Source of the DNA: a virus
IMG/VR virus record: IMGVR_UViG_3300017714_000053
Coordinates: 1-35,694 of that record
Reading direction: 5' to 3' (one strand)
DNA: 35,694 nt
Shown: piece by piece, positions 1 to 35,694 of the stretch
Numbering within the stretch: the stretch's first letter is position 1
How the letters are laid out: each line of letters opens with the position of its first letter
The notes under the pieces: generated by a model
Databases searched by the model: none
What the model was told of the DNA's origin: nothing
Seen by the model: only the letters and a program-made list of their open reading frames with translations
Position numbers and translations under genes: made by a program

Positions 1-612
1 ATCCCGGGCAAGCCCCACAGCATGAAGACACTCGAAGCTATGGCTCGAGCAGGTAAGATTAAGAAGGTGATGTATGAAAAATACAGCACCGCATTCAATC
101 AAGATCAGACTGATCTTAAAGAGGAAGCAAAGCCCGAGCCTGCTGTGACCGAATCAGTAGAAGGCGGTGACACACCCGAATTTAAAGCCTGTCTTGAGAC
201 AGTCAAAGCATGGGTAGGCAATGAGGGCATTGCGACAAGTGAGGGCGGTAATCGTGCCTGCTACAGTCCAAGTCTGGACAGCATCAAGATGCCTGCACTC
301 GTTCAGTTTCACAGCCCTGCTGAATATTATCACACCTTCTTTCACGAGATGGCACACAGCACAGGGCACACCTCACGGCTTGACCGCCTCGAGCCTGCAA
401 CCTTCGGGTCAGACCCCTATGCTAAAGAGGAACTGGTAGCTGAATTGACCGCCTCTTTTCTCTCAAATGCTCACGGCATTTTCGCTAAGACTGAGGATAA
501 TTCTAAGGCTTACTTCAAGAACTGGGCGGACGTGCTCAAGGCTGACAAGAAGCTGATCTTCAAGGCATCTAGAGAGGCTCAGAAAGCCTTTGATCTAATC
601 ACGAATGCCTAA
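1..612 (+). CDS. ArdC-like anti-restriction protein, C-terminal zincin domain (5' truncated)
   Basis: The frame is open from base 1, so the true start lies outside the window; the ATG at 22 is internal. The segment STAFNQDQT matches the 'VFNxxQ' linker of ArdC-family proteins and is followed by a zincin metallopeptidase domain with HEMAHSTGH (HExxH) and a downstream EELVAE that supplies the usual third acidic ligand. ArdC proteins of conjugative plasmids and phages pair an N-terminal ssDNA-binding domain with this peptidase-like domain and protect incoming DNA from host restriction. The matching N-terminus is at the other end of the window (35591-35694). Being at the head of the early rightward unit suits a protein needed soon after DNA entry. 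The family call is firm; protease activity is inferred from the motif only. Confidence 0.88.
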   Translation: MPGKPHSMKTLEAMARAGKIKKVMYEKYSTAFNQDQTDLKEEAKPEPAVTESVEGGDTPEFKACLETVKAWVGNEGIATSEGGNRACYSPSLDSIKMPALVQFHSPAEYYHTFFHEMAHSTGHTSRLDRLEPATFGSDPYAKEELVAELTASFLSNAHGIFAKTEDNSKAYFKNWADVLKADKKLIFKASREAQKAFDLITNA

Positions 613-621
613 CCACTCTCA

Positions 622-650
622 ACGGGTAAGCCCCCATTCTGGGGGCACCC
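622..650 (+). promoter_or_regulatory. G/C hairpin in early leader (copy A)
   Basis: Stem GCCCCC (630-635), loop ATTCT, GGGGGC (641-646), extended by GGGT (624-627) pairing with ACCC (647-650) across an AA bulge. It lies between the ArdC stop and the next ATG at 676 and has no T-run, so it is not a standard terminator. Copy B at 1101-1128 shares stem and loop exactly. It may be a transcript-stabilising or processing hairpin. Confidence 0.6.
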
Positions 651-675
651 ACAACCCACACAACCTACTACTAAA

Positions 676-1047
676 ATGAACAAAGCACTACTAAGCAAAC
701 TATACTGTGAAGCCACCACCGACAGCAACGATCTCGTAGATCAAGGGCGGAAGGAACTGGCACTCGACCTACTCAAGGACTGTAACTCATTCCTTCGAGA
801 CTACTATCCCGATTACTGGACTAGTAAAGACATAGCCTGCATAGATGACCTCGAGCAGGTGATCTTTGATACAGACGAGGCAGGCAGTCATGCCCGAATG
901 CTCAGTATAAATCTGGGGTATCGCAACTGTTTTACTTGGCTCATCAAAGATGTATCAAGAGCCATTGAGATAGCATCCGAAAACAAACTGAAAGGTGAGG
1001 GACGGGAGCCAGTCGGGGAGAGTCACATCTTCGGTGACGGAATTTAA
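676..1047 (+). CDS. Hypothetical early protein, 123 aa
   Basis: I do not recognise a family. The protein is acidic, with no membrane segment or signal peptide; the N-terminal half looks helical and the middle is rich in aromatic residues (YYPDYW). The ATG at 676 follows CCTACTACTAAA, a leader that recurs before other starts in this phage (2014, 35416, 35591), which supports this start; no Shine-Dalgarno is present. It lies between two copies of the same G/C hairpin (622-650 and 1101-1128), which suggests a separately controlled early cistron. TAA stop. A role in host takeover is a guess from position only. Confidence 0.6.
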   Translation: MNKALLSKLYCEATTDSNDLVDQGRKELALDLLKDCNSFLRDYYPDYWTSKDIACIDDLEQVIFDTDEAGSHARMLSINLGYRNCFTWLIKDVSRAIEIASENKLKGEGREPVGESHIFGDGI

Positions 1048-1058
1048 CTCAAATATAA

Positions 1059-1088
1059 TTGACACTCACTAACCTATTCACGTATTAT
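1059..1088 (+). promoter_or_regulatory. Sigma70-type promoter
   Basis: A perfect -35 TTGACA (1059-1064), an 18-nt spacer and TATTAT (1083-1088, five of six matches to the -10 consensus). The predicted start near 1095 puts hairpin copy B at the very 5' end of the transcript. It would drive the gene at 1155 and those after it. Confidence 0.6.
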
Positions 1089-1100
1089 AAACAATCATAA

Positions 1101-1128
1101 GGGACAAGCCCCCATTCTGGGGGCACCC
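1101..1128 (+). promoter_or_regulatory. G/C hairpin in early leader (copy B)
   Basis: GCCCCC (1108-1113), loop ATTCT, GGGGGC (1119-1124), with outer GGG (1101-1103) able to pair with CCC (1126-1128). Stem and loop are identical to copy A at 622-650, and the flank (AAG before, CACCC after) is also shared. It begins about 6 nt after the predicted transcription start of the 1059-1088 promoter. Confidence 0.6.
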
Positions 1129-1154
1129 TCAACCCATAAAACCACACCAATATT

Positions 1155-1925
1155 ATGAACTCAAAACTAATGCAAGCCCTCGATATAATCACCACCGAAG
1201 CGGAGTCATCCGCACTAGGAGATAATAAAAAGGAGGTGCTCGATGCCCTCGACTTTGTTAGCAAAGAACTTTGCCTCGAAAAGGTAACCACCTATTGCAG
1301 GCACTCACTAGATGCCATGATGTCCACCCGACTGGGCATGAAGGTAAAGGCAACTGATGCTCAATGGCAACAGGTGTCAGATTCAATCTACGACGATGAC
1401 CAAGCATGGTCTTACATAGACGAGGCTATCGCTCGTGCTGAGGATGAGCTTATCGATTCTCTGGTCGATGAGATGGGCAAGCCGGAGCCATCACCTAAGT
1501 TCAAGGCATGGGACTACGTGCACCACGTTAAGAACAAGAACAAAGACCTCGAGTCTCGCCTTCACATCTTCGGCACCGTCATCAAGCAGGAGAACAACAA
1601 CGTCTGGCTGACCGATGACAACGATACCTGCGAAATCATTCGAGTCTTCGAGGAAGACTTGGAGCTAGCGGAAAGCCCCGAACTGCCGTATCAATTCGAG
1701 ATCGTGCACCCGTCTTCTTCCACATTAGAATGGGAGAGGGAGGCGGTGCACACACTGTCCCTTTATCCTCACTCAAGCAGTGACGAGCAGGCAATCATGT
1801 GGCGGTCGTTCCGCCGTAAGGCTGTGAAGGAAGGGCACAAAGTCTATCGTAAGTTCATGAAGACTGACCACTATCACTACTACATCCCTGACCTCTACGT
1901 CTTCTGTTCAGAAAATTATGGTTAA
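1155..1925 (+). CDS. Hypothetical early protein, 256 aa
   Basis: Unrecognised soluble, acidic protein. Residues 1-110 look helical and acidic. A stretch near residues 117-165 (FKAWDYVHHVKNK ... IFGTVIKQENNNVWL) has a short beta-barrel look, with an aspartate/asparagine-rich turn, as in small SH3- or KOW-like folds. The C-terminus is basic then aromatic (YHYYIPDLYVF). The start at 1155 follows CACCAATATT without a Shine-Dalgarno. It sits alone between the promoter/hairpin at 1059-1128 and another promoter/hairpin pair at 1929-1989, so it is probably its own early transcript. No function is assigned. Confidence 0.6.
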   Translation: MNSKLMQALDIITTEAESSALGDNKKEVLDALDFVSKELCLEKVTTYCRHSLDAMMSTRLGMKVKATDAQWQQVSDSIYDDDQAWSYIDEAIARAEDELIDSLVDEMGKPEPSPKFKAWDYVHHVKNKNKDLESRLHIFGTVIKQENNNVWLTDDNDTCEIIRVFEEDLELAESPELPYQFEIVHPSSSTLEWEREAVHTLSLYPHSSSDEQAIMWRSFRRKAVKEGHKVYRKFMKTDHYHYYIPDLYVFCSENYG

Positions 1926-1928
1926 GGC

Positions 1929-1958
1929 TTGACACCCACCTCGAAATCCTGTGATACA
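1929..1958 (+). promoter_or_regulatory. Sigma70-type promoter with extended -10
   Basis: TTGACA (1929-1934), an 18-nt spacer and GATACA (1953-1958), preceded by TG at 1950-1951 as in extended -10 promoters. It starts 4 nt after the previous stop codon. Predicted transcription start is about 1965, the first base of the hairpin that follows. Confidence 0.55.
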
Positions 1959-1964
1959 TAAGAA

Positions 1965-1989
1965 GCCCAGTCGGAGTATCCGATGGGGC
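1965..1989 (+). promoter_or_regulatory. 5'-end hairpin (variant copy C)
   Basis: GCCC (1965-1968) pairs with GGGC (1986-1989), and TCGG (1971-1974) with CCGA (1980-1983) around an AGTAT loop, with a G-T pair and one mismatch between them. The sequence differs from copies A and B, but the frame AAGCCC...GGGGCAC and the position just after a promoter are kept. Conserved shape with changed sequence suggests selection on the hairpin. Confidence 0.5.
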
Positions 1990-2013
1990 ACATAAGAAAC
2001 CACATACTAAATT

Positions 2014-2247
2014 ATGAATAAAAAAACATACAAAGAGCCAATAGCTTTTGATATAGATCAACCCGTGATAGGCATACGTAGGCATACTGTATATGCAAGA
2101 AGCGAAGATGAAGCTATTCAAAAGGTTAAGGATAACCGCTTGACTGATCGAGATTCGCAATGGTTTGATGAACTCAAATCAGATCCTTGGACTAACGATT
2201 GCTATGCAGTCGATGCAGATGAATCAAACATAGAACCCACATACTAA
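2014..2247 (+). CDS. Hypothetical small early protein, 77 aa
   Basis: An unrecognised acidic protein. Residues around 22-40 (RRHTVYARSEDEAIQKVKD) have the look of a short DpnD/PcfM-like or 'signal-processing' strand-helix unit seen in small phage and plasmid proteins, but this is only a visual impression. The ATG follows CATACTAAATT, the recurring leader of this phage. It is the first gene after the 1929-1958 promoter and 5' hairpin, and the next small gene starts 2 nt after its stop codon, so they are probably cotranscribed. TAA stop. Confidence 0.6.
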   Translation: MNKKTYKEPIAFDIDQPVIGIRRHTVYARSEDEAIQKVKDNRLTDRDSQWFDELKSDPWTNDCYAVDADESNIEPTY

Positions 2248-2249
2248 CT

Positions 2250-2384
2250 ATGAATAACAAAAAAGATAAAGACCTATACAAGGGCGGAGATGCTGTCCTT
2301 TTTTCCTCAATCGTTGTAGCCTGTTCCGCACTAGGAATCTTGGTTCTCATCACAGTTCAAATCATCATCAACCAATTCAACTAA
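2250..2384 (+). CDS. Small single-span membrane protein, 44 aa
   Basis: A short ORF: charged N-terminus (NNKKDKDLYK) followed by one hydrophobic segment, about residues 15-40 (VLFSSIVVACSALG, then ILVLIT), ending in polar NQFN. It starts 2 nt after the previous stop, and its TAA overlaps the next ATG (TAATG at 2382-2386), a typical translationally coupled arrangement. An inner-membrane early protein (superinfection exclusion or host modification) would fit, but there is no direct evidence. Confidence 0.6.
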   Translation: MNNKKDKDLYKGGDAVLFSSIVVACSALGILVLITVQIIINQFN

Positions 2385-2929
2385 TGCCTAATCACGTAGC
2401 CAACGAACTAGTAATACGGGGAGATTCCCCGTCCATCAAAGACTTCATCCGATTTGCCCGTGGCACCGGCATACATTGGAAGGGGTCAGACAAGCCAGAG
2501 ATCGTGAACGACCTCGAGCTTTCTCACTTCGTGCACCCTGACCTTGGTCGAAGGGGCAAGGAACTCTTGATGCCTTACTCAGCCCTAGCAACGGGCGAGC
2601 CGATGGGGTATGACTGGTGCATAGAAAACTGGGGCACCAAGTGGGGTGCCTACGAGTGTGTGCTCATGGACGAAGACCACCACGGGGAGGGAGAAATCTC
2701 TTACCAATTCAACACGGCATGGGAGACGTTCAACAATCGTGTGTCGATTGCTATGTCTTCTGCCTTTCCTACTCTAAGGTTTGAGCTTACTTACTTTGAA
2801 CCCGGGATGGGATTCAAGGGAGAGAGAGTCTGGAACTACAATGATGGTCTAGTCATGAAGTGTGTCGATGATTATCGAGACGATGATGATTGCCCTTTTC
2901 AATATGAATGTTTAGTATCAGCCGGATAA
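2384..2929 (+). CDS. YubB/Api92-like ferredoxin-fold protein, 181 aa
   Basis: The opening MPNHVANELVIRG, the central ENWGTKWGAYE, the YQFNTAWETF segment and FPTLRFELTYFEPGMGFKG form the pattern of the YubB/Api92 ferredoxin-like family (DUF1281), best known from plasmid transfer regions and from phages. The molecular function is unknown; the fold and the ENWGTKW motif are the diagnostic part. The start is fixed by the TAATG overlap with the upstream membrane-protein gene. The very C-terminus is acidic (DDYRDDDD). Together with ArdC it gives this early region a plasmid-like character. Family call good, function not assigned. Confidence 0.8.
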   Translation: MPNHVANELVIRGDSPSIKDFIRFARGTGIHWKGSDKPEIVNDLELSHFVHPDLGRRGKELLMPYSALATGEPMGYDWCIENWGTKWGAYECVLMDEDHHGEGEISYQFNTAWETFNNRVSIAMSSAFPTLRFELTYFEPGMGFKGERVWNYNDGLVMKCVDDYRDDDDCPFQYECLVSAG

Positions 2930-2933
2930 AATT

Positions 2934-3269
2934 ATGAGAATAAAACTACACACATACCCCGAAGGGGGAGCGAGCCGGATGGCTCAAGATGATATCGTGT
3001 CCAAGCTAACAGGCAAGGGACGTTTTACTGACTGCTATGTCGGAGAGTTGGAGCCGGGAGATGAGTATGTTCTTGATCCCAAGATGCCGTTGCCTTCCAT
3101 CAATGCACAGCAGGCGATCAAATATATTAACGATAATGAAATCTCAGTTCACCCTTTGCCCGGGTCTATCTGGGAGCTAAGGAGGAACAGCCTCGCATTC
3201 TTTACCGGCGAGAAGGGTCAGTCCTTGATGGACTGCCTCACTCACATCATTGAGATGGAGGAGTTATAA
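2934..3269 (+). CDS. Hypothetical protein, 111 aa
   Basis: Not recognised. The gene follows the YubB-like gene by 4 nt with AAATT before the ATG. The protein is mixed alpha/beta in appearance, with no membrane segment; it has a central GELEPGDEYVLDP stretch and a C-terminal helix ending in MEEL. It clearly belongs to the same operon by spacing. TAA stop at 3267-3269. Confidence 0.6.
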   Translation: MRIKLHTYPEGGASRMAQDDIVSKLTGKGRFTDCYVGELEPGDEYVLDPKMPLPSINAQQAIKYINDNEISVHPLPGSIWELRRNSLAFFTGEKGQSLMDCLTHIIEMEEL

Positions 3270-3316
3270 TTAGTTGTGGTTGATTGGTGTTGACACAAAC
3301 GGATGAGTCATGCTTC

Positions 3317-4084
3317 ATGGGAGGCATGGCTCATTTTTATGATTGCAAGCAAGACCCCTTTCTTTGCCTCGATGTGACCACACCGGCACAAGCACGGAAG
3401 CAAAGCAAAGTTTACCCATCCGTTACCACCATCCTTGGACTGATCAAAGACCCCTTCCTTGATTCTATATACCGCCCTCGAATGATTACTGACCTCGCCC
3501 GACAGTATCCGGAGTTGCCTTGGCAAGAGCTAGAGAAGCTATGCTATGGCACCCGGGAGCACCCGGTAACCGGGGACACAATGTATTCAAGTGACTTCGG
3601 CACCGCCGTTCACAAGGAGATAGAGGATCAGCTTCAGCACATTCACCTCAGCCCGGGACAGGAGCCAAGAGTTGAGACAGCATGGAGTGACCATGCCACC
3701 GCCTTCATTGACTGGGTTGCCGACGAGTCAGTCACACCCCTAGCTACTGAGCACTTAGTTAAATGCAACCGGGTGAAGACCGCCGGGTCGATTGACTTCA
3801 TTGGCAAGGATCAGAATGACTTGGTATTCTTAGCTGACTACAAGTGCCGGACTAATACTAAGGGTAAGGCTAAGACCTACCCGAAGGACTGCTACCAGTT
3901 AGCTATTGAGGCGGACATCATCCGCCGGCACCACAAGTTGGACTACCTGCCTGCCTGCATAAGTGTAGTGGTTGACAGCGATACGTGCGAGCACTACCAC
4001 AAGGAGTGGACAAGGGACGAATGCAAAACCGGGATACAAATTTTTAAGAATGCATCCAAACTTTATTGGCTGACCCGAATGTAA
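3317..4084 (+). CDS. PD-(D/E)XK nuclease (Cas4/RecB-exonuclease-like)
   Basis: The core reads PSVTTILGLI near the N-terminus, FGTAVHKEIE, then GSIDFIG and LADYKCR about 15 residues apart, followed by YPKDCYQLA. This is the H, D, (D/E)xK and Q/Y motif order of the RecB/Cas4-type PD-(D/E)XK nucleases that phages use as exonucleases in recombination or DNA processing. With the ERF annealing protein at 5418 it could form an exonuclease/annealer pair like lambda Exo/Beta. The catalytic acid before K is D-Y-K. Frame is open upstream to a TTG at 3284, but the ATG at 3317 or 3326 is more plausible; the one at 3326 has GGAGGC too close in front of it to be a useful ribosome site. Start uncertain by 3 to 14 residues. 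Confidence 0.78.
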   Translation: MGGMAHFYDCKQDPFLCLDVTTPAQARKQSKVYPSVTTILGLIKDPFLDSIYRPRMITDLARQYPELPWQELEKLCYGTREHPVTGDTMYSSDFGTAVHKEIEDQLQHIHLSPGQEPRVETAWSDHATAFIDWVADESVTPLATEHLVKCNRVKTAGSIDFIGKDQNDLVFLADYKCRTNTKGKAKTYPKDCYQLAIEADIIRRHHKLDYLPACISVVVDSDTCEHYHKEWTRDECKTGIQIFKNASKLYWLTRM

Positions 4085-4087
4085 TTT

Positions 4088-4336
4088 ATGATAGCACCAA
4101 ACGAAAGTATAAACGAAGAACCGATCCGCTTAGACGGGTTGGATAATTGTATAATCGGAACAGATGTCCGGGGATACTTGATCTATGATTACGGCAAACT
4201 GCTTAATCATTTTGTATTAGAAGGCATGGACGAAGGTGAAGCTATGGAGTGGGTTGACTACAACATCATGGGGATTCAACCGCAGAATTTTATTATTCTG
4301 TTTGATGACTTTGACCTAGAAGTAACCATTGAATGA
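4088..4336 (+). CDS. Hypothetical acidic small protein, 82 aa
   Basis: Acidic protein with the pattern NCIIGTDVRGYLIYDYGKL ... GEAMEWVDYN, ending in FIILFDDFDLEV. Small proteins of this layout are common in phage replication modules, near nucleases and helicases, but have no known function to my knowledge. It starts 4 nt after the nuclease gene and ends in TGA 1 nt before the likely ATG of the next gene, so it is part of a tight operon. Confidence 0.65.
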   Translation: MIAPNESINEEPIRLDGLDNCIIGTDVRGYLIYDYGKLLNHFVLEGMDEGEAMEWVDYNIMGIQPQNFIILFDDFDLEVTIE

Positions 4337-4337
4337 T

Positions 4338-4772
4338 ATGAATAATACCGCACAAGATACATACGAAAACAGATGCAAGGGCAGGGTAGGAGAGGACGTG
4401 TTCGAGGACTACTGCACTCGAAAGGGAGTTCAGTTCTACCGGACTGGCTTCGACGAGAAGCAGGATCAGATACAAAAGTTCTGGATGATTCATCCTACGA
4501 TGAGGCACATCCCGGACTACCTTATTGAGAACGACAAGGGACAGTTGAGTTGGATACACGTCAAGGGAACACCTCGACTTAAGCTCATTGACTTATTCAT
4601 TTACTCTCAGTTCGAGCAACAGTTCAAGGGTGAGTGCGGATTTTTCTTAGCCTTTTGTTTCAAGGGACAAGACCCTCACTTCCTTACGTTCCCGGCACTA
4701 CAGAAGAAGCTGACTGGGCTAACTGTTCAAGAGTGGGACGATGGCAAACAGTATCTTCACCTGCCCTTGTGA
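4338..4772 (+). CDS. Restriction-endonuclease-fold-like protein, 144 aa
   Basis: Contains KGRVGEDVFEDYCTRKG, then IPDYLIENDKGQLSWIHVKG and LIDLFIYSQFEQ. This resembles the small PD-(D/E)XK / VRR-NUC-like phage proteins, with D of PDY and K of HVKG in the expected places. The residue that should be the second acid before the lysine is histidine (I-H-V-K), so catalysis is doubtful, or the acid may come from elsewhere. An in-frame TTG at 4329 is possible, but the ATG at 4338 sits 1 nt after the previous TGA and is preferred. Likely role in DNA processing with its neighbours; an alternative is a non-catalytic DNA-binding protein. Confidence 0.65.
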   Translation: MNNTAQDTYENRCKGRVGEDVFEDYCTRKGVQFYRTGFDEKQDQIQKFWMIHPTMRHIPDYLIENDKGQLSWIHVKGTPRLKLIDLFIYSQFEQQFKGECGFFLAFCFKGQDPHFLTFPALQKKLTGLTVQEWDDGKQYLHLPL

Positions 4773-4969
4773 ACCTATACAAGATAAAGTATAAGCACCG
4801 GGATATGCCGGAGGACTACGTTGGTTACACGGAGAAGTGGGCACACGATCAGAAACAAGCGGTCGGATACTTGTGCAAAGGTAGACCGGACAAGCAAGGT
4901 AACTGCACCACCAAGAAGAATGCTACCCTTACCATCTTGTCCATAGAAGAAATTACCCCATCATCCTAA
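4769..4969 (+). CDS. Hypothetical small basic protein, 66 aa, GTG start
   Basis: The open frame extends far into the previous gene, but the best start is the GTG at 4769, overlapping the preceding TGA (GTGA), a usual translational-coupling arrangement. The protein is basic, with PEDYVGYTEKW and two cysteines (YLCKGRPDKQGNCTT). No family recognised. Its TAA overlaps the next ATG (TAATG at 4967-4971). The position between two nuclease-like genes suggests involvement in DNA processing, without sequence proof. Confidence 0.55.
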   Translation: MNLYKIKYKHRDMPEDYVGYTEKWAHDQKQAVGYLCKGRPDKQGNCTTKKNATLTILSIEEITPSS

Positions 4970-5433
4970 TGACCTACGTTCCCCAAAACAAGTTAGCCCA
5001 ATGGCGAAAGGATAATTCCACGGGCAGGTGCCCCATCCTTGACCGGGTGACTGACGACTTAGTAGTTGACCACGATCATCTCAACGGAGAGATCAGGGCG
5101 GTGATCAGCCGGGAAGCTAACACCATGCTTGGAAAGATTGAAAACATTCACCGAAGTATTTGCAAGGGGGATCCAAAAGATTTACCGCAGGTGTTGTTGA
5201 ACATAGCTGAGTATCTCAAGGCACCGGCATCCGGGATACTTCATCCGGTTGGTATCAAACAATTAACCTCTAGGTTCAAGCGGAACCTTAACAAGGAGGA
5301 ACAAGAATTTGCACTACAAAAAATGGGTGCGAAAAAAAGTGAAATAAAATGTTGCAAGAATGTGAATGATCGATCAGTCTTGTATCGAACCTTAGTTAAA
5401 ACCATATACACTAAATCATGTCAGAAGAAATAA
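4969..5433 (+). CDS. Endonuclease VII-like HNH protein, 154 aa
   Basis: Near the N-terminus: GRCPIL, then VVDHDHLNGEIRAVI and N51 followed by LG (C21, DHDH at 34-37), the order of the recombination endonuclease VII domain (T4 gp49 family), which cleaves Holliday junctions and branched DNA. Here the zinc cysteines are mostly gone: the partner of C21 is leucine, and the usual 'LCxxCN' is ISREAN, while the catalytic DHDH and the Asn are kept. The structure must be held without the normal CxxC/CxxC zinc site. C-terminus is basic. It overlaps the annealing-protein gene by 16 nt. Good family call; activity inferred. Confidence 0.82.
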   Translation: MTYVPQNKLAQWRKDNSTGRCPILDRVTDDLVVDHDHLNGEIRAVISREANTMLGKIENIHRSICKGDPKDLPQVLLNIAEYLKAPASGILHPVGIKQLTSRFKRNLNKEEQEFALQKMGAKKSEIKCCKNVNDRSVLYRTLVKTIYTKSCQKK

Positions 5434-5885
5434 CTAAACCTAACCTTCGGGTTAAACTATCAGCGATTCAAGGATCGCTTAAAGCCCCCAAGGGGCAGAC
5501 AAATAAGTTCGGTGGATACAACTACCGATCAGCAGAGGACATCTTAAATTCAGTCAAGCCTTTGCTTGGCGAGTGGGGATGCTCTCTTGTAGTAAGCGAT
5601 GAGATTGTAGAAGTAGCCGGACGTATCTACGTTCGTGCTTCGGCAACCCTAGCTGACAACGAATCCGATCAGGCTATAGCTTCGAGTGCATTCGCACGTG
5701 AGGCTGAGTCCAAGAAAGGAATGGACGAGGCACAGATCACCGGGTCAGCATCAAGCTATGCCCGGAAGTATGCTCTCAACGGATTGTTCGCTATCGATGA
5801 TACGAAGGATCCGGATGCCCTGAACACACATGGCACATCAAACAAACCAAAAACAAAAACCAATAGCTTAGAGGAGCTAATATAA
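5418..5885 (+). CDS. erf: ERF-family ssDNA annealing protein
   Basis: The pattern of the ERF superfamily is clear: LSAIQGSLKAPKGQTNKFGGYNYRS is split here as LSAIQGSLKAPKGQ and FGGYNYRSAEDIL, then VKPLLGEWGCSL, an alternating strand region, and GSASSYARKYALNGLFAIDD. These recombinases anneal complementary single strands and act in recombination-dependent replication and repair, typically with a partner exonuclease; the PD-(D/E)XK gene at 3317 is the candidate. At 155 aa it is a short member with a disordered, lysine-rich tail. Start ATG lies 16 nt inside the endonuclease VII gene; TAA overlaps the next ATG (TATAATGG). Confidence 0.88.
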   Translation: MSEEITKPNLRVKLSAIQGSLKAPKGQTNKFGGYNYRSAEDILNSVKPLLGEWGCSLVVSDEIVEVAGRIYVRASATLADNESDQAIASSAFAREAESKKGMDEAQITGSASSYARKYALNGLFAIDDTKDPDALNTHGTSNKPKTKTNSLEELI

Positions 5886-6118
5886 TGGAAAAGAAATACG
5901 ATAACACTAACGGCGGAGCACTGTTCCCCAATGACCGCAAGGAAAAAGACACTCACCCTGATCTACGTGGATCAATTAACGTGGGTGGTGTTGACTACTG
6001 GATCAAGGCATGGAAGAAAGATGCCAAGTCCGGTGTCAAATTCCTATCACTAGCTGTCAATCCAAAGGATGAGGCAGTAGCGAACAGCAGTCCAGCCGTT
6101 AACTCAGACCCATTTTAA
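5885..6118 (+). CDS. DUF736-like small protein, 77 aa
   Basis: The sequence YDNTNGGALFPNDRKEKDTHPD, then GSINVGGVDYWIKAWKK and KFLSLAV is the pattern of the short phage/plasmid proteins related to DUF736, small beta-rich proteins that may bind nucleic acid like an OB-fold. Coupled to the ERF gene (TAATG), so it may serve as its single-strand-binding partner; this is inferred from position. The tail is low complexity (SSPAVNSDPF), resembling the acidic/phenylalanine tip of SSB proteins. Tandem TAA TAA stop. Confidence 0.7.
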   Translation: MEKKYDNTNGGALFPNDRKEKDTHPDLRGSINVGGVDYWIKAWKKDAKSGVKFLSLAVNPKDEAVANSSPAVNSDPF

Positions 6119-6121
6119 TAA

Positions 6122-6466
6122 GTGGAACTGGACGACATCAACTTCGATAAGGAATGGTGGAGCGAGTTCCGCCGTGAGGAGATCGAGGAGATACTGGCAC
6201 TGACCGGAGCCAAGAACTCTGACTACACCGGGGGCAAGGGATGTGATAATCCATTTGCTAACTTCGATGGGTCAGAGGAGTTCGGCATTGACCCGTTAGT
6301 TGGTGTTGCTATCCGGATGCAGGATAAATTTCAAAGGCTCAAAGCCTTTTGTAAAGACGGAGAGTTATCCCTTGATACTAAAGGGGATACGGTTCGTGAC
6401 ATCTACCGGGACTTGATTGGCTACAGCCTAATCAGTCTAGGGATGGTCGAGCGAGACTCTAATTAA
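6122..6466 (+). CDS. NMAD1/DUF1599-like protein, 114 aa, GTG start
   Basis: KNSDYTGG..., NPFANF, GVAIRMQDKFQRLKAF and DIYRDLIGYSLISLG are the conserved stretches of the DUF1599 / nucleotide-modification-associated domain 1 family, an all-alpha fold related to MazG-type NTP pyrophosphohydrolases. In phages this family is found with nucleotide metabolism genes. The start is GTG at 6122, 3 nt after the previous stop region, since no ATG precedes the conserved part. It may clean or shape the dNTP pool; no modified-base synthesis gene is seen nearby. Family fairly clear, function inferred. Confidence 0.72.
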   Translation: MELDDINFDKEWWSEFRREEIEEILALTGAKNSDYTGGKGCDNPFANFDGSEEFGIDPLVGVAIRMQDKFQRLKAFCKDGELSLDTKGDTVRDIYRDLIGYSLISLGMVERDSN

Positions 6467-6482
6467 CTTCGTGGTAAAATAC

Positions 6483-6519
6483 AATGTAGCCTCGACAAGG
6501 TGTTGGGGCTACATTTATT
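6483..6519 (+). terminator. Possible intrinsic terminator or attenuator
   Basis: AATGTAGCC (6483-6491) pairs with GGCTACATT (6507-6515) around a 15-nt loop, followed by a T-rich stretch ATTTATTTAT. It lies in the 60-nt gap before the gene at 6527. The stem has only three G/C pairs in a row, so it may be partial, reducing transcription into the helicase genes. Confidence 0.4.
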
Positions 6520-6526
6520 TATCAAC

Positions 6527-6721
6527 ATGAAACACAAAACAACTATGCAAATATTGGAAGCCATACACGATGCAGTTCAACTTGGAAACAAGTTACATAA
6601 AGAGATTGACACACAAAAAATACCTAAAAAAGAGCAAGAGAATATTAAGTATTTGGGTCAATGCCTGCGGTCTATGGACTTCATCTTAAGCGATGAACGA
6701 AATAGAAACTCTACCACATAA
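6527..6721 (+). CDS. Hypothetical small protein, 64 aa
   Basis: A lysine-rich helical protein without recognisable family. The frame opens at a GTG (6500) that is inside the upstream hairpin, so the ATG at 6527, after ATTTATTTATCAAC, is the likely start. It overlaps the DnaB start by 29 nt in a different frame, which couples it to the helicase. Such small helical proteins next to DnaB can be helicase loaders or modulators, but nothing in the sequence proves this. Confidence 0.6.
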   Translation: MKHKTTMQILEAIHDAVQLGNKLHKEIDTQKIPKKEQENIKYLGQCLRSMDFILSDERNRNSTT

Positions 6722-8021
6722 TGCAGAAGCAGAGGAAGCTGTCATAGCTTGCTGTCTTCTTGATGACTCCCCGGCTAACTACAATTCTGTTACAGAATTA
6801 GTAAGTGCCGATGACTTCTACATCCACAGGAACCAATGTATCTTTGGTGCCCTCGGTAAGCTAGCTGATGCTAGCCTGCCGGTGGATGAGATACATCTGT
6901 CCGAACAACTAACCCGTGATGATAACCTTGATGCCGTAGGTGGAGTAACTTCCATCTACAGTATCATGGATCGGGTTGAGACTTCTATGCAGATGCATCA
7001 CTATGCAAAGATAGTTAAGGAGAAGTCCAACCTACGTAAGATGAACCGGGCATACCGGGTCGCAACCGAAAGCATAATGACTCAGTCGGATTCAGCTGAG
7101 AACATTAAGCACACGGTTGACTCAGAGGTTAACCGGATTCACTTCACTCAAGAGAAGCCCAATGATTTAAGCTCAACCGCTGAGGAGATTAAGGACGAGT
7201 TCCGCAAGATGCTAGCCGGAGAGTTTGTTACGGATGCATTGCCTACTCACATCGGTAAACTCGATCAGCAGTTAGGTAACCGGGGCATAGCACCGGGTGA
7301 GGTGATCACCCTCGCGGCACCGACATCATGCGGTAAGTCAGCCTTGGCTCTTAACATAGCCCTCAAGTCAGTCACTCACAACAATGCACCCTGTGCTGTA
7401 TTCTCCTTGGAGATGCCACAGAAGCAGTTGTTTAAACGAATGGCTCAGACCCTAGCCGGTGTGAACATCAAGCAGATAAGTGACGGGGTTATATCAGAGG
7501 AGAATATGAAGAAGGTTGATGAAGCCATTGATCAACTTCACTCCGTTCCGTTATACACCAGTCACAACGTCAAGTCAGCAGAGGATCTAGCATCTCAACT
7601 ACGTAAGCTAGTGGACAAGCAAGGTGTAAAGCTCGCCGTGATTGATTACCTTCAACTCATCCCGTTTAATTCCGGGAAGGTTGGCAAGGCGGAAGGCATT
7701 GCAAACATCTCTCATAAGATTAAGCAACTAGCCCTTGAGTTAAACATCGGTATCCTGCTGTTGGCACAAGTCAATCGTGAGGGTGCCAAGAGGGAGGGAG
7801 GCTTGGACATCTATGATCTAAAGGACTCAGGAGATATTGAGAATGATGCGGACGTTGTCCTTCTCATGTATCCACAACAGGGTAACTTCGAGGACTCAAA
7901 GATGTCTGACTCGAATGGACCATACACTAACCTTGAGTATAAGATAGCTAAGAATCGTGAAGGCGAACGAGGCACCATCGGATACTTTAAATTCTACCAC
8001 ATAACAGGAAGATTCTACTAA
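6693..8021 (+). CDS. dnaB: Replicative DNA helicase, DnaB type, 442 aa
   Basis: Residues 1-105 form the DnaB N-terminal domain (LPHNAEAEEAVIACCL ... HHYAKIV). The C-terminal RecA-like domain starts near residue 180 with IGKLDQQLGNRGIAPGE, Walker A APTSCGKS (209-216), the SLEMPQKQL motif, Walker B VIDYLQLI (316-323), LAQVNREG and the KDSGDIENDADVV motif ending in the arginine-finger segment AKNREGERG. It unwinds DNA at the fork as a hexamer. There is no primase domain and no phage polymerase in view, so host primase and polymerase must be recruited. Followed by a DnaA domain IV-like gene with overlapping TAATG. Confidence 0.95.
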   Translation: MNEIETLPHNAEAEEAVIACCLLDDSPANYNSVTELVSADDFYIHRNQCIFGALGKLADASLPVDEIHLSEQLTRDDNLDAVGGVTSIYSIMDRVETSMQMHHYAKIVKEKSNLRKMNRAYRVATESIMTQSDSAENIKHTVDSEVNRIHFTQEKPNDLSSTAEEIKDEFRKMLAGEFVTDALPTHIGKLDQQLGNRGIAPGEVITLAAPTSCGKSALALNIALKSVTHNNAPCAVFSLEMPQKQLFKRMAQTLAGVNIKQISDGVISEENMKKVDEAIDQLHSVPLYTSHNVKSAEDLASQLRKLVDKQGVKLAVIDYLQLIPFNSGKVGKAEGIANISHKIKQLALELNIGILLLAQVNREGAKREGGLDIYDLKDSGDIENDADVVLLMYPQQGNFEDSKMSDSNGPYTNLEYKIAKNREGERGTIGYFKFYHITGRFY

Positions 8022-8338
8022 TGAATAATAAATATAAAATACTTGAAGCAGTAAGCAACTCATGTGAGGTGCCAGTAAAAATAATATCAGGCACCCGTCG
8101 AACAAAGAAGGCATCCTATGCCCGGGACATCTGTTCGTTCCTCATGCACAAGTGCGGATACTCACACGAAAACATCAGCCGGATACTTAACCGGGAAAGA
8201 ACATCGGTAACTCACGGCATCAAACGTGTAAGCAAACGTATCCAAGAGGACAGCAATCGTGGACGATTCATGAGGGTTCACATCCGGGATATACTTGACA
8301 ACTCACTCAAGATGAACTATATAAATATAGATGAATGA
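8021..8338 (+). CDS. Stand-alone DnaA domain IV-like DNA-binding protein
   Basis: Residues 12-70 match the C-terminal DNA-binding domain of DnaA: a CEVPVKIISGTRR opening, KASYARDICSFLMHKCGYSHENI, then NRERTSVTHGIKRV, which corresponds to the DnaA signature helix-turn-helix that reads the DnaA box. The AAA+ domain is absent and total length is 105 aa. It sits immediately after the DnaB gene (TAATG). The simplest reading is an origin-binding protein that brings DnaB to phage DNA; the iterons at 35218-35273 are the best candidate sites. An alternative is a transcription regulator that binds, or blocks host DnaA from, the same boxes. Confidence 0.8.
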   Translation: MNNKYKILEAVSNSCEVPVKIISGTRRTKKASYARDICSFLMHKCGYSHENISRILNRERTSVTHGIKRVSKRIQEDSNRGRFMRVHIRDILDNSLKMNYINIDE

Positions 8339-8492
8339 TACTAATATAGAACGACTTCAGGTCCGGATTGATTTGATCCGGGCAGAATCACGGATGGTTT
8401 CCTATCAGATAGAGAGACTCGAGGAGCGGAGGCACGAGCTACAGCAGGAGAAAGCCCACATCAAGGCGACTCTTACCAAAGAATCCAAGTGA
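8331..8492 (+). CDS. Small coiled-coil protein, 53 aa
   Basis: The gene starts with ATG at 8331, overlapping the previous gene by 8 nt in another frame (ATGAATGA). The protein is strongly helical and charged (YQIERLEERRHELQQEK), a predicted coiled coil. Its TGA stop (8490-8492) is also the TGn of an extended -10 promoter. It is the last gene of the rightward unit. Function unknown; a helicase- or initiator-binding role would fit the context. Confidence 0.6.
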   Translation: MNDTNIERLQVRIDLIRAESRMVSYQIERLEERRHELQQEKAHIKATLTKESK

Positions 8493-8498
8493 TATAAT
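8490..8498 (+). promoter_or_regulatory. Extended -10 promoter TGATATAAT
   Basis: A perfect TATAAT at 8493-8498 with TG one base before it. No good -35 is visible at 16-18 nt, which extended -10 promoters do not need. The same nonamer occurs on the other strand before the scaffold gene (28715-28707). Start of transcription would be about 8505. Confidence 0.5.
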
Positions 8499-8504
8499 CT
8501 ATAC

Positions 8505-8610
8505 CGGAGTAAGTGCTAGCAGTGATGCCCACGAGGTCTGCTCTTAGACCTAGTTAAATCTCCAGTGTGTGGTAAGCCTCACCCTTGTTAATTCAGGGGT
8601 GAGGCTTTTT
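8505..8610 (+). ncRNA. Candidate phage small RNA, about 105 nt
   Basis: An extended -10 promoter precedes this gene-free stretch and an intrinsic terminator ends it. Inside, AGGTCT (8534-8539) can pair with AGACCT (8546-8551), and CGGAG near the 5' end (8505-8509) can pair with CTCC at 8560-8563. No ORF of meaningful length is present. It does not fold as a tRNA. Its existence is inferred from promoter plus terminator; the target is unknown. Confidence 0.4.
8574..8610 (+). terminator. Intrinsic terminator at the convergence point
   Basis: AAGCCTCACCC (8574-8584) pairs perfectly with GGGTGAGGCTT (8597-8607) around a 12-nt loop and runs into TTTTT (8606-8610). It stops rightward transcription 2 nt before the stop codon of the convergent giant gene. 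On the other strand there is no T-run, so it is mainly one-directional. Confidence 0.88.
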
Positions 8611-8611
8611 A

Positions 8612-11600
8612 CTAGTAGCCTAGTAGCTTGGGATCAATCAAAGGCTTAGGCGGATCAATCATCGGAACTGGTCCCGGGAAGTTGATTCCATACTTACCTT
8701 CCTTTGCTAGGGCTTGACGTTGTTCACGAACTGCATCACGTCCGGCATCAGAATATCTCCAATACCATAGGTCGTCCCCGGGTAAAGCGAACTTAGCTAA
8801 GGGTGCCAAGCTATCAGCTTTAATAACTCTTTCCGCAGTCTCGAAGATACTCATCGGTGCCGGTGTAACATAACCAAGGAATGATTTTGTTGGACCCTCA
8901 CGTTCAAGGCTTTGTAGGGTATACTTGTTGATCACACCCGTGGCGAGTAGCATATTCTCAAGGACTATATCCTCGATGACCAAGGGCTTACCACGTAGCC
9001 ATGCCACGATAGCATCAACCGGCACACCTGTAAGAACCATGTAGCCCATGATTTGAATAAGGTTACGTAGCCCTTCAACTCTCTCCAAGTAATTCCCCTT
9101 CTTACCAGTGGTTAGCTCAGGGATAATCTTATTAAGAGTTTGCTTACGGATGTAGGCAAAGTGTCTGATCTGGAACGAACGTAAGTTATACCATATCCGG
9201 CTACCGGGATTGCGGTTGTATGTCAACGGCATTTCAAAACGTCCGATTGGTTGGACATCAGCAAGCTCATTGTATATAGCCTCAATCACGTAGTCGTTCT
9301 TTGTTCCTGCCTTCAGTCCGGAGATCGTAAAGATATACTGATCACCCTGAAGGAACTTCAAGTGACTCACTAGGTTCTTGTAAGCCGGAGAGTTCTTATC
9401 AGAACGTGCCGCCCTCTGCATACTAAGATAAGCCGCATTGATTGATGCGGTCTTCATCTTCTTATCCATTGCCGCAAATCCAGTGATCAATGTTTGGGCA
9501 CGGAACAGTTTACCAAGTTTGCCTTCGTCCATTGTCTCTAGCTCTTGAGTAATCTTCTTACCTGCTTTACCCAGATCCTCGAGTGCAACCTTGTTGGTTA
9601 CAAATCCACGGGCGGTGTCAACGAAACCATACCGGTAAAGTGTAAGAGCAATATCCTTTAGCTGAATCAAGGTTGATCCCAAGTTAGTAAGTAAGGTATT
9701 GTATGACCCCATCCGGAGTGTCTTACTCAACTTGCTCTCTGGTTTCTTGCTTGAGAATATATCACGAACCATCCCGGTTATCTGTTGGAAGTCTCCGTCT
9801 GACAACTGACCGGCACGACGAAGTTCGTTCATACGTTTTCCTAGTGCCCCACTTGGTGCCTGAGTCTCGCCTTCCATTGGCTTCATTCCGCCAATCAGCC
9901 TCTTGGTTTCAATGGCAGTAACGGCATCAAGGATGTATCGGTTAAGTGCCTCAACCGGATCCACGTATGAGTCAAACATATCGTCAGAGATTAGATCAAC
10001 GTCCCTTGCTTTAATGTTACCCGGCACCTTAGCACCGGCAGGTAATGCATTGAAGTTACGACGAACAAAGTTCTCGATGGCTATAGCTTCTGAGTTTGCA
10101 TCAAGAGGAGGAAGCCCCTTGTCCCTTCTGTTTGCATTGACCCGGCTGATAATAGCATCAGCTTGTTTGTCGGATAGACCTAGCTTCTTCTTTAGCTTGG
10201 ACTTATCGTCAATAGCTCGAGGGAAGTAGTCACGTATAAATTCTATCTCTGTCCCCTGCCTTACTTGCTCGTCATACAATTCATTTAGCACACCACGAAC
10301 ATCGCTGTGGAACCAATCGTATAGGTCATGCTTGCGAAGCAGTTCGTCCCGACGACCGATTAACTCAGCACGTTTCTTCGGATCAATAACATTTGGATTA
10401 TTCTTTTGGAAACGAACAGTTACCTTGTCGCTGTTAAACTTTTGATACACCCGTGGGTTGTCTACGTTTACCTGAACTGCATTCTTGGCTAGGACTAACG
10501 AACCAACCTGCACAACTTCGTCAGCAGATATGACCGGCTTGCCGGTGCCCTTGTTGTAGAAGTAAGATGCACGTTCTGGATTCATTCCGATCTGTGTCCA
10601 TCCTTCCTCCTTCATAAACTGTTTGGCTTCATTGACTATGTTCTCAGAAGTATCATTCACAAAGTTACCGAACATACGTGCTATAGGAACCTTCGCTTGT
10701 CCGGCGGCAATGTTCATTGCGGCGGTTGGAATACTGAAGAACTGAACGTTCTTTATTCTAGCAAATCCCCCGTAGCCTATAATGCTACCCCTCTCCTCTG
10801 TCCCGTCATGCACCGCTACAGCCCAAGTCTCATAGTTCTCGTAGGCATTGACATCGTAACGTAAAGCAACAGGAACACCGTCCTCAACTTGAGTGTTGAC
10901 ACCAATGATCGGCATATGATTGTGAGCCGTCTTAGTAGTTACAGTGTAGGCTACTTCCTTCGACGTAGCCGGAGTAGGCACCTCGTTGTAAATAGTGATA
11001 GGCATCTCCACGTATGGGGATCCGGGAACAAGCCCAGCCTTCTCACGATAGCTTTGACGTTTAGCTTCTACCCTTTGACGTAGCTCCCTGTTGTCGGGAT
11101 CCTTTGCTAGATCCTTCTGCAACTCCTTGAGTTGCATGGCATCGGGCTTTAGAATATAACTCCGGTGTCGTTTGGTCCGGGGTAATCCGGTAGTCGGGTT
11201 AATGTTTCTGTATTCCCGTTTGTCGTCCTCGCTGATATTGAGTATCCGATTAGGGGACTCATCGATATACGTTACACCCTCGATTGGTTTGGGTGTGCCA
11301 CGTTGCCTCTTAACTACAATGCCCTGATTGTCAATGACATCAGATGACGGGATGATTTCGTCAGCTTTGGACTGGAGGTAGCTGAAGTAGGCTTGGGTAT
11401 CAACCCCTTCGTAGTCATACCAGCCTTTGGTAAGGGTGAAGTTCTTTGTCTTGTCTGTTTTCCTTGCGATGATGTTGCCATTTTTATCCTTTAATATGAA
11501 CCGATGTTCGGGGTTATAAGTTTTTGTTTTATTTTGCTTTCCTATTTCATCACGTATTTCTAAACGTGTGTCAAACTTAAATACGTATGTATTACTATCA

Positions 11601-14600
11601 TTGTCAACAAACTCAAATCGATCCGGCTTGCCCTTCTCCTTGATGTATTGAAAATTGAAATCCCACTTGCCATACTTTCCTTCACGGACTGCGGCACGTT
11701 GAACTTCTCCGTATTTTTTAATTTGTATAATGGCATCAATGGATCCGTGACTGACCTCTTGTCCTGAATTTGCTACCCATGTTTCCCAATGAAATCTACC
11801 AACGTCCGGGCTGTTTGTTACACCAAGTTGACGGTAGGCTTCCTGCACATTTGAACGTGTTTGACGGACAGCAATTTCGTTAATCACCATGCCGGAAATG
11901 TTGTCGAGAATTTTACTATATCCTCCGCCCTTTAATTCAGCACCATCGTAAATAGATGTATTTTCCTTTAGGTTAAGCTCTTCACGTAAAGTCTCTGCAT
12001 CCCAAAACTGTTCTGTTCGGACACGATCAACAACATATAGGTCCTGCCTTCCGGTTGTTAATAAAATAAAATCAAAGATCTTATTATTGAATGACATCCC
12101 GGAAGCAACTGACTGCCATTTTTTTCTAAGCTCCAAGGTAGGTGTATCCTTGTCGGACAACATTCTATGCAGTGCTTCCATTCGAGTCATCCCGTCGAAC
12201 TCTCCGCCCTCAATCTTTAGCCCTGCCTTTGATAGGAAATTTTTTCCAAATGATCTAAGATTTGACTTGGCACCGGATCCGGGTAATCCTTCAGGAAGAA
12301 CTTCGGCTACCCAATTAAGGTAATCCTCGATCCCGGAATCTATTTCACCTTCGACAAGAACCTGCTTGCCATTCTTGTCCTTAACGTTTCTGTTGTTCTT
12401 ATCCTTCTTGGGGACCATTATCTTTATCATGTTCCCACTGAGGAACTTTCCATCAGCCGCCATCTTTATCCACTTCTGGATACCATTAGTCATCGCCACC
12501 ATGAATGCTGACTCTTGAGGGTATGGGCTTATTCCTATGGAAAGAATATTCCACAAGAAATATTCAGCCGATTCGCCTTGGGTCATCTCGCCATTCTCAA
12601 ACATCCTGCGAATTTCTTTTCCTCCATCAAGACCCTCTGTGGCTAGCCGCCTTTGTTCGGGGGATACAATGCTCAGTTGATCTAAGACACCCTCTAATGT
12701 TGTCAGACGAGATAGCCCTTCTGGAAAACGTGGGATAGTTACTTCGCCCGTTTCTTTATTTACATTACGTGTGCCCGTCATTCTGGACATTAACTGAACC
12801 CATTGTTGCCTGTCTGATAATGCATTGGGATATTTGTTAATGAGTGCCTTAGCCTTTATCATTACGGCTTCTCCACTCTTTCCGGCTTTACTGTTTAATA
12901 TCTCTGAAGCCGGTATGTCTCTCTCTCCGGGCATGGTGAGACGTTTATCGATTTGCTTCCTGACATCTATGTCATCACCTAGATCAAGCTCCTGCTGACC
13001 CATTTCAAAAACGGTTTCCGGATCACCCCGGGAAACCTTGTGTGCTACGTTAACAAACATAGCCATGACATTGTCGGGAGTGGCATCAGCCAAGAACATT
13101 GGCTTGCCTACTAATACTCTGGCAAATCCATTGATGATCTTCTTGATCTCACTTAACAAACTCTTTTGCTTTTGATTTAAATTGTTTGGATCAAATCCAC
13201 CTTCGACTAATGTCGCACCGAACTCAGCTAGGTATTCGGAGTAACGAACATCACCATCGTATTGATTGGCAAATGCTTGCAACCGGTCAGCCATAGCACC
13301 GAAGCCGGACTGACGTAACTGCTTGTCAATAGATTGCTGAAACTCTTTCATCCGCTTGGTATCACCACGAAATGCTTCGTTGAGAATCATCTCCCAAGCC
13401 TCGTGTGCCACCGTGGTTGAGTTAGCCTGTGCATCATTGATGACGAGTGCTATTGGCTTACCGCCCTTGAAGAACGTAGCACCATTGTCCATGTCGGTAA
13501 ACTGTTCAGCCAAGCTGGTTGCTTCAGCTAAACCAATCTTACCCTTGAGTGTCTGAACTATATTAGCCCGGGTTTCCGCAAGTGTTCCGCCAACAATTAT
13601 GTCTACATTCGGGAATGCAACACGAACAAAGTTAAATGCATTACGTGCATTTTCAGATAAATCATTTAGGTATGTATCGGACTGAGGTGCTTCTACTAAT
13701 CTTTGAGATGCATCGATATTAACTTCTGATAAATCATTACGAGAAGCTATCTTTCCGGCGGCTCTAGTTTTTGTAACAAGCTCACGGCTCATTTCCATAA
13801 CGTCCTGTTTACTTATACCTAAAGTATTTGTAAGCCAGTCCATGAACTGTTGCTTCTTGGCGGACTTACCGTCCGGTCGGACAATGTAAAGTGCACGGTC
13901 AACATCGCTCTCAAAGTTAACTGTAACACGACCATAGTTAACCCGGGGCTTTCCTAATGACTTCGGCAATTTGGCACCCTTGATACCCGGGATAGGATCC
14001 CGACTTTCTTCATTAACGTCCTGACGTGGAAGCGGCAGACGTGTTCCTTCATTGATAACATTGCCAAACTGATCTACTAACGTGTGCTGTTCTTCAGCGG
14101 TTGAGTTAGATGACGAGTCATTCGTATTTATAATTGGAATGCCATTCACTGTTTCTACTTCGCCAACAGGAATGACGGGGACTTGTTCGGGGTCAATGCC
14201 CTGAGCTTCCGCCTGTTCAAGTCTTTGACGTTCAGCCTCACGAGCCGCATCTAGTTCGCTTTGAGCTTCGCTATTAGCTTGTGACTCCTGACTGTCTGGA
14301 TCCAGTGATAACAATCTACCTAGCTCACGGAAGTCACTGTTGTTAAACTTCTTTAGCTTCTTTAAAATTCTGCTACCCTTTGACACACGATCAGCAAGTG
14401 AAAGGGTTCTCTTGCCTACGTTTAATTCAAACTTACGGAACAGTCCCTTGATACGTGGATCGATACGGTCCAATACTTCTGACACTGGTTCAAGTTGATC
14501 ACCTATTAGTCTACCAATAGCTGAACGACCACCACTTACCCGGGCATCATCTCTAATTCTTTTGAGAACCTTGGGAGACTGTTCTTGAATGGCGGCATCA

Positions 14601-16618
14601 ACCGTTTGCAGAGTTTTTTCTGCTTGTCTTTTTTGTTGCCTAATGTCAGCCCTGACTTGTCGTGCTTCATCAAGGGTTAGATCTCCTTCCTCGACCCCAG
14701 TTATGCTGTCTTCTAATTCACTATCGAGTTCAAGCAATCTATTTTCCGCATCAGCCTTACGTTTTTCTAGCTTCAAGAACTTCCTGCCAGCACGAAACTT
14801 TTTAAGTTTCTCTATACGTAATTCAGCCTGCTTCTTTTGGGCTATTGATTCGTTGACTGTAGTGTTGTCCGTGTCAGTTGCGGTAATACTTTCTATGACA
14901 TCGAACTCATTAGCTTTCTTGTAGTTAATGTAGTTGTCACCTTCTGCCTGAACATATGCGGCGGCTTCCGCCCCCTCGATAACCTCTACCTCGTTTACTA
15001 ATTCAAACAGTCCTTCTTCTCCGTATAAATCAATGCGGTCACGAGTAGTATTGCCAAGTGCATCTTGGTCGTCTACGTCTAAAGTCTCAGGAGCAGTGAC
15101 GGGAACATACTCTTCCCCGGGTTTTATGTCCTCTTGTGCAGTAGCTTTAGTTGCTACGATTGGTGTAAACTCAACGGGCTTAGTCGATAGTATTTCTCCC
15201 TGATTTGTTAGCCCCCCGCTTAGAACCTCGAGGGCTTCAGCTTCCGTCTCAGCATATACAACACTCTCACGTATTTCTCCACCGGCAACCTCATACTTTA
15301 CCTTGAATCTTGGCTTAGATAAAAGCGAAGAAATCATTTCGGGACTAGCTTGACCGATGTTATTTAGGTTGACCTCTTCTACCTTCCCGGGGGACAGGGT
15401 GCGGAACACACCTCCGGTAAGTTCCATGCCTCCGGTGTATGTGGCTCCAACTGAACCACCAATTAGAACATTAAGAAGATAATCCTCTACATTTTCTGCT
15501 GAGAATATCTCATTCCCTTGATCGTAAAAAATGGTAGCCAATGTTTCAAACATGACCGCCTCGGTGCCTTCTTCGGCTCCCTCTACGGCAAATGATTTAA
15601 ACATTCTGCCCAAGGTGAATCCGTCGAGCTTTGCTTTTTTGTTAAAAAATTGTGCGGCTTTAGTTGCACCCAGTTGTTTTATAGCAACCCTATTAAGAAT
15701 AGCTCCGGCACCGGCTGATAACATATGAGCAGGAATTACCTGTGCATATTCCTCATCGGTGAACTCAGCATAAGGTTTTTCAAAAGTTTCTTCAGCCCGA
15801 CGAACACTTTGCGAGTAAGCATTAAAGGGATAATCAAGACCCCTTGTGACCGTTTGTGTGGCAATTTGACCAACCCCTTGAAGAACTTGACCAACGTTGC
15901 TACGTTCCATCTCAGGAGTTACACCAACCTTGTTGGGCACCTTGTCCGCTAGGATTCTAAGGTCATCACCGACTTTTCTTGCCGTTTGCTTAAAACTTTC
16001 TCTATCTATTCCTTCGGTAGGTTGAACAATCGGGGCACCTCCACCGGGGACACCCACCACTGGAACCATTCCAACGTCACCCATCGCGGTAACCAAACCT
16101 GCCGATGATTCGACTATTGATCTAGCTCCTCCTGCTAAAATACTTTTAGGAATCTGGTCAAGGGTGACTCCTTCTCCACTCGGCATGTTGTAAAGTCTTT
16201 CGGCTGTGGGATCAGGTTCTCCTATAGTATTCTGCTCCTCATACATCCGGTTGAACTCAGCACGTTGCTCAGGGGACATATCCGAAACTTGCTTAGGGGG
16301 ATTTAACTCCCGTGCCCTAGCGGCTCTTCGTTCTGCACTTGATGCCATGTATTCGGCGGCACTCGCAATCGGAATCTCCTTGACCATAGCCTCCGGTTGA
16401 TCCGGGGTAGGCTCAACAGCAGGAAGAACTAACTCATCGTCAGTAACTGCTGACTCATCAATGACTACATCATCTGTATCACGAACAAGGTTCTGTTCGT
16501 AAACAGGAAACTTCTTTATATATTGGTCTACTAATACATCGTCCGAAACATCACCGTAGGCATTGTATTTGGAACGAATGGTATTAGCAAATTCAGAAAC
16601 AGAATATTGCTTTGCCAT
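8612..16618 (-). CDS. Giant polyvalent ejection/internal virion protein, 2668 aa
   Basis: A huge protein from the late operon end, of the polyvalent class many podoviruses inject with their DNA. N-terminus: repeat-like FANTIRSKYNAYGDVSDDVLV. Residues about 590-680 form a charged coiled coil. Near 1071 is VAHEAWEMI with YLAEFG near 1131, like a zincin whose second His is replaced by Glu. Near 1530 is GRQDLYVVDRVRTEQF. Near 2020 is SYFYNKGTGKPV, a motif recurrent in large polyvalent proteins, and near 2300 RMGSYNTLLTNLGSTLIQLKD, typical of the LPD38 domain. The C-terminal 200 residues are helical and partly hydrophobic (GYMVLTGVPVDAIVAWL). Role inferred: forms or fills the ejection channel and delivers effector domains. 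Stop is TAG followed at once by TAA. ATG preceded by TTAAAT. Confidence 0.8.
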   Translation of the reverse strand: MAKQYSVSEFANTIRSKYNAYGDVSDDVLVDQYIKKFPVYEQNLVRDTDDVVIDESAVTDDELVLPAVEPTPDQPEAMVKEIPIASAAEYMASSAERRAARARELNPPKQVSDMSPEQRAEFNRMYEEQNTIGEPDPTAERLYNMPSGEGVTLDQIPKSILAGGARSIVESSAGLVTAMGDVGMVPVVGVPGGGAPIVQPTEGIDRESFKQTARKVGDDLRILADKVPNKVGVTPEMERSNVGQVLQGVGQIATQTVTRGLDYPFNAYSQSVRRAEETFEKPYAEFTDEEYAQVIPAHMLSAGAGAILNRVAIKQLGATKAAQFFNKKAKLDGFTLGRMFKSFAVEGAEEGTEAVMFETLATIFYDQGNEIFSAENVEDYLLNVLIGGSVGATYTGGMELTGGVFRTLSPGKVEEVNLNNIGQASPEMISSLLSKPRFKVKYEVAGGEIRESVVYAETEAEALEVLSGGLTNQGEILSTKPVEFTPIVATKATAQEDIKPGEEYVPVTAPETLDVDDQDALGNTTRDRIDLYGEEGLFELVNEVEVIEGAEAAAYVQAEGDNYINYKKANEFDVIESITATDTDNTTVNESIAQKKQAELRIEKLKKFRAGRKFLKLEKRKADAENRLLELDSELEDSITGVEEGDLTLDEARQVRADIRQQKRQAEKTLQTVDAAIQEQSPKVLKRIRDDARVSGGRSAIGRLIGDQLEPVSEVLDRIDPRIKGLFRKFELNVGKRTLSLADRVSKGSRILKKLKKFNNSDFRELGRLLSLDPDSQESQANSEAQSELDAAREAERQRLEQAEAQGIDPEQVPVIPVGEVETVNGIPIINTNDSSSNSTAEEQHTLVDQFGNVINEGTRLPLPRQDVNEESRDPIPGIKGAKLPKSLGKPRVNYGRVTVNFESDVDRALYIVRPDGKSAKKQQFMDWLTNTLGISKQDVMEMSRELVTKTRAAGKIASRNDLSEVNIDASQRLVEAPQSDTYLNDLSENARNAFNFVRVAFPNVDIIVGGTLAETRANIVQTLKGKIGLAEATSLAEQFTDMDNGATFFKGGKPIALVINDAQANSTTVAHEAWEMILNEAFRGDTKRMKEFQQSIDKQLRQSGFGAMADRLQAFANQYDGDVRYSEYLAEFGATLVEGGFDPNNLNQKQKSLLSEIKKIINGFARVLVGKPMFLADATPDNVMAMFVNVAHKVSRGDPETVFEMGQQELDLGDDIDVRKQIDKRLTMPGERDIPASEILNSKAGKSGEAVMIKAKALINKYPNALSDRQQWVQLMSRMTGTRNVNKETGEVTIPRFPEGLSRLTTLEGVLDQLSIVSPEQRRLATEGLDGGKEIRRMFENGEMTQGESAEYFLWNILSIGISPYPQESAFMVAMTNGIQKWIKMAADGKFLSGNMIKIMVPKKDKNNRNVKDKNGKQVLVEGEIDSGIEDYLNWVAEVLPEGLPGSGAKSNLRSFGKNFLSKAGLKIEGGEFDGMTRMEALHRMLSDKDTPTLELRKKWQSVASGMSFNNKIFDFILLTTGRQDLYVVDRVRTEQFWDAETLREELNLKENTSIYDGAELKGGGYSKILDNISGMVINEIAVRQTRSNVQEAYRQLGVTNSPDVGRFHWETWVANSGQEVSHGSIDAIIQIKKYGEVQRAAVREGKYGKWDFNFQYIKEKGKPDRFEFVDNDSNTYVFKFDTRLEIRDEIGKQNKTKTYNPEHRFILKDKNGNIIARKTDKTKNFTLTKGWYDYEGVDTQAYFSYLQSKADEIIPSSDVIDNQGIVVKRQRGTPKPIEGVTYIDESPNRILNISEDDKREYRNINPTTGLPRTKRHRSYILKPDAMQLKELQKDLAKDPDNRELRQRVEAKRQSYREKAGLVPGSPYVEMPITIYNEVPTPATSKEVAYTVTTKTAHNHMPIIGVNTQVEDGVPVALRYDVNAYENYETWAVAVHDGTEERGSIIGYGGFARIKNVQFFSIPTAAMNIAAGQAKVPIARMFGNFVNDTSENIVNEAKQFMKEEGWTQIGMNPERASYFYNKGTGKPVISADEVVQVGSLVLAKNAVQVNVDNPRVYQKFNSDKVTVRFQKNNPNVIDPKKRAELIGRRDELLRKHDLYDWFHSDVRGVLNELYDEQVRQGTEIEFIRDYFPRAIDDKSKLKKKLGLSDKQADAIISRVNANRRDKGLPPLDANSEAIAIENFVRRNFNALPAGAKVPGNIKARDVDLISDDMFDSYVDPVEALNRYILDAVTAIETKRLIGGMKPMEGETQAPSGALGKRMNELRRAGQLSDGDFQQITGMVRDIFSSKKPESKLSKTLRMGSYNTLLTNLGSTLIQLKDIALTLYRYGFVDTARGFVTNKVALEDLGKAGKKITQELETMDEGKLGKLFRAQTLITGFAAMDKKMKTASINAAYLSMQRAARSDKNSPAYKNLVSHLKFLQGDQYIFTISGLKAGTKNDYVIEAIYNELADVQPIGRFEMPLTYNRNPGSRIWYNLRSFQIRHFAYIRKQTLNKIIPELTTGKKGNYLERVEGLRNLIQIMGYMVLTGVPVDAIVAWLRGKPLVIEDIVLENMLLATGVINKYTLQSLEREGPTKSFLGYVTPAPMSIFETAERVIKADSLAPLAKFALPGDDLWYWRYSDAGRDAVREQRQALAKEGKYGINFPGPVPMIDPPKPLIDPKLLGY

Positions 16619-16624
16619 ATTTAA

Positions 16625-17410
16625 TTAGAATAAACCTCCGGGATCGTTAGGATCCACGGTCGGAGGAACTGGATTAGATGTGTCACCAACAGGAACTTCA
16701 GGGCGGCGAGGAATCGTTGCACCCGGGAATTGACCCTCTTGCATTCGAACACCGGTGCTTCCAAAGATTGAATACGATCCCGGTCTACCGGCAATCATTG
16801 CCGCCTCCGGATCGTCGTATTGAACAGTTTCATACTTGGGAAATCTTACACCTTCCTTGAGGTTAAATGCTCCGGGAATCTTTCGTTCTAATACATATGA
16901 ACCACCCGTCGAGTTTTCCGCAGTTGAAGGCATAATTCTAAGATCATCCAAGCCATCAACATATCCCGTAATTTTTCTAAATCCCTCTAAATCTTTAAGC
17001 TCTTCTATTGTTTGCTTATTCCTTTGGGCGGCGGCTGAATCTGATTTAACACCCAAGGCAAGCAACTGAGGTATAACGGATTTAAAGCCATCATCACCTA
17101 CGGTTTTATAAAATTCTCTAGCTGACTTTTCTATGTTAGTAGCATCAAAGAAACCATCATCATCAGTAACATCGAAGCCCATCGCCTGAGCCATTTCGGG
17201 ATTGTTAGTTGCCCATTCGGTAGCAAATGCCACACCAGTGTCTTCCTTCTTCTTTTGCTCTTTCTTCTTGGCAAACTTGGCTATGCCTCCGCCTATGCTT
17301 TCGGCGAAGTTCTTCATACCTTGTGCTTCAATCTCAGCCGCCTTAGCAAAGCCACTGTAGTCCGCCATCATCAGGCGAGGGTCAACTTTTGTTCCTGTTT
17401 GAAATGCCAT
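16625..17410 (-). CDS. Probable internal virion protein, 261 aa
   Basis: Lies between the giant protein and the 473-aa ejection protein with gaps of 6 and 2 nt, the position of the middle member of a podoviral ejection trio. The N-terminal 50 residues are helical and end in a lysine-rich stretch (FAKKKEQKKKED); the middle is helical; the C-terminus is proline-rich (NPVPPTVDPNDPGG). No enzyme motif is seen. Assignment as virion protein rests on location and composition. Confidence 0.6.
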   Translation of the reverse strand: MAFQTGTKVDPRLMMADYSGFAKAAEIEAQGMKNFAESIGGGIAKFAKKKEQKKKEDTGVAFATEWATNNPEMAQAMGFDVTDDDGFFDATNIEKSAREFYKTVGDDGFKSVIPQLLALGVKSDSAAAQRNKQTIEELKDLEGFRKITGYVDGLDDLRIMPSTAENSTGGSYVLERKIPGAFNLKEGVRFPKYETVQYDDPEAAMIAGRPGSYSIFGSTGVRMQEGQFPGATIPRRPEVPVGDTSNPVPPTVDPNDPGGLF

Positions 17411-17412
17411 AA

Positions 17413-18834
17413 TTATTTAATCTTTGTATCCATCCACTTGCGGATGATTGTTTTGAGACGAGGTTTGTCAGAGATGAACTTAGCAAATCTCTCTCCGTAT
17501 TTCACATATAGTTTAAGGAACCAAGATGGAGAATCATCTGTTACCCATGCCCGGAATTGTTTCCACTTAGGATTAGTAGGTCCGTAGACTTCACGTGCTA
17601 CCCAGCACATCAATCCGATAGCCGCACCACCAAGAGATCCAAGCATCGAACTACGACCTGCACTACGAGAAGCATCAGCCTGAGCTTGTGCCCCAAGAAG
17701 ATTCATGTTGTCTGATCTCTGAGACATAGCCATATTAATACCAACGTTTGGATCAAACAACTGAGGTCCCATTGGACCTGCCGCACTTCCCACTGCTTGC
17801 TGTAGCATTTGACCACCTAGACCAATGGCACCAGAAGAACGACCTAAGATAGTCGAACCTAGATCTCCTGCTATTGCCCGTGATTGAGCAAAGGCTCCTT
17901 GTCCTAGACCTGCCGCAAACTGTTCACGACCTTGTTGATATTGTTCACGTCCAAGGGCGGCTTCAAGAGCCGAACGACCTTGCTGTGCAAAGGCTGTGCC
18001 CCCCAGATTGCCTAATACTGACTGATCAACCTGACGTTGAGCCTCAAAGCCCATCGGTCCGGAAGCTCTTTCAAATGCTGACTCAGCTTGACTTGCCGCT
18101 AAGTCTGCTAAATTTGTTGAATAAGGATCGGCATCACGGTAAGCATCAACTACTTGAGGTGCGAACTCCTGCAATGCCGCTACATCATCAGCACGTTGTA
18201 AACCTAGTTGCTCACGTTGCAATGCACCTGCCCGGGTTGACTGTTCTTCGAGTAAATCAAAGAGTCCACCTTGGGAAGGCATATCCTCAAGCTGTTTCAT
18301 CTCAGCCATTACAGAAGCTATTTGAGATTCACGGTTCCCTCCTAGGGAATCAGCTATCTGCTTTACTTCTGCATCGTAGTCAGCTTTTTCTTGCTTGTAG
18401 TTTCTGTTTCTAATCGTCCGGTAGCCAGCTTTTTTGCGAAAATTTCTGCCACTGCCTCCCGGTGAATATCTCCGATACGATTCTTGAGGCTCTCCACCTG
18501 CCGCCGCACGGGCAATTTTCATCGCCTCTTCGTTAGTAACACCGCCCTCGCCAGCCTGCAACCCTGCTAGCTTGGCTTCGAGTCTCTTGTATTCAAGACT
18601 GTTTTTGCCTCCTTCTAGTCCTCTAGCAAACGTGTTAATGTCCGCTAGTTCAAGTGCGGCATACTGCGGACGGAATTGCCTTTCGGCGGCGATTAACCGA
18701 TTCTGCAATCGAGGATCCGTTACACCGTCATAGCTCCGGAAATTAGTCCCGAAAAGATATTCCCCCATCGCCTTACCCGGATCGATGGGTGGTGGTTGTT
18801 GTATTGTTGTTCCGCCTCCGCCTTTGCCTCCCAT
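17413..18834 (-). CDS. Ejection-like virion protein with CWVAREVYG C-terminus, 473 aa
   Basis: Begins with a glycine-rich MGGKGGGG and then long alanine/glutamine-rich helices (for example QAESAFERA, GREQYQQGREQF), as in T7 gp14-like internal proteins. The C-terminus LMCWVAREVYGPTNPKW, SWFLKLYVKYGERFAKFI and IIRKWMD is a recurrent end found in many podoviral internal or tail proteins, apparently able to form amphipathic helices. A short glycine/alanine-rich, partly hydrophobic stretch (SMLGSLGGAAIGLM) precedes it and could insert in a membrane. Probably part of the ejected complex. No Shine-Dalgarno; start after AATATT. Confidence 0.72.
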   Translation of the reverse strand: MGGKGGGGTTIQQPPPIDPGKAMGEYLFGTNFRSYDGVTDPRLQNRLIAAERQFRPQYAALELADINTFARGLEGGKNSLEYKRLEAKLAGLQAGEGGVTNEEAMKIARAAAGGEPQESYRRYSPGGSGRNFRKKAGYRTIRNRNYKQEKADYDAEVKQIADSLGGNRESQIASVMAEMKQLEDMPSQGGLFDLLEEQSTRAGALQREQLGLQRADDVAALQEFAPQVVDAYRDADPYSTNLADLAASQAESAFERASGPMGFEAQRQVDQSVLGNLGGTAFAQQGRSALEAALGREQYQQGREQFAAGLGQGAFAQSRAIAGDLGSTILGRSSGAIGLGGQMLQQAVGSAAGPMGPQLFDPNVGINMAMSQRSDNMNLLGAQAQADASRSAGRSSMLGSLGGAAIGLMCWVAREVYGPTNPKWKQFRAWVTDDSPSWFLKLYVKYGERFAKFISDKPRLKTIIRKWMDTKIK

Positions 18835-18839
18835 AATAT

Positions 18840-19325
18840 TTATTGGTTAATTATTTTTTTAAAAAGTTTGTTGCTGTAAAGTATTCGTTTTGGAAATCCG
18901 CTTCTGTATCGTAATCCTATTTTATTCTTAGTAAGAACTTCCGGACATTTATTAATAAAATCTTTTGTTAACTCCTTAAAGGAGTCCTTGCCGTGAGCAA
19001 AAAGAAAAGCCATGAATATGCTATCCCCGTCTTCCTTGTCAGGCTCCCAGTTATTAACAAAATTCCATCCGTCACTCCTGTCGCAATGATACCACATAAG
19101 TATTGATCTAATAGTGTTGTTTTCATTTTTATGAACTATTAAAGTTTTCTTTGCCCAGTGGTATGCGACCATGAGACGGATAAGTTCCTCGTCCCAGCCA
19201 TCGAATACTTTTCCGTTTTCATGTTTAATGCAAAATTTAACTGCTTCATCTATTTGATCAAGGGCTTCTTTCTGTTCAGCATTTTTCAATGCTAGTTGAA
19301 CTGACTGAAGTAAGGGGTTCATCAT
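18840..19325 (-). CDS. Hypothetical protein of tail/ejection region, 161 aa
   Basis: Starts in an ATGA overlap with the fibre gene stop. Tryptophan-rich and acidic in the centre (WYHCDRSDGWNFVNNWEPD) followed by GDSIFMAFLFAHGKDSFKELTKDF and a basic end (RYRSGFPKRILYSNKLFKKI). The layout recalls small acyltransferase-like proteins found beside phage tail genes, but I cannot identify catalytic residues and leave it unnamed. Codon use is more A/T-rich than in the giant gene. Confidence 0.6.
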   Translation of the reverse strand: MMNPLLQSVQLALKNAEQKEALDQIDEAVKFCIKHENGKVFDGWDEELIRLMVAYHWAKKTLIVHKNENNTIRSILMWYHCDRSDGWNFVNNWEPDKEDGDSIFMAFLFAHGKDSFKELTKDFINKCPEVLTKNKIGLRYRSGFPKRILYSNKLFKKIINQ

Positions 19326-20080
19326 CCTCCGTCTGCCAAAAAGGAAATCCCGTCGAGACTATTATATAAATTGGTAGCGGCACTAAGTTCAATCTCTCCA
19401 TTTGCCTTTACGTCTACTCTTCCGACCCCATAACTAATCGTGGCTGAGGCTTGTATGGTAGCAAATAGTAGTTGTTTTGCTGGTCTAAAGCCAGAAGGAA
19501 GGGTTGCAACAGGATTTGTTGAGGAACCTTTCATCAGTCCTCGGAGGTGAACTATATTGTCTCTCGTTTTAAAATATGATGGAACTTCATATGTTGTTGA
19601 ATCATATGGAACTGCACCGCCGGTTAAAACAAAATCAACCGGCTGAATTTCAATAGTAGTAGTAGCTGTGTCCACATAAGCCTTAATGCTCCCGTCAGTT
19701 GCTAATGTTGTAGCACTAGCATTATCCATTGCATCATCCGTGTTAAGTGTTACTGCTTCAATAGGACCATTGCCCGTTGTAGTTCTTCCTAGTATTTTAT
19801 CTGTTTCAATGTGCTGAAGTTTGGGAAGGGTCACACCATCAGGTGTGCCACCAGTAGCGGTAACTGTACTGTCCGGCAACTTGTCTGTAATGACGGCACC
19901 GTTATCAATACGTGCACTGTTAATACTTCTTACCGCAAGCACATCGTTTGCATTAACAATGATTGACGTTCCGTCTACACCAGCAGTGCTAAGATTTGCA
20001 TCCGAAAACATTTGGTTTAACTTGCCGGCAGTTAACTGCTCGCCATCGTTAAAGGTTTTACCTGATTGTATTAGTGGCAT
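19322..20080 (-). CDS. Tail fibre / receptor-binding protein, 252 aa
   Basis: N-terminus GKTFNDGEQLTAGKLNQMFSDA is typical of an attachment segment; the middle carries fibre-like repeats (SINSARIDNGAVITDKLPDSTV, DKILGRTTTGNG). The C-terminus (NIVHLRGLMKGSS ... LPSGFRPAKQLLFAT ... GVGRVDVKANGEIEL ... LDGISFLADGG) is a beta-sandwich tip domain often found in phage fibre ends. It shares the N-terminal logic with the next fibre gene at 20100. Likely binds the host surface. No collagen-like or chaperone domain is visible. Confidence 0.75.
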   Translation of the reverse strand: MPLIQSGKTFNDGEQLTAGKLNQMFSDANLSTAGVDGTSIIVNANDVLAVRSINSARIDNGAVITDKLPDSTVTATGGTPDGVTLPKLQHIETDKILGRTTTGNGPIEAVTLNTDDAMDNASATTLATDGSIKAYVDTATTTIEIQPVDFVLTGGAVPYDSTTYEVPSYFKTRDNIVHLRGLMKGSSTNPVATLPSGFRPAKQLLFATIQASATISYGVGRVDVKANGEIELSAATNLYNSLDGISFLADGG

Positions 20081-20099
20081 AATTTAAATTGTTTATTGA

Positions 20100-20960
20100 T
20101 TAGTGTCCGATTGCTATGTAACGTGGACCACCGACGAGTCCATAATACCCTGTATATTCAAAATCCGTTGTAGTTACATTGCCAACGTGCCCTGACCACC
20201 TGTTAGTGTAGGCATTAACCTCATTTGGGGAAGTTGTAATAGTTGGTGGAACCGTAAAATTAACTCCCGTAGGAAATTCAACCTTTGCAATCGGACTGCA
20301 TAAGCCCCAAGCCATCTTTAATCCACTTGGAAATACTTGATACCCTGCTGATTGGCTATTTTCAGTTGTAAAATCTGAATCACCGTCAACATACTCCTTT
20401 GTTGTTATTGCTTTAATTCCTTCGGAATTAATGTCAGCATTTGTAGTATTTGGCAAAGTGGAAACTCCGCTACCCTTTAATTCAAGTCCAGTCTGTGTTG
20501 TCCCCGATGAATTAGTAGTTTGTAGTCGAATTGGCTCCCCATCTGTTTTATTTTCAAGGACAAAAGTGCCGTTACTATTTTGAAATATCCGGGCATCATA
20601 ATCAGAATTTGTTGTCGATTTAGAATGAAAGTCAATAAAAGCATATCCGTCACCACCAGTTAGATTTGCATTAATCTCAATTCCTGCGGTTTTATCACCG
20701 TCACCATTAGTATCTACTCCATCAATAAAAAACTGTCCATTAGAATTCCAACGAGGACCGCCATCACTTAGTTTTGCTGGAGTAATTCCTTCATCTTTTA
20801 CCTGCAATGATCCACCGGAATTTACCTCTAGGCTTACATCGTCCGTTGCTCCGTCGGAACCGGATACAAAGGTTATGCCACCTATAATGTTATTTAAGTT
20901 AGTGTGAGTGACGACATCCGCCGCCGAATATTGTTGAGTTGTATTTAAAATAGTTGCCAT
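20100..20960 (-). CDS. Tail fibre protein, 286 aa
   Basis: Begins TTQQYSAADVVTHTNLNNIIGG, a fibre N-terminal head, then a beta-rich, Asn/Ser/Thr/Gly-rich shaft (GDGDKTAGIEINANLTGGDG, FHSKSTTNSDYDARIFQNSN) with heavily repeated Asp-Gly turns. C-terminus YQVFPSGLKMAWG and VEFPTGVNFTVPPTI is the 'WG..VxFP' tip pattern of many phage fibres. Start ATG overlaps the nozzle gene stop (TAATG). Second of two adjacent fibre genes. Confidence 0.75.
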   Translation of the reverse strand: MATILNTTQQYSAADVVTHTNLNNIIGGITFVSGSDGATDDVSLEVNSGGSLQVKDEGITPAKLSDGGPRWNSNGQFFIDGVDTNGDGDKTAGIEINANLTGGDGYAFIDFHSKSTTNSDYDARIFQNSNGTFVLENKTDGEPIRLQTTNSSGTTQTGLELKGSGVSTLPNTTNADINSEGIKAITTKEYVDGDSDFTTENSQSAGYQVFPSGLKMAWGLCSPIAKVEFPTGVNFTVPPTITTSPNEVNAYTNRWSGHVGNVTTTDFEYTGYYGLVGGPRYIAIGH

Positions 20961-23581
20961 TATGTTGCTTCTCTTATTGATCTAAATGCTTCTGCCGCCG
21001 CAACCTTTAGGCTACGAACACGAGGACGACCGGTAGTCCGGTCAATTTTAAACTGGAATCCGTAGGCTCGTCTGTTTCCGATCCGTCCCCGGATAGAAAC
21101 ATCTTCGTCTTCAGGAAGTAATTCATTATTAAGATAGGAGGATAATTGTTTCAGATCTATTGTATCATCAACATTTTCTGTTATACCAGTAATAAAGAAA
21201 TCTGACTTTAAGTCAACATGTGATTGAACTTGCATCTCAAAGTTATTCCACTTCTTTCGGTCAATCGTTTGATTAGTAAACATCCGGGTTGTCATCTCTC
21301 CCTCGATGCCCGGTGTAGTAACTAAGTCCTCTGATCCGGTTGCAACCTCAGTAATCACACGGTCATTGCCTTGATCTAATACATCAAGCCTGTGAATGCC
21401 CCCATTTGTGCTGAGGTTATAAACACCACGGTTTTCTCCGTCACCGGCTACAATAAGTTTCTTGTATTCAAAATTGCTGTCTGCGACATTATCAACTGAT
21501 TCCCACTGTTTGTTAAGGAAGTTATAAATAATGATTCGATTATTAAATGAAGCACGGGTTATTTCTGCTGATACGTTTCCTTCTCCGTCAACCGTAACCG
21601 TTTCCTCATTAAGGGGAATGGCTAGGTAATAACGATTATCAAAATAAACCCCGGAACTTTTATCCCATAAGTCTTTGTTAATAAACTGCATCGTATTATT
21701 AATTGACTCACTCAAGGGAACTTCATTGCCACGAAGATTATAAAGGTCTTGGAAGTTTGCCCCGTATACACCGTTGTCAGATAAAAACAAAACATTGTTG
21801 CCTACCTGAATTATACTATCCCGGGCAACACAACCTACCTCGTTGGTCAACAACTGAGTTTGAGCAGTAGAAAGGTTACCGCTATTCATAACTAAATGAA
21901 TGCTGTTACGATTAAATACTAAGAGCTTGTCATCAGAAAAAGAATGAAGACCAACCGTATAGTCAGCGGTGCCAGCATTAAATCTAAACTTAGCATAAAC
22001 CTGATCATACGTATCTGAGTCAAGAATATCACTAACGGCTATTTCATCTCTTACTCCGGTAGAATATATGTCCGTAAACTCAGTTGGCAATCCGGGATTA
22101 ATGCTTTTTTGATTATAACGAAAGGGCACAACTAATCGACGTTGATGATACACCCCGAACTCAGGTGCAGGCATATGCATAAACCCTAGCCCGATTGACA
22201 CCTGCCTTTCAAATACTACACCCTGTGCATTGGTTATGTTTGTTGTCTGAGAATAAAAAGAAATAGTATTTGCGGTATTATCTACATCAGAAAGCACGTG
22301 CTCTGATCCTACTTCTAGTTCAGAGTTTCCGGCATCTTCAATAATTATGGTATTTCCAATTTTAAGATTAGCTATTTCTGGAGCCGTTAACGTTGCTACC
22401 ACTTCACCATCTGCAATATCAACACTGGTCGGTGATATTATAATTGGTTGTTGATAATCTCCTTCTGCCGCTCGAGTGAAAGTGGGATAAATCTTTGAGT
22501 CCCCGGTAACTGTATATGACTCAGTCCCGGAAGTTCCTACGTTGTAGGTAAATCCTGTATCAGTTACACTCGTTACTTCAAATTGACCATTGGGATTAAT
22601 AGTTCCTGCGGTAACGTCACGTATTTCTACCATGTCTCCGTCAAGTAACCCGTGCTTTAAAAATGTGGTAACATCGACTACCGTACTTGCTGTTTGAGAT
22701 ATTGTCTTAATGCTGACCGGATCAAAGAACTTTTTGTTTTCAAGTGCAATCTGACTATCGCGAAAAATAAACAATCGATTAAATGCCTGAAGCATATCCG
22801 ACCTTTGAAGAACAACTTCACCTTCGGGAAACCTCATTTCAAATGTTTCTTGATTTGATAACTTTAAAACTAGTGCCGACAGATTAGTTGATGCTACAAG
22901 GTATTCTCCGTCTTTATCAACCTCGGGGTCACTGTAATCAGTTCCGGCACGAACACCCGTAACTGATGCCTCCGAAGGAATAGAAGCTCCTCCCGGGGAA
23001 GATAGAGGTGCTGTGCTTAGGACTTCTGTAACCGGGGCAAATGGTAAAGTAAACGAAGTTACTAGCCCCTGTGCGGGAGGAAATGTATATGCTCCCGTGC
23101 TACCAGTTATTCCTGAATCAAACTTAAATCTATTAGCACCACTGGCAACTGTAATAGTATGACTGCCATTTATTTCAGGAAGGCTTGCTCTAAATACACC
23201 ATTAATAACAACTTCATCCCCCACGGAAAATCCATGATTAGTTAAAGTAACTGTTACGATTCCGTCAGTAGCAATAGAAACTCCCTCCATTACTTGAGGC
23301 AAATCACCTATAGTTGTTGAGCCTTCTTCTGCGGCAGTAGGCAAACGGAATACGGCTGATCCTGTTACGAACGGGACATTTAAAACATTGACCCCCTTGC
23401 GAACTTGCCACTCTCCGTTCAAATCAAGGCGACCATTTTTTGATTCAGCTAAAACTCCCGGCTTTAATTGGTCAGGGCGGACACGATTATTAAACCCAGA
23501 GAATCCAATCTCTAGGTCTTCTTTCATTTGGTCGTCCTCACGACCGTAGGATCTATATCTTCCGGGCATTAGCAGTTCCAA
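20960..23581 (-). CDS. Tail nozzle / tubular protein with FCCH-like repeats, 873 aa
   Basis: The N-terminus EIGFSGFNNRVRPDQLKPGVLAESKNGRLD (read in two pieces) is the usual opening of podoviral tail tubular B/nozzle proteins: a line such as LKPGVLAESKNGRLDLNGEW. Inside are FCCH-like beta modules: TVTLTNHGFSVGDEVVINGV (about 107-127), a second with FLKHGLLDGDMVEIRDV (about 305), and a weaker third (TLTAPEIANLKIGNTIII, about 395). Later segments give a beta-propeller-like core (NVLFLSDNGVYG, FDNRYYLAIPL, IYNFLNKQWESVD). It should close the tail below the adaptor and carry the fibres encoded next. Overlaps the small Cys-rich gene by 13 nt. Confidence 0.75.
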   Translation of the reverse strand: MELLMPGRYRSYGREDDQMKEDLEIGFSGFNNRVRPDQLKPGVLAESKNGRLDLNGEWQVRKGVNVLNVPFVTGSAVFRLPTAAEEGSTTIGDLPQVMEGVSIATDGIVTVTLTNHGFSVGDEVVINGVFRASLPEINGSHTITVASGANRFKFDSGITGSTGAYTFPPAQGLVTSFTLPFAPVTEVLSTAPLSSPGGASIPSEASVTGVRAGTDYSDPEVDKDGEYLVASTNLSALVLKLSNQETFEMRFPEGEVVLQRSDMLQAFNRLFIFRDSQIALENKKFFDPVSIKTISQTASTVVDVTTFLKHGLLDGDMVEIRDVTAGTINPNGQFEVTSVTDTGFTYNVGTSGTESYTVTGDSKIYPTFTRAAEGDYQQPIIISPTSVDIADGEVVATLTAPEIANLKIGNTIIIEDAGNSELEVGSEHVLSDVDNTANTISFYSQTTNITNAQGVVFERQVSIGLGFMHMPAPEFGVYHQRRLVVPFRYNQKSINPGLPTEFTDIYSTGVRDEIAVSDILDSDTYDQVYAKFRFNAGTADYTVGLHSFSDDKLLVFNRNSIHLVMNSGNLSTAQTQLLTNEVGCVARDSIIQVGNNVLFLSDNGVYGANFQDLYNLRGNEVPLSESINNTMQFINKDLWDKSSGVYFDNRYYLAIPLNEETVTVDGEGNVSAEITRASFNNRIIIYNFLNKQWESVDNVADSNFEYKKLIVAGDGENRGVYNLSTNGGIHRLDVLDQGNDRVITEVATGSEDLVTTPGIEGEMTTRMFTNQTIDRKKWNNFEMQVQSHVDLKSDFFITGITENVDDTIDLKQLSSYLNNELLPEDEDVSIRGRIGNRRAYGFQFKIDRTTGRPRVRSLKVAAAEAFRSIREAT

Positions 23582-23817
23582 GCCTTGCGGCTCCAGTAGT
23601 TAGCTGACAACTTATTTGATTTACCTTTAATCCCTCCGCTTCTTGCACAGTAGCTTTTTTTCCGTGCCGGACGGTTTTTCTTTATGGTCATGTTAGCATC
23701 ACCAAACCTGACAACTTTTTCTTTACCTCCTTGGCAAGCCTTGACGACAAACTTCTTCCCACCTTGCACGTCTCTGCGAGGTGAGTTGCATTTCATTTTA
23801 CTTTTATTTATTGCCAC
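23569..23817 (-). CDS. DUF6321-like basic cysteine-containing protein, 82 aa
   Basis: KCNSPRRDVQGGKKFVVKAC, GKEKVVRFGDANMTIKKNRPARKKSYCARS and LSANYWSRKAWNC are the conserved stretches of the small DUF6321 family common in aquatic phages. Strongly basic with four cysteines. Starts at GTG 23817 overlapping the previous stop, or at the ATG eight codons in (23796). Proteins of this class may be packaged nucleic-acid-binding proteins; this is inferred from charge and late-operon location. Confidence 0.78.
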   Translation of the reverse strand: MAINKSKMKCNSPRRDVQGGKKFVVKACQGGKEKVVRFGDANMTIKKNRPARKKSYCARSGGIKGKSNKLSANYWSRKAWNC

Positions 23818-24052
23818 GTTTTACTTTTGCTTTCGGGGTGTTACTTACAAATTGTTTTCCTTTTGCTCCAGCTTTCTTTTTCTTCCTTGCTGTAGCGGCT
23901 CGTTCTGATTTTGATAGGCTCTTAGCTTTAGCCATCGGAAGGCAACGGTCGGGATTCTTTTTGTTCTTAGACGTTCCGCAAGGTCCCTTAATCGATCCAT
24001 CGATTCCAATCCTAACCCAGTTTTGTTGTCTCCACTTTTTAAGCTCACCCAT
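23804..24052 (-). CDS. DUF5872-like basic protein, 82 aa
   Basis: N-terminal WRQQNWVRIGIDGSIKGPCG, then NPDRCLPMAKA, matching the DUF5872-like unit ('KWVRIG...GPCG...YPxCxP') of small phage proteins, followed by a very lysine/alanine-rich tail. The frame is open to 24100, but the ATG at 24052 forms TAATG with the upstream stop and begins exactly at the conserved domain, so that start is chosen. Possibly a DNA- or virion-binding protein. Confidence 0.72.
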   Translation of the reverse strand: MGELKKWRQQNWVRIGIDGSIKGPCGTSKNKKNPDRCLPMAKAKSLSKSERAATARKKKKAGAKGKQFVSNTPKAKVKRGNK

Positions 24053-24192
24053 TATTTCTTTCGCTTTTTCTTGCCCTTGGCATAGTTCGGATCCTTGCAA
24101 TACTTTGATGCCGCCATGTTAGCATAAGCACTAGGATACTTATCAAAAGTCCTACGTGCCCAAGCTATTCCTTTTTTGCAAATCTTAGCCAT
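24052..24192 (-). CDS. Tiny basic protein, 46 aa
   Basis: A 46-residue protein: MAKICKKGIAWARRTFDKYP, then SAYANMAASKYCKDPNYAKG and a lysine/arginine tail. Related tiny proteins occur in phage late operons next to the DUF5872/DUF6321 types. TAATG overlaps at both ends (with 24192-24272 and with 24052 down) show it is translated as part of a coupled chain. Function unknown; composition suggests nucleic-acid binding. Confidence 0.68.
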   Translation of the reverse strand: MAKICKKGIAWARRTFDKYPSAYANMAASKYCKDPNYAKGKKKRKK

Positions 24193-24272
24193 TAGCACTT
24201 ACCACGTTTCATTTTCTTCTTGGCTGGTGGTCTTCCTCGCTTTGTTCCTTATGTTCCTTTTCCTTGTGGCAT
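24192..24272 (-). pseudogene. Tiny GTYGxKxGRPP-type gene with in-frame TAA
   Basis: A 27-codon frame: MPQGKGT, then TAA (24251-24249), then GTKRGRPPAKKKMKRGKC and a TAA that overlaps the next ATG (TAATG). Small phage proteins of the form MPxGKGTYGxKxGRPP are familiar, and here the tyrosine codon position is TAA, one base away from TAT or TAC. The AT-hook-like core GRPPAKKK is kept. Either the gene is dead, the stop is read through, or the base is an assembly error. Confidence 0.55.
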
Positions 24273-24276
24273 AATA

Positions 24277-24432
24277 TTATTTTTTTCTTTTGTTGTGAAA
24301 ATCAAAGAGGACTTTTACTTTTTCCGTAAGAGCTTCTAGGTTGTAATGCATTCTAGCTAGCACTATAATTAATGTAATGATTCCAATTAAAACTGGAGTG
24401 ATGGATGATATGACTTGAAAAAACTCATTCAT
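24277..24432 (-). CDS. Small single-span membrane protein, 51 aa
   Basis: MNEFFQVISSITPVLIGIIT followed by LIIVLARMHYNLEALTEKVK and a basic end: one hydrophobic N-terminal helix then an amphipathic helix. It starts in an ATGA overlap with the preceding gene. The N-in/C-out or reverse layout of a short span with a charged helix would suit a holin, antiholin or inner-membrane spanin fragment, and it sits in a cluster of membrane genes where lysis genes would be expected. No lipobox. Confidence 0.6.
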   Translation of the reverse strand: MNEFFQVISSITPVLIGIITLIIVLARMHYNLEALTEKVKVLFDFHNKRKK

Positions 24433-24824
24433 TTAACTTGAGATGATCCGAAGTAAAAGCCAACAATAGCTAGTGCTGTCTGGCGAACCTCCGGTAGAAT
24501 TACAAAGCCCTGCAGGGTATCCCATTTAAGGGTCTTGAATAGCCCTAGAAAGCCGTTTGTTTCCCTGCCTACGGTTACCCCTACCTCAGTAAATGCAAAG
24601 ACGAATGGGGCTACTACAATAGCAAAGAACGTTACTGCTACTAATGCCCGACGAACCCATACACCACCACGGGCGGATGCCTTATCCGCAGACAGGTCCG
24701 CTACGTTCTGACGTTGGATCATTGCCTCAAGGGCACGACCTTGTGCTTCGGCTTGAGTGGCTATGAGTTTCATTATGAATCCTGAAACACCACCACCTAG
24801 CATTGCTAGTAGTTCTATGTTCAT
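24429..24824 (-). CDS. Putative holin-like membrane protein, 131 aa
   Basis: Residues 1-25 are hydrophobic and glycine-rich (LLAMLGGGVSGFIMKLIATQ); then a polar helix (AEAQGRALEAMIQRQ); a strong span at about 58-80 (ALVAVTFFAIVVAPFVFAF); and a third hydrophobic segment near the end (LAIVGFYFGSSQ). The three-span layout and the polar linker resemble the GTA/3TM holin-like family, though the sequence match is only by eye. Start ATGA overlaps with the upstream small membrane gene. Confidence 0.6.
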   Translation of the reverse strand: MNIELLAMLGGGVSGFIMKLIATQAEAQGRALEAMIQRQNVADLSADKASARGGVWVRRALVAVTFFAIVVAPFVFAFTEVGVTVGRETNGFLGLFKTLKWDTLQGFVILPEVRQTALAIVGFYFGSSQVK

Positions 24825-24982
24825 TTATCAAGTCCTTTCCATATTTTAATAATTGATGATACCATGTATCCAAGTGTAGCCAAGCCTACGAGGAGGCTGA
24901 CGAATGCATTAATTTCTTGAAGTCCCAATGTAGCCAAAAACCCCCCGGTTCCTATAAATGATTTTGTGAATATTTCTTCCAT
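24821..24982 (-). CDS. Small membrane protein, 53 aa, holin candidate
   Basis: MEEIFTKSFIGTGGFLATLG, then QEINAFVSLLVGLATLGYMV and SSIIKIWKGLDK: two short hydrophobic segments around a polar turn, with a basic/charged end. Starts 2 nt after the previous gene and ends in an ATGA overlap with the 131-aa membrane gene. Class II holins (two spans, under 100 aa) look like this. No endolysin is visible nearby, so the lysis role is uncertain. Confidence 0.55.
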   Translation of the reverse strand: MEEIFTKSFIGTGGFLATLGLQEINAFVSLLVGLATLGYMVSSIIKIWKGLDK

Positions 24983-24984
24983 GA

Positions 24985-25338
24985 TTAAGAGAGTTGATCC
25001 ATACGTAGTCTAAATGGTCCGTTTTGTTGCCCGGGTTGATTAGAAAATCTTGCAACCCTAACCGCCTCAGGAGATAGTTTTAAAATTATTCGGCTTGTCA
25101 TTTTATGCCCATTGTCAGGACGAGGAACACTTCCATCAAATGTATACCAAACCGTTTCAATTTGCCCTTGACCACCTATGTTTTCAGTTATACTTAGCAG
25201 ACAGACTTTTGTATTTTTGTGAATCTGAGAAGGACTAAATGTTCTCATAAATTTATTTCCGTTTTTAGGAAAAACTAAGTTCTGAGAAGCGATACTCGAA
25301 TTTCTAGGCGGATATTTACTTACCTCAAACGAGTTCAT
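24985..25338 (-). CDS. Small virion-region protein, paralogue of the next upstream gene, 117 aa
   Basis: Contains HKNTKVCLLSITE, VWYTFDGSVPRPDNGHKM and a beta-rich C-terminus. The neighbour at 25348-25662 has NKNTKVMFMSVTE and FMTVDGSTPTNSNHHKL at matching positions, so the two probably arose by tandem duplication. The pattern 'vyvTxDGSxPtxxNGhxl' recurs in small phage head/tail-region proteins. It may be a decoration or tail accessory protein; no enzyme motif. Confidence 0.6.
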   Translation of the reverse strand: MNSFEVSKYPPRNSSIASQNLVFPKNGNKFMRTFSPSQIHKNTKVCLLSITENIGGQGQIETVWYTFDGSVPRPDNGHKMTSRIILKLSPEAVRVARFSNQPGQQNGPFRLRMDQLS

Positions 25339-25347
25339 ATATTATTA

Positions 25348-25662
25348 TTAGTTAGTCAATTCAGATGCATAAATTAAAGCATTACCTGTATTGTTAGGAT
25401 CTCGTAAAAATTTAGCTTGGCTAATAAGATCTGAGTTAAAGTAATAATTATTACCTGCATACAGCTTGTGATGATTAGAGTTCGTAGGAGTGCTTCCGTC
25501 TACGGTCATAAAAACTCCACCCTCTGTTACACTCATAAACATAACCTTAGTGTTTTTATTGAAAGCCGTAAATTGTCTTACGGTTGCATCATCAAAAGTT
25601 ATTAACTGAGCGGTCGCACCCGGTGTAGGTACATTGTATCTGTTCACTACGTAAGTATTCAT
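25348..25662 (-). CDS. Small beta-rich virion-region protein, 104 aa
   Basis: MNTYVVNRYNVPTPGATAQL, then FNKNTKVMFMSVTEGGVFMT, VDGSTPTNSNHHKLYAGNNY. It is paralogous to the downstream 117-aa protein in the central NTKV...DGS...H-K segment. Its ATG is at 25662, overlapping the adaptor gene stop. The beta-rich, repeat-like character, lack of signal peptide and location right after the adaptor suggest a structural or tail-completion protein. Confidence 0.62.
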   Translation of the reverse strand: MNTYVVNRYNVPTPGATAQLITFDDATVRQFTAFNKNTKVMFMSVTEGGVFMTVDGSTPTNSNHHKLYAGNNYYFNSDLISQAKFLRDPNNTGNALIYASELTN

Positions 25663-26279
25663 TATCTGGATTGTGTTGAAACATAAGTAGTAAACTTACG
25701 TCTAATTGTATTATTGTTTGAGATTATATCGAGCTTCTCTAGCTCGTTTGCTAGGTAAGAGGTTGCTTTATTTTCTTCGTCCATTGCCTTACTGGTCTGT
25801 CCGTCCATGCGGAGGAAGTCAGCATAAGTAGCATGAGCCGCAAAGTAGAAAAATTCTTCAGGAATATCTGTTGAAGTTTTTGTAAAATCAGCAAATGATT
25901 TTTTGTATGTCACATAAACCGAACTGTCGGTTGTGCTACCTAAGTTCATTACGTGAGCACCGTTCGCATCAACATAAAAGTTATACTCCATAGTTCCTGA
26001 ATTAAGAAACGGCTGGTCACGATGAATACGTTGAAACTCAGATACAGTATCTTTAAGTGGATTTGTCTGTGCAAAGGGGACAACTTGGTCACTTGATATG
26101 GTTCTTTTTTCTCCTACAATAATATAAGGTGTCCACATTGGAGAAGCACTGTAAGCCTCATACAGCCTGCGGTTAGCCAGACGTAGGATATCATTTTCTT
26201 CACTTGTAGTAAATGAAGCTACACCAGCTAAGGACCGGACTAGTTCAAATAAATCTGAATACTTTTTGGGTGTAGCCAT
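25662..26279 (-). CDS. Head-tail adaptor-like protein, 205 aa
   Basis: N-terminus: LFELVRSLAGVASFTTSEEN, then ILRLANRRLYEAYSASPMWTPYI, the helical start of podoviral adaptor (gp4/gp11-like) proteins. Middle: strand region with IHRDQPFLNSGTMEYNFYVD and VYVTYKKSFADFTKTS; then a helical FYFAAHATYADFLRMDGQTSKAMDEE and a C-terminal extension. This arrangement and its position between the capsid and nozzle genes favour the portal-tail adaptor. Starts 1 nt off the previous gene. Confidence 0.68.
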   Translation of the reverse strand: MATPKKYSDLFELVRSLAGVASFTTSEENDILRLANRRLYEAYSASPMWTPYIIVGEKRTISSDQVVPFAQTNPLKDTVSEFQRIHRDQPFLNSGTMEYNFYVDANGAHVMNLGSTTDSSVYVTYKKSFADFTKTSTDIPEEFFYFAAHATYADFLRMDGQTSKAMDEENKATSYLANELEKLDIISNNNTIRRKFTTYVSTQSR

Positions 26280-26554
26280 TAGACTTTATTGGGAGCAAGC
26301 TCGGGCATTTCCTTTTGAAAAAACTTTAAAAATTCTTTGCTGTGAACTTCTTCGGTTCCGTATTGCTGAACCAATCTAAAGTATTCACGAGCAGGTATAG
26401 TTGCAATGCACTTACCAAGCACCGGGTGGGTCTTCCCGACATTTGAGTGTGCCTCTTCTTTAGCAACATCAACACGTTGCTTTTCTGTTTGAACCTCATT
26501 GACCAAGTATTTGTCAACGTATTCGTTTAGTTCTGGACTTATTTGTTCTGACAT
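26279..26554 (-). CDS. Hypothetical small head-region protein, 91 aa
   Basis: MSEQISPELNEYVDKYLVNE and a helical body ending AREYFRLVQQYGTEEVHSKE, FLKFFQKEMPELAPNKV. The frame is open to 26596, but that upstream part overlaps the terminator hairpin, so ATG 26554 is chosen. It follows the capsid terminator, so it needs readthrough or its own start. Helical, acidic. No family recognised. Confidence 0.6.
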   Translation of the reverse strand: MSEQISPELNEYVDKYLVNEVQTEKQRVDVAKEEAHSNVGKTHPVLGKCIATIPAREYFRLVQQYGTEEVHSKEFLKFFQKEMPELAPNKV

Positions 26555-26563
26555 ATGTGTAGA

Positions 26564-26604
26564 TAAAAAGAAGCTCCCTGCCCCATGTAGGGGCAAGGAG
26601 ACTT
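26564..26604 (-). terminator. Intrinsic terminator after the capsid gene
   Basis: On the minus strand the stem CTCCTTGCCCC / GGGGCAGGGAG (one A-C mismatch, loop TACAT) is followed by TTCTTTTTATC. It starts 10 nt after the capsid stop codon. It should cut part of late transcription so that capsid protein is made in excess over tail proteins. Confidence 0.8.
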
Positions 26605-26613
26605 CGGATTGAA

Positions 26614-27606
26614 TTAGTCGATCTGAGTGATCTTACCGTGAGCTTGAGGATGGTATACACCAAGTCCAAGAACACAATCAACGTAGCCACGTTCGCCACC
26701 ACCTTGATTAGGCAGACGAGTTGAACCCATTGGGATCAGTTCGTGGATGCCGTAGTACTCAGGGTTAACCAAGTATCCAGTAGCAGTAGTTGTAGTGCCA
26801 GTCGAAGCAGGCATACAAGCTGGGTTACCATTGATGATGCTCACGATACCGTGGTCACTTTGGTAAAGTTCAACTGACAACTTGATTGTGGAAGAACCAC
26901 CGTCATAGTTAACCGAACGAACTGAATCAGAGAGAAGTCCACCGACACGAGCGAAGTCAGAGATTACACGACGAAGACCTGTGTCAGCAACAAGAGTCAA
27001 GCTATCTACGTTGCCTGTTTGGCGGTAGATGCTGGAGATCAAGTCGTTGAACTCAGCTTCGTTGAATCCAGTTGTAGCATAGATGCTTTCACCGGGAGTC
27101 TCGAAACCAGCAGGAACTAGACCTGTAGCAGGAGTGTCATCAATGAAAGCACCAAGACCAGCAGTAAGATAAGGATCAGTGCCGGTTCCTACTTGCTTGT
27201 CTTGAGAACCACAAAGAGTAAGCTCGATGTCACGTTTTAGTTCGCGGATTGACTTAGCTTCAGCCTCAGCAAGTTTAGCAGGACCGACAGAATCAGTAGC
27301 CTCTTGGAGGTCTGATACCATGTAGTCACGGCGGAACTTTTGAACGTAGTTAGAAGTACGTTCACGAGCGGCGAATGCATCAGTGAATGCCGCAACGTCA
27401 GCACCTTCGACAACACCTGTAGCGGCTGGATCGTCCAGCTTGTCAAGTGTCCACTCGAAGTTAACGTTACTAGCTTTTTTGCGAGAACCACCGGAGAGAA
27501 CTGGAGTCTCTTCGGGGGCAAGGATAGACAGGATGTCGGTTAAGTCTTCTCTATTGGAAGCCGCCGATCCCGGTGCAGTTGTGAATGTATTTGAAAAATC
27601 AGGCAT
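26614..27606 (-). CDS. Major capsid protein, SU10/DUF5309-like HK97 fold, 330 aa
   Basis: N-terminus MPDFSNTFTTAPGSAASNRE, DLTDILSILAPEETPVLSGG, then NVNFEWTLDKLDDPAATGVV: the pattern of the phage SU10-type/DUF5309 capsid proteins, which have a HK97 fold. Later: YMVSDLQEATDSVG, IRELKRDIELTLCG, and a C-terminal VNPEYYGIHELIPMGSTRLP. It follows the scaffold gene by 12 nt and is followed by a terminator, as expected for the most abundant virion protein. No proteolytic scaffold domain fused. Confidence 0.88.
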   Translation of the reverse strand: MPDFSNTFTTAPGSAASNREDLTDILSILAPEETPVLSGGSRKKASNVNFEWTLDKLDDPAATGVVEGADVAAFTDAFAARERTSNYVQKFRRDYMVSDLQEATDSVGPAKLAEAEAKSIRELKRDIELTLCGSQDKQVGTGTDPYLTAGLGAFIDDTPATGLVPAGFETPGESIYATTGFNEAEFNDLISSIYRQTGNVDSLTLVADTGLRRVISDFARVGGLLSDSVRSVNYDGGSSTIKLSVELYQSDHGIVSIINGNPACMPASTGTTTTATGYLVNPEYYGIHELIPMGSTRLPNQGGGERGYVDCVLGLGVYHPQAHGKITQID

Positions 27607-27618
27607 TGTATTAAATGT

Positions 27619-28665
27619 TTATTGATTAGATAATTGAAGGGTTCGTAGACGAATGAAATCACTTTTGTTTCCGCTATCACGGAATTGTTGACTTATTGCT
27701 TTGATGTTTTGAGCCTTCTTAGATGTAGAACGATCTGATACCGATGCCGAAGGAATGCCGCTTTTAGGAGGATTCATGGATCCAACTGGCTTCCTTGCAT
27801 ACAAACTATTTGCCGCATGAGCAATTAGGTATGGTAGTTGTGCGGAGACTTCCGGTAGCACTGATTCAAGTTTTTGTAAACGAGGATCTTGTAACATAGC
27901 CTGATACTTTTGATTAACTTCATTGCTGTCGTCATCTATCCACGTCAATTCTTTTTTAGCTTGTTCAGCAAATGCAGATTTTAATTGCACTGACTGAGCT
28001 TGCTCTTGTAGTTGACGTAGGCGATCAGGTAGAAACGTATCCTTTGTTTTACGTGCATTACGTAAAGTCTGACGGACTTGAGCTTTAGTAAGCTCTTGAC
28101 CATTGGCTTCAGTAACAACGTCTTCAGGTCCGTAACCATCGCTATTAAAAATAAGATCTTCTGCCCATTCGATTACCTGATCCATTTCTTGTGCTTTGCC
28201 TTGCAGTTCTTCAACTGTATTCAAATCATTGAAAGGATTGTCTTCGACTGGTTTCTTTGCTTTAAGAGGATCTTCGGATTGCATCTCTGACTTTAAACGA
28301 GCAAGCTCTTCTTCGGCTTGTTTACGTTTAGCTGTCAGTTCTCCAAACCTAGCAACGGCACGACTCCCTAACTTTTCAGCTAGTTCCCGTAATTCGTCTT
28401 CGGACATATCGTCCATATTCATCTGAGAAAGAACATCATCAGCAGATTCTTCTTCGGTTTGTTCAACCGTTTCTGTTTCTGCATCAACAACTAGGGGTTC
28501 TTCTTCAACTGCTTCAGGAGCTACTTCCTCTGTTTGTTGAGTAGCAACTTCTTCTTCAGTTGGGATTCCTCCCAAGCGAGCTTGAGCGAACTCAGCTACA
28601 CTGATATTTGTACTGTCCACTGAACTTGCGGCTTCAGCGATCTCCGTATTTGATTCGTCTGTCAT
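27619..28665 (-). CDS. Scaffolding protein, 348 aa
   Basis: A strongly acidic, low-complexity protein: EEVATQQTEEVAPEAVEEEP early, then helical, with KAKKPVEDNPFNDLNTVEEL and a C-terminus that turns basic (FRDSGNKSDFIRLRTLQLSNQ). Such acidic, helical proteins between portal and capsid are internal scaffolds, and the basic C-terminal helix is the usual capsid-binding end. The start follows AAGGAGTGGGTAATT (a good Shine-Dalgarno), unlike most genes here, matching high output. Preceded by its own promoter (28707-28715). Confidence 0.82.
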   Translation of the reverse strand: MTDESNTEIAEAASSVDSTNISVAEFAQARLGGIPTEEEVATQQTEEVAPEAVEEEPLVVDAETETVEQTEEESADDVLSQMNMDDMSEDELRELAEKLGSRAVARFGELTAKRKQAEEELARLKSEMQSEDPLKAKKPVEDNPFNDLNTVEELQGKAQEMDQVIEWAEDLIFNSDGYGPEDVVTEANGQELTKAQVRQTLRNARKTKDTFLPDRLRQLQEQAQSVQLKSAFAEQAKKELTWIDDDSNEVNQKYQAMLQDPRLQKLESVLPEVSAQLPYLIAHAANSLYARKPVGSMNPPKSGIPSASVSDRSTSKKAQNIKAISQQFRDSGNKSDFIRLRTLQLSNQ

Positions 28666-28706
28666 AATTACCCACTCCTTAACGGCGAGCGATGCCGATG
28701 GTTTTT

Positions 28707-28715
28707 ATTATATCA
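28707..28715 (-). promoter_or_regulatory. Extended -10 promoter for scaffold/capsid genes
   Basis: TGATATAAT on the minus strand, identical to the nonamer at 8490-8498. It leads to an untranslated stretch with the small hairpin CGGC...GCCG and then AAGGAG before the scaffold ATG. It sits between the previous stop codon and the scaffold gene, where a booster promoter for capsid would be expected. Confidence 0.5.
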
Positions 28716-28718
28716 CAC

Positions 28719-28949
28719 TTAATTTCTATGCTTCTCAATAAGAGAGTCATAATCAACCATGTGTAAAATTTGATCATATGACAACAGTCTACCACTGATC
28801 TGTTGTATATTGTCTGAGTTAGCAAGGTGCAGTTCTTCGATGCACTCTTCTCTCATTGTTAAAACAAATCCCATGAAACGAGCAAATGCATCGTATTGAG
28901 ATAATGTTTCTAAATCTGCTTGTATGTTAGTAGCTGGACTCGTTTGCAT
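28719..28949 (-). CDS. Hypothetical small protein after portal, 76 aa
   Basis: Helical, acidic: NIQADLETLSQYDAFARFMG, FVLTMREECIEELH, then SGRLLSYDQILHMVDYDSL. ATG 28949 lies 23 nt inside the portal gene in another frame. A small helical protein between portal and scaffold is common in podoviruses and may help portal/scaffold contact. Not assigned. Confidence 0.6.
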   Translation of the reverse strand: MQTSPATNIQADLETLSQYDAFARFMGFVLTMREECIEELHLANSDNIQQISGRLLSYDQILHMVDYDSLIEKHRN

Positions 28950-31026
28950 TTTGTGTATTTACGTTACCGACTTCTGCCGGGGATGTTCCGATACGTCCGA
29001 TCTGTGCATTCTCTGCTTGTTGCATTTGGAAGGTATACTGACCCATATACTTTTCTAAACGTTGAGCAAACATTTGATCTTGTTGTAAGCGACCAGCTAC
29101 ATCTTCTTGCTGTGAATATTCTTGTATTAATTGGACTGCGGTTTGACCACCATTGGGTCGAGCCGGCATTTCAATACCTGCAAAGATCTTAGCCAAGTCA
29201 TCGGTAACTCCACGAATAACTTCGTCTTGAGCAACTTGAGGCGACTGAAGTATACCGTCCGCTAGCACCGGATCAATCGATGATGCGATTGCTGTAAGTA
29301 AATTATCTACATTCATTAGACCGTTGCGATCATACTGAAGCATACCAAGCATTCCTTGTAATTTTTGTGCCTGTGCTTCTGGATCCGTAGTCAATACATC
29401 ATAATTAATCATGATGTCAAAACTTTCATTTGGATCTCCCTTAACCATTTGAACTGACTCAGGGACACCGGTGACCCGGAAGAATGTGCTCTCAGGTCCA
29501 AATCGTTGGTAGCATTTGAATGCCATACGTAGAACCTTAGCATTGTGCTGAAGAAACTTATCGACCAAGAATTGCTTGCGAACACCGCTAATTTGACTGG
29601 TTTCATCCAATCCGCACAAGCGATCAGCCTGAGCCTGTTGGGTTTGCTCCATCTCGATGGACCCGGTAGGCGGTGGCGGAGTAGGTGCAAAGTCAATATC
29701 CCCCTTGCGACGATAAGGAATGTAACGACCGGGACCCCAATCAGTTGGTGCCTGACCCACTGGGTGAATGATCGGTGGCATTGTAGCAATGCTGTTCCGG
29801 TCAATACGTGAATCACGTTCGATCTTAATTTGGTTTTGAATACCACGAAGGATCTGAGGAAAGGTCATCGTATCATACATACGTTTGCTGTCCTCAGATA
29901 AACGTGTGACTACCACTGGGTAGTCCTCGTATCCGTTAAGTAATTCAAACTTAGCAAAGCCGGGAATGTCTCCGTCTCCGCTAAACTCTCTGTGAAAGAC
30001 TGTGCAATATATTCCTTGTGCCCCATCGTCCGGATCTACCAAACGTTGATAACCGTAGATAATTTCAATTAACTCATCTTGCTGATCAGTGTTATCAGTA
30101 AAGATCATGCTACGATTTTCATCTCGGTCACGATCAACCATAACGTCAGTGGATCCACGATACCTTTCAATGATGTGCTGAACAAAGTCAGCATCCCATC
30201 CGTCCGTTAGAACTTTACCTTCTAGTTCTTGTGCTGTGTATGATGTCCGCCAAAAGCAATAAGGTGCTCGTTGCGGATCAGTAACATAACTCGGGAAAAA
30301 GAAATCTCCGTCAGGGGAAAGTGTTTTTATTTCGGGTGCATCTACTAAACGGCGGATCAAAGGAAGAACCGTCTCGCTAGTATCGCGAAGTTCTTTGATA
30401 GCTTTTTTTGCTGTTTTAATATTGATACCATCAAACGTAGTCTCAACAAAAGCGGCGAGTTCGGCATCGTTACCACCATCAAGGATAGAACGATAGATCT
30501 CTGGGTTCATTTGTCCTATCTGATCCATAGTTACAGTTTGTTTAAACCGGGTATCTTCCCGGTTCCAACCTACATATGTAACCATTAAACCTCGTTCTAG
30601 TAGATAGTTGGCACCTAGTTCCATTTCTTCGGCGAACCGATTAATGTAACCACTTGTAACCATCCAACGGAGAAAGTTTGAAACGACTTTTGAACGTCCG
30701 ATGTCATTGATCTCAACGGGGAATGCCCGGATGTTTGCACGGTTAAGTGCTGACATAAACAAAGATACTAAACGTGTAATACGTTCGTCAATAGTATGGG
30801 ACTCCATGTCGGATGCCCCATCCCAAGGGAAGGCATCTGCTCCATGCTTCCTAAGATCCCGGGACTTACCGTTCCAGAAATTGCGGCGGTCATCATAAGA
30901 TGTGCGGCACACATCGAAGTATGGTTCTAACTCAACTACCGTCTGGTCGTAAGCACGGCGGAGAGCATTGACGTTTGGTTCATCCCCAACGTATGTTAAG
31001 GATTCAAAAATATCTTCGTTCTGCAT
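28927..31026 (-). CDS. Portal protein, 699 aa
   Basis: Size and arrangement of a podoviral portal: acidic N-terminus, then KHGADAFPWDGASDMESHTI, VSLFMSALNRANIRAFPVEI, long helices and a beta segment around FWRTSYTAQELEGKVLTDGW, YGYQRLVDPDDGAQGIYCTV, FHREFSGDGDIPGFAKFELL; then the barrel/crown helices FPQILRGIQNQIKIERDSRID and a glutamine-rich C-terminus (EYSQQEDVAGRLQQDQMFAQ). It forms the dodecamer at the packaging vertex. Overlaps the small HTH-like gene upstream by 23 nt. Confidence 0.88.
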   Translation of the reverse strand: MQNEDIFESLTYVGDEPNVNALRRAYDQTVVELEPYFDVCRTSYDDRRNFWNGKSRDLRKHGADAFPWDGASDMESHTIDERITRLVSLFMSALNRANIRAFPVEINDIGRSKVVSNFLRWMVTSGYINRFAEEMELGANYLLERGLMVTYVGWNREDTRFKQTVTMDQIGQMNPEIYRSILDGGNDAELAAFVETTFDGINIKTAKKAIKELRDTSETVLPLIRRLVDAPEIKTLSPDGDFFFPSYVTDPQRAPYCFWRTSYTAQELEGKVLTDGWDADFVQHIIERYRGSTDVMVDRDRDENRSMIFTDNTDQQDELIEIIYGYQRLVDPDDGAQGIYCTVFHREFSGDGDIPGFAKFELLNGYEDYPVVVTRLSEDSKRMYDTMTFPQILRGIQNQIKIERDSRIDRNSIATMPPIIHPVGQAPTDWGPGRYIPYRRKGDIDFAPTPPPPTGSIEMEQTQQAQADRLCGLDETSQISGVRKQFLVDKFLQHNAKVLRMAFKCYQRFGPESTFFRVTGVPESVQMVKGDPNESFDIMINYDVLTTDPEAQAQKLQGMLGMLQYDRNGLMNVDNLLTAIASSIDPVLADGILQSPQVAQDEVIRGVTDDLAKIFAGIEMPARPNGGQTAVQLIQEYSQQEDVAGRLQQDQMFAQRLEKYMGQYTFQMQQAENAQIGRIGTSPAEVGNVNTQNANESSY

Positions 31027-31243
31027 TTAGTTTTTTTCTAACGGTTGTGATGACCTGATGGACATAGCCCTTATTCACCCCGATTTTATCACACAAATCT
31101 AAAGGTTTCATGGGTATGTTTTCTTGGTTGTTACAATACCTCTGTAGTATCTCCCAAGATAGCAACCGGTCAACCTGTTGATCAATAAATTCCGGATCAA
31201 GAGTTATGTCTTGTTGGGATGTATCTGTAGCTGGATCCTGCAT
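31004..31243 (-). CDS. Small HTH-like protein, 79 aa
   Basis: The C-terminal half, MKPLDLCDKIGVNKGYVHQV then ITTVRKKLNAE, looks like a helix-turn-helix. The N-terminus is acidic and polar. The ATG lies 47 nt inside the previous gene in another frame, and no good shorter start is seen, so the overlap is real or the start is elsewhere. The TGA stop lies 23 nt inside the portal gene. Could be a late regulator or a small packaging factor; neither is proven. Confidence 0.5.
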   Translation of the reverse strand: MQDPATDTSQQDITLDPEFIDQQVDRLLSWEILQRYCNNQENIPMKPLDLCDKIGVNKGYVHQVITTVRKKLNAERRYF

Positions 31244-31583
31244 TGTCTGTGATTTCTTCTACCTTAATTGTTTTACCATTTAGTTTGCCCTTGAACCTAC
31301 GTGGCACAACTACCGGAACTCGTTTGCTTAGTTCATTTAAATAAACATAAACGTAGTTAGGGTTAGGTGCTTGAGTTAATACCTTGCCAACGTAGTAATT
31401 AGGAATTAGCTCCGGTGCTTCTAGTTTGTCTTTAACTATACTAACCGCATCCTCGGTTAACCAAGTGTTTTTACCCTTGCCGCTAATATCATCCTTAGGA
31501 ACATTCTCCTCAATGATAGTAGAGATAGTTAAAAAATCTACCTCTAGTTCTTCTGCTAGTGCTGTTGCTTTTGTCTTAGCCAT
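31197..31583 (-). CDS. Hypothetical protein between TerL and portal, 128 aa
   Basis: Starts with MAKTKATALAEELEVDFLTI, reminiscent of the small N-terminal helix bundle of initiation factor IF-2, followed by a beta-rich middle (VYVYLNELSKRVPVVVPRRF) and an asparagine/serine tail. Preceded by AGGAGG (31601-31596 region, minus strand) 9 nt before the ATG, so it has a true Shine-Dalgarno site within the TerL end. No family named. Confidence 0.6.
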   Translation of the reverse strand: MAKTKATALAEELEVDFLTISTIIEENVPKDDISGKGKNTWLTEDAVSIVKDKLEAPELIPNYYVGKVLTQAPNPNYVYVYLNELSKRVPVVVPRRFKGKLNGKTIKVEEITDNAGSSYRYIPTRHNS

Positions 31584-33242
31584 TTAATATCCTCCTGTTG
31601 TTTTTTGTGTTACCTTCATGTCTTTGTTGGTAACGTGGTCCGGACCTTCGCCTCGGTTAGCCATACGTAGATAACGAATCACGTCAAAGAAATCCTTTAG
31701 TGGTTCGTCAGCTTTTCCGTTAGCATTGTAGTTAATTAAACTGTCAATCAAGTTGCCGCATCGTTCGTGAATGTAGCAACGAGGTTTATTCATTTCATCG
31801 ATGCTAGCATTGGGATTATAACTGAACCAATCATCCAGTGCACTGATACCCATGTCCTGTGTCCTGCCATCTGATGGGACAAAGACTAAGCCATGATCGT
31901 AAAATGTAGTAAACAAGTCGTCATTATTCTCGTTTTCCCGGGCAAAATAACGTGAATCTCCTATCCTTTCAAAGACTTCTACCCCGTGTGATTCCTCTAT
32001 TCCTAGGAATAAATCGGTGTATCCTTGCACATCGTAGCCTATTTTCTTTGATGCTGGTCCACGTTTCCACTTTGGATCCCCGAACATTGCCCACTCTCCG
32101 TATGCATCCCGGTCCGGGAACTCATCGAAGATGTATATCTCCCCGGCTTCGTTAACTGCCGCCCAGATAGCTACACTGTTCCGGGCACCTGCCGGATCCA
32201 TTACCATGTAAATCGTGTAGTCATCGTCATTGATGTCCGGGAACTTCATTCCGTATTTGTTTGGAATGTCGCCAAGAACATTTACCTCAGTCGAGAACAG
32301 GGGTAGCAGTGATGTCATTGACTTCACCGGTACACCGTAAGCACGAACTAGGATCTCTTCGTCCGGGCGACCCTTGAGATCTTTGCTTAGACGTTTGTAA
32401 CCCCCGAATGGATTCTCATCTGAGTGCAGGTAAACGATGCCGGCATCCCGGTTGGGACTATACTGCCGGATTGGTAGCTGGCGGTTCTTCAATAGACTCG
32501 CCTCACGAGTCTCTAATGTTTCCGCATTGGTGCAATACTCGCTAATGAAAGGTGTAAACCCATCAATAGGGGTAAACCCCAGTATCATCTTTGAATTAAA
32601 TGTAGCTAAACGGAAACGAAGTGTGTTAACCAAAGCCGCATCACCAAGGTATTCATCAAGCCATGCCCCCATGTTTAGGTTGTCTGGCTTAGAAGGGAAC
32701 CCGAATTGCATACCCTCTAGGATGGTTTGGTTATTTGAGAACTGTGTGTAAGTCTTGAAGTCAACCCGGGTCCGGGTATCCGGAAAGATAAACGAGCTTC
32801 CGGTGAATCCATTTTGCATAGAGAAGTTAATGTATCCCTCCGTGCTCTTGGTCTTCTTCCGGAACTCCTTGGGCATCATCTCCCACATGGCGGCTTGCTG
32901 AACCTTGACAGAGGTATCCGCATTCTGTGAGAAACAAACTATGTGACCGTTCATGTTCTCCATGACAGCCTGCATAATTATCTTTGCACACCCTGTAGTC
33001 TTTCCGGATCTGTTACCCCCTAATGTGAGGACCTCGTTGTATTCCTTTAGTCCGTTCCGGATCCTGCCCCAGCCATCTAAGTCAAAGCCGTAGCGAACCG
33101 GATCGTTCGTGGCGGCTTCGATCCTACCCTCGTGAGCACGGTGTAGATCCTCGAGTAGCTTAGGATCTTTCTTTGCTAAGAGTAGAATCTCTTCGTCACT
33201 AGGGGCATCTAGTATCGGGTGCGGTGTAAATTCAATGGGCAT
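31584..33242 (-). CDS. terL: Terminase large subunit, 552 aa
   Basis: Walker A GGNRSGKT (75-82) in the ATPase domain, followed by VCFSQNADTSVKVQQA and NMGAWLDEYL as the likely Walker B region. The nuclease domain begins at VMDPAGARNSVAIW with the first catalytic Asp, continues with YDVQGYTDLFLGIEE, and ends with DFFDVIRYLRMA. The two-domain layout of a packaging motor is complete. It moves DNA into the prohead and cuts the concatemer. Next to the oxygenase-like gene and the TerS gene. Confidence 0.95.
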   Translation of the reverse strand: MPIEFTPHPILDAPSDEEILLLAKKDPKLLEDLHRAHEGRIEAATNDPVRYGFDLDGWGRIRNGLKEYNEVLTLGGNRSGKTTGCAKIIMQAVMENMNGHIVCFSQNADTSVKVQQAAMWEMMPKEFRKKTKSTEGYINFSMQNGFTGSSFIFPDTRTRVDFKTYTQFSNNQTILEGMQFGFPSKPDNLNMGAWLDEYLGDAALVNTLRFRLATFNSKMILGFTPIDGFTPFISEYCTNAETLETREASLLKNRQLPIRQYSPNRDAGIVYLHSDENPFGGYKRLSKDLKGRPDEEILVRAYGVPVKSMTSLLPLFSTEVNVLGDIPNKYGMKFPDINDDDYTIYMVMDPAGARNSVAIWAAVNEAGEIYIFDEFPDRDAYGEWAMFGDPKWKRGPASKKIGYDVQGYTDLFLGIEESHGVEVFERIGDSRYFARENENNDDLFTTFYDHGLVFVPSDGRTQDMGISALDDWFSYNPNASIDEMNKPRCYIHERCGNLIDSLINYNANGKADEPLKDFFDVIRYLRMANRGEGPDHVTNKDMKVTQKTTGGY

Positions 33243-33245
33243 TGA

Positions 33246-33860
33246 TTAAAAATAAATAACAACCTTGTTGCTTAGGCTTAGTATAGCTCCGTGCCCTTGA
33301 AGTGTAATCCTTGGATTTTCGTCAGTTGGTTCACCGACACCAGCTATACGGTGAAGAATGTGACCGAAGTGCGAATACATATGTCCCGGCTTGTAGTCAA
33401 CGTATTGGGGTTGGTCTGTGTCATTGTCTAACCATACATCTAATCCTGCTTTGCCCGGAATGTTAATAGCTAATGTAAATGAAAATGGGGATTCAAATGG
33501 TTCGGACCAGTATATTCTCCGGTAGGGTTTGTCCTCGTGAGTGTGTCCCTGCTTCCCGGCGGAATCCTTTCCAAAGATATGAAACCCCGGTAGTGCCCCG
33601 TAGGGGTGAAACTCAACGGGTAGACCCATGAGTTCTGAGATCTGATTTATTAATATCTTATATAGCTTACCAAAGTTAGTTTGCAATACTGGGTTCATCT
33701 TATCGGCTAGTCCCGCATATTCCAACAGGTCGTCTAAATATACTGATGCACCAAGTGTATTAAAGAATCCTCGCTTGGTGAATGAATCGCTTAATGAAAG
33801 CACGGTGTCCGACACTTCCTTAGCCTCTGTCTCCGTTAGTATTTGGTTGTCGTATATCAT
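33246..33860 (-). CDS. 2OG-Fe(II) oxygenase-like double-stranded beta-helix protein, 204 aa
   Basis: The C-terminal half carries the motif order of 2-oxoglutarate/iron oxygenases: HED at 108-110 (HxD) in GHTHEDKPYRRIYW, then beta strands FSFTLAINIPGKAGLDVWLD, YKPGHMYSHFGHILHRI with H170, and R184 in NPRITLQGHGAIL. H170 to R184 is 14 residues, a usual spacing. The N-terminal half is helical. It lies inside the packaging module between the interrupted small gene and TerL. Such proteins in phages may hydroxylate host or phage proteins or nucleic acid; substrate unknown. Related iron-free cupin folds are possible. Confidence 0.65.
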   Translation of the reverse strand: MIYDNQILTETEAKEVSDTVLSLSDSFTKRGFFNTLGASVYLDDLLEYAGLADKMNPVLQTNFGKLYKILINQISELMGLPVEFHPYGALPGFHIFGKDSAGKQGHTHEDKPYRRIYWSEPFESPFSFTLAINIPGKAGLDVWLDNDTDQPQYVDYKPGHMYSHFGHILHRIAGVGEPTDENPRITLQGHGAILSLSNKVVIYF

Positions 33861-33861
33861 A

Positions 33862-34092
33862 TCAAGTATCCTCGTCTTCGTCTTCCTCTACCCACTCAAA
33901 GTCAAAGTCATCTACATCTAGTTCGTCCCGGACTTCTCTCATTAGCATCTTGCCTATTGGCAAGTTAGTGAAGTCATAATACTAGTCCCCTTCATCATTC
34001 ATTACTATGAACATATAGTTCGGGAAGTGCTCGGATAAGATAGCCCGAACCTTCTCGTGTATATCCTCATGGTATTCGGAGTTAATCGACAT
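33862..34092 (-). pseudogene. Small acidic gene interrupted by an in-frame TAG
   Basis: A 77-codon frame. Codons 1-36 give MSINSEYHEDIHEKVRAILS, EHFPNYMFIVMNDEGD; codon 37 is TAG (33984-33982); codons 38-76 continue without a stop as YYDFTNLPIGKMLMREVRDE and an acidic tail, ending in TGA. Both halves look like one protein ('NYxFxVMxxxGDxYYDFTN' is a plausible single strand-turn). Start overlaps TerS by 11 nt, and TGA is 1 nt before the oxygenase ATG. TTG or TTA to TAG is a single change. Gene may be dead, suppressed or read through. Confidence 0.7.
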
Positions 34093-34624
34093 CAATCACT
34101 TCTGCTTCCTTTAGTTTCCGGATCCGGTCTTCTGCCGCCTTGGCGGTAGCTTCGTAGTCCTCTTGGGTATATACCTTCCGGTCCTCGGTGATATTGGTTG
34201 CCTCACCCCGGGCGGTCAGTGCTTCCCGTGCGGCATTAGCTTTAGCTATTGAAAGTTCTTTTAGATCCCGGAACGTAGCTTCTAGCTCCCCGGATTCAAG
34301 CCGGTCCCGGACTACCTCAATGAGGTCCTCCTCTAAGCTGGACATATCTAAGTAGTTCTTGGCGGCTATCTTTCCGGACAGTTCCCGGAACTTACCTATG
34401 TGATCTGCATAGTCCGTAAGCACTGAGATGACAGTATGTCTATCGAAGCCATACTTCCTAACTAACCGGGTCTGACTAGATCCTGTGGCATACAGGTATA
34501 GCATCTGAGCTACCCGTTCCGGAGCAAACCTACTTAGACTATTCAGCTTATCTAACTCCTTCTGTTCAGATATGTCCTGAATGGACGTGGTTATCTCCTG
34601 CATTAACTGTTCCTTCTCATCCAT
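34082..34624 (-). CDS. terS: Terminase small subunit, 180 aa
   Basis: N-terminal helix MDEKEQLMQEITTSIQDISE, then an HTH segment (FAPERVAQMLYLYATGSSQT, RLVRKYGFDRHTVISVLTDY) for DNA recognition, then an oligomerisation helix region (MSSLEEDLIEVVRDRLESGE) and an acidic C-terminus (KLKEAEVIDVD) likely to contact TerL. The frame opens at a GTG (34651), but the ATG at 34624 is preferred because the GTG lies between the -35 and -10 boxes of a promoter. It is the first gene of the leftward unit. Confidence 0.82.
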   Translation of the reverse strand: MDEKEQLMQEITTSIQDISEQKELDKLNSLSRFAPERVAQMLYLYATGSSQTRLVRKYGFDRHTVISVLTDYADHIGKFRELSGKIAAKNYLDMSSLEEDLIEVVRDRLESGELEATFRDLKELSIAKANAAREALTARGEATNITEDRKVYTQEDYEATAKAAEDRIRKLKEAEVIDVD

Positions 34625-34633
34625 CTTATTTAA

Positions 34634-34662
34634 ACTATTTCTTAGTAGCACTTACGTGTCAA
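34634..34662 (-). promoter_or_regulatory. Promoter of the leftward (late) unit
   Basis: Minus strand: TTGACA (34662-34657), 17-nt spacer, AATAGT (34639-34634; four of six matches). Predicted start about 34627, only three bases before the TerS ATG, so the mRNA would be nearly leaderless. A second candidate, TATAAT (34672-34667), lies just upstream and would give a longer leader. Confidence 0.5.
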
Positions 34663-34702
34663 GTATATTATATGATACAATACACCTGTGGTACGTAATA
34701 AA

Positions 34703-34726
34703 CCTTTCTGCCGTAGGCGAGAAAGG
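34703..34726. other. Hairpin CCTTTCT...AGAAAGG
   Basis: CCTTTCTGCC (34703-34712) pairs with GGC(G)AGAAAGG (34716-34726) with one bulged G. There is no long T-run on either side, so a terminator function is weak; it could be an operator or a transcript-end structure. Confidence 0.4.
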
Positions 34727-34834
34727 GAATGAAGATCAAGAGAACTCCTTATGTATCACCGGATTGATCAGGGCTGTCAAGTCCAAAATCCTATGAGGAG
34801 CATATTTTTTTATAGCCATGTTTATGTATCTAGA

Positions 34835-35104
34835 GAGATGTCGTCGCAAAAAGTTTTGACCCCCTCCCCCCATGTCGCCGTAATGAGACTGAGACTCAAT
34901 CGCAATAAGCACGGATCCCTAAATGAGACTGGGTCGCAAAAAGTCGGGCTGTAGTTTTAATGAGACTGGGACTCAATATCAATTAAGAATCATTCTAATG
35001 TTCCACGTGGAACAATTTATTTCTCTCATAAAGAAAGTATTACGGGGGTGAATTTGGAATGAGACTGACTCTCAATAACCCTTAATGCGACTGAATCTCA
35101 ATAG
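34835..35104 (+). repeat. Six degenerate copies of a GAGACTG-type repeat
   Basis: Copies start near 34835, 34885, 34925, 34962, 35061 and 35087. The core is (AAT)GAGACTGRGACTCAAT; copies 1 and 3 share the downstream TCGCAAAAAGT. Several have dyad symmetry (TGAG...CTCA). Distances are irregular (26 to 99 nt), so this is not a CRISPR. They flank the parS-like site. Likely protein-binding sites for replication, partition or regulation. Confidence 0.75.
34999..35014. promoter_or_regulatory. parS: parS-like centromere site
   Basis: TGTTCCACGTGGAACA is a perfect 16-bp palindrome. The Bacillus subtilis parS consensus TGTTCCACGTGAAACA differs by one base, and symmetric forms are known to bind chromosomal ParB. 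No ParB or ParA gene is recognisable in the window. It would let host ParB load on phage DNA. Another CACGTG-binding protein is possible. Confidence 0.75.
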
Positions 35105-35217
35105 TTGAGGTTTGCCCTGTATGCTCGTCTGACGGCTTCCGAAGGGTAGGGTGCCATTTGAAAATCGGACGGCTTAAAGGGGCATTTACGGCTCACTACG
35201 GGCTATACGATATTACG

Positions 35218-35273
35218 TAAGTCGTTGATAAAAGTCATAAGTCGTTGATACCAATTCTGTAAGTCGTTGATAA
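35218..35273. repeat. Three iterons, TAAGTCGTTGATA
   Basis: TAAGTCGTTGATA occurs at 35218, 35238 and 35260 (spacing 20 and 22 nt, about two helical turns, so on one DNA face). Copies 1 and 3 extend to TAAGTCGTTGATAA. The complement begins TTATCAACG, which matches seven of nine bases of the DnaA box TTATCCACA. This suggests initiator binding, with the phage DnaA-like protein as candidate. An A/T-rich stretch follows at about 35385-35415. Confidence 0.8.
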
Positions 35274-35415
35274 AATACTCAGAAAACGGGATCAACCGCC
35301 GTAATGGTTTCATTATTTTGTATGAGGTGTTCAAAATGATTGATTTCTATTCACAGGTTATTCATGTATACTACTTTCATCATCTAATTATAACCTAATA
35401 AATAACCTACTAAAT

Positions 35416-35547
35416 ATGGACATACAAATAAGATACCAAAACTACCGCCTCAATAGCCTTCGTCAGGGCATCGAACCTATGGCATTTGAGGAATGGCAAT
35501 CAGAGATACAGGGGGCAGTCAAAGCAGTGAAGACCGCACTCAAATAG
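35416..35547 (+). CDS. Tiny early protein, 43 aa
   Basis: MDIQIRYQNYRLNSLRQGIE, then PMAFEEWQSEIQGAVKAVKT and ALK, ending in TAG. ATG follows AACCTACTAAAT, the same leader type as the ArdC gene next to it. It is the first gene right of the iterons. Short helical, no known family. The similar leader to other early genes supports that it is translated. Confidence 0.5.
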   Translation: MDIQIRYQNYRLNSLRQGIEPMAFEEWQSEIQGAVKAVKTALK

Positions 35548-35590
35548 ACCCGAATTTTAACCTAATACACACACCTAACTACTACTAAAT

Positions 35591-35694
35591 ATGAGCACTA
35601 AAAAAGCAAAACTGGACCTTCACGAAACTATCACAAACCGCTTCATTGAAGCACTAAACAAGGGCACTAATCCGTGGACAAAGCCGTGGAAAAG
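35591..35694 (+). CDS. ArdC-like anti-restriction protein, N-terminus (3' truncated)
   Basis: MSTKKAKLDLHETITNRFIE then ALNKGTNPWTKPW is the N-terminal ArdC domain (DUF1738 type, which binds single-stranded DNA). The window ends within it. The C-terminal peptidase half starts at base 1. A direct join of the two ends changes frame and stops after nine codons, so some sequence is missing between them, probably the rest of the N-terminal domain. Leader CTAACTACTACTAAAT precedes the ATG. Confidence 0.85.
   Translation, partial: MSTKKAKLDLHETITNRFIEALNKGTNPWTKPWK

Follow-up and report, generated by a model that had tools for sequence, protein, structure and literature searches.

The locus described here raises the question of whether the early end of a phage genome that carries plasmid-type genes beside a centromere-type site derives from a plasmid, or functions like one. 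The window, that is, the whole stretch of DNA that was analysed, is an entire IMG/VR virus record of 35,694 bases. The initial annotation had pointed to an ArdC gene and a YubB/Api92-like gene, two families that it associated with the leading regions of conjugative plasmids, and had proposed a plasmid-derived or plasmid-like early end and an extrachromosomal, phage-plasmid lifestyle.

A control region of 0.94 kb (34652–35590) separates the early genes, which run rightward, from the terminase genes, which run leftward; it is flanked by the divergent genes for the small terminase (left) and ArdC (right), and the AT content is 70% at 35276–35416, compared to 56% for the whole window. In five relatives (L002, L003, L004, L006 and L008), 256 nt separate the sequence equivalent to the end of the window from that equivalent to its start, which shows that the genome closes to give about 35.95 kb, about 256 nt of which are absent from the window. 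The best reading of the window is that it holds the early end of a tailed marine phage of about 36 kb, of lytic type, whose genome closes or is circularly permuted. The closure bears on the claim that the two genes lie within 3 kb of parS and the iterons: in the linear record the bulk of ArdC and the Api92-like gene sit at the end opposite parS, and it is only because the genome closes that the Api92-like gene comes to about 3.3 kb from parS (34999) and about 3.1 kb from the last repeat (35271), so that the claim holds approximately, and for the closed genome alone.

The order of the early operon (+ strand) is ArdC, unknown genes, the Api92-like gene, exonuclease, endonuclease VII, an ERF annealing protein, SSB, a DnaB-like helicase and a DnaA domain-IV-like protein. 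The stretch from exonuclease to SSB (3284–6118), in which unknown genes are interspersed, was assigned from family matches, and the last two genes (6693–8338) from Pfam: the helicase gene occupies 6693–8021, and directly 3′ of it a stand-alone DnaA domain IV is encoded at 8021–8338 (PF08299, E 7.5e-12). Two 56-bp repeats that are 82% identical lie between early genes (610–665 and 1088–1143), each with an inverted repeat, GCCCCCATTCTGGGGGC, spotted by eye; these are possibly terminators or processing sites. On the other side of the control region, the first late genes (31584–34651) are those of the small terminase (34082–34651), assigned from its position only, and of the large terminase (31584–33242), which matches phrog_2 (6e-15). 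The nearest named record is that of Phage C75C1 (circular, 39,484 bp; terminase 72.5%). A megablast search of window DNA 1–25000 against phage records gave no match; for C72C1, compared by annotation alone, no relation was visible. The GC skew was considered as an origin marker, but it tracks gene orientation and is not decisive.

The ArdC gene is cut by the contig end. Its first 34 codons, recognised by alignment, are found at 35591–35694, and its 3′ part, which codes for a zincin-like metallopeptidase (MPTase-PolyVal), at 1–612, both on the + strand; the latter matches PF18818 (7.8e-38, over the cut-off) and the anti-restriction family phrog_7245 (8.6e-48). The gene is whole in the same five relatives, and in L003 (5794–6765) it codes for a protein of 323 amino acids in which ArdcN (PF08401, 2.2e-35) and MPTase-PolyVal (7e-37) are both over the cut-off. 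The family thus has the two domains of ArdC anti-restriction proteins, from which the window gene differs in being broken and in its low identity to them. Matches were found in 3,090 of 72,556 plasmid records (1,705 of which are typed conjugative) and in 57 of 50,697 phage records, so that the ArdC family is found more often in plasmids than in phages and keeps a plasmid flavour. The identity is below 60% in all matching records and, among the matches listed, at best 40.1% for plasmids and 38.4% for phages, which argues against a recent plasmid donor; at the DNA level, ArdC gave no match to plasmids. The phages that match include Caulobacter phages of the phiCbK type, Pelagibacter phages and Roseobacter phages. 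In one of the latter, CRP-804, the match lies at the very start of the record (31–876), where it is annotated as a MarR regulator. A far relative, L109, also has ArdC, towards the beginning of its early genes.

The Api92-like gene (2384–2929, + strand) is an intact open reading frame; its product, of 181 residues starting with MPNH, has a DUF1281_C ferredoxin-like domain. Its C-terminal half matches the "Api92-like" model PF18406 (E 5.4e-6; 26.7 bits for a cut-off of 22.8), which is also matched by 20 of the 22 aligned members (the window protein and 21 relatives), and the protein matches phrog_12644 (4.6e-16). The AlphaFold model is of low confidence (mean pLDDT 58.7); its best fold match in the PDB is 2ijr, Api92 of Yersinia pseudotuberculosis (Foldseek probability 1.00, E 1.1e-3), with low TM-scores (0.43/0.29), and by sequence no convincing match to a PDB entry was obtained (E 0.89 or worse). 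The likeness to Api92 therefore concerns the C-terminal ferredoxin-like domain; Api92 is longer (282 residues), and the window protein matches no other Pfam domain. The two genes named in the initial annotation are thus real, since PF18406 is over its cut-off and both ArdC domains are found in the whole gene of L003. In tblastn searches at 1e-5 the window protein had no match in plasmids or in phages. Relatives were found in viral contigs, the sole collection scanned for related loci, and one of these, L030, matches five records at 1e-4: three of phages (HMO-2011 twice, and CRP-207), where the match lies some 3.5 kb into the record, and two of non-mobilizable plasmids.

Both genes are patchily distributed. 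Among 18 longer relatives searched, several of which are fragments, one has ArdC, and the same one has PF18406; C75C1 matches neither ArdC nor Api92. In C75C1 (L041, 20149–22830), the gene closest to the control region is that of an amidoligase, with that of a gamma-glutamyl cyclotransferase a few genes further, where the window phage has ArdC, which suggests that this position is a swappable slot. Since the genes are patchy among relatives, and since ArdC recurs in L109, where the parS core was not found, ArdC and Api92 look like exchangeable accessory early cargo rather than the relic of one plasmid block. They would most likely be made first after DNA entry and protect the incoming genome, ArdC acting as a DNA-binding anti-restriction protein and Api92 as a putative small helper; plasmids may carry the same families because they face the same entry problem, and not because the phage derives from a plasmid. 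The initial annotation held that its proposal would be refuted by strictly lytic relatives that have the same genes and no latent state. This is partly the case: cultured phages do carry the ArdC or the Api92 family, and HMO-2011, phiCbK and the CRP phages are lytic, but they are not close relatives.

What had been called iterons are three tandem 13-bp repeats, (G/A)TAAGTCGTTGAT, on the + strand (35217–35271), which start at 35217, 35237 and 35259, i.e. 20 and 22 bp apart. The repeats are indeed present, and each fits the IHF consensus, WATCAANNNNTTR, on the opposite strand. The window contains seven matches to this consensus, three of which are the repeats, when 2.0 are expected, and none of 100 shuffles reaches seven. 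With at most one mismatch, the 13-mer is found upstream of the terminase in 17 of the 32 loci that have enough upstream sequence (L123, which is counted among the 32, duplicates the contig L044), and at least 120 viral stretches, as a raw count, have an 18-bp form of it. The element, GTAAGTCGTTGAT, often within a palindromic context, GTAAGTCGTTGATWATCA, appears in many unrelated viral contigs; besides those of the window, sites were noted in L086 (8614), L089 (8814), L116 (219–262) and the plasmid R7K (9167–9195), and the element seems to be conserved beyond the IHF consensus. Loose matches to a palindromic form of 31 nt occur in 212 of 50,697 records for phages and 23 of 72,556 for plasmids; at a coverage of at least 80% the numbers are 4 phage and 6 plasmid records, and the best E values are 3e-5, 1e-3 and 1e-3 in plasmids (BPP5P1, R7K and an uncultured-bacterium plasmid), against 0.2 in phages among the matches listed. 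In R7K and BPP5P1, the two plasmids that were read, the repeat is just upstream of the transfer genes, a position that is the oriT side in R388-type plasmids; the repeat may have a link to transfer regions. In print, the repeat sequence was found in one bacterial paper, as part of a primer.

Several candidates for a partner of the repeats were tried. Inspection by eye had hinted at pairs of DnaA-box-like sequences 5′ of ArdC; this idea was dropped, as the consensus TTWTNCACA is absent from the control region and occurs once in the window, where 3.6 matches are expected. The DnaA domain-IV-like protein is no general binder of the repeat, because it does not track it: DnaA_C is present in 4 of the 15 records searched, those of the near clade, and G002 has the repeat without DnaA_C. 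Nor did clustering of 1,376 open reading frames near the motif reveal a gene common to all loci (the largest cluster covers 15 loci). The absence of a co-occurring gene makes us prefer a host factor, and we read the repeats as a candidate host-factor site of the IHF type rather than as a plasmid-specific iteron. They are found in many phages and in a few plasmids. The footprint of IHF is about 35 bp, and the repeat starts are too close to each other for full IHF occupancy, so that another binder is possible.

Regarding a plasmid-like state, the initial annotation had itself noted that there is no plasmid replication or partition gene, and this is borne out: the record contains no partition ParB (TIGR00180) and no tyrosine integrase (PF00589), and the ParA, ParB, plasmid Rep and repressor families have no match among the proteins scanned with Pfam or PHROGs, which are a subset of the open reading frames. 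In the subset scanned with Pfam, no relaxase family was matched either. Phage-plasmids are expected to have replication or partition proteins of their own, and none was found among the proteins scanned, in which the DnaA domain-IV-like protein is present. An extrachromosomal form, which had been suggested as something to look for in host assemblies, was not seen in genome or plasmid collections, from which the host may be absent: an alignment scan of genome contigs gave no relative of the terminase, the portal has one relative, on an all-phage contig of a metagenome-assembled genome (MAG), and the portal has no match in plasmids.

The substantive part of the finding is a predicted host-type parS centromere site, TGTTCCACGTGGAACA, at 34999–35014, which stands as a single, free-standing, plasmid- or chromosome-like element between the divergent early and late genes. 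The pattern scan returned this one site within three mismatches of TGTTTCACGTGAAACA in the window, for 0.17 expected, and one or more such sites arose in 15 of 100 shuffles. Conservation, judged from the alignment, is stronger evidence than the scan: in eight aligned control regions, parS is the best of 269 gap-free stretches of 16 columns, with 15 invariant columns out of 16, the next best having 13. The exact 16-mer is found in 11 contigs of the near clade (the window, L002, L003, L004, L006, L008, L009, L010, L046, L050 and L053) and L047 has 15 of the 16 letters with the 14-bp core intact, so that every one of the 12 near-clade contigs spanning this position has an intact core. Among the far relatives, some of whose stretches are short, the core is intact in one of 37 (L101), which indicates that parS is not essential to the phage family. 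A 21-nt repeat (mostly AATGAGACTG...) has five of its six copies at 34888–35104, on both sides of parS.

The portal relative mentioned above is 64% identical and lies on a 10.1-kb contig, on which parS was not found, of a MAG titled uncultured Opitutae bacterium. The phage therefore probably infects Opitutae (Verrucomicrobiota), as inferred from one MAG contig, and binning errors are common. A portal search across the whole class gave matches in 9 of 384 genomes, all distant except G022; some of these distant relatives are on long contigs (G182:C1, about 3.07 Mb; G215:C4; G260:C17) and are possibly integrated prophages of the wider family. In the family of the MAG, 36 of 43 genomes match TGTTYCACGTGRAACA, every match listed reads TGTTCCACGTGGAACA, and 14 of the 43 have two copies of the site, 51 or 102 bp apart. 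The phage palindrome, NGTTNCACGTGNAACN, is thus identical to the site of the probable host group, as expected of a chromosome-type parS. In the seven loci of this family that were read, the site is always inside mnmG, and in L255 an mnmE-like frame is beside it; the vicinity of mnmE and mnmG is a known neighbourhood of chromosomal parAB. As the site is within coding mnmG, its conservation there could be due in part to protein constraint. The same 16-mer is given as parS2 and parS3 of Pseudomonas aeruginosa in PMC4368675, and Pseudomonas putida uses it too (PMC7022226), so that the letters do not identify the host.

We argue, with a preference that is slightly better than even, that this is a lytic-type phage that has accessory entry genes and a centromere by which it would borrow host ParB for positioning or partition. 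Host chromosomal ParB would most likely load at the phage parS and slide along the phage DNA, and the host ParA gradient would then position or partition the phage genome, for which the phage would need no par gene of its own. For P. aeruginosa it is reported that parAB together with one such parS site confers stability on an unstable plasmid (PMC4368675). The notion that the early end functions like a plasmid may thus be retained as far as the site is concerned, since it is conserved, of centromere type and identical in its letters to that of the probable host family, but no extrachromosomal form was seen. What counts against partition is that a single site could serve as an operator for another protein. 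The main rival is that host ParB spreads from parS and silences the flanking early and late promoters, parS being then a host-supplied repressor site involved in pseudolysogeny or in early/late tuning. The location of parS between divergent genes, the lack of a repressor family among the proteins scanned, and the silencing of nearby promoters by ParB of P. aeruginosa in test plasmids (PMC4368675) and by its relative KorB of plasmid RA3 (PMC4820964) are in line with this proposal. The plasmid-loss test of PMC4368675 was carried out with excess ParB, and a lytic-type phage is expected to lose a silencing site, whereas in this region no stretch is better conserved than parS; we consider silencing rather unlikely. 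It may also be that the palindrome is the binding site of another host or phage protein and equals parS by coincidence, as the putative ParB site is known here from its letters and 36 of the 37 far-relative stretches have no intact core; the palindrome is, however, letter for letter the mnmG site of the family of the probable host and is strictly conserved within drifting sequence, and we hold such a coincidence to be unlikely.

The least probable proposal, in our opinion a poor one, is that the phage captured its early end from a conjugative plasmid, with ArdC and Api92 as its leading region, oriT-like repeats and a centromere, and that the phage lives as a phage-plasmid. The presence of parS, the many plasmid records with ArdC and the palindromic form of the repeat, which matches plasmids better than phages, would fit such an origin. 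On the contrary, the identity of ArdC to its closest listed plasmid match is low, neither the Api92 protein nor the portal matches plasmids, the record has no ParB and no integrase, and the repeat, when matched more loosely, turns up in more records of phages than of plasmids, the 18-bp form being found in many viral stretches. In addition, ArdC and Api92 are patchy even among relatives, and L109 has ArdC but no parS core was found in it, which means that the parts do not travel as a block. The derivation from a plasmid put forward in the initial annotation is therefore not upheld.

Some known systems resemble this phage in part. Its site is the same 16-bp palindrome as that of chromosomal ParABS systems (parS2/parS3 of P. 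aeruginosa, the mnmG site in the family of the Opitutae MAG), but it is alone in a control region, and no partition ParB was found in the record. The extrachromosomal cluster A mycobacteriophages RedRock and Miko, which have parABS, are also phages with centromere sites, and RedRock is described in PMC7157519 as having no integrase gene; they encode their own parA and parB, and the parS loci of RedRock are arrays of 8-bp repeats, whereas the window phage has a single host-type site and no par gene was found.

The exact parS sequence is found in at least 120 viral stretches. A complete scan with a control palindrome, in which the central four bases are changed, gave 54 stretches, so that a good part of the viral parS matches may be due to chance. 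Their location differs: among the viral contigs returned (L274–L393), deduplicated by their flanks, 47 of 121 parS sites are outside open reading frames of at least 60 amino acids, compared to 1 of 43 control sites (Fisher p 1e-6). The 48 records that were examined, namely 46 loci whose sites are intergenic together with L044 and L004, gave no match to TIGR00180, an absence that is suggestive only, as many of these records are fragments. Some contigs have more than one site: L377 has five exact copies of TGTTCCACGTGGAACA, and in L321, L343, L371, L380 and L381 TGTTCCACGTGGAACA is paired with an adjacent TGTTTCACGTGAAACA. A literature search found no paper on host-type parS sites in phages that have no parB, which does not show that there is none.

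Last, we consider what this means for phages. The part of the finding that concerns the ArdC and Api92 genes is ordinary, and neither gene alone should be taken as the mark of a phage-plasmid. The intergenic excess of exact parS sites may point to a common phage strategy, of which the clade of the window would be one case with a matched probable host. It is possible, and we propose it tentatively, that phages without par genes commonly carry a single letter-perfect host centromere and exploit the ParB of the host, by which their genomes would be tethered, positioned or partitioned, a strategy that would have gone unrecognised. If host ParB acts on the site, the phage obtains positioning or partition at the price of 16 bases rather than that of an entire parABS operon. 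Such a parS-only phage could then persist as an episome without the homologues of plasmid genes on which, according to PMC11652158, searches for phage-plasmids are based.

Follow-up and report, generated by a model that had tools for sequence, protein, structure and literature searches.

Iteron origins of theta plasmids (RK2, P1 and pSC101 types) contain phased direct repeats, adjoined by an AT-rich stretch and by DnaA-box-like sites. In DnaA, origin recognition and ATP-driven opening are fused in one protein. The phage locus analysed here shares features with both systems. The window is a whole IMG/VR record of 35,694 bases and carries three exact copies of a 13-bp sequence, which are listed with the other features in Table 1. 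The initial annotation had described three repeats in phase with the helix, and this was confirmed, since the spacings of 20 and 22 bp each amount to about two helical turns. Thus the copies are direct repeats in helical phase as in an iteron-type origin, and in other clades the spacings were 21, 22 and 21 bp. No other 13-mer of the window formed a comparable triplet, and none appeared in 100 Markov shuffles (0/100).

Table 1. Features of the window that bear on the proposed replication control, in order of position.
Feature	Position	Strand	Remarks
DnaB replicative helicase	6693..8021	+	PF03796 E 3.4e-55, PF00772; stop overlaps domain IV start by 1 nt
Stand-alone DnaA domain IV protein, 105 aa, proposed iteron-binding	8021..8338	+	PF08299; AlphaFold model; tracks iterons
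Five imperfect palindromes AATGAGACTG-CTCAAT	34880..35103	.	same control region
Perfect parS-like palindrome TGTTCCACGTGGAACA	34999..35014	.	conserved beside iterons throughout the window's clade
Conserved block of about 75 nt, core CCANNNGAAAATCGGA	35114..35188	+	left of iterons; conserved across clades
Iteron copy 1 (TAAGTCGTTGATA)	35218..35230	+	exact copy
Iteron copy 2 (TAAGTCGTTGATA)	35238..35250	+	exact copy
Iteron copy 3 (TAAGTCGTTGATA)	35260..35272	+	exact copy
DnaA-box-like doublet CTATTCACA / TTATTCATG, 11 bp apart	35347..35366	+	13/16 scored bases

The two ends of the record do not join seamlessly. An anti-restriction/metallopeptidase gene at one end (1-612) looks continued by an ORF at the far end (35590-35694), though a short segment of it is absent. 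The gene thus appears split across the two ends, and the record probably represents a circularly permuted, nearly complete genome in which a short gap remains. Nearly a quarter of this genome is taken up by a single ORF of 2,668 aa on the late strand (8612-16618). Several genes are preceded by a CCTACTACTAAATATG-like leader (660-674, 35407-35418, 35582-35593), with no clear Shine-Dalgarno site. Cumulative GC skew had its minimum at 35673, at the iteron end, and its maximum at 8684. Both extremes fall where the direction of transcription changes; the skew follows transcription and was therefore rejected as independent evidence for an origin.

The product of the gene directly after dnaB matched Bac_DnaA_C (PF08299) over the full domain (E 7.5e-12, 45.5 bits, cut-off 31.5), and its full-length relatives scored 32.6-47.9 bits. 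An AlphaFold model built from 15 relatives (pLDDT 89) superimposed on E. coli domain IV bound to DNA (1J1V) with Z 15.8 and an rmsd of 1.5 Å over 92/94 residues, and on M. tuberculosis DnaA (3PVP) with Z 15.6; the best six entries were all DnaA. The 105-aa protein has the domain IV fold with its basic loop and helix-turn-helix. DnaA domain I and the AAA+ domain III are absent from it, nearly all of its length being domain IV. The initial annotation was therefore right that this gene encodes the DNA-binding domain of DnaA without the AAA+ part, and the structural comparison with DNA-bound domain IV that it had proposed gave a clear match. Its term 'split initiator' is doubtful, because no partner AAA+ part was found: none of the early genes scanned matched the DnaA ATPase.

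In a sequence alignment, the E. coli contact residues R399, R407, T436 and K443 correspond to R27, R35, S62 and R69 of the phage protein, while D433 and H434 are replaced by a variable residue (E59) and an invariant arginine (R60). R27, R35, R60, S62 and R69 are conserved even among domain IV proteins that are only 31-36% identical. Under the residue-to-base assignment that we take to hold from 1J1V, the conserved minor-groove arginine could recognise the YTAT common to DnaA box and iteron, and the changed recognition helix could contact the part in which the two differ. No relative of the protein was found among named phages (tblastn, 50,697 records), and none was confirmed in bacterial genomes.

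Comparison among phages supports the link between the domain IV protein and the iterons that the initial annotation had supposed. An iteron pair (two copies with 4-12 bp between them) was found in 41 stretches of IMG/VR viral contigs, and a pair with 6-10 bp between copies was absent from all 84,980 bacterial genomes searched. The iteron pattern picked out seven contigs longer than 25 kb, and a Bac_DnaA_C protein is encoded on all of them but G009 (6/7). Among the 38 genes of the window, only 8021-8338 was present in 12/12 chosen carriers and 0/5 relatives without iterons, with the limits that the carriers were partly picked for having the domain IV protein and that contig G073 lacks the iteron region. 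The protein was not found in the iteron-less DnaB relatives G046, G059, G060 and G063 (27-39 kb) or in phage C75C1. Conversely, whole-record scans allowing one mismatch found no iterons in DnaB relatives without domain IV, apart from G043, which has iterons and whose contig ends inside DnaB. Furthermore, where contigs had been chosen by the protein alone and held the conserved block, iterons were present in 13/14; the exception is L136, on whose contig there are none. The statistical weight of this co-occurrence is modest, because the DnaB tree, in which two of the rows scored negative (L019 and L033) are truncated by the end of the contig, implies only about two to three independent gains or losses. 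G009 and L067 were set aside, since their pair pattern is a 25-bp tandem repeat with no block, and G009 also lacks domain IV. The repeat in G009 (C1 31904-31941) contains the same 13-mer and lies in an apparently unrelated 52-kb phage.

The 64 different iteron copies gave the consensus TATCAACGACTTA, followed by Y and R, with a spacing of mostly 20-22 bp; read on the minus strand, the conserved iteron is TATCAACGACTTAYR. Copies differ chiefly at positions 1, 3 and 7, and in L141 and L143 also at 4 and 8; their apparent invariance is somewhat inflated, as most contigs were picked by two exact copies. The core is almost constant between phages whose domain IV proteins share only 31-36% identity. 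According to the initial annotation, the complement of the repeat is identical to the DnaA box at 7/9 positions. That figure holds for copies 1 and 3 (TTATCAACG against TTATCCACA), but copy 2 (GTATCAACG) reaches only 6/9. The likeness is weak, because 7/9 was also reached by 2.3% of random 15-mers of the same composition and the first T of TTATCAACG is not conserved in relatives (T 33, C 26, G 4 and A 1 across the 64 copies), where there is a pyrimidine preference only.

A site for another host protein was also considered. TATCAACGACTTA fits the published IHF consensus WATCAANNNNTTR perfectly, for which the chance in a random 15-mer is 0.0002, and the repeats might then be host IHF sites that bend the control region. 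However, the middle bases of an IHF site (NNNN) are free, yet G, A and C there are constant in all 64 copies, and this invariance of bases that IHF ignores makes the explanation unlikely despite the perfect match. Some variants also break the consensus (TACCAA in L011 and L023, TATTAA in L141 and L143), and the footprints of three IHF sites 20-22 bp apart would overlap. A host factor would, moreover, leave both the tie to a phage gene and the absence from bacterial genomes unexplained. We consider IHF binding very improbable, the least credible of the explanations weighed here.

Host DnaA calls for a similar consideration, and here the surroundings of the iterons matter. The iterons differ from the 9-bp box TTATNCACA, whereas a separate doublet resembles it and is the better DnaA-box match. 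Scored as YTATNCACA, it reached 12-14/16 in most of 28 regions (at least 13 in 0.25% of shuffles) and scored about as expected by chance in relatives that lack the domain IV protein; in the window the second box is only 7/9. The doublet stands between the iterons and the early genes, where the AT content of the region is highest (72-74% at 35300-35399). The initial annotation had the phage bypassing host DnaA. This is unsupported, because the doublet, which matches the DnaA box better than the iterons do, lies downstream of them in most carriers, and host DnaA may well take part. The doublet could be a host DnaA site, but the phage protein might equally have a second site there, or the doublet might belong to the early promoter. 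It could also be proposed that host DnaA binds the iterons, the doublet or both, and that the phage protein acts only as a takeover factor, by competing with host DnaA or by blocking the host origin. Two iterons at 7/9 and the TTATNCACA-like doublet would agree with this, and a lone domain IV could act as a dominant competitor. However, conservation of the iterons runs about 6 bp past the box, the core varies most at box position 8, and a site for the host protein only would not track a phage gene. We regard this explanation as improbable. Given the iteron variation and the tie to the phage gene, neither IHF nor host DnaA is likely to be the sole iteron binder.

The rest of the control region has a conserved layout. 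The 75-nt block was also found at L093 909-985, and its core CCANNNGAAAATCGGA is almost invariant. Its orientation stays constant when the iteron array is inverted, since the array flips between clades with its place unchanged. It had no Rfam match and no predicted consensus structure, for which reason an RNA element was rejected; it is a candidate binding site or promoter. In G042 (L021 251-263), which is closely related to the window phage, only one iteron copy is present; it is inverted and arranged as in the other clade, which suggests that the array is subject to exchange or flipping. The parS-like palindrome is possibly bound by host ParB, no ParB being found among the early genes scanned. 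The five palindromes AATGAGACTG...CTCAAT are probably operators of some regulator, and similar sequences were seen in other clades. No sigma-70-like promoter match was found in the iteron region, which says little as the consensus may not be that of the host.

This arrangement brings in the chief rival explanation, in which the domain IV protein would control transcription by binding the iterons and repressing or activating the early (perhaps also the late) operon, with replication starting elsewhere or otherwise. The iterons do lie upstream of the early operon, between divergent operons and near the operator-like palindromes, the array changes orientation while keeping its position, and the fold also resembles Trp repressor (Z 5.0-5.5). 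However, the domain IV gene is locked to dnaB by a TAATG overlap of stop and start codons in 17/17 distinct loci, with proteins down to 31% identical. Phage C75C1, whose TerL is 72% identical to that of the window, has neither domain IV nor iterons and carries in their stead a protein (CDS0015) that matches phage replication initiators (E 1.8e-29), DnaD-like loaders (2.6e-23) and O-like proteins (2.3e-7). In the window, neither the domain IV protein nor the other early proteins scanned matched the Lambda O or DnaD-like family profiles, and the early genes contained no further recognisable initiator or loader. The replacement in C75C1, together with the lack of another recognisable initiator in the window, favours a role in replication. 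The argument from replacement draws on a single phage, because no replacement initiator was recognisable among ten proteins scanned from other relatives without domain IV. On balance we consider regulation unlikely, though a good deal less so than either host-factor explanation.

With phased repeats, a domain IV fold, co-occurrence, gene coupling to dnaB and a conserved layout observed, we lean towards the explanation that the phage origin is marked by its cognate domain IV protein, which recruits DnaB. The divergent intergenic region at 34.65-35.42 kb would be the replication control region of the phage, and the three iterons would be the binding sites of the 105-aa protein. Phased sites would set several copies of domain IV on one face of the DNA. 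Contact of these copies with DnaB, the product of the coupled upstream gene, would then bring the helicase to the AT-rich stretch at 35300-35400, and host DnaA drawn to the doublet may open the strands there, as happens in iteron plasmids. Iteron binding, origin activity, the contact with DnaB and the help from host DnaA are all steps that we infer. It is possible, though somewhat less likely than not, that a domain IV by itself, translated from the DnaB stop codon and without an ATPase, is a minimal initiator which reads its own 15-bp iteron in place of the DnaA box and delivers the helicase. The comparison suggests that a widespread group of uncultivated phages has a stripped-down way of choosing where replication starts. 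No account of a stand-alone phage domain IV with iterons was found in the literature covered, which includes only a minority of subscription journals. If the proposal is true, origin recognition would be separable from ATP-driven opening, a DNA-reading module of 105 aa would suffice for helicase placement, and this group of uncultivated viruses would have a recognisable origin signature. Natural variation of protein and site would also make a domain IV specificity code, and the minimal needs of helicase placement, directly testable.

Among known systems, DnaA itself has a DNA-binding domain homologous to the phage protein. The whole fold is common to E. coli (1J1V) and M. tuberculosis (3PVP) domain IV, and the basic-loop arginines R399 and R407 and the lysine K443 of E. 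coli have their counterparts in R27, R35 and R69. In contrast, domains I-III are absent, the D433/H434 positions are changed to E59/R60, and the proposed target is extended and altered from TTATCCACA to TATCAACGACTTAYR. Lacking the ATPase, the phage protein would form no ATP-driven filament and open no strands. The locus is like theta plasmids in its repeats about 21-22 bp apart, with an AT-rich stretch and DnaA-box-like sites adjoining. It is unlike them in that a single DnaA domain IV takes the place of a winged-helix Rep protein as the proposed initiator, and that this initiator is encoded 8-9 kb away in the operon of dnaB. As with the lambda-type O proteins and the DnaD-like loaders, of which CDS0015 of C75C1 is an example, the proposal is that a phage protein marks the origin and brings in the helicase; those proteins are unrelated to the domain IV protein, and C75C1 has neither it nor the iterons.
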